Shown here piece after piece: positions 1-48,589 of a stretch of 48,589 nucleotides of DNA. Location: contig JAFTYD010000005.1 in assembly GCA_017464845.1 (NCBI GenBank), positions 1 through 48,589 on the forward strand, written 5' to 3'. Position 1 is the stretch's first letter, and every line of letters begins with the position of its first letter. The translations under genes were made by a program, and so were the position numbers. Source of the DNA: Clostridia bacterium. Its GTDB lineage: Bacteria; Bacillota; Clostridia; Christensenellales; UBA1242. The notes beneath the pieces were generated by a model. It was given only the letters and a program-made list of their open reading frames with translations, did not search any database and was not told the DNA's origin.

Positions 1-65
1 CACATCAAAATGATGGTAGAGTTTTATAATTATAGAAAAATAATGAATACAAAAGGAGGTAAACC

Positions 66-1328
66 TTGGAAGATAAAACAAAATTAACGACAATTTTAGA
101 TGAAGAATATTTGCCACCACATAATATGGAAGATTATGACAACGTTGATGAAAATGAAGAGGGCAAAGAGGTTCAATACATACCATTTGGTTCATCTGAA
201 ATATTAGTTGATGAAACTGATATCAATTACACAAAAGCAAGTTTATATCAAACTATCATTACAAATAACCTTTTAGGTTTCTTTGATGAAACAGGAGATT
301 ATGATATTCCTTTTGAACTTGTTAGTGAATTGATTGAAATACCAAAGAAACTTGATGAAAGAATTGGTAACACAGCTTATGCTGATACAGAAGTTAATGG
401 ACATTTTTTGAGATTTAAAGTTGAATTTAGTTCAAATAGTGGACAAAGCGATGCAAAATTATTCATAGTTGAAAAAGTAAAAGACAGACAAGATTTTGAT
501 TCTATAACAACATTCTTGACAATGTTCACTCTTGCAAGTGAAGCAGGCTTTATGGATAAAGCTTATCTTGAATTTAATATTAATGCTGAAACATCAGTTT
601 TGGATATAGAAAGTTATAAAAACTTAAAGAAAAAATTTGATGTAATGGAAGGAAATTTTGGTTATAATTTAATTTTGTTAGAACTTTTATCTCAAGATTA
701 CATTTCAAGATTGAAAGCTTTACTTGAAAAATTAGGTGGCAAAGGAAGCAAAATTTTAGAAGAATTTAATGCTGAACTTGCTAAACTTATTGAAAAGAAG
801 AAACTTACTGCAAACAATTTCATTGCAATCAAAAACCTTTTAGACCAAATTATGAGAAAACATGATGGCTTCAATTTTATTTTAAGAGAAAATAGATATG
901 AAGCAGAAAATATCTTAAATAGTATGACATCAACTATTGATGGAATGAGAAAAGAAATAGACAAAGGTGTTCTTGCTGGTGGAGGGCAAATCGCTGATGA
1001 AGAGGCTGCTGCTGAAAAAGAAAAGAAGGCTAAAGAAGAAAAAGAAATCAAATTAAAGTTTGGTTCTGCTTCAAAATCTAAATCAAAAAAGGTAGATCCA
1101 CCATTTATCAAGTTTAGTGATGCAGAATATGTTCCACCACCATTGCCAGCACAAACTCCACCGGGGAAAACTACTTATAGAGCACCAAGTCAACAAATAG
1201 AAAAGATAGGTGATCAAAGTAAAGAGGGTCAATTAGATGAAGCAGTAGAAGCTCGTAAGAGATGTCAAAATGAAATGAATGGTATACTAGAACCAGAAAA
1301 AATCATAACATCAAATTTAGGAAAATAA
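66..1328 (+). CDS. Hypothetical 420-aa acidic protein, TTG start
   Basis: I do not recognise this family. The protein is 420 aa and begins at a TTG; the start is fixed by a strong AAAGGAGGT ribosome binding site at 52-60, five bases upstream. There is no signal peptide or membrane segment, so it is probably cytoplasmic. The N-terminal 50 residues are very acidic. Residues about 60-300 look like a folded, mainly helical domain. A Lys/Glu-rich, coiled-coil-like stretch follows at about 310-335, then a Ser/Lys patch and a Pro-rich linker (VPPPLPAQTPP, about 350-375), then a short helical tail. The Pro-rich linker suggests a docking segment, but that is inference. It stands alone, with its own terminator directly behind the stop codon. 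A TATAAT at 25-30 could be its -10, but no convincing -35 lies inside the window. Confidence 0.75.
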   Translation: MEDKTKLTTILDEEYLPPHNMEDYDNVDENEEGKEVQYIPFGSSEILVDETDINYTKASLYQTIITNNLLGFFDETGDYDIPFELVSELIEIPKKLDERIGNTAYADTEVNGHFLRFKVEFSSNSGQSDAKLFIVEKVKDRQDFDSITTFLTMFTLASEAGFMDKAYLEFNINAETSVLDIESYKNLKKKFDVMEGNFGYNLILLELLSQDYISRLKALLEKLGGKGSKILEEFNAELAKLIEKKKLTANNFIAIKNLLDQIMRKHDGFNFILRENRYEAENILNSMTSTIDGMRKEIDKGVLAGGGQIADEEAAAEKEKKAKEEKEIKLKFGSASKSKSKKVDPPFIKFSDAEYVPPPLPAQTPPGKTTYRAPSQQIEKIGDQSKEGQLDEAVEARKRCQNEMNGILEPEKIITSNLGK

Positions 1329-1330
1329 AA

Positions 1331-1357
1331 AGAGAAAATTAATTTTCTCTTTTTTTT
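1331..1357 (+). terminator. Rho-independent terminator of the 420-aa gene
   Basis: A perfect 20-base palindrome (AGAGAAAATT and its complement, 1331-1350) is followed by a run of T. It starts two bases after the stop codon. Confidence 0.8.
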
Positions 1358-1373
1358 ATTTTGTTTAAACTTT

Positions 1374-1407
1374 AAAAAAAAGATTTCCAATTTTGGAAAT
1401 CTTTTTA
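1374..1407 (-). terminator. Terminator of the convergent 159-aa gene
   Basis: A 10-bp stem (AGATTTCCAA, 1381-1390, with TTGGAAATCT, 1393-1402) with A7 to its left, which reads as T7 on the minus strand. T5 lies on the right, so it may also back up the plus-strand terminator. Confidence 0.75.
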
Positions 1408-1410
1408 TTT

Positions 1411-1890
1411 TTATTTTGTTTTTGTATCTATTTTATTACAAGTCAAAAATCTTTGAAATGAATAACCCATTTTTGCAACTGCATCAGCATAGTACTTTCT
1501 GTTTATTTGTCCGGTAGCAACATCTTCATAGAATTTTTCACTTAATGTTGAAAAGCCATATCTAAAAAGTTCATCATCATAAATATTTTGTTTTGATGCA
1601 GAAATAATTTTAGAACAAGCATTAAAAATTTTTACAATTGAACCATCAAGAACATCTCTTGAAACTGGATATGCTTTTGGATTGCTACCCATATCATTTC
1701 TTACTTTTGTATACACTTTGCCTTCAGGATTTAAAAATTCGTTTTTTGCAATGGCCATAATTTGTTCAAGTAACTTTTGTTCTTGAATTCTTCTAACTTG
1801 AGAGCCTTTTGCAGCTGGAAAAGAGATTACATCAACATAAGGGTTATTTGGGTGTCTTTTTACATTCATGAATTGATTATATGTACTCAT
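1411..1890 (-). CDS. Unknown 159-aa protein, paralogue A of a tandem pair
   Basis: Family not recognised. The start is placed at the ATG whose codon ends at 1890, because GGAGA (1901-1905) lies ten bases upstream. An upstream ATG at 1920 abuts the -10 box and cannot be the start. The product is soluble, without signal peptide or membrane segments. It is clearly homologous to the next gene upstream (2004-2444): both carry RIQEQK/QIQEQK near residue 35, a NPKAYPVS/NPQSYPIS segment, FRYGF/FKYGY, and an INR...QRF C-terminus. The order of blocks is collinear over the whole length. Each copy has its own promoter and ribosome binding site, so this is a tandem duplication with separate expression rather than a split gene. 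Function unknown. Confidence 0.8.
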   Translation of the reverse strand: MSTYNQFMNVKRHPNNPYVDVISFPAAKGSQVRRIQEQKLLEQIMAIAKNEFLNPEGKVYTKVRNDMGSNPKAYPVSRDVLDGSIVKIFNACSKIISASKQNIYDDELFRYGFSTLSEKFYEDVATGQINRKYYADAVAKMGYSFQRFLTCNKIDTKTK

Positions 1891-1920
1891 ATCTTTATTT
1901 TCTCCTTTTTTGTATAGCAT

Positions 1921-1949
1921 ATTATAGCATAGTTATTTATTTTTGTAAA
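1921..1949 (-). promoter_or_regulatory. Promoter of paralogue A
   Basis: On the minus strand: TTTACA (1944-1949), 17 bp spacer, TATAAT (1921-1926) with an extended TGc just before the -10. Leader to the ATG about 25 nt. Confidence 0.7.
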
Positions 1950-2003
1950 TAGTTATTTTTAAAAATTTAACAGAAAAAAATGTATTTTAATAAAATTTGA
2001 AAC

Positions 2004-2444
2004 TTATACAAACCTTTGCATTGCAGATGAAATTTGATAAATCATATTGACATAGCTAAATCTATTGATTCTTTTTTCTACTATATCATTGTAAAAATTA
2101 TCATTAATTATAGGATATCCATATTTAAAAATATTGCTACTATATATACCTTTTGATATTTTATGGTAGATTACTAAGATTGCATTACTTAACATTTTAA
2201 GTGCTTTGGTAAAATCATTTATTGAAATAGGATAACTTTGTGGGTTGTTTTTCATATCTTCTTTTATTTTTGATGCAACGTTACCATTTTCTTCAATATA
2301 AGGGTTTTTTATTAAACTTAAAACATTCTCAAGAAATTTTTGTTCTTGAATTTGTCTTGTGAGAGTATTTATTGCTCTAGGGAATGATACATCTGAAAGA
2401 TATGTGTTGCTTTTGTTTTGATTAATGTTTATAAAAATACTCAT
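2004..2444 (-). CDS. Unknown 146-aa protein, paralogue B of a tandem pair
   Basis: Family not recognised; collinear homologue of the 159-aa product encoded just downstream at 1411-1890. The ATG at 2444 has GGAG six bases upstream (2451-2454). Conserved blocks include QIQEQKFLE, NPQSYPIS, FKYGYP and a C-terminal INR...MQRF; the two copies differ most at the N-terminus (about 15 residues) and in the last residues, where copy A is longer. Soluble, no signal peptide or membrane segment. No clear terminator separates it from copy A (the 80-bp gap is AT-rich), so copy A could also receive read-through. No enzymatic motif is visible; the regularly spaced aromatic and Arg residues suggest a small helical domain. 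Confidence 0.78.
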   Translation of the reverse strand: MSIFININQNKSNTYLSDVSFPRAINTLTRQIQEQKFLENVLSLIKNPYIEENGNVASKIKEDMKNNPQSYPISINDFTKALKMLSNAILVIYHKISKGIYSSNIFKYGYPIINDNFYNDIVEKRINRFSYVNMIYQISSAMQRFV

Positions 2445-2469
2445 TTGTTTCTCCTAATTAAACAGATAA

Positions 2470-2498
2470 AGTATAACAAATAAATAATTTTTTGTAAA
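2470..2498 (-). promoter_or_regulatory. Promoter of paralogue B
   Basis: On the minus strand: TTTACA (2493-2498), 17 bp, TATACT (2470-2475) with TGt extension. The -35 and start of the spacer match those of paralogue A, so the duplication seems to include the promoter. It overlaps head-to-head with the plus-strand promoter of the flippase gene. Confidence 0.65.
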
Positions 2499-2520
2499 AC
2501 ACTTATAATCAATTTATATT
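2492..2520 (+). promoter_or_regulatory. Probable promoter of the flippase gene
   Basis: TTGTAA (2492-2497), 17 bp, TATATT (2515-2520). Its -35 shares bases with the divergent minus-strand promoter, so polymerases may compete for this site. Confidence 0.5.
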
Positions 2521-2571
2521 ATATTATTTTAATTTATGTATAAAATATGCTTATTTAAAGAAGATATTATT

Positions 2572-4155
2572 ATGAAATCAAACGACAAAACATTAAAACA
2601 TAACTCTATTTCATCTACTAGCAGGGGTGTGATAATTTTAGTTATTAGTGGCTTTGTGTGTAAAATACTTGGTGCATTTTATAGATTGCCTCTTACTAAC
2701 ATCGTAGGAATTGAAGGTATCGGTGTGTTTCAGATGGTGATGTCTTTATACTCTTTATCTTTGATTCTCTGTGCTGGTGGAACCACAATAGTTATATCAA
2801 AATTTGTTAGTGATGCAAGAGCAAAAAGGGAATATGAAAAAATAAATCTTTATTTAAAATATGGTTTAATCTTATCTCTTGCAGTTGCATTTGTTGTAGG
2901 TTTTTTATTTTTATTATTTGGGAAAAGCTTGGCAATTTTTCAAGGTTCAAGTGAAAATAATAGTTATTTAACTTTTATAATTGTATTGCCACTTGGTGTA
3001 TTGATTGCTTCAATAAGAGGAGTTTTTCAAGGTTATGAAAATATGAAACCAACTGCAATAAGTCAAATAATTGAACAATCTTTTAAATTTATTTTTGGTT
3101 TAATTTTTGCAATTGTTTTAGTAAAGTTAAATATTTATCAAGGAGTATTTGGTGCATTCTTAGGGGTTGTGCTAGGTGAAGTTTTTGCAAGTTTTTATCT
3201 TGTAATAAATTACATAAGAAAAATGAAAATATGTGATGATAAAATTTTCGATAAAGAAAAACGACATGAGATATATTTGAGTTACTTAAGTGCAAATTTT
3301 AAAGTTACATTAAGTGAAAGTATAGTTCCTTTTGTACATGCATTTGATGGTGTTGTTGTAATTTCAAGGCTTGTCTTAACAGGAGTAACAACAGCTTATG
3401 CAACAAAACTTTTTGGTCTCGTAAGTGGAATTGTTGGAGCTATTTTAAACTTGCCACTTATAGTATCTTTTGCAATACATAATTCGCTTCTTCCAAACAT
3501 CTCTTTTTTATCAAAATGTAAAGATAAAAAGAACCAAGAAAAAATAGTTAAACTTGGTTTTAAAGGTCTATGGTTTTTAATATTGCCATCTGCTTTTGGA
3601 ATTGCAGCAATTTGTATTCCACTTTATAATTTTTTTTATGGAAATTCAATAAATGATTTTGCTGAAATATTAAAAGATTTAACTTTACTTTCAAGTATAT
3701 CAGTTATCCTTACAGCGCTTATGCAATACTTTAATATGATACTTCAAGCTAAAGGATTTTTTTCTTATTCTCTTACGATAACTTCAATAGGTGGAGCGTT
3801 AAAAATTTTGTCAACTTTTTTTCTTTGTTCTTTAAAAGAAATAAATATTTTTGGAATAGTTATTGGAAACATTTTGTTAGCAAGTTTTGTATGCATTTTG
3901 GCAATCATAAAAATAAAAAAAGTTATAGATTTTGAAATTGATTATTTTATTATATTTATTCCAATTGTTTCGTCTTTTATTATGTATATTTTTGTTTCAA
4001 ATATTTTATCTTTATTAAATATAAATAACGTATTATTAATTGTAATTGGGATAGTTATTGGAGGAATAATTTATATTGTTTTAAATATTCCTGTTTTATT
4101 AAGTTTAAAAAAAGATTTTGATGTTAAAAATAAAAAAGGAGGAAGCTATGAATAA
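2572..4155 (+). CDS. SpoVB/MurJ-like lipid flippase (MOP superfamily)
   Basis: Polytopic membrane protein of about 527 aa with some 14 hydrophobic segments, the size and layout of the polysaccharide-transporter branch of the MOP superfamily (SpoVB, YkvU and YtgP/MurJ in Bacillus). The N-terminal signature, in which SGFVCKILGAFYRLPLTNIV is followed by GIGVFQMV, is typical. Known members flip lipid-linked cell-wall precursors across the membrane; lipid II is the likeliest cargo, but a sporulation-specific role cannot be excluded. The start is uncertain. ATG 2572 is chosen because family members begin with a short basic segment before the first membrane helix and a weak AAAGAAGA lies upstream; ATG 2536 would add 12 residues and has no SD. 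The stop overlaps the following HU gene by 8 bases, so the two are translationally linked. Confidence 0.85.
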   Translation: MKSNDKTLKHNSISSTSRGVIILVISGFVCKILGAFYRLPLTNIVGIEGIGVFQMVMSLYSLSLILCAGGTTIVISKFVSDARAKREYEKINLYLKYGLILSLAVAFVVGFLFLLFGKSLAIFQGSSENNSYLTFIIVLPLGVLIASIRGVFQGYENMKPTAISQIIEQSFKFIFGLIFAIVLVKLNIYQGVFGAFLGVVLGEVFASFYLVINYIRKMKICDDKIFDKEKRHEIYLSYLSANFKVTLSESIVPFVHAFDGVVVISRLVLTGVTTAYATKLFGLVSGIVGAILNLPLIVSFAIHNSLLPNISFLSKCKDKKNQEKIVKLGFKGLWFLILPSAFGIAAICIPLYNFFYGNSINDFAEILKDLTLLSSISVILTALMQYFNMILQAKGFFSYSLTITSIGGALKILSTFFLCSLKEINIFGIVIGNILLASFVCILAIIKIKKVIDFEIDYFIIFIPIVSSFIMYIFVSNILSLLNINNVLLIVIGIVIGGIIYIVLNIPVLLSLKKDFDVKNKKGGSYE

Positions 4156-4420
4156 AAATGATTTAATTAACAATATGTCAAAAAGAGTACATTTATCAAA
4201 ATCAAAATGTGAAGAATTTATGAATGAGTTTTATAGTCTTATTATTGACGCATTAAAAAAAGGTGATGAGATATCAATAAGAAATTTTGGAAAATTTAAA
4301 GTATCAGAAACAAAGCAAAGAAAGTGTATAAATCCACAAACTAAAAGATATTATATTTGTAAACCTAAAAAAGTTATATCGTTTAAGTGCTTTAAAAATT
4401 TTAAATTTGCTGTAAAATAA
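4148..4420 (+). CDS. HU/IHF-family nucleoid DNA-binding protein
   Basis: A 90-aa protein, the canonical HU length. It shows the HU order: an N-terminal helical dimerisation part (NKNDLINNMSKR...CEEFMNEFYSLIIDALKKGD), the EISIRNFGKFKV strand motif, and the beta-arm with INPQT, containing the Pro that intercalates into DNA. The C-terminal region is unusually rich in Lys, Cys and Phe (KCFKNFKF), which deviates from the usual end. The ATG at 4148 has AAAGGAGG (4135-4142) inside the end of the flippase gene; an upstream ATG at 4118 lies within that gene and has no SD. HU binds and bends DNA with little sequence preference. Whether this is the main HU or a specialised paralogue cannot be told from here. 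Confidence 0.88.
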   Translation: MNKNDLINNMSKRVHLSKSKCEEFMNEFYSLIIDALKKGDEISIRNFGKFKVSETKQRKCINPQTKRYYICKPKKVISFKCFKNFKFAVK

Positions 4421-4447
4421 AAGAGTAAATAAAAGCTCTTTTTTTAT
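4419..4447 (+). terminator. Terminator after the flippase-HU operon
   Basis: AAAAGAG (4419-4425) pairs with CTCTTTT (4436-4442), followed by further T residues. It overlaps the stop codon. Confidence 0.65.
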
Positions 4448-4500
4448 TTAATTTTTTTTGTTAATTTTAATATTTTATTCAGTAATTAATATCTAATTTG

Positions 4501-4530
4501 TTGACTTTTTATATTGATTTTTAATATTAT
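4501..4530 (+). promoter_or_regulatory. dusB promoter placing +1 at the start codon
   Basis: TTGACT (4501-4506), 18 bp, TATTAT (4525-4530). Only six bases separate the -10 from the ATG at 4537, and no SD is present, so the transcript probably begins at the A of the start codon. Confidence 0.65.
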
Positions 4531-4536
4531 TTAGTT

Positions 4537-5475
4537 ATGAAAATTAGAGATTTAGATTTTAGAGATGGATTAATATTAGCACCAATGGCAGGTGTGAGTG
4601 ATGTAGGTTTTAGAGATTTGTGTTCTATATTTGGAGCAGATGCAACTTATACAGAAATGTTATCTTCAAAAGCTATGAATTACAATCCAACAAAAACAGA
4701 GTTTATGACTGTAACTTCTGAAAATGAAAGAATAAAAGTTGCACAAATTTTTGGACATGAAAGTGAAATAATGGCGAAGGCTGTAAACAATCCTATGCTT
4801 GATGGGTTTGATATTATTGATATGAATTTTGGGTGTCCTGCACATAAGATTATTAGCAACAATGAAGGGTCTGCGCTTATGAAAGATTTAAAGCTTTCAA
4901 GTGAAATTATAACAAGTGTTGTGAAGGCTAGTGATAGACCTGTTTCAGTAAAAATAAGAAAAGGTTTTGACAAAGATAATTCTCTTGAATTTGCTAGAAT
5001 GTGTGAAGAATGTGGAGTGTCATTTTTGACAATTCATGGGAGAACTGCAGAGCAAGGTTATAGTGGAAAAGCAGACCTTGAATGTATTGCAAAAGTAAAA
5101 GCAAATTTAAAAATTCCTGTTGTTGGAAATGGTGATGTTGTTGATGTTGAAAGTTACAAAAAAATGAAAGAAACAGGAGTTGATGCAGTTATGATTGGAA
5201 GGGGAACTCAAGGTTATCCTGAAATATTTTTTGACATCAAAAATTATATCCATAATGAAAATAAAAAATTATCAATGTTAAAGTATGAAATCATAAAACA
5301 TCATATAGAATATTTAAGAAAACATTATGAAGAAGATTGGTTAAAATTGTATATGAGAAAGCATCTTTTGTGGTACATAAAAGATTTTGCATACGCTAGT
5401 GAAATAAGAAGACAAATTGCGACAAGTCCATCGCTTGATGAAAGTTTAAAATTATTAAAGAATGTATTAAAATAA
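4537..5475 (+). CDS. dusB: tRNA-dihydrouridine synthase, DusB type
   Basis: 312-aa FMN enzyme that reduces specific uridines in the tRNA D-loop to dihydrouridine, using NAD(P)H. It shows the family TIM-barrel hallmarks: LAPMAGVSD at residues 14-22 (FMN binding), MNFGCPAHKI with the catalytic Cys100, the VKIRKG strand near 145, LTIHGRTAEQGYSG near 165-178, GNGDV near 198, and MIGRGTQG near 225. The length is normal for DusB. The start is certain from homology (MKIRDLDFRDG matches the family start) and no other in-frame start is close. It has no ribosome binding site: the gene appears leaderless (see findings). Single-gene unit between the HU terminator and the pgk promoter. Confidence 0.93.
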   Translation: MKIRDLDFRDGLILAPMAGVSDVGFRDLCSIFGADATYTEMLSSKAMNYNPTKTEFMTVTSENERIKVAQIFGHESEIMAKAVNNPMLDGFDIIDMNFGCPAHKIISNNEGSALMKDLKLSSEIITSVVKASDRPVSVKIRKGFDKDNSLEFARMCEECGVSFLTIHGRTAEQGYSGKADLECIAKVKANLKIPVVGNGDVVDVESYKKMKETGVDAVMIGRGTQGYPEIFFDIKNYIHNENKKLSMLKYEIIKHHIEYLRKHYEEDWLKLYMRKHLLWYIKDFAYASEIRRQIATSPSLDESLKLLKNVLK

Positions 5476-5476
5476 T

Positions 5477-5506
5477 TTGCTATTTTAATATGAAATTTAG
5501 TACAAT
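5477..5506 (+). promoter_or_regulatory. pgk-tpiA promoter
   Basis: TTGCTA (5477-5482), 18 bp, TACAAT (5501-5506). A TAAGGAGG ribosome binding site follows at 5517-5524, an unusually long 12 bases from the ATG. Confidence 0.55.
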
Positions 5507-5536
5507 ATATCTATCTTAAGGAGGAAAAATTTTTTT

Positions 5537-6799
5537 ATGAAAAGAACAATTAAAGAAGTTGAAGAATTAAGTGGTAAAAAAGTACTTCTTCGTGCTGATT
5601 TCAATGTACCACTTGATGAGAACACAAATGCTATTTTAGATACAACTAGAATAACAGAAGAACTTCCAACAATTCAATATCTTGTTGATGCTGGAGCAAA
5701 ACTTATTGTTTGTTCTCACCTTGGCAGACCAAACGGAGTTGAAGAAAAATATTCTTTAAAACCTGTTGCTGATGAACTTGCAAAACACTTTGAAGGCAAG
5801 GTTACATTCTGCCCTGTAACTATCGGAACTGAAGCAAAGAAGATGGTTAGAAAATTAAAAGATGGAGAAATTCTCGTTTTAGAAAATGTTAGATTTGATG
5901 AAAGAGAAGAAGCTAATGATCCAAAATTTGCAAAAGAACTTGCTTCACTTGCAGAATTCTATGTAAACGATGCTTTTGGTACAGCTCATAGAAAACATGC
6001 TTCTACATATGGTGTTGCTGAAATTTTACCAAGTGCAATTGGTTTCTTGATTGAAAAAGAATTATCAGTTATTGAAAATGCTTACACAAATCCAAAAAGA
6101 CCATTTGTTGCTGTTCTTGGTGGTGCAAAAGTTAAAGACAAAATTAATGTTATCAAAAAACTTATCGATGTAGCTGACACAGTTCTTATCGGTGGTGGAA
6201 TGGCATTTACTTTCCTTGCAGCTCAAGGTAAAAATATTGGAGATTCTCTTTTTGCTGAAGAAAATTTAAATGATGCAAAAAATATTTTAAAACTTGCTGA
6301 AAAGAAAGGTAAAAAACTTCTTCTTCCAATTGATAATGTTGCTCTTGAAAATAACAAGGTTTACAAAGTTCTTGAAATGCATGAAGGTATGGAAGGACTT
6401 GATATTGGACCTAAAACAGTAAAAATGTTTATTAAAGAAATTAAGAAAGCAGGACAAATCGTTTGGAACGGACCTGTTGGTAAATATGAAGATAAGAGAT
6501 TTGCAAAAGGCACAAACAAAATTGCAAAAGCTATTGCAAAAAGTAAAGCTTTCTCAATTATTGGTGGTGGAGATAGCATAAGTGCTATCAACGCTTGTGG
6601 TTGTGCTGAACAAATCGACCATTTGTCAACTGGCGGTGGTGCTAGCTTGAAACTTATGGAAGGTTCTTCTCTCCCTGCAGTTGATATTATTGGAAAAGTA
6701 AAGAAATTAAAAGTTGCAAATTCTAAGAAAAAATCAAGTGCTAAATCTAAAAAAGCACCTGCAAAAACAAAATGTAAAAAAGAGAAGGTGGAAGAATAA
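5537..6799 (+). CDS. pgk: Phosphoglycerate kinase with Lys-rich C-terminal tail
   Basis: Glycolytic enzyme transferring phosphate from 1,3-bisphosphoglycerate to ADP. All family blocks are present: VLLRADFNVPLD near residue 15, SHLGRP near 60, LENVRFDEREE near 117, AFGTAHRKHAST near 150, VLGGAKVKDKI near 195, the GGG(M)AFT segment near 220, WNGPVGKYE near 310, GGGDS near 340 and STGGGA near 360. The catalytic core ends near residue 393, where most PGKs stop. Here about 26 further residues follow, dominated by Lys, Ser, Ala and Pro (SKKKSSAKSKKAPAK...), ending in KVEE. Such a tail is not part of the usual enzyme. The stop codon overlaps the tpiA start by one base (TAATG), and the tpiA ribosome binding site lies inside the tail's coding sequence. 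Confidence 0.97.
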   Translation: MKRTIKEVEELSGKKVLLRADFNVPLDENTNAILDTTRITEELPTIQYLVDAGAKLIVCSHLGRPNGVEEKYSLKPVADELAKHFEGKVTFCPVTIGTEAKKMVRKLKDGEILVLENVRFDEREEANDPKFAKELASLAEFYVNDAFGTAHRKHASTYGVAEILPSAIGFLIEKELSVIENAYTNPKRPFVAVLGGAKVKDKINVIKKLIDVADTVLIGGGMAFTFLAAQGKNIGDSLFAEENLNDAKNILKLAEKKGKKLLLPIDNVALENNKVYKVLEMHEGMEGLDIGPKTVKMFIKEIKKAGQIVWNGPVGKYEDKRFAKGTNKIAKAIAKSKAFSIIGGGDSISAINACGCAEQIDHLSTGGGASLKLMEGSSLPAVDIIGKVKKLKVANSKKKSSAKSKKAPAKTKCKKEKVEE

Positions 6800-7542
6800 T
6801 GAAATATATTTACGGAAATTTTAAAATGAATTCAACTGTTTCTGATGTTAAAGCATATTTGATGACATTAGTTACAAATACAAGAGATGAAAAAAATGAG
6901 GTAGCTATTGCTTTACCTTATACACATTTAACAACTGCAAAAGAATATTTAGAAGGTTCTGTTGTTAAGCTTGGTTCTCAAAATGTAGCTGAAGAAGAAA
7001 AAGGTGCTTTTACTGGGGAAATCAGTGCAGATATGCTTAAAGATGTTGGTGTTGATTTTACTTTAATTGGACACAGCGAAAGAAGAAATATCTATAATGA
7101 ATCAGATAAATCTGTAAATAAAAAAATTAAAATGGCTCTCGCAAAAGGGCTTGAAGTTGTTTTGTGTATTGGCGAAAGCTTACAAACAAAAGAAGCTGGA
7201 AAAGTTGAAAGTTTCTTGAAAAAACAACTTGAAGAAGACTTGAAAGGTCTTTATGAAAATGAACTTAAGAGCATTATCATTGCTTATGAACCAATCTGGG
7301 CTATCGGAACAGGTAAGAGTGCTACTACAAAAGAAATTGAAAAAACAATTGCTATTGTAAGAGATATTGTTGCTCATATCTATTCAGAAAAAGCTGGAAA
7401 AGAAATTGTTGTTTTATATGGTGGAAGTGTAAATCCAGATAACTTTAAATCTATATTAAACACAAAAGGTGTTAATGGAGCGTTGATTGGTGGTGCTTGT
7501 CTTGATGCTAATAAATTTTCATCAATGATTAAAAGTCTTTAA
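6799..7542 (+). CDS. tpiA: Triosephosphate isomerase
   Basis: 247-aa TIM-barrel enzyme interconverting dihydroxyacetone phosphate and glyceraldehyde 3-phosphate. Active-site residues are all visible: Asn7 and Lys9 (YGNFKMN; the usual GNWKMN has Trp where this has Phe), His92 in IGHSERR, Glu164 in AYEPIWAIGTG with the flexible loop-6 sequence TGKSAT, and the phosphate-binding LYGGSV near 212 and GALIGGACL near 232. It is coupled to pgk by a one-base stop/start overlap, giving coordinate synthesis of two consecutive glycolytic enzymes. Length is normal. Confidence 0.97.
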   Translation: MKYIYGNFKMNSTVSDVKAYLMTLVTNTRDEKNEVAIALPYTHLTTAKEYLEGSVVKLGSQNVAEEEKGAFTGEISADMLKDVGVDFTLIGHSERRNIYNESDKSVNKKIKMALAKGLEVVLCIGESLQTKEAGKVESFLKKQLEEDLKGLYENELKSIIIAYEPIWAIGTGKSATTKEIEKTIAIVRDIVAHIYSEKAGKEIVVLYGGSVNPDNFKSILNTKGVNGALIGGACLDANKFSSMIKSL

Positions 7543-7553
7543 TTTATAAAAAT

Positions 7554-7587
7554 AAAGAAATCTCTAGTTTTAGAGGTTTCTTTTTTG
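7554..7587 (+). terminator. Terminator of pgk-tpiA
   Basis: 12-bp stem with one G-U pair (7554-7565 with 7572-7583), six-base loop, then T. Confidence 0.85.
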
Positions 7588-7651
7588 TTGGGTTCAAATT
7601 TGAAGAATGAACGAAAGTTAAAATTCGTAAGATAATTTTGTAATTATTATT

Positions 7652-7679
7652 TTGAAAATAATTTTTGTATGTGTATAAT
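7652..7679 (+). promoter_or_regulatory. Promoter of the dnaX-ybaB-recR operon
   Basis: TTGAAA (7652-7657), 16 bp, TATAAT (7674-7679). The dnaX ribosome binding site AGGAG (7694-7698) follows. Confidence 0.6.
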
Positions 7680-7703
7680 AGATATGTAGAAATAGGAGAA
7701 CAA

Positions 7704-8810
7704 ATGCAATATCAATCTTTGTATAGAAAATATAGACCTAAAAATTTTGATGAGGTTATTGGTCAAGAACATATAACAAAAACTTTACAAAATCAAATTA
7801 TGAGTAACAAAATTGGTCATGCTTATCTTTTTACTGGCACAAGAGGTGTTGGTAAAACTAGTATTGCAAAAATATTTGCAAAAGCTGTAAATTGTGAAAA
7901 TAATAAAAATGGTTCACCTTGTTTTGAGTGCGAAACATGTAATAGGCTTGCAAATGAAACAGATATCAACATAATTGAATTAGATGCTGCTTCAAACAAC
8001 AAAGTTGATGATATTAGAGAAATAAGAGAAAAAGTTAAATTTACTCCAGTTGGAGCAAAATATAAAGTTTATATCATTGACGAAGTTCATATGCTTACCG
8101 ATTCTGCTTTCAATGCGCTTTTGAAAACTTTGGAAGAACCACCTTCTTATGTTATTTTCATTCTTGCAACAACTGAAATTCACAAACTACCTCAAACTAT
8201 TCTTTCTAGATGTATTAGGTTTGATTTTAGACTTGTTTCAACTTTGGAACTTACAAATCACTTGAAACATATTTTTGATATAGAAGGAATAAAATATGAA
8301 GATGAAGCTTTGAAACTTATTGCTTCTGCCGGTGAAGGTAGTGTGAGAGATACTCTTTCAATTGCTGATTCTGTAGTAGCATATTCAGGTGGGAATGTAA
8401 CAAAAGATGGCGTACTTAAAATATTAGGCACAACTGATTATGATTTAATACTTAGTTTTTATGACTATTTAATAAATAAAGATGCTGGTGGAATTTTAGG
8501 TCTTATTGATAAAATGGAAGAAAGTGGAAAAAATCTTCCTGTGTTTGCAAAAGATGTTTCAAAACATGCAAGAAATTTGCTTGTTTGCAAAACTTGTAAA
8601 GACCCAGATAAGATTTTAAATCTTCCAAAAGAAATTCTTGAAAAGTTTAAAGAACAATCAACAAAAATTGAAGAAAAGAAACTTATTAGTTTTATGCAAA
8701 TCTTTTCAGGAATTGAAGCAGAACTTAGATATACACTTTCAACAAGATTATTGCTTGAAACAGTTTCACTTTCTGCAATCTATGGAGATGATCAAGTAAA
8801 AAAAAACTAA
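7704..8810 (+). CDS. dnaX: DNA polymerase III clamp-loader subunit DnaX, short (gamma-like) form
   Basis: 368-aa AAA+ ATPase of the replicative clamp loader, which opens and loads the beta clamp. Domains I-III are complete: start MQYQSLYRKYRPKNFDEVIGQ, Walker A GTRGVGKTS (residues 45-53), a zinc module with Cys64, Cys73, Cys76 and Cys79, Walker B VYIIDEVHML, sensor/arginine-finger region LSRCIRFDF, then the domain III collar. The start at 7704 has AGGAG five bases upstream; the ATG-less extension further upstream is excluded by the promoter. Reading in frame 0 stops at 8808-8810, directly after a run of nine A (8798-8806). Typical tau-type DnaX proteins run to 480-560 aa. The missing C-terminal part is encoded in the -1 frame immediately downstream (next entry). 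The dnaX-ybaB-recR order is the usual one. Confidence 0.95.
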   Translation: MQYQSLYRKYRPKNFDEVIGQEHITKTLQNQIMSNKIGHAYLFTGTRGVGKTSIAKIFAKAVNCENNKNGSPCFECETCNRLANETDINIIELDAASNNKVDDIREIREKVKFTPVGAKYKVYIIDEVHMLTDSAFNALLKTLEEPPSYVIFILATTEIHKLPQTILSRCIRFDFRLVSTLELTNHLKHIFDIEGIKYEDEALKLIASAGEGSVRDTLSIADSVVAYSGGNVTKDGVLKILGTTDYDLILSFYDYLINKDAGGILGLIDKMEESGKNLPVFAKDVSKHARNLLVCKTCKDPDKILNLPKEILEKFKEQSTKIEEKKLISFMQIFSGIEAELRYTLSTRLLLETVSLSAIYGDDQVKKN

Positions 8811-9151
8811 CAATTGAAAATCATAAAACAACTTCAACAAAACTTGATGTAAAAAATGTTTGGGGAAAAGTTGTTTTGTATTTGAAAGAAAGAAAAAAAG
8901 TTGCTCTTCATGTTGCATGTGGTGATATTACAGATGTTGAAATAAAAAATGGAACTTTGATTATAAGAAACAGAGATGATTTCTTGATTGGAGTTATCAG
9001 TGAAGGGAAAAAAGAAATTGAACAAGCCTTGAATTGGCAAGGTCTTAATATGCAGGTTTCTGTTGAAAAAATACAAACTGTTTTACCTGAACATGAACAA
9101 GATATATCAAAACTTAAACTTGCTGTTGGAAATAAATTAAAAATAAAATAA
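7704..9151 (+). CDS. dnaX: DnaX long (tau-like) form by -1 shift at an A9 run
   Basis: A one-base backward shift at the A9 run (8798-8806; slip heptamer A AAA AAC at 8801-8807) joins frame 0 to a frame that stays open to the stop at 9149-9151. The product would be about 482 aa. The added 115 residues begin LTIENHKTTSTKLDVKNVW, then GKVVLYLKERKKVALHVACG and a region containing IKNGTLIIRNRDDF and ALNWQGLNMQVSVEKI. This is the pattern of a DnaX C-terminal domain (W..V...L.....V..HV.....V....N..LII). An SD-like GGAG (8784-8787) lies 10 bases before the A run, as in E. coli dnaX, where an internal SD stimulates -1 shifting. A 10-bp inverted repeat (8825-8834 with 8868-8877) follows downstream, somewhat far for a stimulator. 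Transcript slippage adding one A would give the same protein. If the true run is A10, this is simply the normal uninterrupted gene. Confidence 0.7.
8784..8807 (+). promoter_or_regulatory. Candidate programmed frameshift / slippage site in dnaX
   Basis: GGAG (8784-8787), a 10-base gap, then A9 and C (8798-8807). The zero frame reads GTA AAA AAA AAC TAA. The same combination of internal SD and A-rich slip site is known from dnaX genes: E. coli (A AAA AAG, ribosomal) and Thermus (A9, transcriptional). Confidence 0.65.
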
Positions 9152-9164
9152 AGGAGAATTAATT

Positions 9165-9485
9165 ATGGCATACGGAAATTTTGGTGGATTTGGTGGAGGA
9201 AATCTCCAACAACTTATGAGACAAGCTCAAAAAATGCAAGATGATATGAAAAAGACAAGAGATGAAATTGATGCAACTGAATACACATCAACTGTTGGTG
9301 GTGGTATGGTTGAAATAACAATGATGGGAAACAAAACATTAAAGGCAATAAAAATTAAACCTGAAGTTGTTGATCCAGATGATGTTGAAATGCTTGAAGA
9401 TTTAATTGTTTCTGCTGTAAATGATGTTATTAAGAAAATTACAACAGAAGAACAAACTAGACTTCCTAATATTCCAGGAATGTAA
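9165..9485 (+). CDS. YbaB/EbfC-family nucleoid-associated protein
   Basis: 106-aa protein with the family layout: a Gly/Phe-rich N-terminus (AYGNFGGFGGGNLQQLMRQAQKMQDDM), a long helix, the beta strands around VGGGMVEITMMGNKTLKAIKIKPEVVDPDDVEMLEDLI, and a C-terminal helix ending LPNIPGM. Members form tweezer-like dimers that bind DNA without strict specificity. AAAGGAG lies upstream of the ATG. It sits 13 bases after the dnaX -1-frame stop and 14 bases before recR, the standard dnaX-ybaB-recR arrangement linked to recombinational repair. Confidence 0.94.
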   Translation: MAYGNFGGFGGGNLQQLMRQAQKMQDDMKKTRDEIDATEYTSTVGGGMVEITMMGNKTLKAIKIKPEVVDPDDVEMLEDLIVSAVNDVIKKITTEEQTRLPNIPGM

Positions 9486-9499
9486 TAAAAAGGTAAATT

Positions 9500-10096
9500 A
9501 TGAACGATTTTGATGAATCTATTGAAAGACTTATTGAGTATTTTAGAACTCTTCCAGGTGTAGGTAAAAAAACTGCTCAAAGATATGCTTTTTCTATTAT
9601 TGAAGGAGAAAAATTAAGAGCAGAAAATTTTGCAAGTGCTATTGTGGAAGCGAAGGAAAAAATTCACTTTTGCAAAGAATGTGGAAATTATACAAGTCAA
9701 GAAATTTGTCCTATTTGTGAAAGTAGAGATAAAAAAGTAATATGTGTTGTCAAAGAACCTAAAGATATTATCGCTATGGAAAAAATTAAATCTTATAGTG
9801 GTGTTTATCATGTTCTTTTTGGTACTATTAGTCCTCTTGAAAATCGTGGGCCTAACGATATCAAAATAAGAGAACTTTTAAACAGAGTTCAACAAAACAA
9901 TGTTACTGAAGTTATTATGGCAACAAATCCTGATGTTGAAGGTGATGCAACTGCAATGTATATTGCAAAGCTTTTAAAACCTTTCAATATAAAAGTTACA
10001 AGACTTGCACAAGGTGTTTCTATTGGTAGTGATTTGGAATTTGCTGATGAAGTAACTCTTGAAAGAGCTATGCAATCAAGAAGAGAAATTGATTAA
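9500..10096 (+). CDS. recR: Recombination mediator protein RecR
   Basis: 198 aa, the normal RecR length. It carries the N-terminal helix-hairpin-helix (RTLPGVGKKTAQRYAF, about residues 16-31), the zinc finger with Cys58, Cys61, Cys70 and Cys73, and a Toprim domain (VICVVKEPKDIIAMEK near 79; ATNPDVEGDATA near 140). The C-terminal end, TRLAQGVSIGSDLEFADEVTL, is the conserved family tail. RecR with RecO helps load RecA on gapped DNA coated with SSB. Last gene of the dnaX operon, followed by a strong terminator. Confidence 0.97.
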   Translation: MNDFDESIERLIEYFRTLPGVGKKTAQRYAFSIIEGEKLRAENFASAIVEAKEKIHFCKECGNYTSQEICPICESRDKKVICVVKEPKDIIAMEKIKSYSGVYHVLFGTISPLENRGPNDIKIRELLNRVQQNNVTEVIMATNPDVEGDATAMYIAKLLKPFNIKVTRLAQGVSIGSDLEFADEVTLERAMQSRREID

Positions 10097-10102
10097 TAAA
10101 AT

Positions 10103-10131
10103 AAAGAACTAATAGCTTTAGTTCTTTTTTT
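10103..10131 (+). terminator. Terminator of the dnaX-ybaB-recR operon
   Basis: Perfect 9-bp stem AAAGAACTA / TAGTTCTTT (10103-10111 and 10119-10127) and T-tract. Confidence 0.85.
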
Positions 10132-10171
10132 ATGCTGTAAATTGACTAAGAAAGTAAGTTTATTATTTTTG

Positions 10172-10200
10172 TTGTAAAATAATTTATTTTATGTTATATT
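10172..10200 (+). promoter_or_regulatory. argS promoter with extended -10
   Basis: TTGTAA (10172-10177), 17 bp ending in TGt, TATATT (10195-10200). The leader is only about 20 nt, too short for a T-box. Confidence 0.65.
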
Positions 10201-10225
10201 AAAGTGTAAAAAAATTGAGGTTATT

Positions 10226-11998
10226 ATGGATATTAAAAAAATTATAGAAAGTCTTATACAAAAAGCTTGTAAAAATTTAGGATATGAAAACAAAGAGGTT
10301 GTTTGCTCTTTTTCAAATAGACCAGAACTTTGTGATTTTCAATGTAATTATGCAATGGTAAATTGTAAAAGTCTTGGAAAAGCTCCTTTTGATGTTGCTG
10401 AAGAAATAATAAATGAATTAAATAAAGAAGAAAATGATTTGTTTATTTTTTCTGCTGTTAGACCTGGATTTATTAATATCAAATTGACAGACGTTGCATT
10501 TTCAAAAATAGCAAATGATTTGTTGAGTGATGAAAATTTAGGAATTCAAAAGAATGATGTAAAAAGAAAGATTATCATCGATTATGGTGGAGCAAACGTT
10601 GCAAAAGAACTTCATGTTGGTCATTTGCGTTCTCCAATTATTGGTGAAAGTTTAAAAAGACTTTGCAAACTTTTGGGTGATGAAGTTATTAGTGATGTTC
10701 ACTTAGGTGATTACGGACTTCAAATGGGATTAACTGTTTTGCAACTTGAAGAAGATGGACTATTGGATTATTATTTTGGAAAAAGTAATGAAAAGATTGA
10801 AATAACTTTGAGTATGTTAAATTCTGCTTATCCAAAGGCAAGCAAGAGAAAGAAAGAAGATGAGGAATTTAGAAAAAAAGCAGACCTTTATACTTTATAT
10901 ATTCAACAAAAAAAAGAACCATATCTTACAATTTATAAGGAAATAAGAAGCAAATCTGTTGAACAAATTAAAAAGAATTATGAAGATCTCAATGCTACAT
11001 TTGATTTGTGGCTTGGCGAAAGTGATGCAAGTGAATATACAGATAGAACCGTAAAACTTTTTATTGATAAAGGTCTTACAAGAGAAAGTGAAGGTTCTTT
11101 GATTGTTGATGTTGCAAGAGAAGGAGAACATATACCTATTCCAAAAAAATCTCCTGATGAAGTACAAAGATACGAAAATCCAATGCCACCTGCAATTATT
11201 AAAAAATATAATGGTAGTGATTTGTATGCAACAACTGATATTGCAACAATCCTTATGAGAAATGAAACTTACAATCCTGATGAAATAATTTACATTGTAG
11301 ATTCAAGACAAAATCAACACTTTGAACAAGTTTTTAGATGTTGTAAAATGGCAGGAATTTCTCCTGAAAATCAAAAATTAACTTTCATTGGTTTTGGTAC
11401 AATGAACGGAAAAGACGGAAAACCATTCAAAACAAGAGATGGTGGATTAATTAAACTTGAAGATATTATTAACCTTTTAAAAGACAAAGCAAGCGAAAAA
11501 TTAAAGTCAAATGGTGTAGAACAAGATGATGACAATATGGCGCTTAAAATCGGCGTTGCTGCTATGAAATTTGGCGATTTATCAAATAATGTGTTAAAAG
11601 ATTATGTGTTTGATATTGACAAATTTTTATCATTTGAAGGAAAAACAGGACCATACTTGCAATACACTCTTGTTAGAATTGCATCAATAAAAAGAAAAAT
11701 TGAAGCAAAAGCTAGTGAAATTGTTATTGATAATGATGATGAAAGAAGAATAATAATTTCATTATTAAAATTAATTTCATCTTATGGTATTTGTTATAAA
11801 GATAAGTCATTAAACTTGTTATGCTTGTCAAGTTATGAACTTGCAAGTAGTTTTTCAACATTCTACAATAATCACAAAATTTTGACAGAAAATGATGAAA
11901 ATAAGAGAAATAGTTACTTAGCTTTATGTGATTTAGTTTATAAGGAACTTGCTCTTGCATTGAATGTACTTGCTATTGATGTTGTTGATAGAATGTAA
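10226..11998 (+). CDS. argS: Arginyl-tRNA synthetase
   Basis: 590-aa class I synthetase charging tRNA-Arg. The N-terminal Add-1 domain (about residues 1-90) leads to the catalytic core with PNVAKELHVGH-like sequence, here GGANVAKELHVGHLRSPI near 127-144, where the HIGH motif reads HVGH. The KMSKS-loop region has the arginyl form PFKTRDGG near 400. The C-terminal DALR anticodon-binding domain includes FEGKTGPYLQYTLVRI near 475 and ends LNVLAIDVVDRM. Family members usually have a P in the first motif (PN.AK); here it is a G (GGANVAK), a small deviation. The ATG has GAGG upstream. Single-gene unit with its own promoter. Confidence 0.96.
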   Translation: MDIKKIIESLIQKACKNLGYENKEVVCSFSNRPELCDFQCNYAMVNCKSLGKAPFDVAEEIINELNKEENDLFIFSAVRPGFINIKLTDVAFSKIANDLLSDENLGIQKNDVKRKIIIDYGGANVAKELHVGHLRSPIIGESLKRLCKLLGDEVISDVHLGDYGLQMGLTVLQLEEDGLLDYYFGKSNEKIEITLSMLNSAYPKASKRKKEDEEFRKKADLYTLYIQQKKEPYLTIYKEIRSKSVEQIKKNYEDLNATFDLWLGESDASEYTDRTVKLFIDKGLTRESEGSLIVDVAREGEHIPIPKKSPDEVQRYENPMPPAIIKKYNGSDLYATTDIATILMRNETYNPDEIIYIVDSRQNQHFEQVFRCCKMAGISPENQKLTFIGFGTMNGKDGKPFKTRDGGLIKLEDIINLLKDKASEKLKSNGVEQDDDNMALKIGVAAMKFGDLSNNVLKDYVFDIDKFLSFEGKTGPYLQYTLVRIASIKRKIEAKASEIVIDNDDERRIIISLLKLISSYGICYKDKSLNLLCLSSYELASSFSTFYNNHKILTENDENKRNSYLALCDLVYKELALALNVLAIDVVDRM

Positions 11999-12028
11999 TT
12001 TGGACTAAAAAAATTTGAGAAAAACATA

Positions 12029-12057
12029 TTGACAACATAAAAATTATGTGTTATTAT
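12029..12057 (+). promoter_or_regulatory. Strong promoter of the 62-aa gene
   Basis: Consensus TTGACA (12029-12034), 17 bp ending in TGt, TATTAT (12052-12057). Confidence 0.78.
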
Positions 12058-12087
12058 TAGGCATAAGATAAAAGGAGACAGTAAGTA

Positions 12088-12276
12088 ATGAGCAGAAATA
12101 AAGAGATTTATTCATTAAACAATAATAAAATTGAATTGAAATTATATCAACCTTTTGTTAGTGCAATTGTGGCTCCAGACCTTGGAAGAATTGAAAAGGT
12201 TAATACTGGCGAAATAACTAATGTTGGAAGAGCTAAAGGTGCTTTCCAATCTAAAGATGTTGATATGGTTAGATAA
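12088..12276 (+). CDS. Small unknown 62-aa protein
   Basis: Family not recognised. A short soluble protein (MSRNKEIYSLNNNKIELKLY...VDMVR) with mixed charge, no Cys, signal peptide or membrane segment. The middle, QPFVSAIVAPDLGRIEKVN, reads like two beta strands around a turn. Despite its size it is clearly a gene: near-consensus promoter with extended -10, AAAGGAGA binding site ten bases before ATG, and a perfect terminator just behind. That combination suggests high expression as a monocistronic message. It is not HicA-like, so it is not the partner of the HicB-like gene that follows. Confidence 0.8.
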   Translation: MSRNKEIYSLNNNKIELKLYQPFVSAIVAPDLGRIEKVNTGEITNVGRAKGAFQSKDVDMVR

Positions 12277-12288
12277 TTTTTTTGATAT

Positions 12289-12321
12289 TAAAAATCTATG
12301 TGAATTCATAGATTTTTTTTA
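12289..12321 (+). terminator. Terminator of the 62-aa gene
   Basis: Perfect 10-bp stem AAAATCTATG / CATAGATTTT (12291-12300, 12307-12316), then T8. Confidence 0.88.
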
Positions 12322-12367
12322 TTTTAATGCATATCTTAATATTATGAAAAAATTTTAATAAAACATT

Positions 12368-12396
12368 TTGATAAATATATTTTTTTATGTTATTAT
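12368..12396 (+). promoter_or_regulatory. Promoter of the HicB-like gene
   Basis: TTGATA (12368-12373), 17 bp ending in TGt, TATTAT (12391-12396); about 50-nt leader to the ATG at 12456. Confidence 0.65.
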
Positions 12397-12455
12397 ATTT
12401 ATATAATTTTTAAAATTTGTTTTATTAAGAAAATAAGTGCTTTAAAGGAGAGTCA

Positions 12456-12926
12456 ATGTTACAATTTATTTATCCTGCTGTATTTTTGAAAACATCAGAT
12501 TCATATAAGGTATTAATACCTGACTTAGATTTGACCACAGATGGCGATGATATTTCTCACGCTTATCTTTTTGCGAAAGATTTACTTAGGGTGTATTTTT
12601 CTTATGTAACAAAATATGACCTTGATTATAATTTACCTTCAAAATTTGAAGATATTCAATCTCGTTGTGGAACAAATCAACATGCTCTTTTGATTGATAT
12701 TATAATTCCAGAAGAAGGCGAATCTGAAAATCTTGCAGAAAATGAAAGAGCTCAAAATAATACCCAAGAATCAAGTGAAAAAACTCAAAATGAAGAAGCT
12801 TTTGAAGAATATGAAATGTTTGATGATGACATCATTTTGGAAGAAGATGATTACGATGATGATGACGATGATGAAATCGAACAATACGAATATTCAGATG
12901 ACGATGATGAAGATGAAGAAGACTAA
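12456..12926 (+). CDS. HicB-like domain protein with poly-acidic tail
   Basis: 156 aa in two parts. Residues 1-90 resemble the HicB-type fold: YPAVFLKTSDSYKVLIPDLD, a Gly-Asp turn, then SHAYLFAKDLLRVYF, matching the usual YPAvf...y.v.fPDlpg...Gd...eA...A...L pattern. The last 65 residues are extremely acidic, with runs such as DDDDDDE and DDDDEDEED and no DNA-binding helix. True HicB antitoxins have a ribbon-helix-helix or HTH after this domain and lie next to hicA; neither is seen. So it is an orphan HicB-fold protein of unknown role, not a demonstrable antitoxin. AAAGGAG lies upstream of the ATG. The terminator stem begins inside the last codons, so stop codon and hairpin loop coincide. Confidence 0.8.
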   Translation: MLQFIYPAVFLKTSDSYKVLIPDLDLTTDGDDISHAYLFAKDLLRVYFSYVTKYDLDYNLPSKFEDIQSRCGTNQHALLIDIIIPEEGESENLAENERAQNNTQESSEKTQNEEAFEEYEMFDDDIILEEDDYDDDDDDEIEQYEYSDDDDEDEED

Positions 12927-12944
12927 TTTCTTCATCTTTTTTTT
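12912..12944 (+). terminator. Terminator overlapping the end of the HicB-like gene
   Basis: 9-bp stem GATGAAGAA / TTCTTCATC (12912-12920, 12928-12936), loop containing the TAA stop, then T8. Confidence 0.85.
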
Positions 12945-12966
12945 ATTTAAAACAACTTAAAAACTC

Positions 12967-12995
12967 TTGACAATATAATTAATATATGATATATT
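12967..12995 (+). promoter_or_regulatory. rpmG-secE-nusG promoter
   Basis: Consensus TTGACA (12967-12972), 17 bp ending in TGa, TATATT (12990-12995). The predicted +1 is near 13002. Confidence 0.78.
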
Positions 12996-13002
12996 CAATA
13001 TG

Positions 13003-13035
13003 ACACTATCGCATTAGCGGGGTGTTAGTTTTTTT
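13003..13035 (+). promoter_or_regulatory. 5'-terminal hairpin with U-tract in the rpmG leader
   Basis: ACAC (13003-13006) pairs with GTGT (13022-13025) and, within, CGC pairs with GCG around an ATTA loop (13010-13019); then comes T7 (13029-13035). The hairpin starts at the predicted +1, so the mRNA would begin with this structure. It could act as an attenuator or as a 5' stabilising stem-loop. The fold was read by eye. Confidence 0.5.
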
Positions 13036-13051
13036 GTTAGGAGATAAATAT

Positions 13052-13213
13052 ATGGCTACACCAAAGCGTAAAATCATCACACTTGAATGTACAGAGTGTA
13101 AAAACAGAAACTATTCATCATCAAAAAATGTTAAAGAAAACAGTGATAGAATAGAAATCAAAAAATTCTGTCCAACTTGCAATAAAAGAACAGTTCATAA
13201 GGAAACTAAATAG
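13052..13213 (+). CDS. rpmG: Ribosomal protein L33, zinc-binding form
   Basis: 53-aa 50S protein. The sequence [20 protein letters not shown] is typical of L33, and Cys13, Cys16, Cys40 and Cys43 form the two CxxC pairs of the zinc-binding (C+) type. The ATG at 13052 is chosen because TAGGAGAT lies just upstream and L33 starts here in other species; an upstream start at 13022 falls in the leader hairpin. First gene of rpmG-secE-nusG, an arrangement common in Bacillota. Confidence 0.96.
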
Positions 13214-13237
13214 TTTTCAAAATTCATGGGAGGTTTT

Positions 13238-13666
13238 ATGTCAAAGAATAAAAAAAATATTGAAGACAAAACCGAAGAAGTCGTTTTAGAAGATAGAGAT
13301 GCAGAAGTTAATGTTGATTCAACACCAGTTGAAGAAGCTGTAGTTGAAGAACAAGCAGTTGTTGATAAAAAAGAAAAAAACAAGCAAAATAAAAACAACG
13401 ACAATAATGCAGAAAATTTAAAAAAGAAATCTAACGATAATAAGAAAGACAAAAATGGAAAAAAGAAAAAGCAAAATAAAAACAAAGTGTCTATAACTCA
13501 ATCTGTTAGAGGTACTATGTCTGAACTTAAAAAAGTTACTTGGCCAACTTTTAAAGAAGTTGTAAAAAGAACTGGAGTTGTTCTTGTTTTTGTTCTTGTT
13601 TTTGGAGTTCTCATTTTTGGTATTGATTCATTACTTGGTTTTCTTGTTAAATTGCTTCAAGGATAA
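13238..13666 (+). CDS. secE: Preprotein translocase subunit SecE with long charged N-terminus
   Basis: 142 aa. The C-terminal 60 residues are a typical short bacterial SecE: an amphipathic helix with SELKKVTWPTFKEVVKRT, then a single transmembrane segment VVLVFVLVFGVLIFGIDSLL. SecE clamps SecY in the membrane channel for protein export. Most single-span SecE proteins have only 60-75 aa; here about 80 extra residues precede the core, first acidic (EDKTEEVVLEDRDAEVNVD), then dense in Lys and Asn. The start at 13238 has GGGAGG (13228-13233) five bases upstream, so the extension is translated. It lies between rpmG and nusG as in most bacteria. Confidence 0.93.
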   Translation: MSKNKKNIEDKTEEVVLEDRDAEVNVDSTPVEEAVVEEQAVVDKKEKNKQNKNNDNNAENLKKKSNDNKKDKNGKKKKQNKNKVSITQSVRGTMSELKKVTWPTFKEVVKRTGVVLVFVLVFGVLIFGIDSLLGFLVKLLQG

Positions 13667-13683
13667 ACTTTTAAGGAGATATA

Positions 13684-14214
13684 ATGGAACATTCTAACGA
13701 ACCTAAATGGTATGTTCTTCATACCTTTTCTGGATATGAAAATGTCGCAAAGGAAAATCTTGAAACTGTTGTAGATAAATTTGGTCTTTCAAATAGAATT
13801 TTTGATATTATTATTCCAACTGAAGATGTTATTGAAGAAAAAAATGGAAAAAAGAAACTTGTTACTAGAAAATCTATGCCTTGCTATATTTTAGTAAAAA
13901 TGATTTATGGCGATGATCTTTGGCATAATATCACAAGAACTAGAGGAATAACTGGTTTCGTTGGTCCAAAAGGAAGACCTTTAGCTTTAACAGAAGAAGA
14001 AGTTATCAAACTTCGTCTTGAAAAGATTAATGTTGAAACTGACCTTGCAGTTGGTGATAAAGTTGAAATTATTGATGGTCCTCTTGATAAAATGATTGGA
14101 ACAATCAATAATGTTGATTCTGAAAATAATAATGTTACAGTTTCTGTAGAAATGTTTGGTAGAGAAACATCAGTAGATCTTGAATTTAATCAAGTTCGTA
14201 AAATTACTCAATAA
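13684..14214 (+). CDS. nusG: Transcription termination/antitermination factor NusG
   Basis: 176 aa, normal length. The NGN domain begins KWYVLHTFSGYENVAKENLE and contains YILVKM and the RGITGFVG segment (about 90-97). The C-terminal KOW domain spans about 120-176 with VGDKVEIIDGPLDKMIGTI. NusG binds RNA polymerase and couples transcription to Rho, ribosomes or pausing, depending on species. AAGGAGAT precedes the ATG; 17 bases separate it from secE. No obvious terminator lies between it and the rplK leader. Confidence 0.97.
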   Translation: MEHSNEPKWYVLHTFSGYENVAKENLETVVDKFGLSNRIFDIIIPTEDVIEEKNGKKKLVTRKSMPCYILVKMIYGDDLWHNITRTRGITGFVGPKGRPLALTEEEVIKLRLEKINVETDLAVGDKVEIIDGPLDKMIGTINNVDSENNNVTVSVEMFGRETSVDLEFNQVRKITQ

Positions 14215-14344
14215 TTTTGTTAATGTTTTTCTTCAAAAACTTTTATGTTTATATAAATTAAGATTTAGTTTGTATAAATCACACAATGAACTTGATAGTT
14301 CAAAATATGGTTTTTTCAACATATTTATGTTGTTAAAATAAAAA

Positions 14345-14406
14345 TTTGTCCGTCATGACATTAAACTGACAAAATTAGTGGGAGAGTAGAAAACTCGAAT
14401 TACCAC
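14345..14406 (+). promoter_or_regulatory. rplK-rplA leader with L1-binding-like motif
   Basis: A hairpin with GTGG (14378-14381) pairing to CCAC (14403-14406) and GAG (14382-14384) to CTC (14394-14396), leaving an unpaired GAATTA on the 3' side. This GTGGGAG...CTC...TTACCAC layout is the known L1-binding leader placed before rplK-rplA, where L1 represses its own operon, and it ends just before the AAGGAG site. A second hairpin (TTTGTC 14345-14350 with GACAAA 14368-14373) lies upstream, as do two more small palindromes (14286-14301, 14318-14333). The remainder of the 206-base gap after nusG shows no gene. Confidence 0.7.
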
Positions 14407-14420
14407 ATAAGGAGATTAAA

Positions 14421-14852
14421 ATGGCAGAAAAGAAAATTGGTGCAGTTGTTAAACTTCAACTGCCAGCTGGTAAAGCCACAAATGGTCCTCCAGTTGGTTC
14501 TTCTTTAGGACCTCATGGAATCAATATTGCTGGTTTTACAAAAGAATTTAATGAAAGAACAGCAGCTCAAGAAGGACTTATTATCCCTGTTGTTATCACT
14601 ATCTATCAAGATAGATCTTTCACTTTTGTTCTTAAAACACCACCTGTTGCTGTATTAATTAAAAAAGCATTAGGTATTGAGTCTGGTTCTGGTAAACCAA
14701 ACAAAGAAAAAGTCGGAAAACTTACAAAAGCTCAAGTTAAGCAAATCGCTGAAACTAAGATGCCTGACCTTACTGCTGGTTCAATCGAAGCTGCAATGGC
14801 TATGGTTGAAGGTACTGCAAAGTCTATGGGCGTACAAGTTGTTGAAGAATAA
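14421..14852 (+). CDS. rplK: Ribosomal protein L11
   Basis: 143-aa 50S protein of the GTPase-associated centre. Sequence is highly conserved: [36 protein letters not shown] in the N-terminal domain and the C-terminal rRNA-binding domain with [36 protein letters not shown] precedes the ATG, directly behind the presumed L1-binding hairpin, so repression would block this start. Cotranscribed with rplA, 15 bases downstream. Confidence 0.98.
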
Positions 14853-14867
14853 TAGGAGGCTAGTTAA

Positions 14868-15554
14868 ATGAAAAGTGGTAAAAGATATGTTAAAAATTTA
14901 GAAAGCCTTGAAAGACAAAAAGCTTATGATGTTAATGAAGGTATCGAAGCAGTTTTAAATACAGCTAATGCTAAATTTGATGAAACTATTGAAGCTCACA
15001 TTCGTCTTGGTGTTGATGGTAGAAATGCTGATCAACAAGTTAGAGGCGTTGTAGTTCTTCCAAATGGAACAGGTAAAAATGTTAAAGTTTTAGTTATCGC
15101 TAAAGGTGATAAAGCTGACGAAGCTACAAAAAATGGTGCTGACTATGTTGGTGCTGAAGAAATCGTTGCAAAAATTGCTAACGACAACTGGCTTGATTTC
15201 GATGTTTGTATTACAACTCCTGATATGATGGGTGTTATCGGTCGTATCGCAAGAGTTTTGGGACCTAAAGGTTTAATGCCAAACCCAAAGAGTGGAACTG
15301 TTACAAATGACATTAAGAAAGCTATTTCTGATGTTAAAGCTGGTAAAGTTGAATATAGACTTGACAAAACTAACAACATCCATGTAATTATTGGTAAAGC
15401 AAGTTTTGGTAAAGAAAAACTTACTGAAAACTTGAATACAATAATGGAAGCTATCATCAAGGCTAAACCTGCTGCTGCAAAAGGACAATATATTAAAAAT
15501 GTTACTATTGCATCAACAATGGGACCTGGTGTAAAAATTGCTTACAATGTTTAA
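14868..15554 (+). CDS. rplA: Ribosomal protein L1
   Basis: 228-aa 50S protein of the L1 stalk, and in many bacteria the translational repressor of its own operon. Family blocks: GKRYVKNLE at the start, the [15 protein letters not shown] region, the [15 protein letters not shown] signature near 145, [17 protein letters not shown], and the conserved end [18 protein letters not shown] lies nine bases upstream of the ATG. In most Bacillota rplJ-rplL follow; here the operon ends in a terminator and the next gene is on the opposite strand. Confidence 0.98.
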
Positions 15555-15578
15555 TAAATAAAATAGTTTTTAAAAATA

Positions 15579-15607
15579 AAAAAGAAGGATTTTTATCCTT
15601 CTTTTTT
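15579..15607. terminator. Bidirectional terminator, rplA / Nif3-like gene
   Basis: Perfect 10-bp stem AAAGAAGGAT / ATCCTTCTTT (15581-15590, 15595-15604) with TTTT loop, A-rich on the left and T-rich on the right, so it can serve both convergent genes. Confidence 0.85.
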
Positions 15608-15948
15608 TATTCAAAGCTAGATTCATCAATTAATGGTACAATATCAATTGCAGGTTCTTCATATGGGTGAACTTCTCTTAATTTTTTTATAACATTTTTA
15701 ACATTTTCGATATTGCAGATAACTTCTAATTTTTCTTCTTCAACAATTTCTAATTTGTTATTGTTTCCAATATATGGTTTTGCTTGTTCATTTGGTAAAA
15801 ATGTTCCTGTACATTTAGTTGATGCTGAACAATATGAGTAATTACCAATAATACCAGCTCCGGCATTACATATAGCATTTCTAACTTCTTCAACATTTTC
15901 TTGAGGAATTGTTACAAATATTTTTACTTTTGTTATATCAATTTTCAT
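15607..15948 (-). CDS. Stand-alone Nif3/YqfO insert-type domain protein
   Basis: 113-aa protein resembling the PII/CutA-like domain inserted in YqfO-type Nif3 proteins: VKIFVTIPQENVEEVRNAI, GAGIIGNYSYCSASTKCTGTF, PYIGNNNKLEIVEEEKLEVIC, and the HPYEEPAIDIVPL end. In larger Nif3 family members this module sits in the middle of a metal-binding protein of about 370 aa; here it is a complete small gene. Stand-alone versions of the domain are known, function unassigned. The ATG at 15948 has AAGGAG upstream (minus strand), and an extended TGc-TATATT -10 lies at 15971-15976. Monocistronic, convergent with rplA. Confidence 0.82.
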   Translation of the reverse strand: MKIDITKVKIFVTIPQENVEEVRNAICNAGAGIIGNYSYCSASTKCTGTFLPNEQAKPYIGNNNKLEIVEEEKLEVICNIENVKNVIKKLREVHPYEEPAIDIVPLIDESSFE

Positions 15949-16065
15949 ACTTACTCCTTATGTTAATTTTAATATAGCATAGATATTAGTTAAATTTATA
16001 GTAATTTTAAAACAAAATATTTGTTATTTAAAATATTTATTATTAATTTTTTTAAGTAACACTTT

Positions 16066-16093
16066 TTGTCAATATTTATATATATAATAATAT
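16066..16093 (+). promoter_or_regulatory. Possible dxs promoter
   Basis: TTGTCA (16066-16071), 16 bp, TAATAT (16088-16093). The region is so AT-rich that other -10 choices exist (TATAAT at 16083-16088). Confidence 0.4.
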
Positions 16094-16116
16094 CTTATTG
16101 CAAGGAGATAAGAGTC

Positions 16117-17874
16117 TTGAAATTATTGGATAAAATAAATTCTTTAGAAGATTTAAAAAAAATACCAGTTGAAAAATTAGAAAATTTAACGAAAGAAATT
16201 AGAGATGTAATTATAAAAAGAGTTAATAAAATTGGTGGACATTTAGGGTCAAATCTTGCTGTTGTTGAACTTATTACAGCATTACATTATGTTTTTGATT
16301 CTCCAAAAGATAAGTTTATTTTTGATGTGTCTCATCAATGCTATGCTCATAAAATTTTAACAGGAAGAAAAGATTTTTTTATTAAAGATGAACTTCTTGA
16401 TAAAATTTCTGGATACACAAATCAAAATGAAAGTGAACATGATTTGTTTATTACTGGACATACTTCAACTTCAATAAGTCAAGCTTGTGGAATTGCAAAA
16501 GCTAGAGATTTAAAAAAAGAAGACTACAATGTTTTAGCAATTATTGGAGATGGGGCTCTTGGTGGAGGTGAAGCTTTTGAAGGACTTAGTAATGCTTATG
16601 AATTAAAAAGTAATTTGATAATAGTTTTAAACGATAACGAAATGTCAATATCAAATAATTATGGTGGTTTGTATAAAAATTTAGAGATTTTGAGAAAGAC
16701 AAAGGGTAAAAGTAAAACTAATTTTTTCAAGGCATTAGGATTTGAATATGTTTATCTAGATGAAGGTAATGATATAACAAAACTTGTAAAAACATTTAGA
16801 GAATTAAAAGATAATAATGTTCCTATTGTTGTACATATCCATACAAAAAAAGGTTGTGGATTAAGAGTTGCAGAAGAAAATAAAGAGGAATTTCACTGGT
16901 GTAAAAAACAAGGAATTGATGGTAAATATTTAAGGGGAAAACAAGATGAGAATTACCCGATTGTTGTAAATGAATTTTTTAAGAATACTTTTAAAAAAAA
17001 TCAAGATTTTGTTATTGTATCACCAGCAACTCCAACATTAACTTTTATTTCAAAAGAGTTTAGAAAAATATTAAAAAACCACTACATTGATGTAGGTATT
17101 TGTGAACAACATTCAGTATCGTTTTTGTCAGGACTTTTAAAGGGGAAAATAAAAGCAATACTTGAGATTGATAGTTCGTTTATGCAAAGAGCTTATGACC
17201 AAATTTTGCAGGATATTTGCTTGAATAATATACCTGCAACGATACTTGTATATGGTGGAAATATAAGTCAATCAGAAGCAACACATCAAAGAGTTTTTGA
17301 TATACCAATTCTTTCTAATATTCCAAATTTAATTTATCTTGCACCAACAAACAAAGAAGAACTTTTAGGTATGTTATCTTTTGCAAAAGAGCAAAATAAA
17401 TATCCATTGGCAATACGAATCCCAACAGGAAAAGTTGTGAGTACTGGAGAAATGGATAATACAAATTATTATGAAATAAATAAATTTAAAGTTATACAAA
17501 ATGGAGAGAAAATTGCAATAATAGGAGTTGGTAACTTCTTTGAAAAAGCAAGTAATGTTTGTGATATTTTAAGAAAAAAATATCATATTAATGCAACATT
17601 AATTAATCCTTGTTTTATATCAAACGTGGATAAAGATTTGTTGGAAAATTTGAAAGAAAATCATAAAGTTGTTGTTGTGTTAGAAGATGGAATAAAAGAA
17701 GGTGGTTTTGGTTATAAGGTATGTAATTTCTTTGCAAATTCATTTGTTAAAGTGAAATGTTATGGCGCAGATAAAGAGTTTATTTCACGCAGAAAAATTG
17801 AATTATCATATAACAAATATAGACTAGAAGAAAGTATGATAATTGATGATATAATTAGTGAACTAGAAGAATAA
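16117..17874 (+). CDS. 1-deoxy-D-xylulose-5-phosphate synthase-like enzyme, divergent clade
   Basis: 585-aa thiamine-diphosphate enzyme of the transketolase superfamily with the DXS order: N-terminal TPP domain (GGHLGSNLAVVELITALHYV; VSHQCYAHKILTGRKDFF; GDGALGGGEAFEGL; NDNEMSISNNYGG), a pyrimidine-binding domain with DVGICEQHSVSFLSGL, and a C-terminal transketolase domain. DXS condenses pyruvate and glyceraldehyde 3-phosphate in the MEP isoprenoid pathway. It is shorter than standard DXS (about 620-640 aa), and DVGHQ is replaced by DVSHQ, features of a divergent group usually annotated as DXS whose activity I would treat as likely but not certain. The start is the TTG at 16117, nine bases after AAGGAG (16102-16107); the longer frame begins before any SD. 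No other MEP gene is in the window. Confidence 0.8.
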   Translation: MKLLDKINSLEDLKKIPVEKLENLTKEIRDVIIKRVNKIGGHLGSNLAVVELITALHYVFDSPKDKFIFDVSHQCYAHKILTGRKDFFIKDELLDKISGYTNQNESEHDLFITGHTSTSISQACGIAKARDLKKEDYNVLAIIGDGALGGGEAFEGLSNAYELKSNLIIVLNDNEMSISNNYGGLYKNLEILRKTKGKSKTNFFKALGFEYVYLDEGNDITKLVKTFRELKDNNVPIVVHIHTKKGCGLRVAEENKEEFHWCKKQGIDGKYLRGKQDENYPIVVNEFFKNTFKKNQDFVIVSPATPTLTFISKEFRKILKNHYIDVGICEQHSVSFLSGLLKGKIKAILEIDSSFMQRAYDQILQDICLNNIPATILVYGGNISQSEATHQRVFDIPILSNIPNLIYLAPTNKEELLGMLSFAKEQNKYPLAIRIPTGKVVSTGEMDNTNYYEINKFKVIQNGEKIAIIGVGNFFEKASNVCDILRKKYHINATLINPCFISNVDKDLLENLKENHKVVVVLEDGIKEGGFGYKVCNFFANSFVKVKCYGADKEFISRRKIELSYNKYRLEESMIIDDIISELEE

Positions 17875-17914
17875 AAAAAATATATACTTGGAATTTCCAA
17901 GTATATATTTTTTT
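17873..17914. terminator. Long bidirectional terminator between dxs and the giant surface gene
   Basis: Stem of some 14-20 bp centred at 17894 (CTTGGAA / TTCCAAG with AT-rich extension), A-run left and T-run right. It serves both convergent genes. Confidence 0.88.
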
Positions 17915-17915
17915 A

Positions 17916-20900
17916 TTATTTAACAGATACTTTCTTTCTTAATCTATAGATAAGAATAATTACTAATAAGAGAATAGCAACTGCTACTATAATGAATATA
18001 ATAGCGAAAGTATTAAGAGGTTCTTTTCTAACAACTTTGTAACTATATAACAAGTTTCCACTAGTTGTGTAAATTTGAATATAGAATTCACCAACATCTT
18101 CAATTTGATAAGATTGAGTTGAAGAAGCACTTGAAGCATTTATAATATAGTTATAATACAAGTAGTATCCATCTTCTTTTTCTGGATAAGAGATAACTCT
18201 TATGTAAGATTCACCAACTTCTGCGAAGATATTTGCAGGGTTGAATGAAATATCAATTTTACCAGTTGTTGATTTACCTTCTTCAAGAGAAACTTTGACA
18301 GGTGTTGAACCAACATTAATCCAAAGTTTGAAGGTATAAGTTGTCATAATTGAACTTGAACTATATAAGTTTTCATTTGTATTAACAGTAACAATATATC
18401 TTCCAGAACCTGTTTTTTCATCTAAATAAGTAAGAACTAATTCAGAGAAATAAGTTTTTCCATTTGATTGAATTGTACTATAAGACAATGTACTTAAAAG
18501 TTGTTTTGTTATATCAACATATTCGTTGTTTACCATCTTGTAAACATTTTGGATATAGTAATTTGAATATTTTGTAAATTCATAAGAATATCTTGATTCT
18601 TCACTATTCATAATTGTGAAGAAATAAACTTCTTTTCTTATTACATTTCCTGTTGCAAGACTTGTTGCAGTAAAACTAACAGAGTAATGTCCCATATCTT
18701 CAAAAGTCCAAGAAGATCTTGAGTTAGTTGTATAACCAGAATATTTCTTTCCGTTTCTTGTTACTTGAATTGTTGGAGCACCAGTAGTTGTATAGTAAGC
18801 AGCAAGAGTAGAGGTTGGAATATTAATTGTTACAATTCCATTATAAATTGCATGGTTTACAGGTTCAGTAGTTTGCAATTCATTTGTTAATGGGTTTGTA
18901 TAAGTCATTGTGAATGGAACATCTTTCAAGAAGATTAATTTTAGAGTTTGAGTTTCTCCAGTTGAACCAGCATTGAAAGTTTGATAATTTCCAACAATGT
19001 CTTTTAATTGAACATTGTAAGTTCCTGATCTTGTTAAGAGAACATAATAATAACTATTATCTTCATAAACTATTGGGTCAAGTTCGTTACCATCTTTTGA
19101 TAATATGATATTAATCTTATTTTGAGAAATACCATAATATTTACTCCAAGAAAGTTTTAATTTATCGAAGTTTTCTTGATCTTCGTTTGCAACGATTGTT
19201 GCTTGATATGAGTTAATTAAGTTTTCGTTAATACCTTCAGTTGATAAGTAGAATAAACGAGAAATATTGTTTGAAGGAGCAATATATGTTATTGCAATAT
19301 ATGCAGAGAATTTAGATAAGTTATCTTTTTCAGCAAGTGCTTCAGAATTTGAAATATACCAAATATCTGTATAAACACCAGTTGAATCTGATATTTGTCT
19401 ATAAACAGGTTCTCCCTCATTCATAATTTTTACATTTTGTTCTTCATTCAAAACAATTGAAACTAAAGATCTATCAGAGTAATCTAAGTTAACAATGTAA
19501 TGTCTTGAATAACTTGTTGTACCATAAACATAAGTTTGTCCAGAAAGTTTAACTTCTTCAACTGAACCATCTGCATTTTCTTTTGTTATGTAATAGAAAT
19601 TAGAAAGTGAAGATGAAAGAATGAAGTTTTCGTAAACATAATCATATTCAAACAAATAAGTTGATGTTGGACTTTGATTTAATTTTGTGTTGTCAAAGTC
19701 ATAAGCAATTTTGAGAACGAAGTTTTGAAGAGTTGTTGTTGTACAAGAAATTGTTTTTCCATTAACAAGAGGTTCAAAAGTTTCTCCGTTATCTCTACTG
19801 ATGTAATATGAATATGGATAATCTAATACATCTGTATCACCAAAGCAATAGAATGTTACTTCTGAATAATATGATACTCCATTAAGTAAATCGTCAGTAA
19901 TTATATTTCCGTTTGTATCTGTGAAATAGTAATAGTAAAGATTTTTTGTTTTATCTTCTTGACTATTGATAGATACTGGGAGATTGTTATAAAGTCTGAA
20001 GTAGATATTATTTACAACAACATTTAAGTCAGACAATTCTCTAAGTTCGATTCTGTATGATTCATTCCAATATTTAATATTTTTGGTTAATGTTTCATCA
20101 ACATGAGAAATTGTAAGACGTAAGATTGTATCATAATTTTCTATTCTATTCTTAGTAATATTAGAGCCTGTTGAATTGGCATCATTGATATCTGCTTGAG
20201 TATCATATACCATTTCATTATTAGCATTATAGATAGTTACATTGTATTTTGAAGTGTTGTATGTATAGATGAATGAATCTTTTGTGATATAAACTAATTC
20301 ACTTTCGTCATTGTAATAAGAATACAATGTGTTTGTACTATCAATTTCTAAGTAATTTGTATATTCATTATACAAGTGAACTTTTGTTGTAACATTTCCG
20401 AAGTTATCTACAATAGTGTATTTTACTCTTTGGTTATTTTCAAGGTTAATAGTATTAATTAACCATCTTGTATAACCAGATAAGTTACTTATTCCAACTA
20501 AATCAAATTCAGTTGCTTTCCAAGCTGAATATGTTCCGAATAAGTTATCTTTGTAATATATTTCTGTATAACCAATATCGTCATAATAGAATTCAATTTT
20601 TACTGATGTTGCATAAACATAACTGTTTGCAGAAGTGTCAGCAAGTTGAGAATCTGTTGGTTGTAAGATATCAATATATTCGTAATCTTCTATTGAAGAA
20701 ATAGCTGTTGTAAGATTTGTATCCCAAATTGTTAAATAGATATTTGTTATCTTTCCTGTATAACGATCTGTGAAAGAAATTGTATTTTTCTTTTGATTTG
20801 GGAAGTAATCTTTAAGTAATGATGAAATATTTATAATAGTTCCATCGTTTTTACTTAAATCATAGAATTCACCTTGACTTAAATATGGAGATGCCATTAA

Positions 20901-23900
20901 GTATAAAGTAATATAATTTCCAATTGTTGCATCGTAATATTTAATATTGAATTGATTCCATTCATCTCCAAACCAATTGATTTTCTTAAATTCAAAACCA
21001 GATGGAGAATAGATGTTGTAATAAGTAGAATCTAAATCATCTATAGAGTACGCTTGAACTTCTTCACCATTTTTATTGTTTGTGTAAGTGATTAAGTTGT
21101 TGTATTCTTTTTGATCTTTTTCATTTACTGTTTCATCACTGTAAACAAAGATTGAATAAATTGTTAAGTTTCCAGCAAGGTCTCTTTCGATAATTTCATA
21201 ATACATATTATTTATTAAACTATCTGTCAATTCTTCCAAAGAAGTTTTTGACAAGAGGTTTAATGAACCTTGAGCTGTTGCGAAATCAGAGTAGTAAGTT
21301 TCTGAATCGAATAACTCATTGTATTTTGAAGAATTTGGAATTCCTGTAATAGAGTCAAATTCTAATTTTCCTTCAGCATTTAAAAGTTCAAAAGATCTAT
21401 AATAAACTTCTTGAGTTTGTGTTGGAAGACTTGAATTTGTAGCAAGAGTTTGGAAAAGAGTTGCAAAGTATTCAGAAGTTACTGAATATGAATAGTAAGC
21501 AAACATTCCTGTTGATGCACTAACATTGTAACTTTCAGAACCTTCTGTTGTTTTACTTCCATCAACACCATAGAATTCTCTTAAGCTTGCAGATGTAACA
21601 CTTGTGATGCTATTTGCAGTTAAAGAACTAAGTGTGTTTTGTAATAATGTATTAATGTTTTGTGTTGGAGCAAGTTTATCAACGACAATTGTTTTTGTTG
21701 TTGGTTTGTAGTAAGCATTGTTACCTTCAAATATCATTTTGATTGAGATTGTTGCACCTTCGGTGTAAGCATCATTCAAATCAGACAAATGTAAGGTTAA
21801 TGTATTTTGATTATCTTCAGTTTCGATTAAAGAACTATCAATCATATGGTTGTAACCAGTTGATGTAGTAACTAAGATTTGTTCTTTATCAATCTTTGCA
21901 CTGTAATCATAAGTTGGATCTGTCCAAACAACTTTAAGTTCGTCTTGGTTTGTATAAAGGGTTCCGTTGTAGTCAGCAAGTGAACTACCTCTTGAATCGT
22001 AAATATTAAATTCAGGAGCAGGAGCTGTTATTTCAAATTGGAATTCAATATAGCTATTGAAACTATTTTCACCAGCAATACTATAATATCCTTGATAAAT
22101 TCTAACTCTATAAATACCAGCATTTGTGAAGTTTGAAACTTCGTTTCCATGACTATCTGCAAAAGTTAAGAATCCATTTTTCTCTCCAACAGATGAGTAT
22201 CTAATTGGAGTGTTAGTTATTCCTGTTGTAGGAGTATAGATAATTGTTGAGAATAATTTATATTCTTCAATTACACTTTCAACAGGTGTTTCGTTTACAA
22301 CTTCGTTATATTTAACGTTCATAGTATCATCACGATTAACATTGAATTGATAATTGTTTTCACTTTCAACATAATCAACATTTTGAGTGTATTTGTAAGC
22401 AGGAACATAAACATTAACAGGAAGCTTATTTGTGTAAACGCTAATTGAAGATGAACTAATAAGTCCGTCAGATGAATATAAGTTTGAACCATTAACATTT
22501 CCAAATGGAGCATCTGGGAAAGTTAACATTAAGTTTGCATTTGTTCCGTCATCATAGATACCAAGGAAGATATCGCCACCAACGATACTTTCAACAGTAC
22601 CAGATTCTGTAACATCAGCAGAACTTATAACTGAGAATCTATCGATATATAAAGTAATAGATCTTCTTGCATAATCATCTTCTTCGATAAAGTAATCATC
22701 ACCTAAAAGATATGTTCTTTCAAATACATAAACTCCAGCTTTTGTTATACTATCTTGAACATTTATTGTTCTTGTAATCTTATCAGTTGAAGTTGATTTT
22801 GAATCATAAGTATAAACTTCATATTCTTCAGTTGGATTATCTTTATCATAAGTGTAGTAGTAATAAGTATATTCTTTGTTAACACCATTAACTTTAACAG
22901 TCTTTGTTATAGTTTTGATGTAATATTCATAGTAATACATTTTAACTGTATCTACTTGAGTTATTTTTCCATCATTTTCAATTCTTGGGATAAATGAAAG
23001 TGAGAATGCTTTTTCCATCATAGTTGGTTTCAAGAATGCATTTCTAGATTCATAAGTTTCTCCATCAGAACCTTCAAAGGTTGTGATTGTACTGTCGTTT
23101 GCTGCAAGAGTAATATTTTCATTTGAGTTATTTGAATAATATGTAATCTTCATTTCTGCAGCATCTTTTGTAACAATCAAAGTTAAATAATTACTGTAAT
23201 AATTTGTATATTGTATTTTATCTGTAAGTGAATAGTTGTGATCAAAAAGAGTATTTGCTCTATTTCTTATTAAGATTTCATAGTTATCACTCTTACCTTC
23301 AACATCTGCATTGATATCAATCATATAACCAGTTTGAAGAGTAAAGTTTGGATTAGTTGGTGTTGCTACCCAATATGTTTCTTCGTTTGGTATAGTGAAG
23401 TAATAACCATTGTAGTTAGTTAAACTCATACCTGCATCTGGGTTTGCACCAGGGAATACTAATTCTTGTATGTAATCATTTTTAAAGAATTTATTATAGA
23501 ATGTTTTACAAATATTAACATTGTATTGACCATTATTATCTTTGAATAAATCAACGGTTTTAATCTTGTCAAATATTTCTTCATCATTCATATTTGGATT
23601 TGATCTAATATCATTGAAGATATCAAATGAACCATTTGCAAGATTAGTAATGATAATTGATTTATATTTTCCCCAGAACAATTTTTGTGAAGTTGAAACA
23701 GTTTCAGTTGAACCTGGGAAATCATATTCCATTTTTTCTTCGTTATAAAGAGCGAAGAGAGGAGTTGAATTATCAATCATGAAAATATCAACAGTACTAT
23801 TTCCAGCTTCATCAAATACTTGTACGAAATATAAACCAGGGTCTGCTAATTTATAATCTGCTGGGAGTGTAGTTGTATATCCGATTGAGTTTTTGCATGG

Positions 23901-26180
23901 GTTCCATTTTGTTTTAGATAAATTCATATTAACTGTATAATTTACAGGAATAGAAGTTTCTAAACTGTTTTCAAGTGAAGCATAAAGAATTGAAGATAAG
24001 TTATCTTTTCCATAATAAACTATACTTGACATTTCAAATTTTTTGTAATAAGCATAAGTTTTTGCGCCACTCTTTTTCTCGTTCCATGATAATGTCATAT
24101 TTTGATTTGTAAAAGTATCAAAAGAATGACCGATTGTATAAGAACCATTTGTTTCTCTTTTTACATTTCTAGCAGTTAAGTTTGTGATTGGGTTGTTGTC
24201 AATATAGAAGTCAGTTGTTTCAGGTGTTCCATTCAAACCATTTTTACCACTAAAAATTTCAAGTACATAATGAGCATTGTTTCTTAATGTAATTATGCCA
24301 TCGTTATCTAGGTCAATATCAGAGAAGTTTGCATGATCTAAAACAACGTTGCTTGTATAATCTGTTACAATTGAATTGTTATTTGAATAATTATAACCAG
24401 AAATTTTGATATACACTTTTGTGTTATATAAATCATCAAAATGATCATTTATGATAGTAACTGAACTATTTGTATATTTTCCAGCTTTCAAAGTTGAATT
24501 ATCTTTATCATTGATAATTGAAATTGTTGGGTTAACTTTATTTACTTCAAGGAAGAATATTTGATATTGTGTTGAAGAATCGTAACCAGCAATTGTTTGA
24601 TATTGATCATATGTATAACCTAATATAAAAATGTAATAACCTTGAGTGCTACCAAAAGTTTTTCCGGTATATTGTTTTTGATAAAGTTTAGTACCATTCA
24701 AAGAATAACTTGAAGTATCAAAAGAACCATCATTTTTTGTACAGTAAACTTGAGAGTTACTTGACAAGGTTGTATTAGATAAGAATTTTAAAGGAGATTG
24801 GTCTGTTTGAACAGGTTTAATATTATTGTTTTGAATGTATCTTAAAACATAGTCAATAGTATATCTGTTACCGTAGCTATTCTTTGTTAAGAATTCTTTA
24901 TATAAAGCTGTGATATCAGCAGAGTCTGTGAAAGTAGAATTTTCTTCGTGAACATTTTTAAATTCTTTAAAGTTATAAGCATTAGTTTGAGGATCTCTAC
25001 CTTCGCCATAGTTTGTGAAAACTGATTGCATTCCATAAACATATAATCTTCTGTTGTTTCCATAAAGTTTATCAAGTTTATAATATTCGTAATCTTCAGT
25101 TGTTGTATTTAAATAATTTGTAACGAAAATGAATTTAAATGAAATTTCATATTCGCCAAGATTATTGAAAGTTAAGGTTGTCGAATATCTCTTTGTATCA
25201 TTAAGACCTTCAGTGGCAGTGGTTCTAGCCATAAGAACGGAAGAATCACCTTCAAGTATATGAGTTTCATTTTTCTTATCAAAAGTTACTCTTACAAAAG
25301 ATTCAACTTCAGAAGGGTCTTTCTTATTGATAGAGATTTCATATCTAGTAGGGTCATAAGTGAGAGATGGTAAAGAAGCAACAGCAGTTCCATCGTTCAC
25401 GTTATAAAGAGAATAATTGTAATAGTAGTAATAGTCGTGAGATGAAGTTAAGGCTAAAGTTTCAACGCTAGAAGCAGTCATAATAGGTCTAGAATTTTCA
25501 TAATAAGAACTTTCACTTAAAACAAAGAATTTGAAGTCAATAGAAAGTTCATCAGATTCCCATAAAGAAGCTTCAAGTCCTAAAGCACCATCAGTAGTTG
25601 AAATAACTTGACCTCTAATAGAAAGGGTATAGATACCATCTTCTTGAATTCTAATAGTAGTATTTTCAGTATTGCCAGTAACAGCAAGAGTAAGGTCAAT
25701 AAGTTGAGGCTTATTAGCATTACCAACAAAAGTAGGATTTTCAGGAGTTTCCTCAAAAGTACTTATGTAGTTATCGTCGTTGTTACTATCAATAATATTA
25801 GTAGTAGAATTGTTAGAGTGTAAGATTAAGTTACTGATAAGGAAGAACGAGAAAGTAGTAGAGTCACTAGTATCAGGGAAGTAAACATAATTATACACAG
25901 GAGAAATGATAGTAGGAGCATTTCTCAAGAAAGAGAAGTCTATGTAAGTATTAGAAGAAGAGTACAAGAAAACATTGTCTTCTTTCAAATTCTTACCAGA
26001 TTCATCTTCAGCGACGAAAAAGTCAGGAAGGGTATCGTTGACAAGAGTATCATCAACATAAGCTTCCGAAGAGTTCTCAATAGTTCTCTTTTGAGTAAGA
26101 GAAGCATCGGCTAAGAAAAATAGACCGAATAATGAGAGAGAGAATAATAAAAATTTAAAAAATCTAGAAAATTTTACCAT
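17916..26180 (-). CDS. Giant (2754 aa) membrane-anchored surface protein with Ig-like repeats
   Basis: Largest gene of the window. Residues 1-27 form a signal peptide (basic VKFSRF, then a hydrophobic FLLFSLSLFGLFFLADA). The very long outside part is rich in Asn, Ser, Thr and Tyr. A motif of the form AGxYxVxV recurs at the ends of beta-sandwich units, for example NAGIYRVRIY, RSGTYNVQL, DMGHYSVSF, DVGEFYIQIY and DPGLYFVQVF followed by DEAGN; this is typical of Ig-like/cadherin-like bacterial surface repeats. The C-terminus has one membrane helix (about 2724-2744, FAIIFIIVAVAILLLVIILI) and a basic tail, with no LPXTG, so it is held by the membrane rather than by sortase. The ATG at 26180 follows GAGG by five bases. 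Adhesion or envelope structure is inferred; no catalytic domain was recognised. The 1351-aa gene at 43250 has the same architecture. Confidence 0.88.
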   Translation of the reverse strand: MVKFSRFFKFLLFSLSLFGLFFLADASLTQKRTIENSSEAYVDDTLVNDTLPDFFVAEDESGKNLKEDNVFLYSSSNTYIDFSFLRNAPTIISPVYNYVYFPDTSDSTTFSFFLISNLILHSNNSTTNIIDSNNDDNYISTFEETPENPTFVGNANKPQLIDLTLAVTGNTENTTIRIQEDGIYTLSIRGQVISTTDGALGLEASLWESDELSIDFKFFVLSESSYYENSRPIMTASSVETLALTSSHDYYYYYNYSLYNVNDGTAVASLPSLTYDPTRYEISINKKDPSEVESFVRVTFDKKNETHILEGDSSVLMARTTATEGLNDTKRYSTTLTFNNLGEYEISFKFIFVTNYLNTTTEDYEYYKLDKLYGNNRRLYVYGMQSVFTNYGEGRDPQTNAYNFKEFKNVHEENSTFTDSADITALYKEFLTKNSYGNRYTIDYVLRYIQNNNIKPVQTDQSPLKFLSNTTLSSNSQVYCTKNDGSFDTSSYSLNGTKLYQKQYTGKTFGSTQGYYIFILGYTYDQYQTIAGYDSSTQYQIFFLEVNKVNPTISIINDKDNSTLKAGKYTNSSVTIINDHFDDLYNTKVYIKISGYNYSNNNSIVTDYTSNVVLDHANFSDIDLDNDGIITLRNNAHYVLEIFSGKNGLNGTPETTDFYIDNNPITNLTARNVKRETNGSYTIGHSFDTFTNQNMTLSWNEKKSGAKTYAYYKKFEMSSIVYYGKDNLSSILYASLENSLETSIPVNYTVNMNLSKTKWNPCKNSIGYTTTLPADYKLADPGLYFVQVFDEAGNSTVDIFMIDNSTPLFALYNEEKMEYDFPGSTETVSTSQKLFWGKYKSIIITNLANGSFDIFNDIRSNPNMNDEEIFDKIKTVDLFKDNNGQYNVNICKTFYNKFFKNDYIQELVFPGANPDAGMSLTNYNGYYFTIPNEETYWVATPTNPNFTLQTGYMIDINADVEGKSDNYEILIRNRANTLFDHNYSLTDKIQYTNYYSNYLTLIVTKDAAEMKITYYSNNSNENITLAANDSTITTFEGSDGETYESRNAFLKPTMMEKAFSLSFIPRIENDGKITQVDTVKMYYYEYYIKTITKTVKVNGVNKEYTYYYYTYDKDNPTEEYEVYTYDSKSTSTDKITRTINVQDSITKAGVYVFERTYLLGDDYFIEEDDYARRSITLYIDRFSVISSADVTESGTVESIVGGDIFLGIYDDGTNANLMLTFPDAPFGNVNGSNLYSSDGLISSSSISVYTNKLPVNVYVPAYKYTQNVDYVESENNYQFNVNRDDTMNVKYNEVVNETPVESVIEEYKLFSTIIYTPTTGITNTPIRYSSVGEKNGFLTFADSHGNEVSNFTNAGIYRVRIYQGYYSIAGENSFNSYIEFQFEITAPAPEFNIYDSRGSSLADYNGTLYTNQDELKVVWTDPTYDYSAKIDKEQILVTTSTGYNHMIDSSLIETEDNQNTLTLHLSDLNDAYTEGATISIKMIFEGNNAYYKPTTKTIVVDKLAPTQNINTLLQNTLSSLTANSITSVTSASLREFYGVDGSKTTEGSESYNVSASTGMFAYYSYSVTSEYFATLFQTLATNSSLPTQTQEVYYRSFELLNAEGKLEFDSITGIPNSSKYNELFDSETYYSDFATAQGSLNLLSKTSLEELTDSLINNMYYEIIERDLAGNLTIYSIFVYSDETVNEKDQKEYNNLITYTNNKNGEEVQAYSIDDLDSTYYNIYSPSGFEFKKINWFGDEWNQFNIKYYDATIGNYITLYLMASPYLSQGEFYDLSKNDGTIINISSLLKDYFPNQKKNTISFTDRYTGKITNIYLTIWDTNLTTAISSIEDYEYIDILQPTDSQLADTSANSYVYATSVKIEFYYDDIGYTEIYYKDNLFGTYSAWKATEFDLVGISNLSGYTRWLINTINLENNQRVKYTIVDNFGNVTTKVHLYNEYTNYLEIDSTNTLYSYYNDESELVYITKDSFIYTYNTSKYNVTIYNANNEMVYDTQADINDANSTGSNITKNRIENYDTILRLTISHVDETLTKNIKYWNESYRIELRELSDLNVVVNNIYFRLYNNLPVSINSQEDKTKNLYYYYFTDTNGNIITDDLLNGVSYYSEVTFYCFGDTDVLDYPYSYYISRDNGETFEPLVNGKTISCTTTTLQNFVLKIAYDFDNTKLNQSPTSTYLFEYDYVYENFILSSSLSNFYYITKENADGSVEEVKLSGQTYVYGTTSYSRHYIVNLDYSDRSLVSIVLNEEQNVKIMNEGEPVYRQISDSTGVYTDIWYISNSEALAEKDNLSKFSAYIAITYIAPSNNISRLFYLSTEGINENLINSYQATIVANEDQENFDKLKLSWSKYYGISQNKINIILSKDGNELDPIVYEDNSYYYVLLTRSGTYNVQLKDIVGNYQTFNAGSTGETQTLKLIFLKDVPFTMTYTNPLTNELQTTEPVNHAIYNGIVTINIPTSTLAAYYTTTGAPTIQVTRNGKKYSGYTTNSRSSWTFEDMGHYSVSFTATSLATGNVIRKEVYFFTIMNSEESRYSYEFTKYSNYYIQNVYKMVNNEYVDITKQLLSTLSYSTIQSNGKTYFSELVLTYLDEKTGSGRYIVTVNTNENLYSSSSIMTTYTFKLWINVGSTPVKVSLEEGKSTTGKIDISFNPANIFAEVGESYIRVISYPEKEDGYYLYYNYIINASSASSTQSYQIEDVGEFYIQIYTTSGNLLYSYKVVRKEPLNTFAIIFIIVAVAILLLVIILIYRLRKKVSVK

Positions 26181-26210
26181 AATTACCTCACAGTCTTAAA
26201 ATATGTATAT

Positions 26211-26238
26211 ATTTTAACATAAAAAGACATTTTATCAA
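26211..26238 (-). promoter_or_regulatory. Promoter of the giant surface gene
   Basis: On the minus strand: TTGATA (26233-26238), 16 bp ending in TGt, TAAAAT (26211-26216). Divergent from the epimerase promoter about 100 bp away. Confidence 0.6.
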
Positions 26239-26331
26239 AACTAATTTAATAAATAAATTAATAAATATATATATAATATAAGCATAATCTTAAAAAATAA
26301 CTATGAAAAAGGATAAAATTGGAGAAAAGTA

Positions 26332-26360
26332 TTCACAAAAAAGGAAAAATGTGATATAAT
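26332..26360 (+). promoter_or_regulatory. Promoter of the GalE-like gene, +1 at the start codon
   Basis: TTCACA (26332-26337), 17 bp ending in TGa, TATAAT (26355-26360), then six bases and the ATG (26367). No SD lies between. Confidence 0.72.
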
Positions 26361-26366
26361 GCCTGT

Positions 26367-27386
26367 ATGAAAATATTAGTAACAGGTGGAGCTGGATATG
26401 TCGGCTCAAATGTAATTTTACAATTGTTGGAAAGGGGACATGAAGTTGTTGTTGCAGACAATTTCAGTAATACCGGCGATAATTTGAAGAAAATAGAGAA
26501 GGCGCTTGGTAGGGAAATTAAGTTGTATGACATCGACCTTTGCAATAGAGATGAAACATTGAAGATGTTTGAAAAAGAAAAGTTTGACGGCGTAATACAT
26601 CTTGCATCAAAGAAATATATTCCAGAAAGTAAGATTATTCCAAGCGAATATATGAGAGTAAACATCACATCAACAATCAATGTTCTTGATGCGATGGATA
26701 TGTATGGAGTGAATAAACTTGCTTTTGCATCAACCGTTCAAGTTTATGGAAAACCAAAAAGCTTGCCAGTTAGGGAAAATGCAGAAAAAGAACCAACTTC
26801 TCCATACGCTGAAAGTAAACTCCTTTGCGAAAGAATAATTGAAGACTATGCGAAACTTAATGACAAATTTAATGTGTCAATCTTTAGATTTGCAAATTTG
26901 GTAGGAAGCAACGAAGAGTTTGATGTTGGGGATATATTGAATGCAAAATATAAACCAGTACTTTCATATCTTTCACTCAGCGTGCTTGATGGAAAAGAAA
27001 TCACCGTGAATGGTGGGGATATAGGAACAAAAGACGGAACTTATGAAAGAGATTTCATAGATGTTAGAGACCTTTCAAGAGTTGTTGTTGATGTTTTTGA
27101 AAAGAATAATCAACTTGGAGTGGAAACTTTCAATGTTGCAAACAACGAAACAAGTTCTGTTATGGAACTTGCAAGCGCACTGCTAAAGATTTCAAAAAGT
27201 AAACAAACACTTCATATGAATTTTGATAATGCAAGAAAAGATGAACCAGTTACTTTGTATTATAGTAATGACAAAATCAAAGACCTTGTTGGGTATGAAA
27301 GAAGATATTCACTTGAAGATAGTGTTAAAGCACAATATGAATATGTAAAAAATCGCCATACTGAAAATGAAATAACAAAAAAATAA
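26367..27386 (+). CDS. NAD-dependent sugar epimerase, GalE-like (extended SDR)
   Basis: 339-aa extended short-chain dehydrogenase. The N-terminal GGAGYVGSN motif binds NAD; the catalytic set is present as Ser/Thr in ASTVQVYG and Tyr147/Lys151 in SPYAESK. GTYERDFIDVRDLS near 230 matches the GalE substrate-binding region. The family most often interconverts UDP-glucose and UDP-galactose or their N-acetyl forms, feeding surface glycans; exact substrate cannot be read here. Typical GalE has TCVRDYIHV, so this is a somewhat divergent member. No ribosome binding site: the gene appears leaderless. Its codons look slightly more GC-rich (GGCGTA, GCGCTT) than its neighbours. Divergent from the giant surface gene, so a role in glycosylating the surface is possible but unproven. 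Confidence 0.88.
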   Translation: MKILVTGGAGYVGSNVILQLLERGHEVVVADNFSNTGDNLKKIEKALGREIKLYDIDLCNRDETLKMFEKEKFDGVIHLASKKYIPESKIIPSEYMRVNITSTINVLDAMDMYGVNKLAFASTVQVYGKPKSLPVRENAEKEPTSPYAESKLLCERIIEDYAKLNDKFNVSIFRFANLVGSNEEFDVGDILNAKYKPVLSYLSLSVLDGKEITVNGGDIGTKDGTYERDFIDVRDLSRVVVDVFEKNNQLGVETFNVANNETSSVMELASALLKISKSKQTLHMNFDNARKDEPVTLYYSNDKIKDLVGYERRYSLEDSVKAQYEYVKNRHTENEITKK

Positions 27387-27412
27387 ATATATCTTTATGA
27401 TATATTTTTTTT
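27385..27412 (+). terminator. Terminator of the GalE-like gene
   Basis: 9-bp stem AAATATATC / GATATATTT (27385-27393, 27399-27407) overlapping the stop codon, then T. Confidence 0.75.
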
Positions 27413-27418
27413 CGCTTT

Positions 27419-27450
27419 GGAGATTTTTCGCTAACACTTCAGAATGACAT
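27419..27450 (-). repeat. Dispersed intergenic repeat, copy 1
   Basis: On the minus strand the element reads TGTCATTCTGAAGTGTTAGC followed by GAAAAATCTCC. It is one of three related copies (others at 28842-28872 and 30052-30089), all in gene-free gaps. The rest of this 255-base gap holds a small hairpin (27486-27491 with 27500-27505) and the next promoter. Confidence 0.6.
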
Positions 27451-27582
27451 AAAAAGTGGTGTTTTAAAGTGACAAGTGGGGAGATTTGTCGATTTTTGAC
27501 GACAAGAGAAGAAATGTAAAATAAATAAAAAAGAAAATATAGGTATAATATATATAATAATAAAAAAAGTAAAAAACTGGTC

Positions 27583-27611
27583 TTGACAAAGGATATATGG
27601 TGTGGTAAAAT
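27583..27611 (+). promoter_or_regulatory. Promoter of the GPTDPS-repeat lipoprotein
   Basis: Consensus TTGACA (27583-27588), 17 bp ending in TGg, TAAAAT (27606-27611). Confidence 0.75.
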
Positions 27612-27641
27612 AAGCATGTATTAACGGAGGAATTTTAAATT

Positions 27642-28739
27642 ATGAGTAAATTTTGGAAAAGAATATTAAAGGTTGTAACACCTCTTGCATTATGTTTGAC
27701 AGTGATTGCATCACTTGCTGCATGTACTCCTGCAAACACACCAGACTCACCAACAGTTACACCACCAGCGATTGAAAATCCAGTAGATCCAACTCCAGAC
27801 GATCCAGGAATTGTTGATCCAGGTCCAAGCGATCCAACAGACCCAAGTGGTCCAACTGACCCAGGAATTGAAGATCCAAGCGGTCCAACCGACCCAAGTG
27901 GTCCAACCGATCCAAGTGGTCCAACAGACCCAAGCGGTCCAACCGATCCAAGTGATCCAAGCAACCCAGGACAAGAAGTTGAAAACGAATATGATGAAGT
28001 TATTTCTACAATTATTGAACAATGTACAACTCTTGGACAACAAGAAATTACTGATGTTCATATGATTGATGTTGATGAAGATGGAACACTTTATTGGTGG
28101 GCAAGTAACAATGGTTCTCCTGTTTCAAAATATAAATTGGGTTATGGAACAGTTACTATGACAAATGATACTCAAGCTAATATTACTGCAATGAAAAATG
28201 CTTTAACAAGTCAAGATCTTATGAGAGGAGACTTTGTTTTAGTTGATACTTATACTGCAGACAAAACCTTGGCAACAGATGAAACTCTTATTAATGGTTT
28301 AACTCAAACTCTTGTTGGTGAAGGTTACACAATCATTGCAGGTGGTGTTTCAAATACTTATTTAGAACAAGTGGATGCAACATTAGGAAATATTACAATG
28401 TTTGATATTGACTTATTGTTAGAAAAAGATGGAAATATCTACGAATATAATGATGCAATTATGGCTACTAGAGATTTACAAGGTAAAACACCTTATGAAG
28501 CAGTAACTCAAGGAACAAAAGATGCAACATACAAAACACAATCAGAAGTTAAGACTCTTGGAAACCTTGCAAAAGATTATCAAGCAGAAGTTGAAGCTTC
28601 TCAATCTGCAACTGCAACTGCAGCAAGTGTTACAACTTATGGTGTTTATGTAACAAATGAAAAAGGTGAAGATGAACAACTTTTCACTATCAAAGTTCCA
28701 AACAAGGTTAAAACACAAGACCAAGGAAGAAGCTTGTAA
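27642..28739 (+). CDS. Lipoprotein with Pro/Asp-rich tandem repeats
   Basis: 365 aa. A type II signal peptide (KRILKVVTPLALCLTVIASLAAC) ends in the lipobox LAAC at about residue 28, so the mature protein is lipid-anchored on the outer face of the membrane. Next comes a stalk of about 80 residues rich in Pro, Asp, Gly and Ser with the tandem unit GPTDPS (27824-27960), then a globular domain of about 250 residues (from NEYDEVISTII) that I do not recognise. The stalk presumably lifts the domain through the cell wall. The last residues (TQDQGRSL) are polar, without a membrane segment. GGAGG lies 11 bases before the ATG. Single-gene unit with promoter and terminator. Confidence 0.85.
   Translation: MSKFWKRILKVVTPLALCLTVIASLAACTPANTPDSPTVTPPAIENPVDPTPDDPGIVDPGPSDPTDPSGPTDPGIEDPSGPTDPSGPTDPSGPTDPSGPTDPSDPSNPGQEVENEYDEVISTIIEQCTTLGQQEITDVHMIDVDEDGTLYWWASNNGSPVSKYKLGYGTVTMTNDTQANITAMKNALTSQDLMRGDFVLVDTYTADKTLATDETLINGLTQTLVGEGYTIIAGGVSNTYLEQVDATLGNITMFDIDLLLEKDGNIYEYNDAIMATRDLQGKTPYEAVTQGTKDATYKTQSEVKTLGNLAKDYQAEVEASQSATATAASVTTYGVYVTNEKGEDEQLFTIKVPNKVKTQDQGRSL
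27824..27960 (+). repeat. In-frame 18-bp tandem repeat coding GPTDPS
   Basis: Four to five units of an 18-bp repeat coding Gly-Pro-Thr-Asp-Pro-Ser, with synonymous third-base variation between units and one degenerate unit (GIEDPS). Copy number in such coding repeats often varies between strains and is prone to assembly error. Confidence 0.85.
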
Positions 28740-28788
28740 GAATAACCTTTAAATAAATGTACAAAATACAAATAGATATATTTTAATG

Positions 28789-28822
28789 AAAAAAATACGA
28801 CTGATTTTGGTCGTATTTTTTT
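28789..28822 (+). terminator. Terminator of the repeat lipoprotein
   Basis: 11-bp stem AAAAATACGAC / GTCGTATTTTT (28791-28801, 28810-28820), then T. Confidence 0.85.
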
Positions 28823-28841
28823 GTGTTTTGAAAAGGTTAAA

Positions 28842-28872
28842 GGAGATTTTTGCTAATACTTTAGAATGACAA
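28842..28872 (-). repeat. Dispersed intergenic repeat, copy 2
   Basis: On the minus strand: TTGTCATTCTAAAGTATTAG followed by CAAAAATCTCC. Same orientation as copy 1, with a few substitutions. Confidence 0.6.
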
Positions 28873-28881
28873 GAAAACTTA

Positions 28882-28919
28882 TTTTATTGCATCAAATGTA
28901 TTAAAATGATGCAATAAAA
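28882..28919 (+). promoter_or_regulatory. Operator O1 upstream of the Fic gene
   Basis: Inverted repeat of 13 bp arms (TTTTATTGCATCA and its complement) with a 12-bp spacer. Nearly identical to O2; centres 53 bp apart, about five helical turns. Confidence 0.75.
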
Positions 28920-28931
28920 TATCATAAATGC

Positions 28932-28960
28932 TTGATTTATTGCATCAAATATGCTAAAAT
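28932..28960 (+). promoter_or_regulatory. Fic gene promoter inside operator O2
   Basis: TTGATT (28932-28937), 17 bp ending in TGc, TAAAAT (28955-28960). Operator O2 covers spacer and -10. Confidence 0.7.
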
Positions 28961-28971
28961 GATGCAATAAA
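28936..28971 (+). promoter_or_regulatory. Operator O2 covering the Fic promoter
   Basis: Inverted repeat with 12-bp arms (TTTATTGCATCA / TGATGCAATAAA) and 12-bp spacer. A protein bound here would block polymerase, so repression is the natural reading. Confidence 0.75.
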
Positions 28972-28986
28972 ATAGGAGAATGAAAA

Positions 28987-30036
28987 ATGAAAATTTTTAA
29001 TTATTCAATGTATAAAAATGTTGCTTGGGACAATGAAATTTTGGGATATATTTCTCAAATACATGAACTTAAGGGTAAGTTATCAAATATTGAAATTAAG
29101 AATAAAACTAAGATAAATAAACTTGTGGAAATTGCAAAAATACAAAGCATTGAAGCATCAAATAAAATTGAAGGTATCGTTACAACATCTATAAGAATTA
29201 AGCAAATTTTTGAAAATAAAACAACACCAAAAAGTAGAGATGAAAAAGAAATTCTTGGATATAGAGATGTTCTTAATACTATTCATGAAAACTATGAATT
29301 TATTCCACTAAAAAGTTCATACATTTTGCAACTTCACAGAGATTTATATAAGTTTTCAGAAAAGTCAATTGGTGGAAAATTTAAGAATGTTCAAAATTAT
29401 ATTTCAGAAACAAGAGAAGATGGTTCTTCATTTGTAAGATTTGAACCATTAAAACCATACGAAACACCTGATGCTGTGGATAGACTTTGTGAAGAATTTA
29501 ATATTGCAGTAAGTAAATGTAATATTGATGTTTTAATCTTAATTCCTATCTTTGTTTTAGATTTTTTATGTATTCACCCATTTAATGATGGAAATGGAAG
29601 AATGAGCAGACTTTTAACTTTGCTTCTTTTGTATAAAAATGAATATAATGTTGGAAAGTTTATTTCTATTGAAAAAATAATAGAAGAAACAAAAGATAGA
29701 TATTATGATGCATTGCAATCAAGTTCTTTCAATTGGATATATGGAACAAACAACCCAACTAAATTTGTAAAATATATGTTGTCAGTTATTTTGAAAGCAT
29801 ATAGAGATTTTGAGACAAGAGCAAATATTCTATTTGAAAAAAAATCAAAAGCAATTTCGCAAATTCATAATATTATCAAAACAAAAATTGGTAAATTTAC
29901 AAAATCAGAAATTGTTGCTTTGTGTCCTACATTGTCTGAAACAACAATCGAAAGATGTTTAAAAGAATTGTTAGACCAAGATTTAATTGAAAAATATGGA
30001 GAACGAAAAGCAACATTTTATATAAGAAAAGATTAA
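28987..30036 (+). CDS. Fic family protein with C-terminal winged helix
   Basis: 349 aa. The Fic core motif HPFNDGNGRMSRL has its catalytic His at residue 197; Fic enzymes usually transfer AMP from ATP to a hydroxyl of a target protein. The N-terminal SNKIEG (Ser58, Glu62) fits the class II inhibitory motif [S/T]xxxE[G/N], so the enzyme probably self-inhibits. The last 60 residues (KFTKSEIVALCP, then TLSETTIERCLKELLDQDLI and EKYGERKATFYI) form a winged-helix DNA-binding domain. Family members with this layout are widespread and poorly understood. AGGAG lies eight bases before the ATG. The two palindromes in front of the gene fit binding by its own winged helix: autorepression linked to AMPylation state is inferred. 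No partner antitoxin gene is adjacent, consistent with the built-in inhibitory helix. Confidence 0.92.
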   Translation: MKIFNYSMYKNVAWDNEILGYISQIHELKGKLSNIEIKNKTKINKLVEIAKIQSIEASNKIEGIVTTSIRIKQIFENKTTPKSRDEKEILGYRDVLNTIHENYEFIPLKSSYILQLHRDLYKFSEKSIGGKFKNVQNYISETREDGSSFVRFEPLKPYETPDAVDRLCEEFNIAVSKCNIDVLILIPIFVLDFLCIHPFNDGNGRMSRLLTLLLLYKNEYNVGKFISIEKIIEETKDRYYDALQSSSFNWIYGTNNPTKFVKYMLSVILKAYRDFETRANILFEKKSKAISQIHNIIKTKIGKFTKSEIVALCPTLSETTIERCLKELLDQDLIEKYGERKATFYIRKD

Positions 30037-30051
30037 ATAAAATATGCTTTA

Positions 30052-30089
30052 CTTGTCATTCTGAAGCATTGAAAATGCGAAGAATCTCC
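30052..30089 (+). repeat. Dispersed intergenic repeat, copy 3
   Basis: CTTGTCATTCTGAAGCATTG then AAAATGCGAAGAATCTCC. It includes a GCATT/AATGC hairpin (30066-30078) missing from the other copies, and lies in opposite orientation to them. A partial echo (TTTCAATGCGAAAAA) follows at about 30108-30122. Confidence 0.6.
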
Positions 30090-30161
30090 AAAAATAAACT
30101 CATACTTTCAATGCGAAAAAACTCTGTATTTATATTATAAATATAAAAATTACAAAATATC

Positions 30162-30190
30162 TTGATTTTTTGATGAAATTGTTATATGAT
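30162..30190 (+). promoter_or_regulatory. Promoter of the 644-aa lipoprotein, +1 at the start codon
   Basis: TTGATT (30162-30167), 17 bp, TATGAT (30185-30190), six bases, ATG (30197). No SD. Confidence 0.6.
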
Positions 30191-30196
30191 ATATAT

Positions 30197-32131
30197 ATGA
30201 AAAAGTTTAAAAATTTTATGAGACGAATAGGCAAGTACACAATGGCAATCATAGGTTGCTTAACTTTCTTGTTGTGTGCAGGTCTTTATGGTTGTGGTAT
30301 TGATGCTCCAGAAGGGGAAGAGTACACTGCTTACAACCTTTATGGAACGCGTGTGCTCTATCGTCCAAACAATTATAGTTATGATGAAGCCGTTGGTGAA
30401 CTTGGTAATGCAAGATATTATAGTATTTTATCAAAAGAAATTTTATCAAACTTATATTATATTTATGGTTCATATGTTGAAAATCCAAATACAAGAGCAA
30501 TTTTATATGGTACTGATAGTTTAACTCAAGTTGAAGCAGAAGGAATACCTAAAATGGATGCGACAAATTTCAATTCAACAGGAGCAAAAATACAATATTA
30601 TTATGATAACATAAGATATCAAATATTAAGTGTTGATGAAAATCTTACTTCATACAATTCAAATGGTTCAAATGTTTCGTTTGATGCAACTCAAATTTTA
30701 AAAGCTGACACATCAAAAGGTTGGAATTGGAGTGTAGGTTACAATTATGCAGGAGACCTTACAGGAGAAAGTCCAAAACCATGTGTTACTATATTTGAAA
30801 ATGTTGTTGCAAACAATAATATTTTACAAAGTACTTACAATGGGGTTTATTATCAAAAGCGTGGTACAAATGAAGGAATTTATCAAAATGATTGGATTAG
30901 CAAAATAAATAAAACTAATATAAATTATTCTGAACAATTTGCTGGAGTTGAAGCAAACTCATTAAACGACCATAACAAACATTACACAGGTGGTTATGTT
31001 GATTTGTTGGAATATTCAATTTACAAACTAGTTCTTGGATATACAGCAGAAGAAATTGAAGATGGTATTCGAGTTAGTTATGACTCAACAACTGGACTTC
31101 CTCAAATTACTGCAGAAGATAAACCGATAACAGAAGCGCTTGAAGATGTGAGAAAAATGTTTGAAAAACTCGGTTCCTATGTTGGTATCACAAGAGATGA
31201 AAATGTTGTGGAAGGGGAAGTGAGCGATGTTCAAAAAATTACCGACTTTATCTTAGATGTTGTGATTGGACAACAATCACAAGTTAATGTAAAATTAAAG
31301 ACAACTTATCCATCTTCTTCTGGACTTTCTCCAAAAGAAGAAACCGTAACACTCAATAGAGATTATGAAAATGTAGTAAAAAATATCGTTACTTATGCGT
31401 CAACATTATCATTTATTGGTGCTGAAGAAAAATTTGATGAAGATGGCAATTCTCTCGGAATACATAATCGTGTAACTGTTGACGATGCATACATGGCAGC
31501 TGCTGTAAAGTTCTATAGAGGAGATGACTTCTTGATTGTTCCAAGCGACGAAGACTGCTTCAGAGATGTTCCAAGAAACGAATATCAAAGTGTTTGCTTT
31601 ATGTTTGGTAGCGAGGGTATGACAATCAGTGATATCTTCTTATGCTTCCAATATTACGCTCCTGATGGCGTTTCAAAAGAAGAAGGAAAGTATGCTGATT
31701 ATCTTGATATAAATGTAAATTTCAGATATTACAATGCTGCAACTGATACTTTAATAACTTTACCACTTTCTGGGGACAACTCTTCTGGTAAAGTTAGAGT
31801 GAAATATGGAAATCTAAACGACAATGCTGAAGATTTTTATACTATGTTTACATTTGCTGAAGAATTTACTCTTAACTCTATTTTTGACCTTGATATTCTC
31901 ACTTCTGATGAATTTGATGGACGTGAAATTCTTATCAATGGTACAACAAAAGTTAAAGATTATTACCACTTAAACAAGTCTCAAACTTATGGATATTATG
32001 GTTCTTTAAACGAAGAATATATTGAAAACGATTATTTTGAAATTTGTTTCGATATTGACAAGGTTCCTGGTGATATGAATACAAATTATAACTTCCAAGT
32101 TGGTTTTGGTTATCTTGGAGTTGCTGTTTAA
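30197..32131 (+). CDS. Unknown 644-aa lipoprotein
   Basis: A type II signal peptide (KKFKNFMRRIGKYTMAIIG, then a hydrophobic stretch) ends in the lipobox GLYGC, so the protein is anchored outside the membrane. The mature part is acidic, Tyr- and Asn-rich and has no motif I recognise; no transmembrane segment follows. The start at 30197 is chosen because it gives a normal signal peptide and sits six bases after the -10; the ATG at 30170 would lie within the promoter. No SD is present, so translation is probably leaderless. comEC begins two bases after the stop, so the two genes are likely cotranscribed. The codon style changes to more GC-rich in the second half (from about 31200). Confidence 0.8.
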   Translation: MKKFKNFMRRIGKYTMAIIGCLTFLLCAGLYGCGIDAPEGEEYTAYNLYGTRVLYRPNNYSYDEAVGELGNARYYSILSKEILSNLYYIYGSYVENPNTRAILYGTDSLTQVEAEGIPKMDATNFNSTGAKIQYYYDNIRYQILSVDENLTSYNSNGSNVSFDATQILKADTSKGWNWSVGYNYAGDLTGESPKPCVTIFENVVANNNILQSTYNGVYYQKRGTNEGIYQNDWISKINKTNINYSEQFAGVEANSLNDHNKHYTGGYVDLLEYSIYKLVLGYTAEEIEDGIRVSYDSTTGLPQITAEDKPITEALEDVRKMFEKLGSYVGITRDENVVEGEVSDVQKITDFILDVVIGQQSQVNVKLKTTYPSSSGLSPKEETVTLNRDYENVVKNIVTYASTLSFIGAEEKFDEDGNSLGIHNRVTVDDAYMAAAVKFYRGDDFLIVPSDEDCFRDVPRNEYQSVCFMFGSEGMTISDIFLCFQYYAPDGVSKEEGKYADYLDINVNFRYYNAATDTLITLPLSGDNSSGKVRVKYGNLNDNAEDFYTMFTFAEEFTLNSIFDLDILTSDEFDGREILINGTTKVKDYYHLNKSQTYGYYGSLNEEYIENDYFEICFDIDKVPGDMNTNYNFQVGFGYLGVAV

Positions 32132-32133
32132 TT

Positions 32134-34194
32134 TTGAAAACAAATTATTCTTATGCTAGATTTACTTTTATTTTCTTTTTAGCATTCTTGTTTGGAATTA
32201 TTTCCGTTCACAATTTTATTAATTTTACTCCAACTTTTTTGATACTTTTCATTGTGTCGGTTTGTTTATTTTTGATTTTTGCATTATTTTGCTTTAAGAA
32301 AATAATTTTAATTATCGCAGTTGTCGGGATTTTACTCGGCAACTGCTTTTATTTTATTGGAGTTTCTTTATTTTTCTCTGGTGTCAAAAACACTTCTTCA
32401 GCAGTTGTGTCTGGTTATGTTTCTGATGATATTTCTTCTTCAGAATTTACCACTTCGCTTATTCTTAGAGATGTTTCCATAAATGGTGATGATTCCAAAA
32501 ATATTGCTCTTCGCATTAACAATGATATTTCCATTTCACTAGAACCAGGCGAATGGTTAATATTTGTTGCCGACCTTGAAAAAGTAAATCTATTTTCTTT
32601 TGGTTACATCAATTCTTATTACTTTCGAAACAATGCTCCTTACACTGCAACTGTCTATGCTTCAGACATAGTCAAAAGTGAAACTCACACTGATTTTGAT
32701 GAGAAGTTTAGACTCAAAGTAAAAGGCTTACTTTATTCAAAATTATCTAACCAAAACGCAGATATTTCTTATGCTTTACTTTTTGGCGACAGGTCAAATA
32801 TTTCAGATGTCAATATTTCAATGTTTAATGATTCAAACGTTCTTCATCTTTTTGCAGTTTCTGGTCTTCATGTTGGTTTCTTGGTCGCACTTTTAGCTTT
32901 TATTCTTGACAAATTAAATGTCAATTTTTATATAAATTTTATTACTTCTGGTGTTTTCGTTTTTGCTTATTCATATCTTTGTGGATTTGCTCCGTCTGTT
33001 CTTAGGGCTATGATTATGGCGTATGTTCTTTCCTTTTCTTATATTACGGGAAGAGAGTATGATGGCCTTTCTTCGCTTGGTCTTGCCGGAACAATAACTT
33101 TAATTTTCTCTCCACTTTCTGCTTTTGATATTGGATTTTTAATGAGTTATTTTTGTGTGATACTTATCTTATTTTCAGCAAAGCCTATCACAAAATTTTT
33201 ATTAAAATTCTTTCCAAAAATTTTTGCAGAGGGAATAGCTATTAGCATTTCTGCACAACTTGGAGTCTTGCCGTTTGTGTCAAGTTTATATTCAAGTTTC
33301 AATTTCATTTCACCAATAATAAATCTACTTATCGTACCTATATTTTCAGTATTATTTCCGATTTTATTTTTATCAGTTTTACTTGTAATAATTATGCCAT
33401 TTTTATCGTTTATTTTTGTTATACCAAACTTAATATTAAATTTTGTAATGTTGATTCTATCCTTCTTTTCATCAACAGTTTTGTCGATAAATTTGTTACC
33501 ACTAAATCCGTTTTACTCGGTTTGTATAATCTTTACAGCGTTTATATTTTCTAGGTTTGTTCGTATATCAAATCTTATGAAAATGTTTTCATTTTCGGTG
33601 ATTTTATTTTCTATTTCTTGTTCTCATTTTTTCACATCTTTGCCAAGTGAGAATATTTCTTATATTTCATATTTTACCCATGACACTCTTGTTGTAAGAA
33701 ACAAGAAAGGTAATGTTGCTCTTATCGATCCATACGAAAGTTCTTCGCTTAAGAATGTTCTAAACAAAAACAATATTTATTCTTTTGATTTAGTATTTTT
33801 TATTGACGAATATCCGGATATGGAATTAGTAGAAAACTATTCTGCTGACAAGGTTTATGTCTATTCAGATTTAATTGAAGAAACATCTTGTGATGGATTT
33901 GTTTTTAACTATATTTATTATGAAGAAAAGTTTGTTGGTCTTTCATTATTTTTTGATGATACTTCAATTTTCTTTGCAAGATCTTCTTCTTTGAGTTATA
34001 ATATATGTGATTATGTAAATTCTTTTGATTTTGACTTTGTGGTTATTGGAGATAAATCTTCGTTTGCCTCTAGTATTGATTCAAAAGTTTTATGCTATAA
34101 ATCTCAAAGCAAAAAAACTTTTTCTTATTCAAATTATGGAAACTTCTTTTTGAAAAAGAAAAGGAATAAATTTATAATTAGGAGTTACGATTGA
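32134..34194 (+). CDS. comEC: ComEC/Rec2-type DNA uptake channel, reduced C-terminal domain
   Basis: 686-aa polytopic membrane protein. The competence domain is recognisable by VLHLFAVSGLHVGFLVALL near residue 240, FAPSVLRAMIMAYVLSFSYI near 287 and GFLMSYFCVILILF near 335; in naturally competent bacteria ComEC carries single-stranded DNA across the membrane. The N-terminal OB-like region (about 90-190) is present. After the last membrane span the C-terminal part (about 510-686) corresponds in position to the metallo-beta-lactamase-like nuclease domain, but the HxHxDH metal motif is missing, so it seems degenerate and non-catalytic. The start is TTG; the nearest SD-like GGAG is 15 bases upstream within the preceding gene, so coupling is likely. 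It overlaps holA by four bases, the usual comEC-holA pairing. Confidence 0.88.
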   Translation: MKTNYSYARFTFIFFLAFLFGIISVHNFINFTPTFLILFIVSVCLFLIFALFCFKKIILIIAVVGILLGNCFYFIGVSLFFSGVKNTSSAVVSGYVSDDISSSEFTTSLILRDVSINGDDSKNIALRINNDISISLEPGEWLIFVADLEKVNLFSFGYINSYYFRNNAPYTATVYASDIVKSETHTDFDEKFRLKVKGLLYSKLSNQNADISYALLFGDRSNISDVNISMFNDSNVLHLFAVSGLHVGFLVALLAFILDKLNVNFYINFITSGVFVFAYSYLCGFAPSVLRAMIMAYVLSFSYITGREYDGLSSLGLAGTITLIFSPLSAFDIGFLMSYFCVILILFSAKPITKFLLKFFPKIFAEGIAISISAQLGVLPFVSSLYSSFNFISPIINLLIVPIFSVLFPILFLSVLLVIIMPFLSFIFVIPNLILNFVMLILSFFSSTVLSINLLPLNPFYSVCIIFTAFIFSRFVRISNLMKMFSFSVILFSISCSHFFTSLPSENISYISYFTHDTLVVRNKKGNVALIDPYESSSLKNVLNKNNIYSFDLVFFIDEYPDMELVENYSADKVYVYSDLIEETSCDGFVFNYIYYEEKFVGLSLFFDDTSIFFARSSSLSYNICDYVNSFDFDFVVIGDKSSFASSIDSKVLCYKSQSKKTFSYSNYGNFFLKKKRNKFIIRSYD

Positions 34195-35135
34195 AAACAC
34201 TTAAAACTCGTCTATCAAAACAAATTCAAAATTGTTATCTTATTCAAGGAGAAGATTCTCTTTTGTATGACAAATCTCTTTCTATGATTAAGCGTGCTTG
34301 TAATTTGGAAATGCCTGATTTCAATTTTACTGCGTTTGATGATGATTCATTTTCTTCTTTTCAAACAATTATTGATGCTTGTGAAACTATGCCTTTTGCA
34401 AGTGAATATAAAATTGTGTTACTTAAAAATCTTTCAAAAATTAATGAAAATGATAAAAAATTGTTAAAAAAATATATTGAAAATTCATTATCATCATCAG
34501 TGCTTGTTATATTTGATAATAAAAATCTTTTTGATTTTTTAAAACCTTCTGTTGAATTTGTTGATGCAAAAAGACTTGATAAAAATACTTTAACAAGTTT
34601 AATTGCAAGTGATTTAAAAAAATATGGTAAACAAATTTCGTTAACTGTTGCTTCAGATTTAATTGAATCTTGTAATGGATATTATACTTTGATTGCAAAC
34701 GAAATTTTTAAACTTGCAAGTTATACTGATGAGGTTATGATAACAAAAAAAATGGTTGAAGAAATTGTTATCAAAGAACCGGAATTTAAAGTCTTTGAAC
34801 TTACAGAAGCACTTGGAAAAAAGAATGGTGATTTAGCATTAAATCTTCTTTCTTATATGGAAAAAGATACATCAACTTTTTCTCTTATTGCTAATCATTT
34901 TCGTAGATTGTTTTTCATTTCAATTTCTGACCTTTCAGATACTGAACTTGCAAAGCAACTAGGAGTTAAAGAGTATGCGATTACAAAGTCTAGACTTGCA
35001 ATTAAAAATTTTTCAAAAGTTCAACTTAAGAAAATTTTATCACTTTGTGAAGAAGTTGATTTTAGTATAAAAAAGGGTTTAATGCAACAGCAAAATGCAA
35101 TTTATTATTTAGTGTTTAATATTTTAAATATTTAG
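34191..35135 (+). CDS. holA: DNA polymerase III delta subunit
   Basis: 314 aa, close to the usual 320-345. It has the delta-subunit layout: N-terminal NCYLIQGEDSLLYDKSLSMI, a degenerate ATPase region, the central DARRLDK-like VDAKRLDKNTLTSLIASDLKKYG segment, and the C-terminal collar domain with VFELTEALGKKNGDLALNLL, FRRLFFIS and a final QQNAIYYLVFNI. Delta is the wrench that opens the beta clamp, working with DnaX (encoded at 7.7 kb) and delta-prime. It starts at a TTG that overlaps the comEC stop (TTGA), with TAGGAG six bases upstream. Confidence 0.92.
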   Translation: MKTLKTRLSKQIQNCYLIQGEDSLLYDKSLSMIKRACNLEMPDFNFTAFDDDSFSSFQTIIDACETMPFASEYKIVLLKNLSKINENDKKLLKKYIENSLSSSVLVIFDNKNLFDFLKPSVEFVDAKRLDKNTLTSLIASDLKKYGKQISLTVASDLIESCNGYYTLIANEIFKLASYTDEVMITKKMVEEIVIKEPEFKVFELTEALGKKNGDLALNLLSYMEKDTSTFSLIANHFRRLFFISISDLSDTELAKQLGVKEYAITKSRLAIKNFSKVQLKKILSLCEEVDFSIKKGLMQQQNAIYYLVFNILNI

Positions 35136-35166
35136 AGATAATTTTTGAAATTATCTCTTTTTTTAT
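35134..35166 (+). terminator. Terminator after comEC-holA
   Basis: 11-bp stem AGAGATAATTT / AAATTATCTCT (35134-35144, 35148-35158) overlapping the stop codon, T-tract after. Confidence 0.85.
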
Positions 35167-35168
35167 GA

Positions 35169-35198
35169 TTGACATATATAATTAATATTTTGTATAAT
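35169..35198 (+). promoter_or_regulatory. Promoter of the HD-domain gene
   Basis: TTGACA (35169-35174), 18 bp, TATAAT (35193-35198). Confidence 0.72.
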
Positions 35199-35224
35199 AA
35201 TGAAAATTTTAAAGGAGAAAAATT

Positions 35225-35812
35225 ATGGAAGCTAAAGACGAATTTTTAGAAATTTTTTATGATAATATTGAAAGAGAAGGAAGTGAAGCTTTGCTTGAAT
35301 GGTTGCAAAAATCTGATTTCTTTGATGCTCCAGCAAGTACAAACAATCATTCTGCTTTTCGTGGGGGATTGTGTTTACATTCAGTTAATGTTTATAAAAG
35401 ATTTTTGTCATTAATAAAGCAAGAGTTTGGAGAAAATTTTGAAAGAATAATTTCTAAGGAAAGTATTGCAATTATTGCTTTGCTTCATGATGTTTGTAAA
35501 GTTGATTTTTATGTAACAGAAATGAGAAATGTCAAAGAAGATGGAGTGTGGGTTCAAAAACCTTATTACAAAGTTGAAGATTCACTTCCTTATGGTCATG
35601 GTGAAAAATCTGTTTACATAATTAGTGCTTTTATGAAACTTACAAGAGAAGAAGCTATGGCAATAAATTGGCATATGGGAGGATTTGATCCAAGAGTAAG
35701 AGCAGGTGGATATGGAATGTCAGAAGCATTTTACAAATATCCAATAGCTGCACTTTTCCACATTTCTGACTTTCTTGCAACATACATGGATGAGGAAAAA
35801 GGTGGAAATTAA
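35225..35812 (+). CDS. HD-domain phosphohydrolase
   Basis: 195 aa. Metal-binding HD superfamily signature: His in CLHSVNVYKR (about 57), the HD pair in IALLHDVCKVDFY (about 90), a His in YGHGEKSVYI (about 128), and NWHMGGFDPR plus HISDFLATYMD further on. This pattern resembles the HD part of YhaM-type proteins and conjugation-related hydrolases, but the OB-fold of YhaM is absent. Substrate (nucleotide or RNA end) unknown. AAAGGAG precedes the ATG. It forms a single-gene unit with a near-consensus promoter; no clear terminator follows in the 150-base AT-rich gap. Confidence 0.85.
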   Translation: MEAKDEFLEIFYDNIEREGSEALLEWLQKSDFFDAPASTNNHSAFRGGLCLHSVNVYKRFLSLIKQEFGENFERIISKESIAIIALLHDVCKVDFYVTEMRNVKEDGVWVQKPYYKVEDSLPYGHGEKSVYIISAFMKLTREEAMAINWHMGGFDPRVRAGGYGMSEAFYKYPIAALFHISDFLATYMDEEKGGN

Positions 35813-35902
35813 TATTGATACATCACTAAAATAAAAATATTTTATGTAATATATATATTATATAAATAATAATATTTGTTATATATTTGTGATAAAACTC
35901 TA

Positions 35903-35931
35903 TTGACAAACGTAAATTTATAGAGTATAAT
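35903..35931 (+). promoter_or_regulatory. Perfect-consensus promoter of the Lys/Pro-repeat protein
   Basis: TTGACA (35903-35908), 17 bp, TATAAT (35926-35931): both hexamers match the SigA consensus exactly, the best match in the window. Confidence 0.85.
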
Positions 35932-35964
35932 ATTGCTATAATAGCATTGAAAAGGAGATATGTT

Positions 35965-38900
35965 ATGGGAAAAATAATTTTTAGAGATTTTTTTGGTGCA
36001 AATAATTTCAAAAATAAACTTTGTTTGTGTCTTGAAAAAGATGGCGATAAGTTTTATTTTGTCAACCCTGAAACAAACTCTAGACGCGAAGTTGTTATGA
36101 TCGACTTCAATAAGGGGGGATTTGTTAAAGCTTTTATTTACAAAGGTACAAATGAAATTGTAACTCATAACCTTAATAGCGAAGCGACTTCTCTTATTTT
36201 AGATCGTGCTGATTTTGATAAATTTAGAGTTTTAGTTGAAACAAACGCAACTGAAAATAATGAACAAAAACAACAAGGAACAACAAAGAAACCTGCAACA
36301 ACTACTAAAAAACCAGTAGAAAAGAAAGCAGAACCAAAACCAGTTGTTACAAAAAAACCTGAAGAAAAGAAACCAGGAACTCAAACAGGTCTTCAACCAG
36401 AAAAGAAAGTTGAACCAGTTGTTAAACCTCAAGAGAAAAAACAACCTGTTGCAAAGAAAGCAGAACCAAAGCCTGTGGTAACAAAGAAACCTGAAGAAAA
36501 GAAACCAGAGACTAAAAAACCTGCAACAAAGAAACCTGCAACAACTACTAAAAAACCAGTAGAAAAGAAAGAGGATCCAAAACCAGTTGTTACTCCAACA
36601 CCAAAGAAGGAAGAACCAAAACCAGTTGTTACAAAGAAACCGGAAACAAAGAAGCCTGAAACTAAAAAGCCAGAGACAAAGAAACCGGAAACTAAAAAAC
36701 AACCAGCTGCTAAAAAGAAACAACCAGAAGTTAAACCAACAGGAACAGTAGAAGATCCAATTCCATTTGACTTCGGTTCTAGCTTCCGTGTTGAACCAAA
36801 GACAAGCAAAAAGAGATATGTATATTCTTATGATTTTACAGACTCTTCAAGAATTAATGGTAATGTTGAAGTCTTCAAATTCTCTTCAGTAGATAGAAGT
36901 GGAAGTGATGTTGCAATAGAAAGCGTTAATGGAAAACCTATTACTCATATTTATGAAGTTTGGGAAAATAGTGAAAGAAAATATATTTGCTCAACAAAAG
37001 ATTTAATTAAATTGTTTGACAATAAAGGTCAATTAAATGTTTCTAAAGTTGAAGAATTAAAGAAAAGTGGCGATTTATATGTAAATAGTAAAAATGAAAT
37101 TAAATTATCTAATACAGAAATTGAAGATTTAATAGGAGGTCCATTACAAGATCATTCACTTGATATTGTTTTGAAAAATGGAACAAAAGTTAAAACTGTT
37201 TACTATCCATATGATGAAGCTAGAAATACTTGTGATGGTTGGGCTGTTGCAAGAACTATTAATAAAGATGGAAAACCAGTATTCTATTATGCTGAAATTC
37301 CAGAAACTTCTCCAATTGATTTAAAAGCCACACCAGAACAAATTGGTGAAAGATACAATTGGCAAGAAATTAGTAACTTAAAACACAATGTAATTAGAAA
37401 AGGATTCTTTGGTAAACTTTCAAGAATGGGTTATCCAGAAAGAGAAGAATTAGTATTCAATACACCAAATGGTGATAAAGTTACAAAACAATTGAGAATT
37501 GCAAAATCTCCTAGTGATAGAAGAGCTCGTCAACAAATGAACAATCTTATCGCTAGTGGAAAAGGTACTGTAAAATATAAAGATGGTGCTCTTGGAAGAA
37601 CAGGTGGAAGAATTTTATTCTCATTCTGTACATTAGCATTAGCATTGTTTATGAGCTTTACAGGTTACTCTTCACTTTCTCCAGAAAATCCAACAGAAAG
37701 TGCAAAATCATACTTAAGTGATTCTTCAAGATATGTTCATGTTATGGATAATCTTGGAGGAGACCTTCACGATACTATTTATGAAAATAATGGTAACATT
37801 GAAGTTCAAATGGGTGCTAAATCAGCAGATGAAACTATTTCTGAAGAATCAGTTATTAGACAAGAAATCGCAGAAGATGCATTAGCAAGACTTGGTGATA
37901 CAGTTATTTTCAGAAGTAAAAATGATAGCCTTATTACAAGTTTAAATGCAAAGGAACTTTCTGCAATGAGTAGTGCAAAACATGCATTCAATCTTGGTGG
38001 TGGAGATTTCTTTAACTTTAACGCTTATGGTGAACATTTCTATGATGAAATCGGTTATCGTTTAGGACAACAAGCAGGTTGTTATGCATTCGCTGATGGT
38101 CACGAAGAAATTAATGATGAAGTTTTAGATAACTATATGGTTTATCTTAATTCAGAAGAAGGTATTTCAATTGTTTCAGAAGCTAAACTTAAAGCTGTTT
38201 TAGGTGAAGAAGCTGCTGTATCTTATATTACAGGATACGAAAGAGGTTTGTCTGATCAATTAACTTATCTTGTAAAATCTAACAATATTAATACACCAGG
38301 AAATAATGGTCCAGAAAACCCAGGACCAGGTACAGAAAATCCAGGCCCAGGTCAAAACGATCCAGATGGTCCAGGAAATGGTAGTCCAGAAACTCCAGTT
38401 ACTGAATATGAAAATGTTTTAGTAAGTGAATATTATACAACAACTTTAAACGATTTGCTCACTGAAGTTGTAAACTCAAGAGCTGATATAGTTTCATCAG
38501 ATTTAAGAGAAGATTTTGTAAACTTAAAAGCAAATATCAATTATGTAAAACTTCAAAATGGAGAACTCGTAATTGGATTTAAAGATATGAATAATATCTT
38601 AGGTGATATGTATGAAGTATCTTATGATGTAAGCAAATTTAATTTAGATGCTTCTAACTTAAGTGCTAAAGATTTAGAAAGTGTTATTAGATTAGAATTT
38701 GCAAATGCTAATAAGTTCGCTTGTGCACAAGATCTTTCAATCGGTGATAAATATGATGCTAGACTTGATAATCTTGCAACTCAAGTTGGAATGTATGTAA
38801 ATGAAAATGTTTCATCTTCAAATGTTTACTTTGAATTTGTTCGTTCAAATGAATCTGCAAGAGATGTTTATACAATGAATGTTTTAGTTGTTACAGATAG

Positions 38901-39237
38901 TGGAGTTCCTTATAAGATTAGTAACTTTGCAAAAGTTACTGGCGCTGAAAGATTCTCATTATCAGAAAAAGAAGCTCAAGACTTCTGCTTAGCTAGATTC
39001 GCTGGTGTTATCGGTGCTAGCTTGGAAGGTATGGAATCTTCTACAGGATTCAAATTCAATGAAGATAATATTGAAACAAAACCTACAATCCTTACTCAAG
39101 TTTCTGTTGAAAAATCTAAAGAAAACACAGATGTTGTTGAAAATGAAAATACACAAGAAAATCAAGCTGAAGAAGATATGATCATTGAAACAAAAAGTGG
39201 AAAAATTAGAGTTACATTTCCAGAACTTACAAAGTAA
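35965..39237 (+). CDS. 1090-aa membrane protein with Lys/Pro-rich repeat region
   Basis: Not recognised as a known family. Layout: residues 1-95, a small domain (GKIIFRDFFGANNFKNKLCL...); about 100-257, low-complexity repeats of KKPATTTKKPVEKK, KPVVTKKPEEKK and KKPETKKPE type; about 260-540, a possible folded domain; about 549-568, one hydrophobic segment (ILFSFCTLALALFMSFTGYS); about 570-780, another domain; a PG-rich linker (ENPGPGTENPGPGQ, about 779-812); and a C-terminal part ending acidic. With no N-terminal signal, the basic flank before the helix suggests the N-terminal half is inside and the C-terminal half outside. The ATG at 35965 has AAGGAG eight bases upstream and the promoter is perfect consensus, so it is likely abundant. 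Function unknown; an envelope scaffold is one possibility. Confidence 0.82.
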   Translation: MGKIIFRDFFGANNFKNKLCLCLEKDGDKFYFVNPETNSRREVVMIDFNKGGFVKAFIYKGTNEIVTHNLNSEATSLILDRADFDKFRVLVETNATENNEQKQQGTTKKPATTTKKPVEKKAEPKPVVTKKPEEKKPGTQTGLQPEKKVEPVVKPQEKKQPVAKKAEPKPVVTKKPEEKKPETKKPATKKPATTTKKPVEKKEDPKPVVTPTPKKEEPKPVVTKKPETKKPETKKPETKKPETKKQPAAKKKQPEVKPTGTVEDPIPFDFGSSFRVEPKTSKKRYVYSYDFTDSSRINGNVEVFKFSSVDRSGSDVAIESVNGKPITHIYEVWENSERKYICSTKDLIKLFDNKGQLNVSKVEELKKSGDLYVNSKNEIKLSNTEIEDLIGGPLQDHSLDIVLKNGTKVKTVYYPYDEARNTCDGWAVARTINKDGKPVFYYAEIPETSPIDLKATPEQIGERYNWQEISNLKHNVIRKGFFGKLSRMGYPEREELVFNTPNGDKVTKQLRIAKSPSDRRARQQMNNLIASGKGTVKYKDGALGRTGGRILFSFCTLALALFMSFTGYSSLSPENPTESAKSYLSDSSRYVHVMDNLGGDLHDTIYENNGNIEVQMGAKSADETISEESVIRQEIAEDALARLGDTVIFRSKNDSLITSLNAKELSAMSSAKHAFNLGGGDFFNFNAYGEHFYDEIGYRLGQQAGCYAFADGHEEINDEVLDNYMVYLNSEEGISIVSEAKLKAVLGEEAAVSYITGYERGLSDQLTYLVKSNNINTPGNNGPENPGPGTENPGPGQNDPDGPGNGSPETPVTEYENVLVSEYYTTTLNDLLTEVVNSRADIVSSDLREDFVNLKANINYVKLQNGELVIGFKDMNNILGDMYEVSYDVSKFNLDASNLSAKDLESVIRLEFANANKFACAQDLSIGDKYDARLDNLATQVGMYVNENVSSSNVYFEFVRSNESARDVYTMNVLVVTDSGVPYKISNFAKVTGAERFSLSEKEAQDFCLARFAGVIGASLEGMESSTGFKFNEDNIETKPTILTQVSVEKSKENTDVVENENTQENQAEEDMIIETKSGKIRVTFPELTK
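36265..36735 (+). repeat. Coding Lys/Pro/Glu/Thr-rich repeats
   Basis: Imperfect repeats of units such as KKPVEKK, EPKPVVTKKPE and KKPETKKPE. Several units of about 100 bp recur nearly unchanged (for example around 36290-36360 and 36540-36600), pointing to recent internal duplications. Copy number is a probable assembly risk. Confidence 0.8.
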
Positions 39238-39243
39238 TAAATA

Positions 39244-39282
39244 AAAAAGAAAGATAGAATTTTCTATCTTTCTTTTTTTGTT
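39244..39282. terminator. Bidirectional terminator, Lys/Pro gene and ppa
   Basis: A stem of at least 12 bp, AGAAAGATAGAA pairing with TTCTATCTTTCT, flanked by A-rich and T-rich tracts; convergent genes end on either side. Confidence 0.85.
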
Positions 39283-39301
39283 TTTAATAAATTTATTCAT
39301 A

Positions 39302-39835
39302 TTATTTATTGTTAAATGTTTCTTTAAATAATTCAATAGATTCTTTAATTGATTTTAAGGCACCTTCTCTTCCTTCGCAACCTTTAACTTCAACTTTTTT
39401 ACCTTCCAATGTTTTATATATTTCAAGGAAGTTTGAAAGTTCAATCATAATATGATTAGGAAGTTCTGATATATCTTTGTATCCATTATATTGAGGATCT
39501 CCAAAAGGTATTGCAATAATTTTATCATCTTTTTCATCTCTGTCTAAAAGAGTAATAACACCTATTGGATAACATCTTACAAGACTCATTTTTTCAATAG
39601 GTTGACTACATAGTACAAATACATCAAGTGGGTCATGGTCGTCACAATAAGTTAAAGGTATAAATCCATAGTTTGCAGGATAGTGAGTTGAAGTGTAAAG
39701 AACTCTATCTAATATAATTAATCCTGTTTCTTTATCAAGTTCATATTTATTTTTGCTACCTTGTTCAATTTCAATATATACAACAAAGTCTTCTGGTGAA
39801 ATTCTTTTTTCATTAATATCTGTCCAAACGTTCAT
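39302..39835 (-). CDS. ppa: Inorganic pyrophosphatase, family I
   Basis: 177-aa soluble enzyme hydrolysing pyrophosphate to phosphate. Family I motifs: EIEQGSKNKYELDKETGLI near residue 22, YPANYGFIP near 51, and the metal-binding DDHDPLDVFVL near 63, with a further acidic cluster at DRDEKDDKIIAIP near 95. The start is the ATG whose codon ends at 39835, preceded by AAAGGAGT on the minus strand; the upstream ATG at 39868 lies in the promoter. Many Clostridia use other pyrophosphatase types, but the family I form is unmistakable here. Monocistronic, convergent with the Lys/Pro gene. Confidence 0.95.
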   Translation of the reverse strand: MNVWTDINEKRISPEDFVVYIEIEQGSKNKYELDKETGLIILDRVLYTSTHYPANYGFIPLTYCDDHDPLDVFVLCSQPIEKMSLVRCYPIGVITLLDRDEKDDKIIAIPFGDPQYNGYKDISELPNHIMIELSNFLEIYKTLEGKKVEVKGCEGREGALKSIKESIELFKETFNNK

Positions 39836-39868
39836 AATTTTTACTCCTTTTGTATTTTTAAACATCAT

Positions 39869-39897
39869 ATTATAACAATAAAAATAAAAAAAGTAAA
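39869..39897 (-). promoter_or_regulatory. ppa promoter
   Basis: On the minus strand: TTTACT (39892-39897), 17 bp ending in TGt, TATAAT (39869-39874). Confidence 0.7.
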
Positions 39898-39914
39898 ATT
39901 ATTGCAAAAAATTG

Positions 39915-39943
39915 TTGACAAATTTTTATATTTATGATATTAT
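39915..39943 (+). promoter_or_regulatory. tRNA-Ala promoter
   Basis: TTGACA (39915-39920), 17 bp ending in TGa, TATTAT (39938-39943). Divergent from ppa. Confidence 0.78.
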
Positions 39944-39959
39944 ACCAAAGTAAAAATAT

Positions 39960-40036
39960 GGGGGTATGGCTCAGTTGGCTAGAGCACCTGCCTTGCAAGC
40001 AGGGGGTCATCGGTTCGAATCCGATTATCTCCACCA
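39960..40036 (+). tRNA. tRNA-Ala (anticodon TGC)
   Basis: A 77-base cloverleaf: acceptor GGGGGTA pairs with TATCTCC (two G-U pairs), D arm GGCTCAGTTGGCTAGAGC, anticodon stem CCTGC/GCAGG around loop CTTGCAA (anticodon TGC, reading GCA and related Ala codons), and T arm with GGTTCGAATCC. The CCA end is encoded (40034-40036). The discriminator is A. It stands alone, with its own promoter and terminator, rather than in an rRNA operon. Confidence 0.95.
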
Positions 40037-40040
40037 GTTA

Positions 40041-40071
40041 AAAAGGACATACGAAAGTATGTCTTTTTTTA
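40041..40071 (+). terminator. Terminator of tRNA-Ala
   Basis: 7-bp stem GACATAC / GTATGTC with GAAA tetraloop (40046-40063), then T7. Confidence 0.85.
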
Positions 40072-40132
40072 TTTGTTTTTGATATATATATAATTTAATT
40101 TTTATTTTTATAAATTAATTATGTTTTTTTGA

Positions 40133-40161
40133 TTGACATAATTTTTTATTTAATGTATCAT
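40133..40161 (+). promoter_or_regulatory. Promoter of the perR-like gene
   Basis: TTGACA (40133-40138), 17 bp, TATCAT (40156-40161); +1 near 40168. Confidence 0.72.
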
Positions 40162-40171
40162 ATTTTTGAAT

Positions 40172-40186
40172 TTAGAATCATTCTAA
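40172..40186 (+). promoter_or_regulatory. PerR-box-like operator at the start of its own transcript
   Basis: Perfect 7-1-7 palindrome TTAGAAT-C-ATTCTAA, extended by one pair on each side. It has the PerR/Fur-box geometry and is close to the PerR consensus TTATAAT-N-ATTATAA. Placement just after +1 and before the ribosome binding site fits autorepression. Confidence 0.75.
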
Positions 40187-40202
40187 AAAAGGAGATATAA
40201 TA

Positions 40203-40565
40203 TTGACTAGACAAAGACAATTGGTTTTAGACATTGTAAATAATTCTCATAATCATTATACAGCTGAGGAAATTTATAAAATCGCAAAAGAACAAATGCC
40301 TGATATTGTTTTTGCAACTATTTATAACAATTTAAATAGATTGGTTGAAGATGGTTTCATAAGAAGAATAAAGGTGCTTGGAAATGCTGATATCTATGAC
40401 AATGTTCATATTTATCATGACCACCTAATTTGTCAAAAATGTGGTAAAATTTCAGATGTAAAATTTCCACAACTTGAAGATATTTTAAAGGCTCAAAGTG
40501 GAGTTGATATTTTATCCTATAATTTAGTAATAAGCTATATTTGTGATGATTGTAAATCGAACTAA
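40203..40565 (+). CDS. Fur/PerR-family regulator, short form
   Basis: 120 aa with a TTG start eight bases after GGAG. N-terminal winged helix (MTRQRQLVLDIVNNS...TAEEIYKIAKEQMPDIVFATIYNNLNRLVEDGFI) with the family signature ATIYNNLNRLVEDG; the dimerisation domain has the metal-ligand stretch HIYHDHLICQKCG and the second structural zinc pair CDDC at the end. PerR-type proteins sense peroxide through oxidation of Fe-bound His residues and repress defence genes. It lacks the 10-20 residues that usually precede the first helix. The perfect operator in front, and the rubrerythrin gene next door, point to PerR rather than Fur or Zur. The exact metal and signal are inferred. Confidence 0.85.
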   Translation: MTRQRQLVLDIVNNSHNHYTAEEIYKIAKEQMPDIVFATIYNNLNRLVEDGFIRRIKVLGNADIYDNVHIYHDHLICQKCGKISDVKFPQLEDILKAQSGVDILSYNLVISYICDDCKSN

Positions 40566-40812
40566 AAAGTATAACAAATGATAATAAAAATTAACTAATT
40601 ATTATTAAAAAATTAGTTGTAAATTGGATTATAATCTTATTAAGATTTTGTATAAAAATATAAGAAATTTTTTGTAAAAATATCTAATAAAAACGAACTT
40701 AATTTGAAATAATTTTTAGTTTAAATATTAAGTAAAAATAAATGAAATTTGTTATATGTTAATTATTAACTTAAAATTTAAGAATATATTAAAATGAAAA
40801 GGAGAATAAAAA
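40566..40812. other. AT-rich gap between perR-like gene and rubrerythrin
   Basis: No gene. Two palindromes could be operators: a perfect 7-1-7 AATCTTA-T-TAAGATT (40633-40647) and a 6-1-6 GTTAAT-T-ATTAAC (40758-40770) sharing the AATNATT core of the PerR box. An inverted repeat AACTAATT / AATTAGTT (about 40593-40618) lacks a T-tract. No single promoter stands out. Confidence 0.4.
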
Positions 40813-41358
40813 ATGAAAAAATTTGTATGTACTGTTTGTGGTTATGTTCATGAAGGAGAAAATGCTCCAGATGAATGTCCAATTTGTAAAGTAAAAGCTG
40901 AAAAATTTAAAGAACAATCAGAAGAAAGAACTTGGGCTGCAGAACACGTTGTTGGTGCTTTAGATGGTGTTCCTCAAGAAATTACTGAAGGTCTTAGAAT
41001 GAACTTCAATGGAGAATGTTGTGAGGTTGGAATGTATCTTGCAATGGCAAGAGTTGCATATAGAGAAGGTTATCCAGAAATTGGAATGTATTATGAAAAA
41101 GCAGCTTATGAAGAAGCTGATCATGCAGCTCGTTTTGCAGAACTTTTGGGAGAAGTTGTTACAACTTCAACAAAGGAAAATCTTAAACTTAGAGTTGATG
41201 CAGAAAATGGTGCTACTGAAGGAAAAGTTAAACTTGCAACTTTAGCAAAACAACTTAATTTAGATGCTATTCATGATACAGTTCATGAAATGGCTAGAGA
41301 TGAAGCTAGACATGGAAAAGCTTTTGAAGGATTGCTTAAAAGATATTTTGGAGAATAA
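40813..41358 (+). CDS. Reverse-type rubrerythrin (rubredoxin domain N-terminal)
   Basis: 181 aa. The rubredoxin-like domain comes first (Cys6, Cys9, Cys22 and Cys25 as CTVCGY and CPICK), followed by a ferritin-like four-helix diiron domain with [35 protein letters not shown] and [18 protein letters not shown], supplying the Glu/His iron ligands. In ordinary rubrerythrin the order is the opposite; the reversed type of anaerobic Clostridia scavenges hydrogen peroxide and oxygen with NADH-derived electrons. AAAGGAG precedes the ATG. Neighbouring perR-like regulator makes peroxide control likely. Followed by a strong terminator. Confidence 0.94.
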
Positions 41359-41365
41359 TAAAAAT

Positions 41366-41398
41366 AAAAAGGTCAAATAAAAATTTGATCTTTTTTTA
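41366..41398 (+). terminator. Terminator of rubrerythrin
   Basis: 10-bp stem with one G-U pair (41369-41378 with 41383-41392), AAAA loop, T7. Confidence 0.85.
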
Positions 41399-41456
41399 TA
41401 AAACAATATAAAACTTTATTATTTTAATTTAAAAACTTATATTTTAAATTTTAATA

Positions 41457-41485
41457 TTGACTAAATTAAATTTTCATTATATAAT
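41457..41485 (+). promoter_or_regulatory. Promoter of the Cys-repeat lipoprotein
   Basis: TTGACT (41457-41462), 17 bp, TATAAT (41480-41485). Confidence 0.75.
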
Positions 41486-41539
41486 ATGTAAACAAATAAT
41501 ATTAATTTTTTGACATATTATAAGGTTATTAGGAGAAAG

Positions 41540-42052
41540 ATGAAAAAATTATTTATTTACTTTTTAAGTATATGTTGTTTTTTTAATATGTTCTTGATTG
41601 TGGGTTGCAAGGATAAAGATGTAGATTCTTGTAAGCACGATTTTTATAGTGACGTTATTTCAGAATCAACTTGTAAAGATAAAGGTATGATTAGATATAC
41701 TTGTGATAAATGTCAATACACTTATTTTGACGACTTGAAACTTGTTGATCATGATTATGAATCAAGCAATGTTGGAGCAACTTGTACTGAAGAAGGTTAT
41801 ACATTATTTGAATGTACTGTTTGTGGTAAAACTCATAAAAATAATTTTATACCAGCAAATGGAAATCATAATCACAAAGAAACTGATAGAAAAAAATCAA
41901 CTTGTTTAAAACAAGGTTATATCGAATATACTTGTGATAGATGTGGAGATGTATATAAACAAACATTAGAAATTTCTGATCACGAATATGAAAAAGTTAC
42001 AATTAATGGGGTGACAATATATAGTTGTAAATATTGTGGAAAAGAAGCATAA
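41540..42052 (+). CDS. Lipoprotein with Cys-rich (CxxC) repeats
   Basis: 170 aa. Signal peptide KKLFIYFLSICCFFNMFLIV ends in the lipobox VGC at about residue 23. The mature protein is a chain of related units of about 40 residues: a lone Cys, G-x3-Y-x-C-x2-C, then Y/K-x and an aspartate-His segment (DHDYE, DHEYE). Examples are STCKDKGMIRYTCDKCQY, ATCTEEGYTLFECTVCGKTH and STCLKQGYIEYTCDRCGDVY, with a final half unit YSCKYCGKEA. Such units, probably small zinc- or disulphide-stabilised modules, are common in surface proteins of Clostridia; their partner is unknown. The ATG at 41540 has AGGAG four bases upstream; the longer frame from 41510 has no SD. Single-gene unit. Confidence 0.85.
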   Translation: MKKLFIYFLSICCFFNMFLIVGCKDKDVDSCKHDFYSDVISESTCKDKGMIRYTCDKCQYTYFDDLKLVDHDYESSNVGATCTEEGYTLFECTVCGKTHKNNFIPANGNHNHKETDRKKSTCLKQGYIEYTCDRCGDVYKQTLEISDHEYEKVTINGVTIYSCKYCGKEA

Positions 42053-42053
42053 T

Positions 42054-42085
42054 AAAAAGAAGATAAAAAATATCTTCTTTTTTTG
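42054..42085 (+). terminator. Terminator of the Cys-repeat lipoprotein
   Basis: 12-bp stem AAAAAGAAGATA / TATCTTCTTTTT (42054-42065, 42071-42082), then T. Confidence 0.85.
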
Positions 42086-42141
42086 TTGGTATATATTATA
42101 TATAAATTATTATATTAAAATAAATATCATTTATAATAGGG

Positions 42142-42173
42142 AAATAAAAAAACACTTTTTGCAAAGTGTTTTT
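42142..42173 (-). terminator. Terminator of the PH-domain gene
   Basis: AACACTTT / AAAGTGTT (42151-42158, 42163-42170) with extra A-T pairs; A-rich to the left, so T-rich on the minus strand. Confidence 0.75.
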
Positions 42174-42179
42174 ATTTTA

Positions 42180-42563
42180 TCATCTTTGGAATTCAGCAAC
42201 AGCAACCTTGTGAAGTTTTCTTTGTTCTTCAATATATTGAGATAACATATCACGAACTTGATATGGATGCTTAATTCTAGTTAAAGAGAGACTTGGAGCT
42301 CTTTTATCACTTGTATATAATGTAATAGTACCGGTTCCAAATATTTTATCTGCTAATGATTGAGATAATGTAATATCATAAACTCTATATAGATTAATTT
42401 CATCAATTACAGAATAGAATAATCCAACATTTGAAAATAGTTTAAACCAAGCAACTCCATTTCTTACAAGAGAATATCTAGTAAATGAAAGAGGAAGGCC
42501 CATAAATCTTTTTCTATCTTGCCATACTATCTCAGCACCTTCACCGAACTTGTTTTTTCCCAT
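42180..42563 (-). CDS. Bacterial PH-like domain protein
   Basis: 127 aa. The pattern IVWQDRKRFMGLPLSFTRYSLVRNGVAWFKLFSNVGLFYSVIDEINLYRVYDITLSQSLADKIFGTGTI (given here only as landmarks: WQDRKRF, TRYSL, LYRVYDITLSQSL, FGTGTITLYT) is that of bacterial PH (YdbT/DUF304-type) domains, with a C-terminal helix. No membrane segment is attached, unlike many relatives. The ATG whose codon ends at 42563 is preferred, because GGAGG (42574-42578) is ten bases upstream; the ATG at 42572 would be only one base from the SD. Function unknown. Confidence 0.8.
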   Translation of the reverse strand: MGKNKFGEGAEIVWQDRKRFMGLPLSFTRYSLVRNGVAWFKLFSNVGLFYSVIDEINLYRVYDITLSQSLADKIFGTGTITLYTSDKRAPSLSLTRIKHPYQVRDMLSQYIEEQRKLHKVAVAEFQR

Positions 42564-42601
42564 TGTCAACATTCCTCCTTTTAATACTTTTCTTCTACAC
42601 G

Positions 42602-42630
42602 ATTATAACATATTCTATTCTAAATGTAAA
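42602..42630 (-). promoter_or_regulatory. Promoter of the PH-domain gene
   Basis: On the minus strand: TTTACA (42625-42630), 17 bp ending in TGt, TATAAT (42602-42607). Confidence 0.75.
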
Positions 42631-42670
42631 GACTTTATTAAAATTTTTTATAATGTTTATTAAAAGAAAA

Positions 42671-42702
42671 TAAAAAAAAGACCCTCATATTGGGCCTTTT
42701 TA
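42671..42702 (-). terminator. Terminator of the 74-aa Cys-rich gene
   Basis: On the minus strand AAAGGCCC pairs with GGGTCTTT (one G-U), followed by T8. The only GC-rich stem among the terminators here. Confidence 0.8.
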
Positions 42703-42712
42703 AGATTTAATG

Positions 42713-42937
42713 TTATTTGCAGCTTGATTGACAACCACAGCTTGTTAAAAGTAAGATGAGAATAAGGGTGCAGCAATCAATATTGCAACCACCACCGTTA
42801 CCACAAAGACATTGTAATAACATGATTATAAAGATAATTGAACAAATATCACAACCACATGAGTTAGATGAGTTTCCACAACAGTTGTTTCCACGGTTTT
42901 CAAAACAGTTATTGTTCATTCCTCCGAAAAAGTTCAT
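42713..42937 (-). CDS. Small Cys/Asn/Gly-rich protein, 74 aa
   Basis: Not recognised. 74 aa with 14 Cys: an Asn/Gly/Cys-rich head (NNNCFENRGNNCCGNSSNSCGC), a hydrophobic stretch (ICSIIFIIMLLQCLC), a GNGGGC turn, and a second hydrophobic stretch (CCTLILILLLTSC) ending CGCQSSCK. Two short hydrophobic hairpin-like segments with flanking Cys suggest a membrane-associated or disulphide-cross-linked peptide; small Cys-rich coat-like proteins of Bacillota look similar. It is a real gene: AGGAGG binding site before the ATG, terminator after the stop, and its own upstream region. Function is not predicted. Confidence 0.78.
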   Translation of the reverse strand: MNFFGGMNNNCFENRGNNCCGNSSNSCGCDICSIIFIIMLLQCLCGNGGGCNIDCCTLILILLLTSCGCQSSCK

Positions 42938-42971
42938 TAGTGCCTCCTAAAAATTCTTATGTACGACTTTT

Positions 42972-42999
42972 ATGTGCAATTTTATTTTGCTTTGCACAT
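42972..42999. repeat. Inverted repeat in the leader of the 74-aa gene
   Basis: ATGTGCAA (42972-42979) and TTGCACAT (42992-42999), 12-base spacer. It may be an operator or, in RNA, an 8-bp hairpin at the start of the 74-aa transcript. Confidence 0.6.
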
Positions 43000-43176
43000 T
43001 ATCATATTATTAAGAATTGTAAAAAGATGTTACATTTTTTGTTTTTAGGGGGCTAAAATTGGTTGGAGTGCAAAAATTTAACTTTATCGACAATCTTAGT
43101 GATTTTTCTTTTGCATATTTATTTAAGTTACCCACAAAATATTTTTAAATTTCTAAACATTATTACTTGAATTTGA

Positions 43177-43205
43177 TTGACATGTTTGAAATTTTAGTAT
43201 AAAAT
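43177..43205 (+). promoter_or_regulatory. Promoter of the 1351-aa surface gene
   Basis: TTGACA (43177-43182), 17 bp, TAAAAT (43200-43205); a TATAAA two bases earlier is an alternative. Confidence 0.68.
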
Positions 43206-43249
43206 AAATTCGTTATATTATATATTACTTAATTTTGTGAGGTATTAAA

Positions 43250-46200
43250 ATGAAAAGAACAAAATTCAAAAACTTATTAAAGGGAAGCATACTTGTTATA
43301 GCATTTGCTTTATGCTTAGCATATATCCCTGTAAGTCAATTTGTTGCTTTTGCTTCTCAATTGATTAATAGAGGTTTTTATGGATATATCTCTGTTAACG
43401 GTGCTAGCACAAGCGTAACAAAGGGTGGCGACTATAAAATTAAGACAGCTTACCTTGTAAATGAAGCCGATGATAGCAAGAAAGTTGAAATCGGACTTGA
43501 TGATTATTCATCATATTCAGACTTTACAAGTGTTGAATCTTCTGTTAGCGTAAAATACTATGATGGAACAGAAGTTGCTGTTACAGCAAGCAGTGAAGAA
43601 GGTATTTATGGTACTTTCGCTGCAGCAAAGGTAGGTAGTTATACAGTTTCTTACTCTATCACTTTCTCTACAGCTACTCAAGAAGAAACAACTTACACTT
43701 ATGACTTAAAAGTTAATTCAACTTTATCAAGTTCACACTTTGCATTTGAATCAAATACTCAAAATATGATTCCATCTGTATATGATGTTGAAGTAAATGG
43801 ATATAGAGAAGTTAAACTTCCTCTTCCAAAGATTTTTGATGAAGATGAAAAAGAAGTAGAAACTTATTCAGTTGTTACAGATGCAAATGATATTTCTACA
43901 TCAGTAGCTGATCAACTTTTAATCCAAGTTAAGGGTGGTGTTTCAGGTCAAAAAGTAAACTATGCTGAAGACAATTTCTATTCAAGAGATGTTAATGGTG
44001 AAAAAGAATATTATCTTTCTGCAAAATTATTCCAAAATGCAAACTATGGTAAAGGAAGATATTATATCACATATAGATATTACCATAACGGAATGTTCAT
44101 TAATTCAGAAACAAAAGAAATGAATGTAACTTCAGATTACTATGAAGACTATGAATTAGAATTAGAACTTTCAGAAACTTGGTCAACAACAGCAGTAACT
44201 GGTGTTGAACAAAAATTAAAACCAGCTGTAGGTTTAACAAGTGATGAAACTTCTCCAGCTTCTGAAAAAGTAGAATCATACTATACAGTTAAGGTTTATT
44301 ACAAAGAAAAATCAACTGATAGTGCAAAAGCTTATAAAGAAATTACAGCTTCACAAGGAACAATCAGAGTTGAAGATGGTGAATATTATTTCACACCATT
44401 AGTAGATGGTTACTATTCAGTTGTTTATACAGTTTATGATTTCTATGGAAACAAAGTTTCAAATGAAATTGCAAAATATGAACTTGAAGATGTTAAGGAT
44501 AATCAAGATCCAACAGTTACTGTTTATGACGCATCAGAAACAGAAGTAAAAGATGCAACAAACAAATTTAAATCAAGATCTGGTAGAACAGATATCGTTG
44601 TTTATGCTATCACAGGTGAAGATAACGTAACATCAACAGAAAAATTAAAACTTTCAAGAGAAATTAGAACTAGTTCTTCTACATTACTCACAATCAATGA
44701 TTTTGATGATAAAAACTTAGTATTTAACTATAGTGGTTTCGATACTTTCGTTGCAAACAACTATATTATTAGACAACAAATTGCTGGCGAAACAATTAAT
44801 AGCAATGAAGATTTACTTGCTTGGTTAAATGCAAACGGCTACAAAATTGTAGTTAACAAAACAAACTATACAAATCTTGCAACTTACTTTACAACATTAT
44901 TAGAAACAAATGGTGTTACAAAAGGAAGCTTGTCAGATACAGATTATAACAAAAATGTACTTGATTTCTTCAAGACAGAAACAGCAGAAAACTTAGGTTT
45001 TGCATATTTAGATACAAGTTATAACTTTGGTTCATCAACAGGAACTTTCTATGTATACTATATTGCAAAAGATGCTAAAGGAAATGATACAGAAACTTCA
45101 AGATCAATCGTAATTTCTTCAAATTATGGTGATATGGAAATGCCTGTAGTTAGTTTCCCAACAACATTAAAAGACTCATATCTTTTAACAGACAAAATTA
45201 AATTTGATGCTCCAACAGTATCAGATAACAATGATAGTAGATTAGATTTAGTTACAATGTACAGATACATTAAACAAGATGGAACTGCAGTTACTTCAGT
45301 TAAAAATTCAGATGATGAAGAAGTAGCAAACAACAGCTTCAGTGCAAACGTATTTGATACAACAATTACTGAACAAGCAACAGTTGTTAAAAACTTAACA
45401 TCTGGAAATTACTTTGGTGATGGGTACATTGTAGTTGATAAAGAAAACTACACAATCGATTTAAGCGAAGTTGAAGAACAATCTTTAAACGCTGTTAAAG
45501 TACAAATTTTAGTTTATTCAATTGATGATAGTGGTAACTGTGGTGTTCATTATCAAACAATTGATTTAGCAGGTGAAGGTGATACAACACCATTAAAATT
45601 CAAAGGAATTTATAATGAAGGAGCTATTGAAACAACTTACTTACAAGGCTCTGATATTATACTTCCATCTATTAAAGTATTAGATGATAATGTTTCATAT
45701 CTTACAGCAGATGTTAAAGTATTCTACATTAACGAAGATGAAAGAGTTGAAATGACAGTATATGATACTTCATCAATAAGATCTCCACTTAGTGGAACAT
45801 ATATGTTAAACGGTGGATATTTCGTAGGAAGTTATGCTGGAAAATACCAAGTACAAATGGAAGTAGTTGATGCTGGTAATAACAGAATTGCAGTTTACTT
45901 TGATTATGAAGTAAAAGGTGTTGATACTGTTCAAGATCCAACAATCAGTACAACATTAACAAGCCAAACTGTTGAATTAGATAAAGTTCAAAATGAACCA
46001 ATCTCAATTCCAACACCATCAGTAAATTACAGTATTGCAAACTCTGCAGTTTATTCAGAAGATTTATTTGAATCAGATGGTTCATTAAAAGCTGAATATG
46101 CTGATGTTGAATATATCGTATTAGGTGTTGATGAAAACGGAAAAGCATTAGATTGGAGTACAAACCTTACTGAAGGAACAAACTCATACTTTACTCCAAA

Positions 46201-47305
46201 CAAAGTAGGAACATATAATTTAAGATACTCAGTAAAGATTTCAACTTATGATGCAAAATTATTAAAATGGGTTCCATTTGATAAAACTACACTTACAGGT
46301 GGATATGTTGCATATGACAACGGAAACACATATGTTGTAGGTGTTGCAACAGAAGAAGATTTAGATGGAAATGAAGTAAGCTATGTAACAATGACAGATG
46401 AATCTGGAAATGTTCTTAGATTTGCAGATTTCTCATCAGATTCAAACTTCTCATCAATGACAGAAGAAGAATTCAACAATATTTACAGAGAATATGAATT
46501 AGAAAGTGATTTAGTTACAATTGTATGTAAGGATACACAAGGTCCATCAATTGAAAACTATGTCTATGAACCAGTAATTTCATGGAAAGATTGCCCAGGA
46601 TATGGATCAGGAAATCCATCATATGAACTTACTATTAAACCAATCGAAGCAAATGATGCATCAGGAATTAACTTACAAAGATCAAGAGCATTGTTGTCAT
46701 GGACATTGTCAAATGGCGAAAGTGGATCAAGAACATTCAGTGGTTCATCAATGTCATCTTGGACACCATATTCAATCACAAGTGATGGAACTTATACAAT
46801 TTCATACACTGTATATGATAACAATGGAAACTATACAACAAGTGAATCATACGTAATTAAAGTGGGAGACGTAACAGCTCCAACATTAAAAATCGAAGAT
46901 GATTTATTGGAAGAAAAATATGAACTTGGTGAAACTCTTGCAATTGATTTGAATAAAATTAAATATTCAGATGAAAATTCAATGCATACAGAAGAACCAA
47001 TCAAAATTGTTCTTACAAATACAACAACAAATGAAGAAATAAAGAACACAGCAAGTGATGGATATTATTCATTTGAATTAGAAACAGCTGGAACATATGA
47101 ATTAGAAATCATTGTTAAAGATGCTGTTGGTAACGAAACTTCAAAAACATTAAATTTCACAGTTGAAGCAGAAGAAAAAGATACTGTTGAAGTTTACAAA
47201 GTTATCGGTATTGTTTTAATTGTTGTTTCTTGCCTTATCTTAGCTGGTGTTATTGTTTACTTTGTTATTGCAAAAGTTAAGCTTGATAAAGAATTGAAAA
47301 AATAA
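43250..47305 (+). CDS. 1351-aa membrane-anchored surface protein with Ig-like repeats
   Basis: Signal peptide at residues 1-36 (KRTKFKNLLKG, then SILVIAFALCLAYIPVSQFV, AFA). The outside part shows repeated units that end in the GxYxVxY motif followed by a D-x-x-G-N turn: VGSYTVSYSI, GYYSVVYTVYDFYGN, AGKYQVQMEVVDAGNN, VGTYNLRYSV, DGTYTISYTVYDNNGN and AGTYELEIIVKDAVGN, which is the hallmark of bacterial Ig-like/HYR-type repeats. VGDVTAPTLKI near 1210 marks a domain junction. The C-terminus has one membrane helix (about 1318-1340) and a Lys-rich tail, with no LPXTG. Same design as the 2754-aa protein at 17916. GAGG precedes the ATG. Adhesion or envelope role inferred; no catalytic domain seen. 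Confidence 0.88.
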   Translation: MKRTKFKNLLKGSILVIAFALCLAYIPVSQFVAFASQLINRGFYGYISVNGASTSVTKGGDYKIKTAYLVNEADDSKKVEIGLDDYSSYSDFTSVESSVSVKYYDGTEVAVTASSEEGIYGTFAAAKVGSYTVSYSITFSTATQEETTYTYDLKVNSTLSSSHFAFESNTQNMIPSVYDVEVNGYREVKLPLPKIFDEDEKEVETYSVVTDANDISTSVADQLLIQVKGGVSGQKVNYAEDNFYSRDVNGEKEYYLSAKLFQNANYGKGRYYITYRYYHNGMFINSETKEMNVTSDYYEDYELELELSETWSTTAVTGVEQKLKPAVGLTSDETSPASEKVESYYTVKVYYKEKSTDSAKAYKEITASQGTIRVEDGEYYFTPLVDGYYSVVYTVYDFYGNKVSNEIAKYELEDVKDNQDPTVTVYDASETEVKDATNKFKSRSGRTDIVVYAITGEDNVTSTEKLKLSREIRTSSSTLLTINDFDDKNLVFNYSGFDTFVANNYIIRQQIAGETINSNEDLLAWLNANGYKIVVNKTNYTNLATYFTTLLETNGVTKGSLSDTDYNKNVLDFFKTETAENLGFAYLDTSYNFGSSTGTFYVYYIAKDAKGNDTETSRSIVISSNYGDMEMPVVSFPTTLKDSYLLTDKIKFDAPTVSDNNDSRLDLVTMYRYIKQDGTAVTSVKNSDDEEVANNSFSANVFDTTITEQATVVKNLTSGNYFGDGYIVVDKENYTIDLSEVEEQSLNAVKVQILVYSIDDSGNCGVHYQTIDLAGEGDTTPLKFKGIYNEGAIETTYLQGSDIILPSIKVLDDNVSYLTADVKVFYINEDERVEMTVYDTSSIRSPLSGTYMLNGGYFVGSYAGKYQVQMEVVDAGNNRIAVYFDYEVKGVDTVQDPTISTTLTSQTVELDKVQNEPISIPTPSVNYSIANSAVYSEDLFESDGSLKAEYADVEYIVLGVDENGKALDWSTNLTEGTNSYFTPNKVGTYNLRYSVKISTYDAKLLKWVPFDKTTLTGGYVAYDNGNTYVVGVATEEDLDGNEVSYVTMTDESGNVLRFADFSSDSNFSSMTEEEFNNIYREYELESDLVTIVCKDTQGPSIENYVYEPVISWKDCPGYGSGNPSYELTIKPIEANDASGINLQRSRALLSWTLSNGESGSRTFSGSSMSSWTPYSITSDGTYTISYTVYDNNGNYTTSESYVIKVGDVTAPTLKIEDDLLEEKYELGETLAIDLNKIKYSDENSMHTEEPIKIVLTNTTTNEEIKNTASDGYYSFELETAGTYELEIIVKDAVGNETSKTLNFTVEAEEKDTVEVYKVIGIVLIVVSCLILAGVIVYFVIAKVKLDKELKK

Positions 47306-47325
47306 TTATAAATAATTATTAAAAT

Positions 47326-47369
47326 AAAAAAAAGACATTTAATTGAAAGATTATATGTCTTTTTTTTAA
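47326..47369 (+). terminator. Terminator of the 1351-aa surface gene
   Basis: AAAAAAAGACAT pairs with ATGTCTTTTTTT around a 16-base loop (47327-47338, 47355-47366). Confidence 0.7.
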
Positions 47370-47515
47370 TTTAAATTAATTGTTAAATTTATCATATGAA
47401 CATATCAATATTTAAAAGATACATTTTATATTAATTAAAAAAATAAAGTAAAATTATATCAATTCTATTTTATTAAAGGCGAATAAATAAAAATAAATTA
47501 TAAATAAAAATGTTA

Positions 47516-47543
47516 TTGTTTTTTATATCATTTAGTGTATAAT
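47516..47543 (+). promoter_or_regulatory. smr promoter, +1 at the start codon
   Basis: TTGTTT (47516-47521), 16 bp, TATAAT (47538-47543), six bases, ATG (47550). No SD. The rest of the 180-base gap after the terminator is AT-rich and featureless. Confidence 0.6.
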
Positions 47544-47549
47544 AGTTGT

Positions 47550-47888
47550 ATGTTAAGATTATTAAATTTAAAAGAATACAATCCAACAGTTGAGCAAGCA
47601 ATTGCTTTAATTCAAATAGAAATTGAGGGTTGCAAAAAAAGTGATGTTAGTGCAATAAAAGTTTTACATGGATATGGTTCTCATGGAGTAGGTGGAGCTA
47701 TCTTTTTGGAGTTAAAAAGACTCTTACCATCTTGGAAAAAACAAAAATATATTTGTGATTATATTTATGGAAGTCAATGGAATATGTTTAATGAAGCAAC
47801 TGTAAATCTATTGAATAAAGATAAATCTATTATTGATGAAGATATAAATCATTCAAATCCAGGAATAACAATTATTGTTTTAAAATAG
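47550..47888 (+). CDS. Smr-domain protein
   Basis: 112-aa protein consisting of little more than an Smr (small MutS-related) domain: LNLKEYNPTVEQAIALIQIEIEGCKKSDVSAIKVLHGYGSHGVGG is summarised by the landmarks YNPTVEQAI, KVLHGYGSHG and the terminal PGITIIVLK, which match the TVEEA, HGKGTG and GVTIVEL blocks. Smr domains are nucleases or nucleic-acid binders, as a MutS2 C-terminus or alone. The usual LDLHG at the start is replaced by LNLKE, so one motif is lost. A loop of about 25 residues (SQWNMFNEATVNLLNKDKS) is inserted before the last strand. The start at 47550 is chosen from the promoter: the frame is open to 47535, but that lies at the -10. No SD, so probably leaderless. Confidence 0.78.
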   Translation: MLRLLNLKEYNPTVEQAIALIQIEIEGCKKSDVSAIKVLHGYGSHGVGGAIFLELKRLLPSWKKQKYICDYIYGSQWNMFNEATVNLLNKDKSIIDEDINHSNPGITIIVLK

Positions 47889-47921
47889 AAGTTGGTTTAA
47901 ATATTAATTAATTTAATAAAA

Positions 47922-47963
47922 AAAAGAGATATTATTTTTTTAAAATATCTCTTTTATTTTTTT
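47922..47963. terminator. Bidirectional terminator, smr and the glycosylase gene
   Basis: 12-bp stem AAAAGAGATATT / AATATCTCTTTT (47922-47933, 47944-47955); A-rich left, T-rich right. Confidence 0.82.
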
Positions 47964-47976
47964 GTTGTTAGAGTTT

Positions 47977-48447
47977 TTATTTTAATATTTCTTCTTTCCA
48001 AAGTTCATATTTAAATCTTGGATTTGCAGGACTTGTTGAAGTAAGATAAACAACAGGGATATTTAATTTAAAATTATTTACAACAAGTTCATAAGCAAGC
48101 TTACCGTTGCAAATTATCTTTTTAATATTTGGGAATTCTTTTAAGAGTAAATCAATTTGATTTAATTCGTAGTTTGATTTTTCTAAAGTTTTGTCATCTG
48201 AATTTTTAATATTGCTAGATTTTACAATATCCCATAGTGCAATATTATATGATAACAAAAATTTTATTTTACTATCAACATTATCTTCAATTTTTTTATT
48301 AAAAGTAAATTCAAGCATTTTCCAAAATCTGTTTTGTTTATTACCATAATAAAAAGATATTTCTCTACTTTTTACACTAGGAAATGAACCTAAGATTAAT
48401 ATCTTTGAATTGTTATCTATAATTGCATTAAATCCGTTTTTTTTCAT
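47977..48447 (-). CDS. Family-6 uracil/hypoxanthine-DNA glycosylase (HDG type)
   Basis: 156-aa enzyme of the UDG superfamily. Landmarks: ILILGSFPSVKSRE near residue 13, YYGNKQNRFWKML near 29 (active-site Asn), ALWDIVKSS, a Cys-Asn-Gly segment IICNGKLAYEL, and TSTSPANPRFKYELW near the end. This set (LGSxPS, YYGxxxNxFW, CNG, STSPAN) is that of HDG-type DNA-deoxyinosine glycosylases, which remove hypoxanthine arising from adenine deamination. The start at 48447 (MKKNGFNAIIDNNSKI) matches the family; 33 further codons upstream in the open frame would run through the promoter. No SD; leaderless layout on the minus strand. Convergent with smr. Confidence 0.85.
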   Translation of the reverse strand: MKKNGFNAIIDNNSKILILGSFPSVKSREISFYYGNKQNRFWKMLEFTFNKKIEDNVDSKIKFLLSYNIALWDIVKSSNIKNSDDKTLEKSNYELNQIDLLLKEFPNIKKIICNGKLAYELVVNNFKLNIPVVYLTSTSPANPRFKYELWKEEILK

Positions 48448-48453
48448 ATGAAG

Positions 48454-48459
48454 ATTATA
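48454..48459 (-). promoter_or_regulatory. -10 box of the glycosylase gene
   Basis: TATAAT with TGt extension on the minus strand, six bases before the ATG. The -35 is poor (TATCAA-like at about 17 bp); the extended -10 may compensate. The sequence beyond, to the window end, is AT-rich without a gene. Confidence 0.6.
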
Positions 48460-48589
48460 ACATATAATATTTAGATTTGATATTAAATTTAATATTGTTA
48501 TTTGTTGATATGTCTTATTGATAGTGTTTTTAGCGCTATAAAGCAAGTTGATAAATATGTTTATAAACTATATATATTTATATTATATA

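Follow-up and report, generated by a model that had tools for sequence, protein, structure and literature searches.

Comparative analysis of a split dnaX gene in the clostridial family UBA1242: tau is probably reached through a slip at a conserved run of adenines

The stretch of DNA analysed here (the window; 48,589 nucleotides from a Clostridia bacterium) carries a dnaX gene that begins with ATG and whose coding sequence is distributed over two frames (Table 1). Frame 0 finishes with the codons GTA AAA AAA AAC TAA, and its product matches TIGR02397 (dnaX_nterm) at 7.9e-137. Because clamp-loader domain III (Pfam DNA_pol3_gamma3, residues 232–361) ends at residue 361 of 368, the predicted frame-0 product is gamma, terminating just after that domain. 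The −1 frame (AAA CTA ACA ATT ...) is open from the A run to a TAA at 9149–9151, and by count a tau made of gamma joined to this frame would be 482 aa long. The initial annotation had described an A9 run, a frame-0 TAA directly behind it and a −1 frame open to 9151 with a TGG (W) codon at 8861–8863 and a VALHVACG motif, and in all of these details and coordinates it agrees exactly with the window sequence.

Table 1. Features of the dnaX locus in the window, and candidate +1 sites at other loci of the family
Feature	Position	Strand	Remarks
dnaX frame 0, gamma-type product	7704..8810	+	368 aa, domains I–III only
GGAG, role doubtful	8784..8787	+	ten bases before A run
A9 slippage run (candidate)	8798..8806	+	window sequence
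A_AAA_AAC heptamer, in the phase needed for a ribosomal −1 shift	8801..8807	+	window sequence
−1 frame, tau C-terminal extension	8804..9151	+	relatives in 108/112 genus genomes; in-frame homologues
TAA stop of frame-0 (gamma) product	8808..8810	+	window sequence
10-bp inverted repeat, not conserved	8825–8834 / 8868–8877	+	perfect reverse complements
RF2-like +1 candidates	L153, L156, L163, L185, L196, L213, L151, L161, L181		GGTG-NNN-CCC in 8/9

The tail encoded in the −1 frame (115 aa) was matched in nearly all genomes of the genus to which the window belongs. In pairs of less than 25% divergence, compared over 50 codons, 22, 9 and 68% of the substitutions fell on −1 frame codon positions 1, 2 and 3 respectively, and purifying selection on the predicted tail is thereby shown at the codon level. 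In addition, relatives with a single-frame gene carry the same C-terminal domain in frame, and comparison has shown the predicted tail to be homologous with the tail of these DnaX proteins. No family in Pfam or NCBIfam was matched by the tail, and a sequence search of solved structures gave a best E-value of 0.61. An AlphaFold2 model of the tail (pLDDT 80.9) had DnaA domain I and DciA as its best structural matches; domain V of E. coli tau was absent among the 50 listed structure-comparison entries, an absence that excludes nothing.

To place the split in the genus, we fetched 108 dnaX loci, one genome per species, and both parts of the gene could be placed in 107 of them. The tau tail lies in the −1 frame behind A9 or A10 in 105 of these 107 loci, and two (L013 and L090) have A10 and one continuous frame. 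These counts leave out L108, which lies at a contig end and lacks the N-terminal part, four genomes with no tail match and weak gamma matches only (G005, G054, G070 and G086), and loci L109–L138 and L319–L398, which as far as checked repeat genus loci. A one-base homopolymer deletion in the assembly, with a true A10 and dnaX really in a single frame, had been offered as the rival of the split reading, and L013 and L090 speak for it; these two were the only genus loci with ten A's and a single frame when the relatives were checked. The split, however, is shared by the genomes of 105 species whose assemblies come from several projects, and we reject the deletion as so improbable that it can be set aside. 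Among the named relatives, the best 80 of 103 were metagenome assemblies from several projects and hosts and included Candidatus Caccovivens faecavium, whose genus is equated with GTDB UBA11517 of the family UBA1242, order Christensenellales, in release 95 (PMC8035907). The recurrence in 105/107 loci and the codon-position bias of the −1 frame together place the split above chance, and on this comparative evidence the dnaX split is a conserved device and not an assembly or sequencing error. The original reading, in which frame 0 gives gamma and the shift gives tau, thus gains support from conservation across the genus and from 12 other genera of the family in which a −1 split occurs at A9/A10.

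The family UBA1242 comprises 309 genomes in 42 genera. Outside the genus, 148 loci were read from 197 genomes (49 of the 197 remaining unread, and genus g12, a single genome with a weak match only, being left out), and 66 of these loci have the −1 split. The 255 family loci thus divide into 171 with a −1 split (105 in the genus and 66 outside), 49 with a single frame, 15 with a +1 split, 12 with the tail as a separate ORF, one (L262) with A9 and the tail in the +1 frame, and seven unclassified (L191, L206, L236, L242, L244, L245 and L246). L013, L090 and L262 have one A more or fewer and tau in another frame, in keeping with the slippage proposed below. In other families of the order, 120 among the matches listed (hand count) show an uninterrupted frame that is 491 aa or longer, and 23 of the 396 genomes searched gave no match. 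A DnaX tree of 110 rows, which represents one gene only, requires no fewer than 15 transitions between the four states (eight for −1 versus the rest and six for +1 versus the rest); that the −1 split arose only once in the main clade together with g24/g33 was not rejected (p-AU 0.153). Where dnaX is divided in this way, across a large assemblage of uncultured gut bacteria, full-length tau can probably be made only through a slip at an A9/A10 run.

At the junction, the run has nine A's in 135 of the 171 −1 split loci, ten in 33 and six or seven in the other three (L165, L149 and L275); within the genus, the figures are 98 with A9 and seven with A10 (n=105). The frame-0 stop stands one base past the run in 150/171 loci, 165 have the AAN phase at the end of the run, and 157 have a C immediately behind it. 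Within the genus, the tau-frame codon that follows the run is CTR in 93 loci and TTR in seven, as against 204 CTR and 613 TTR along the tail; since C and T are synonymous here in both frames, this preference points to the AAC codon. In 98 of 105 genus loci, the run begins at the third position of a four-fold codon (GTA, GCA, ACA or TCA), compared with 31% A at the four-fold sites of the same genes. The 13-mer A9-CTRA was present in 99 of 112 genus genomes, with approximately 18 matches outside dnaX.

Comparison with known dnaX systems places the window gene, as judged by its frame arrangement, in the reversed two-ORF kind that has already been published. Antonov 2013 (PMC3711429) describes 17 such genes from 12 genera, in which tau requires a −1 shift at poly-A, the runs being A10 in nine and A9, A8 and A7 in one each, and PMC5009743 repeats this report. 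The window gene shares its sequence hallmarks, namely gamma in frame 0, a tail in the −1 frame behind a run of 7–10 A's, and a close gamma stop. What differs here is that the arrangement occurs in a clostridial family, in which 171 such loci were read, mostly with A9 and 150 of them with a single base between run and stop, and that it stands alongside other layouts encoding tau. The dnaX gene of Thermus thermophilus also has A9 at the gamma/tau junction, at which transcription slippage gives two products (PMC1088944 and PMC5009743), but in that gene tau is the frame-0 product and gamma arises by slippage, an order that some genera of the family appear to follow while others are reversed. Tau in frame 0 with near stops in the other two frames is not what the window holds, as its frame 0 stops at 8808 and its −1 frame is open to 9151. 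In E. coli, a −1 ribosomal frameshift on A_AAA_AAG, with a Shine–Dalgarno (SD) sequence and a stem-loop, acts on a frame 0 that is tau (PMC5009743). The window gene resembles it in that a run of A's lets a single gene yield two products, here predicted, but it has A_AAA_AAC instead of A_AAA_AAG, gamma in frame 0 and no conserved downstream stem-loop.

In the mechanism that we propose, default reading would give gamma, with its stop right after the A run, and RNA polymerase slipping on the A9 would produce mRNAs with one extra A, or a frame-equivalent number, in which gamma is joined to the −1 frame to make tau. Messages in the third frame would stop within a few codons and yield a gamma-length product, and a −1 ribosomal shift on A_AAA_AAC may contribute as well. 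From the sequence data we infer the production of both gamma and tau, as also the mainly transcriptional nature of the slippage and its efficiency. We consider it fairly probable that tau is the slipped product with RNA polymerase slippage as its main route; the polymerase is favoured because the run exceeds what a heptamer needs, because A9+ runs are avoided elsewhere and the heptamer is not, and because no conserved stem-loop was found.

As regards run length, 168 of the 171 −1 split loci have A9 or A10, and a −1 heptamer requires six A's. To assess avoidance, we applied a test of the kind used in PMC1088944 to 354 genes from approximately 433 kb of the window's own genome, in which A9, A10 and A11+ runs numbered 6, 1 and 0 against 37.7, 13.8 and 10.2 expected, this dnaX being one of the six with A9. 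In-frame A_AAA_AAC occurred in the same genes 54 times against 60.1 expected, like the other phases. T9+ runs were avoided too. The density of A/T9+ runs was 0.025 per kb in coding and 0.39 per kb in noncoding DNA, and the noncoding runs also lay below expectation (17 versus 35.4), so that slippage during replication is another possible reason for the scarcity of A9. A stop in the third frame follows within 10 codons in 104/105 genus loci and 66/66 other −1 split loci, compared with 67 and 46% respectively at control positions. Related sequences are not independent, and p-values are used here as guides only.

The same two products could owe their origin chiefly to ribosomes that shift to −1 on A_AAA_AAC or the tandem A_AAA_AAA_AAC, an explanation that we hold to be possible, if rather unlikely. 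It would agree with the direction of the split, which is −1 in 171 of the 172 loci split at an A run, a single direction being suggestive of ribosomal frameshifting by the rule given in PMC3711429, and likewise with the AAN end phase and the conserved C after the run. Long runs and an unavoided heptamer speak against it. The GGAG to which the initial annotation drew attention does lie ten bases before the run, and in the genus SD-like pairing just before the run exceeds that in other parts of the gene; however, the anti-SD pairing is no better than after synonymous shuffling of these codons (−4.36 versus −4.36, p 0.73), a comparison that keeps the amino acids fixed, which could themselves be selected for pairing. 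Similarly, the inverted repeat reported there has perfect arms in the window (AAAACAACTT and AAGTTGTTTT; hairpin z −1.82) but is not conserved across the genus, where RNAalifold of the 105 loci gave 0.0 kcal/mol and thus no conserved downstream stem-loop. Downstream folding was slightly stronger than in controls, with a 70-nt minimum free energy of −12.35 versus −11.14 and a genus z of −0.70 at offset 10 versus −0.22 to −0.46 at other offsets. The three short-run loci also fit frameshifting by the ribosome. L165 (g9), which may be a ribosomal site, has A_AAA_AAC but no long run; AAAGGA precedes it, and the stop may be followed by a hairpin, its z being −2.10 in one and 0.25 in the other of the two windows tried.

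Polymerase slippage also has to be weighed against internal or coupled initiation, by which the tail would be synthesized as a polypeptide of its own and which we regard as very improbable for the window gene. An ATG or GTG lies between the run and VWGK in 30/105 genus loci, and an ATG, GTG or TTG in 53, but nowhere in that interval is a start codon conserved, and the A run would then need no conservation. Elsewhere in the family such an arrangement looks real, with the tail in an ORF of its own that lies at the gamma stop or shortly behind it in L237–L241 (g23) and L247 (g41) and in part of g27 (L146, L169, L178, L179, L183 and L189), and this layout looks like gene fission.

Single-frame genes and +1 splits make up the other layouts. 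In 59 single-frame genes, 12 of the 13 A9+ runs fall in codons 345–400, where 7.0 were expected against 3.8 elsewhere. Six of these genes (L176, L210 (g31), L160, L167, L150 and L168) have A9 at codons 359–361, in all three phases and with stops within four codons in both other frames; to judge from their sequence, these loci look like a Thermus-type version of the device, in which the default product is the other one, and we count them in favour of the polymerase.

In nine loci of g4, g6, g7, g8, g11 and g27, a CCC codon stands at the frame-0 stop (eight loci) or one codon before it (one locus). GGTG lies exactly 3 nt upstream of this CCC in 8/9 loci, compared with 7/3363 background positions, and CCC accounts for only 2 of the 93 proline codons elsewhere in the nine genes. 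Seven of the nine loci gave a match of the tail profile in the +1 frame, with E >0.01 for three of these, and L161 and L181 gave none; L161, whose contig ends early, is assigned to +1 by motif alone. In six loci of g20 (L155, L187, L190, L199, L201 and L204), TTTCCCAGN is followed by the stop in 6/6; the sequence reads TTT CCC AGN stop, so that the stop is not adjacent to CCC, and the tail matches the +1 frame in all six, some weakly. By analogy, the GGTG-NNN-CCC-stop site resembles that of prfB (RF2), a known case of +1 frameshifting. Both have an SD-like element (GGTG in dnaX) 3 nt before a rare codon and then a stop; they differ in that the codon here is CCC, the gene dnaX and the product tau, and the site is absent from the window. 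tRNA-Pro(UGG) is described as pairing weakly with CCC and able to shift to +1 (PMC4519876). Among the open-licence papers listed for dnaX recoding, prfB/CCC and Christensenellales, we found no report of a +1 dnaX site, and if true this cassette would represent a novel form of programmed frameshift.

We think it likely that UBA1242 (GTDB R95) obtains tau through interchangeable devices at the same junction, namely frame-agnostic A9/A10 slippage that is gamma- or tau-first, the RF2-like +1 site GGTG-NNN-CCC-stop, and fission. In the genomes of 105 species of a single genus, a replication protein seems to rely on a slip in decoding, and standard gene calling would detect no more than a short dnaX there. 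The family amounts to a natural experiment, in which the choice between gamma and tau is kept while the frame, the direction and perhaps the slipping machine (RNA polymerase or ribosome) vary, and it opens the way to studying the reasons for retaining both products and the turnover of recoding sites.

Apart from dnaX, the window contains a 2754-aa ORF on the minus strand (17916–26180) and a 156-aa ORF (12456–12926) with a very acidic, D/E-rich end.
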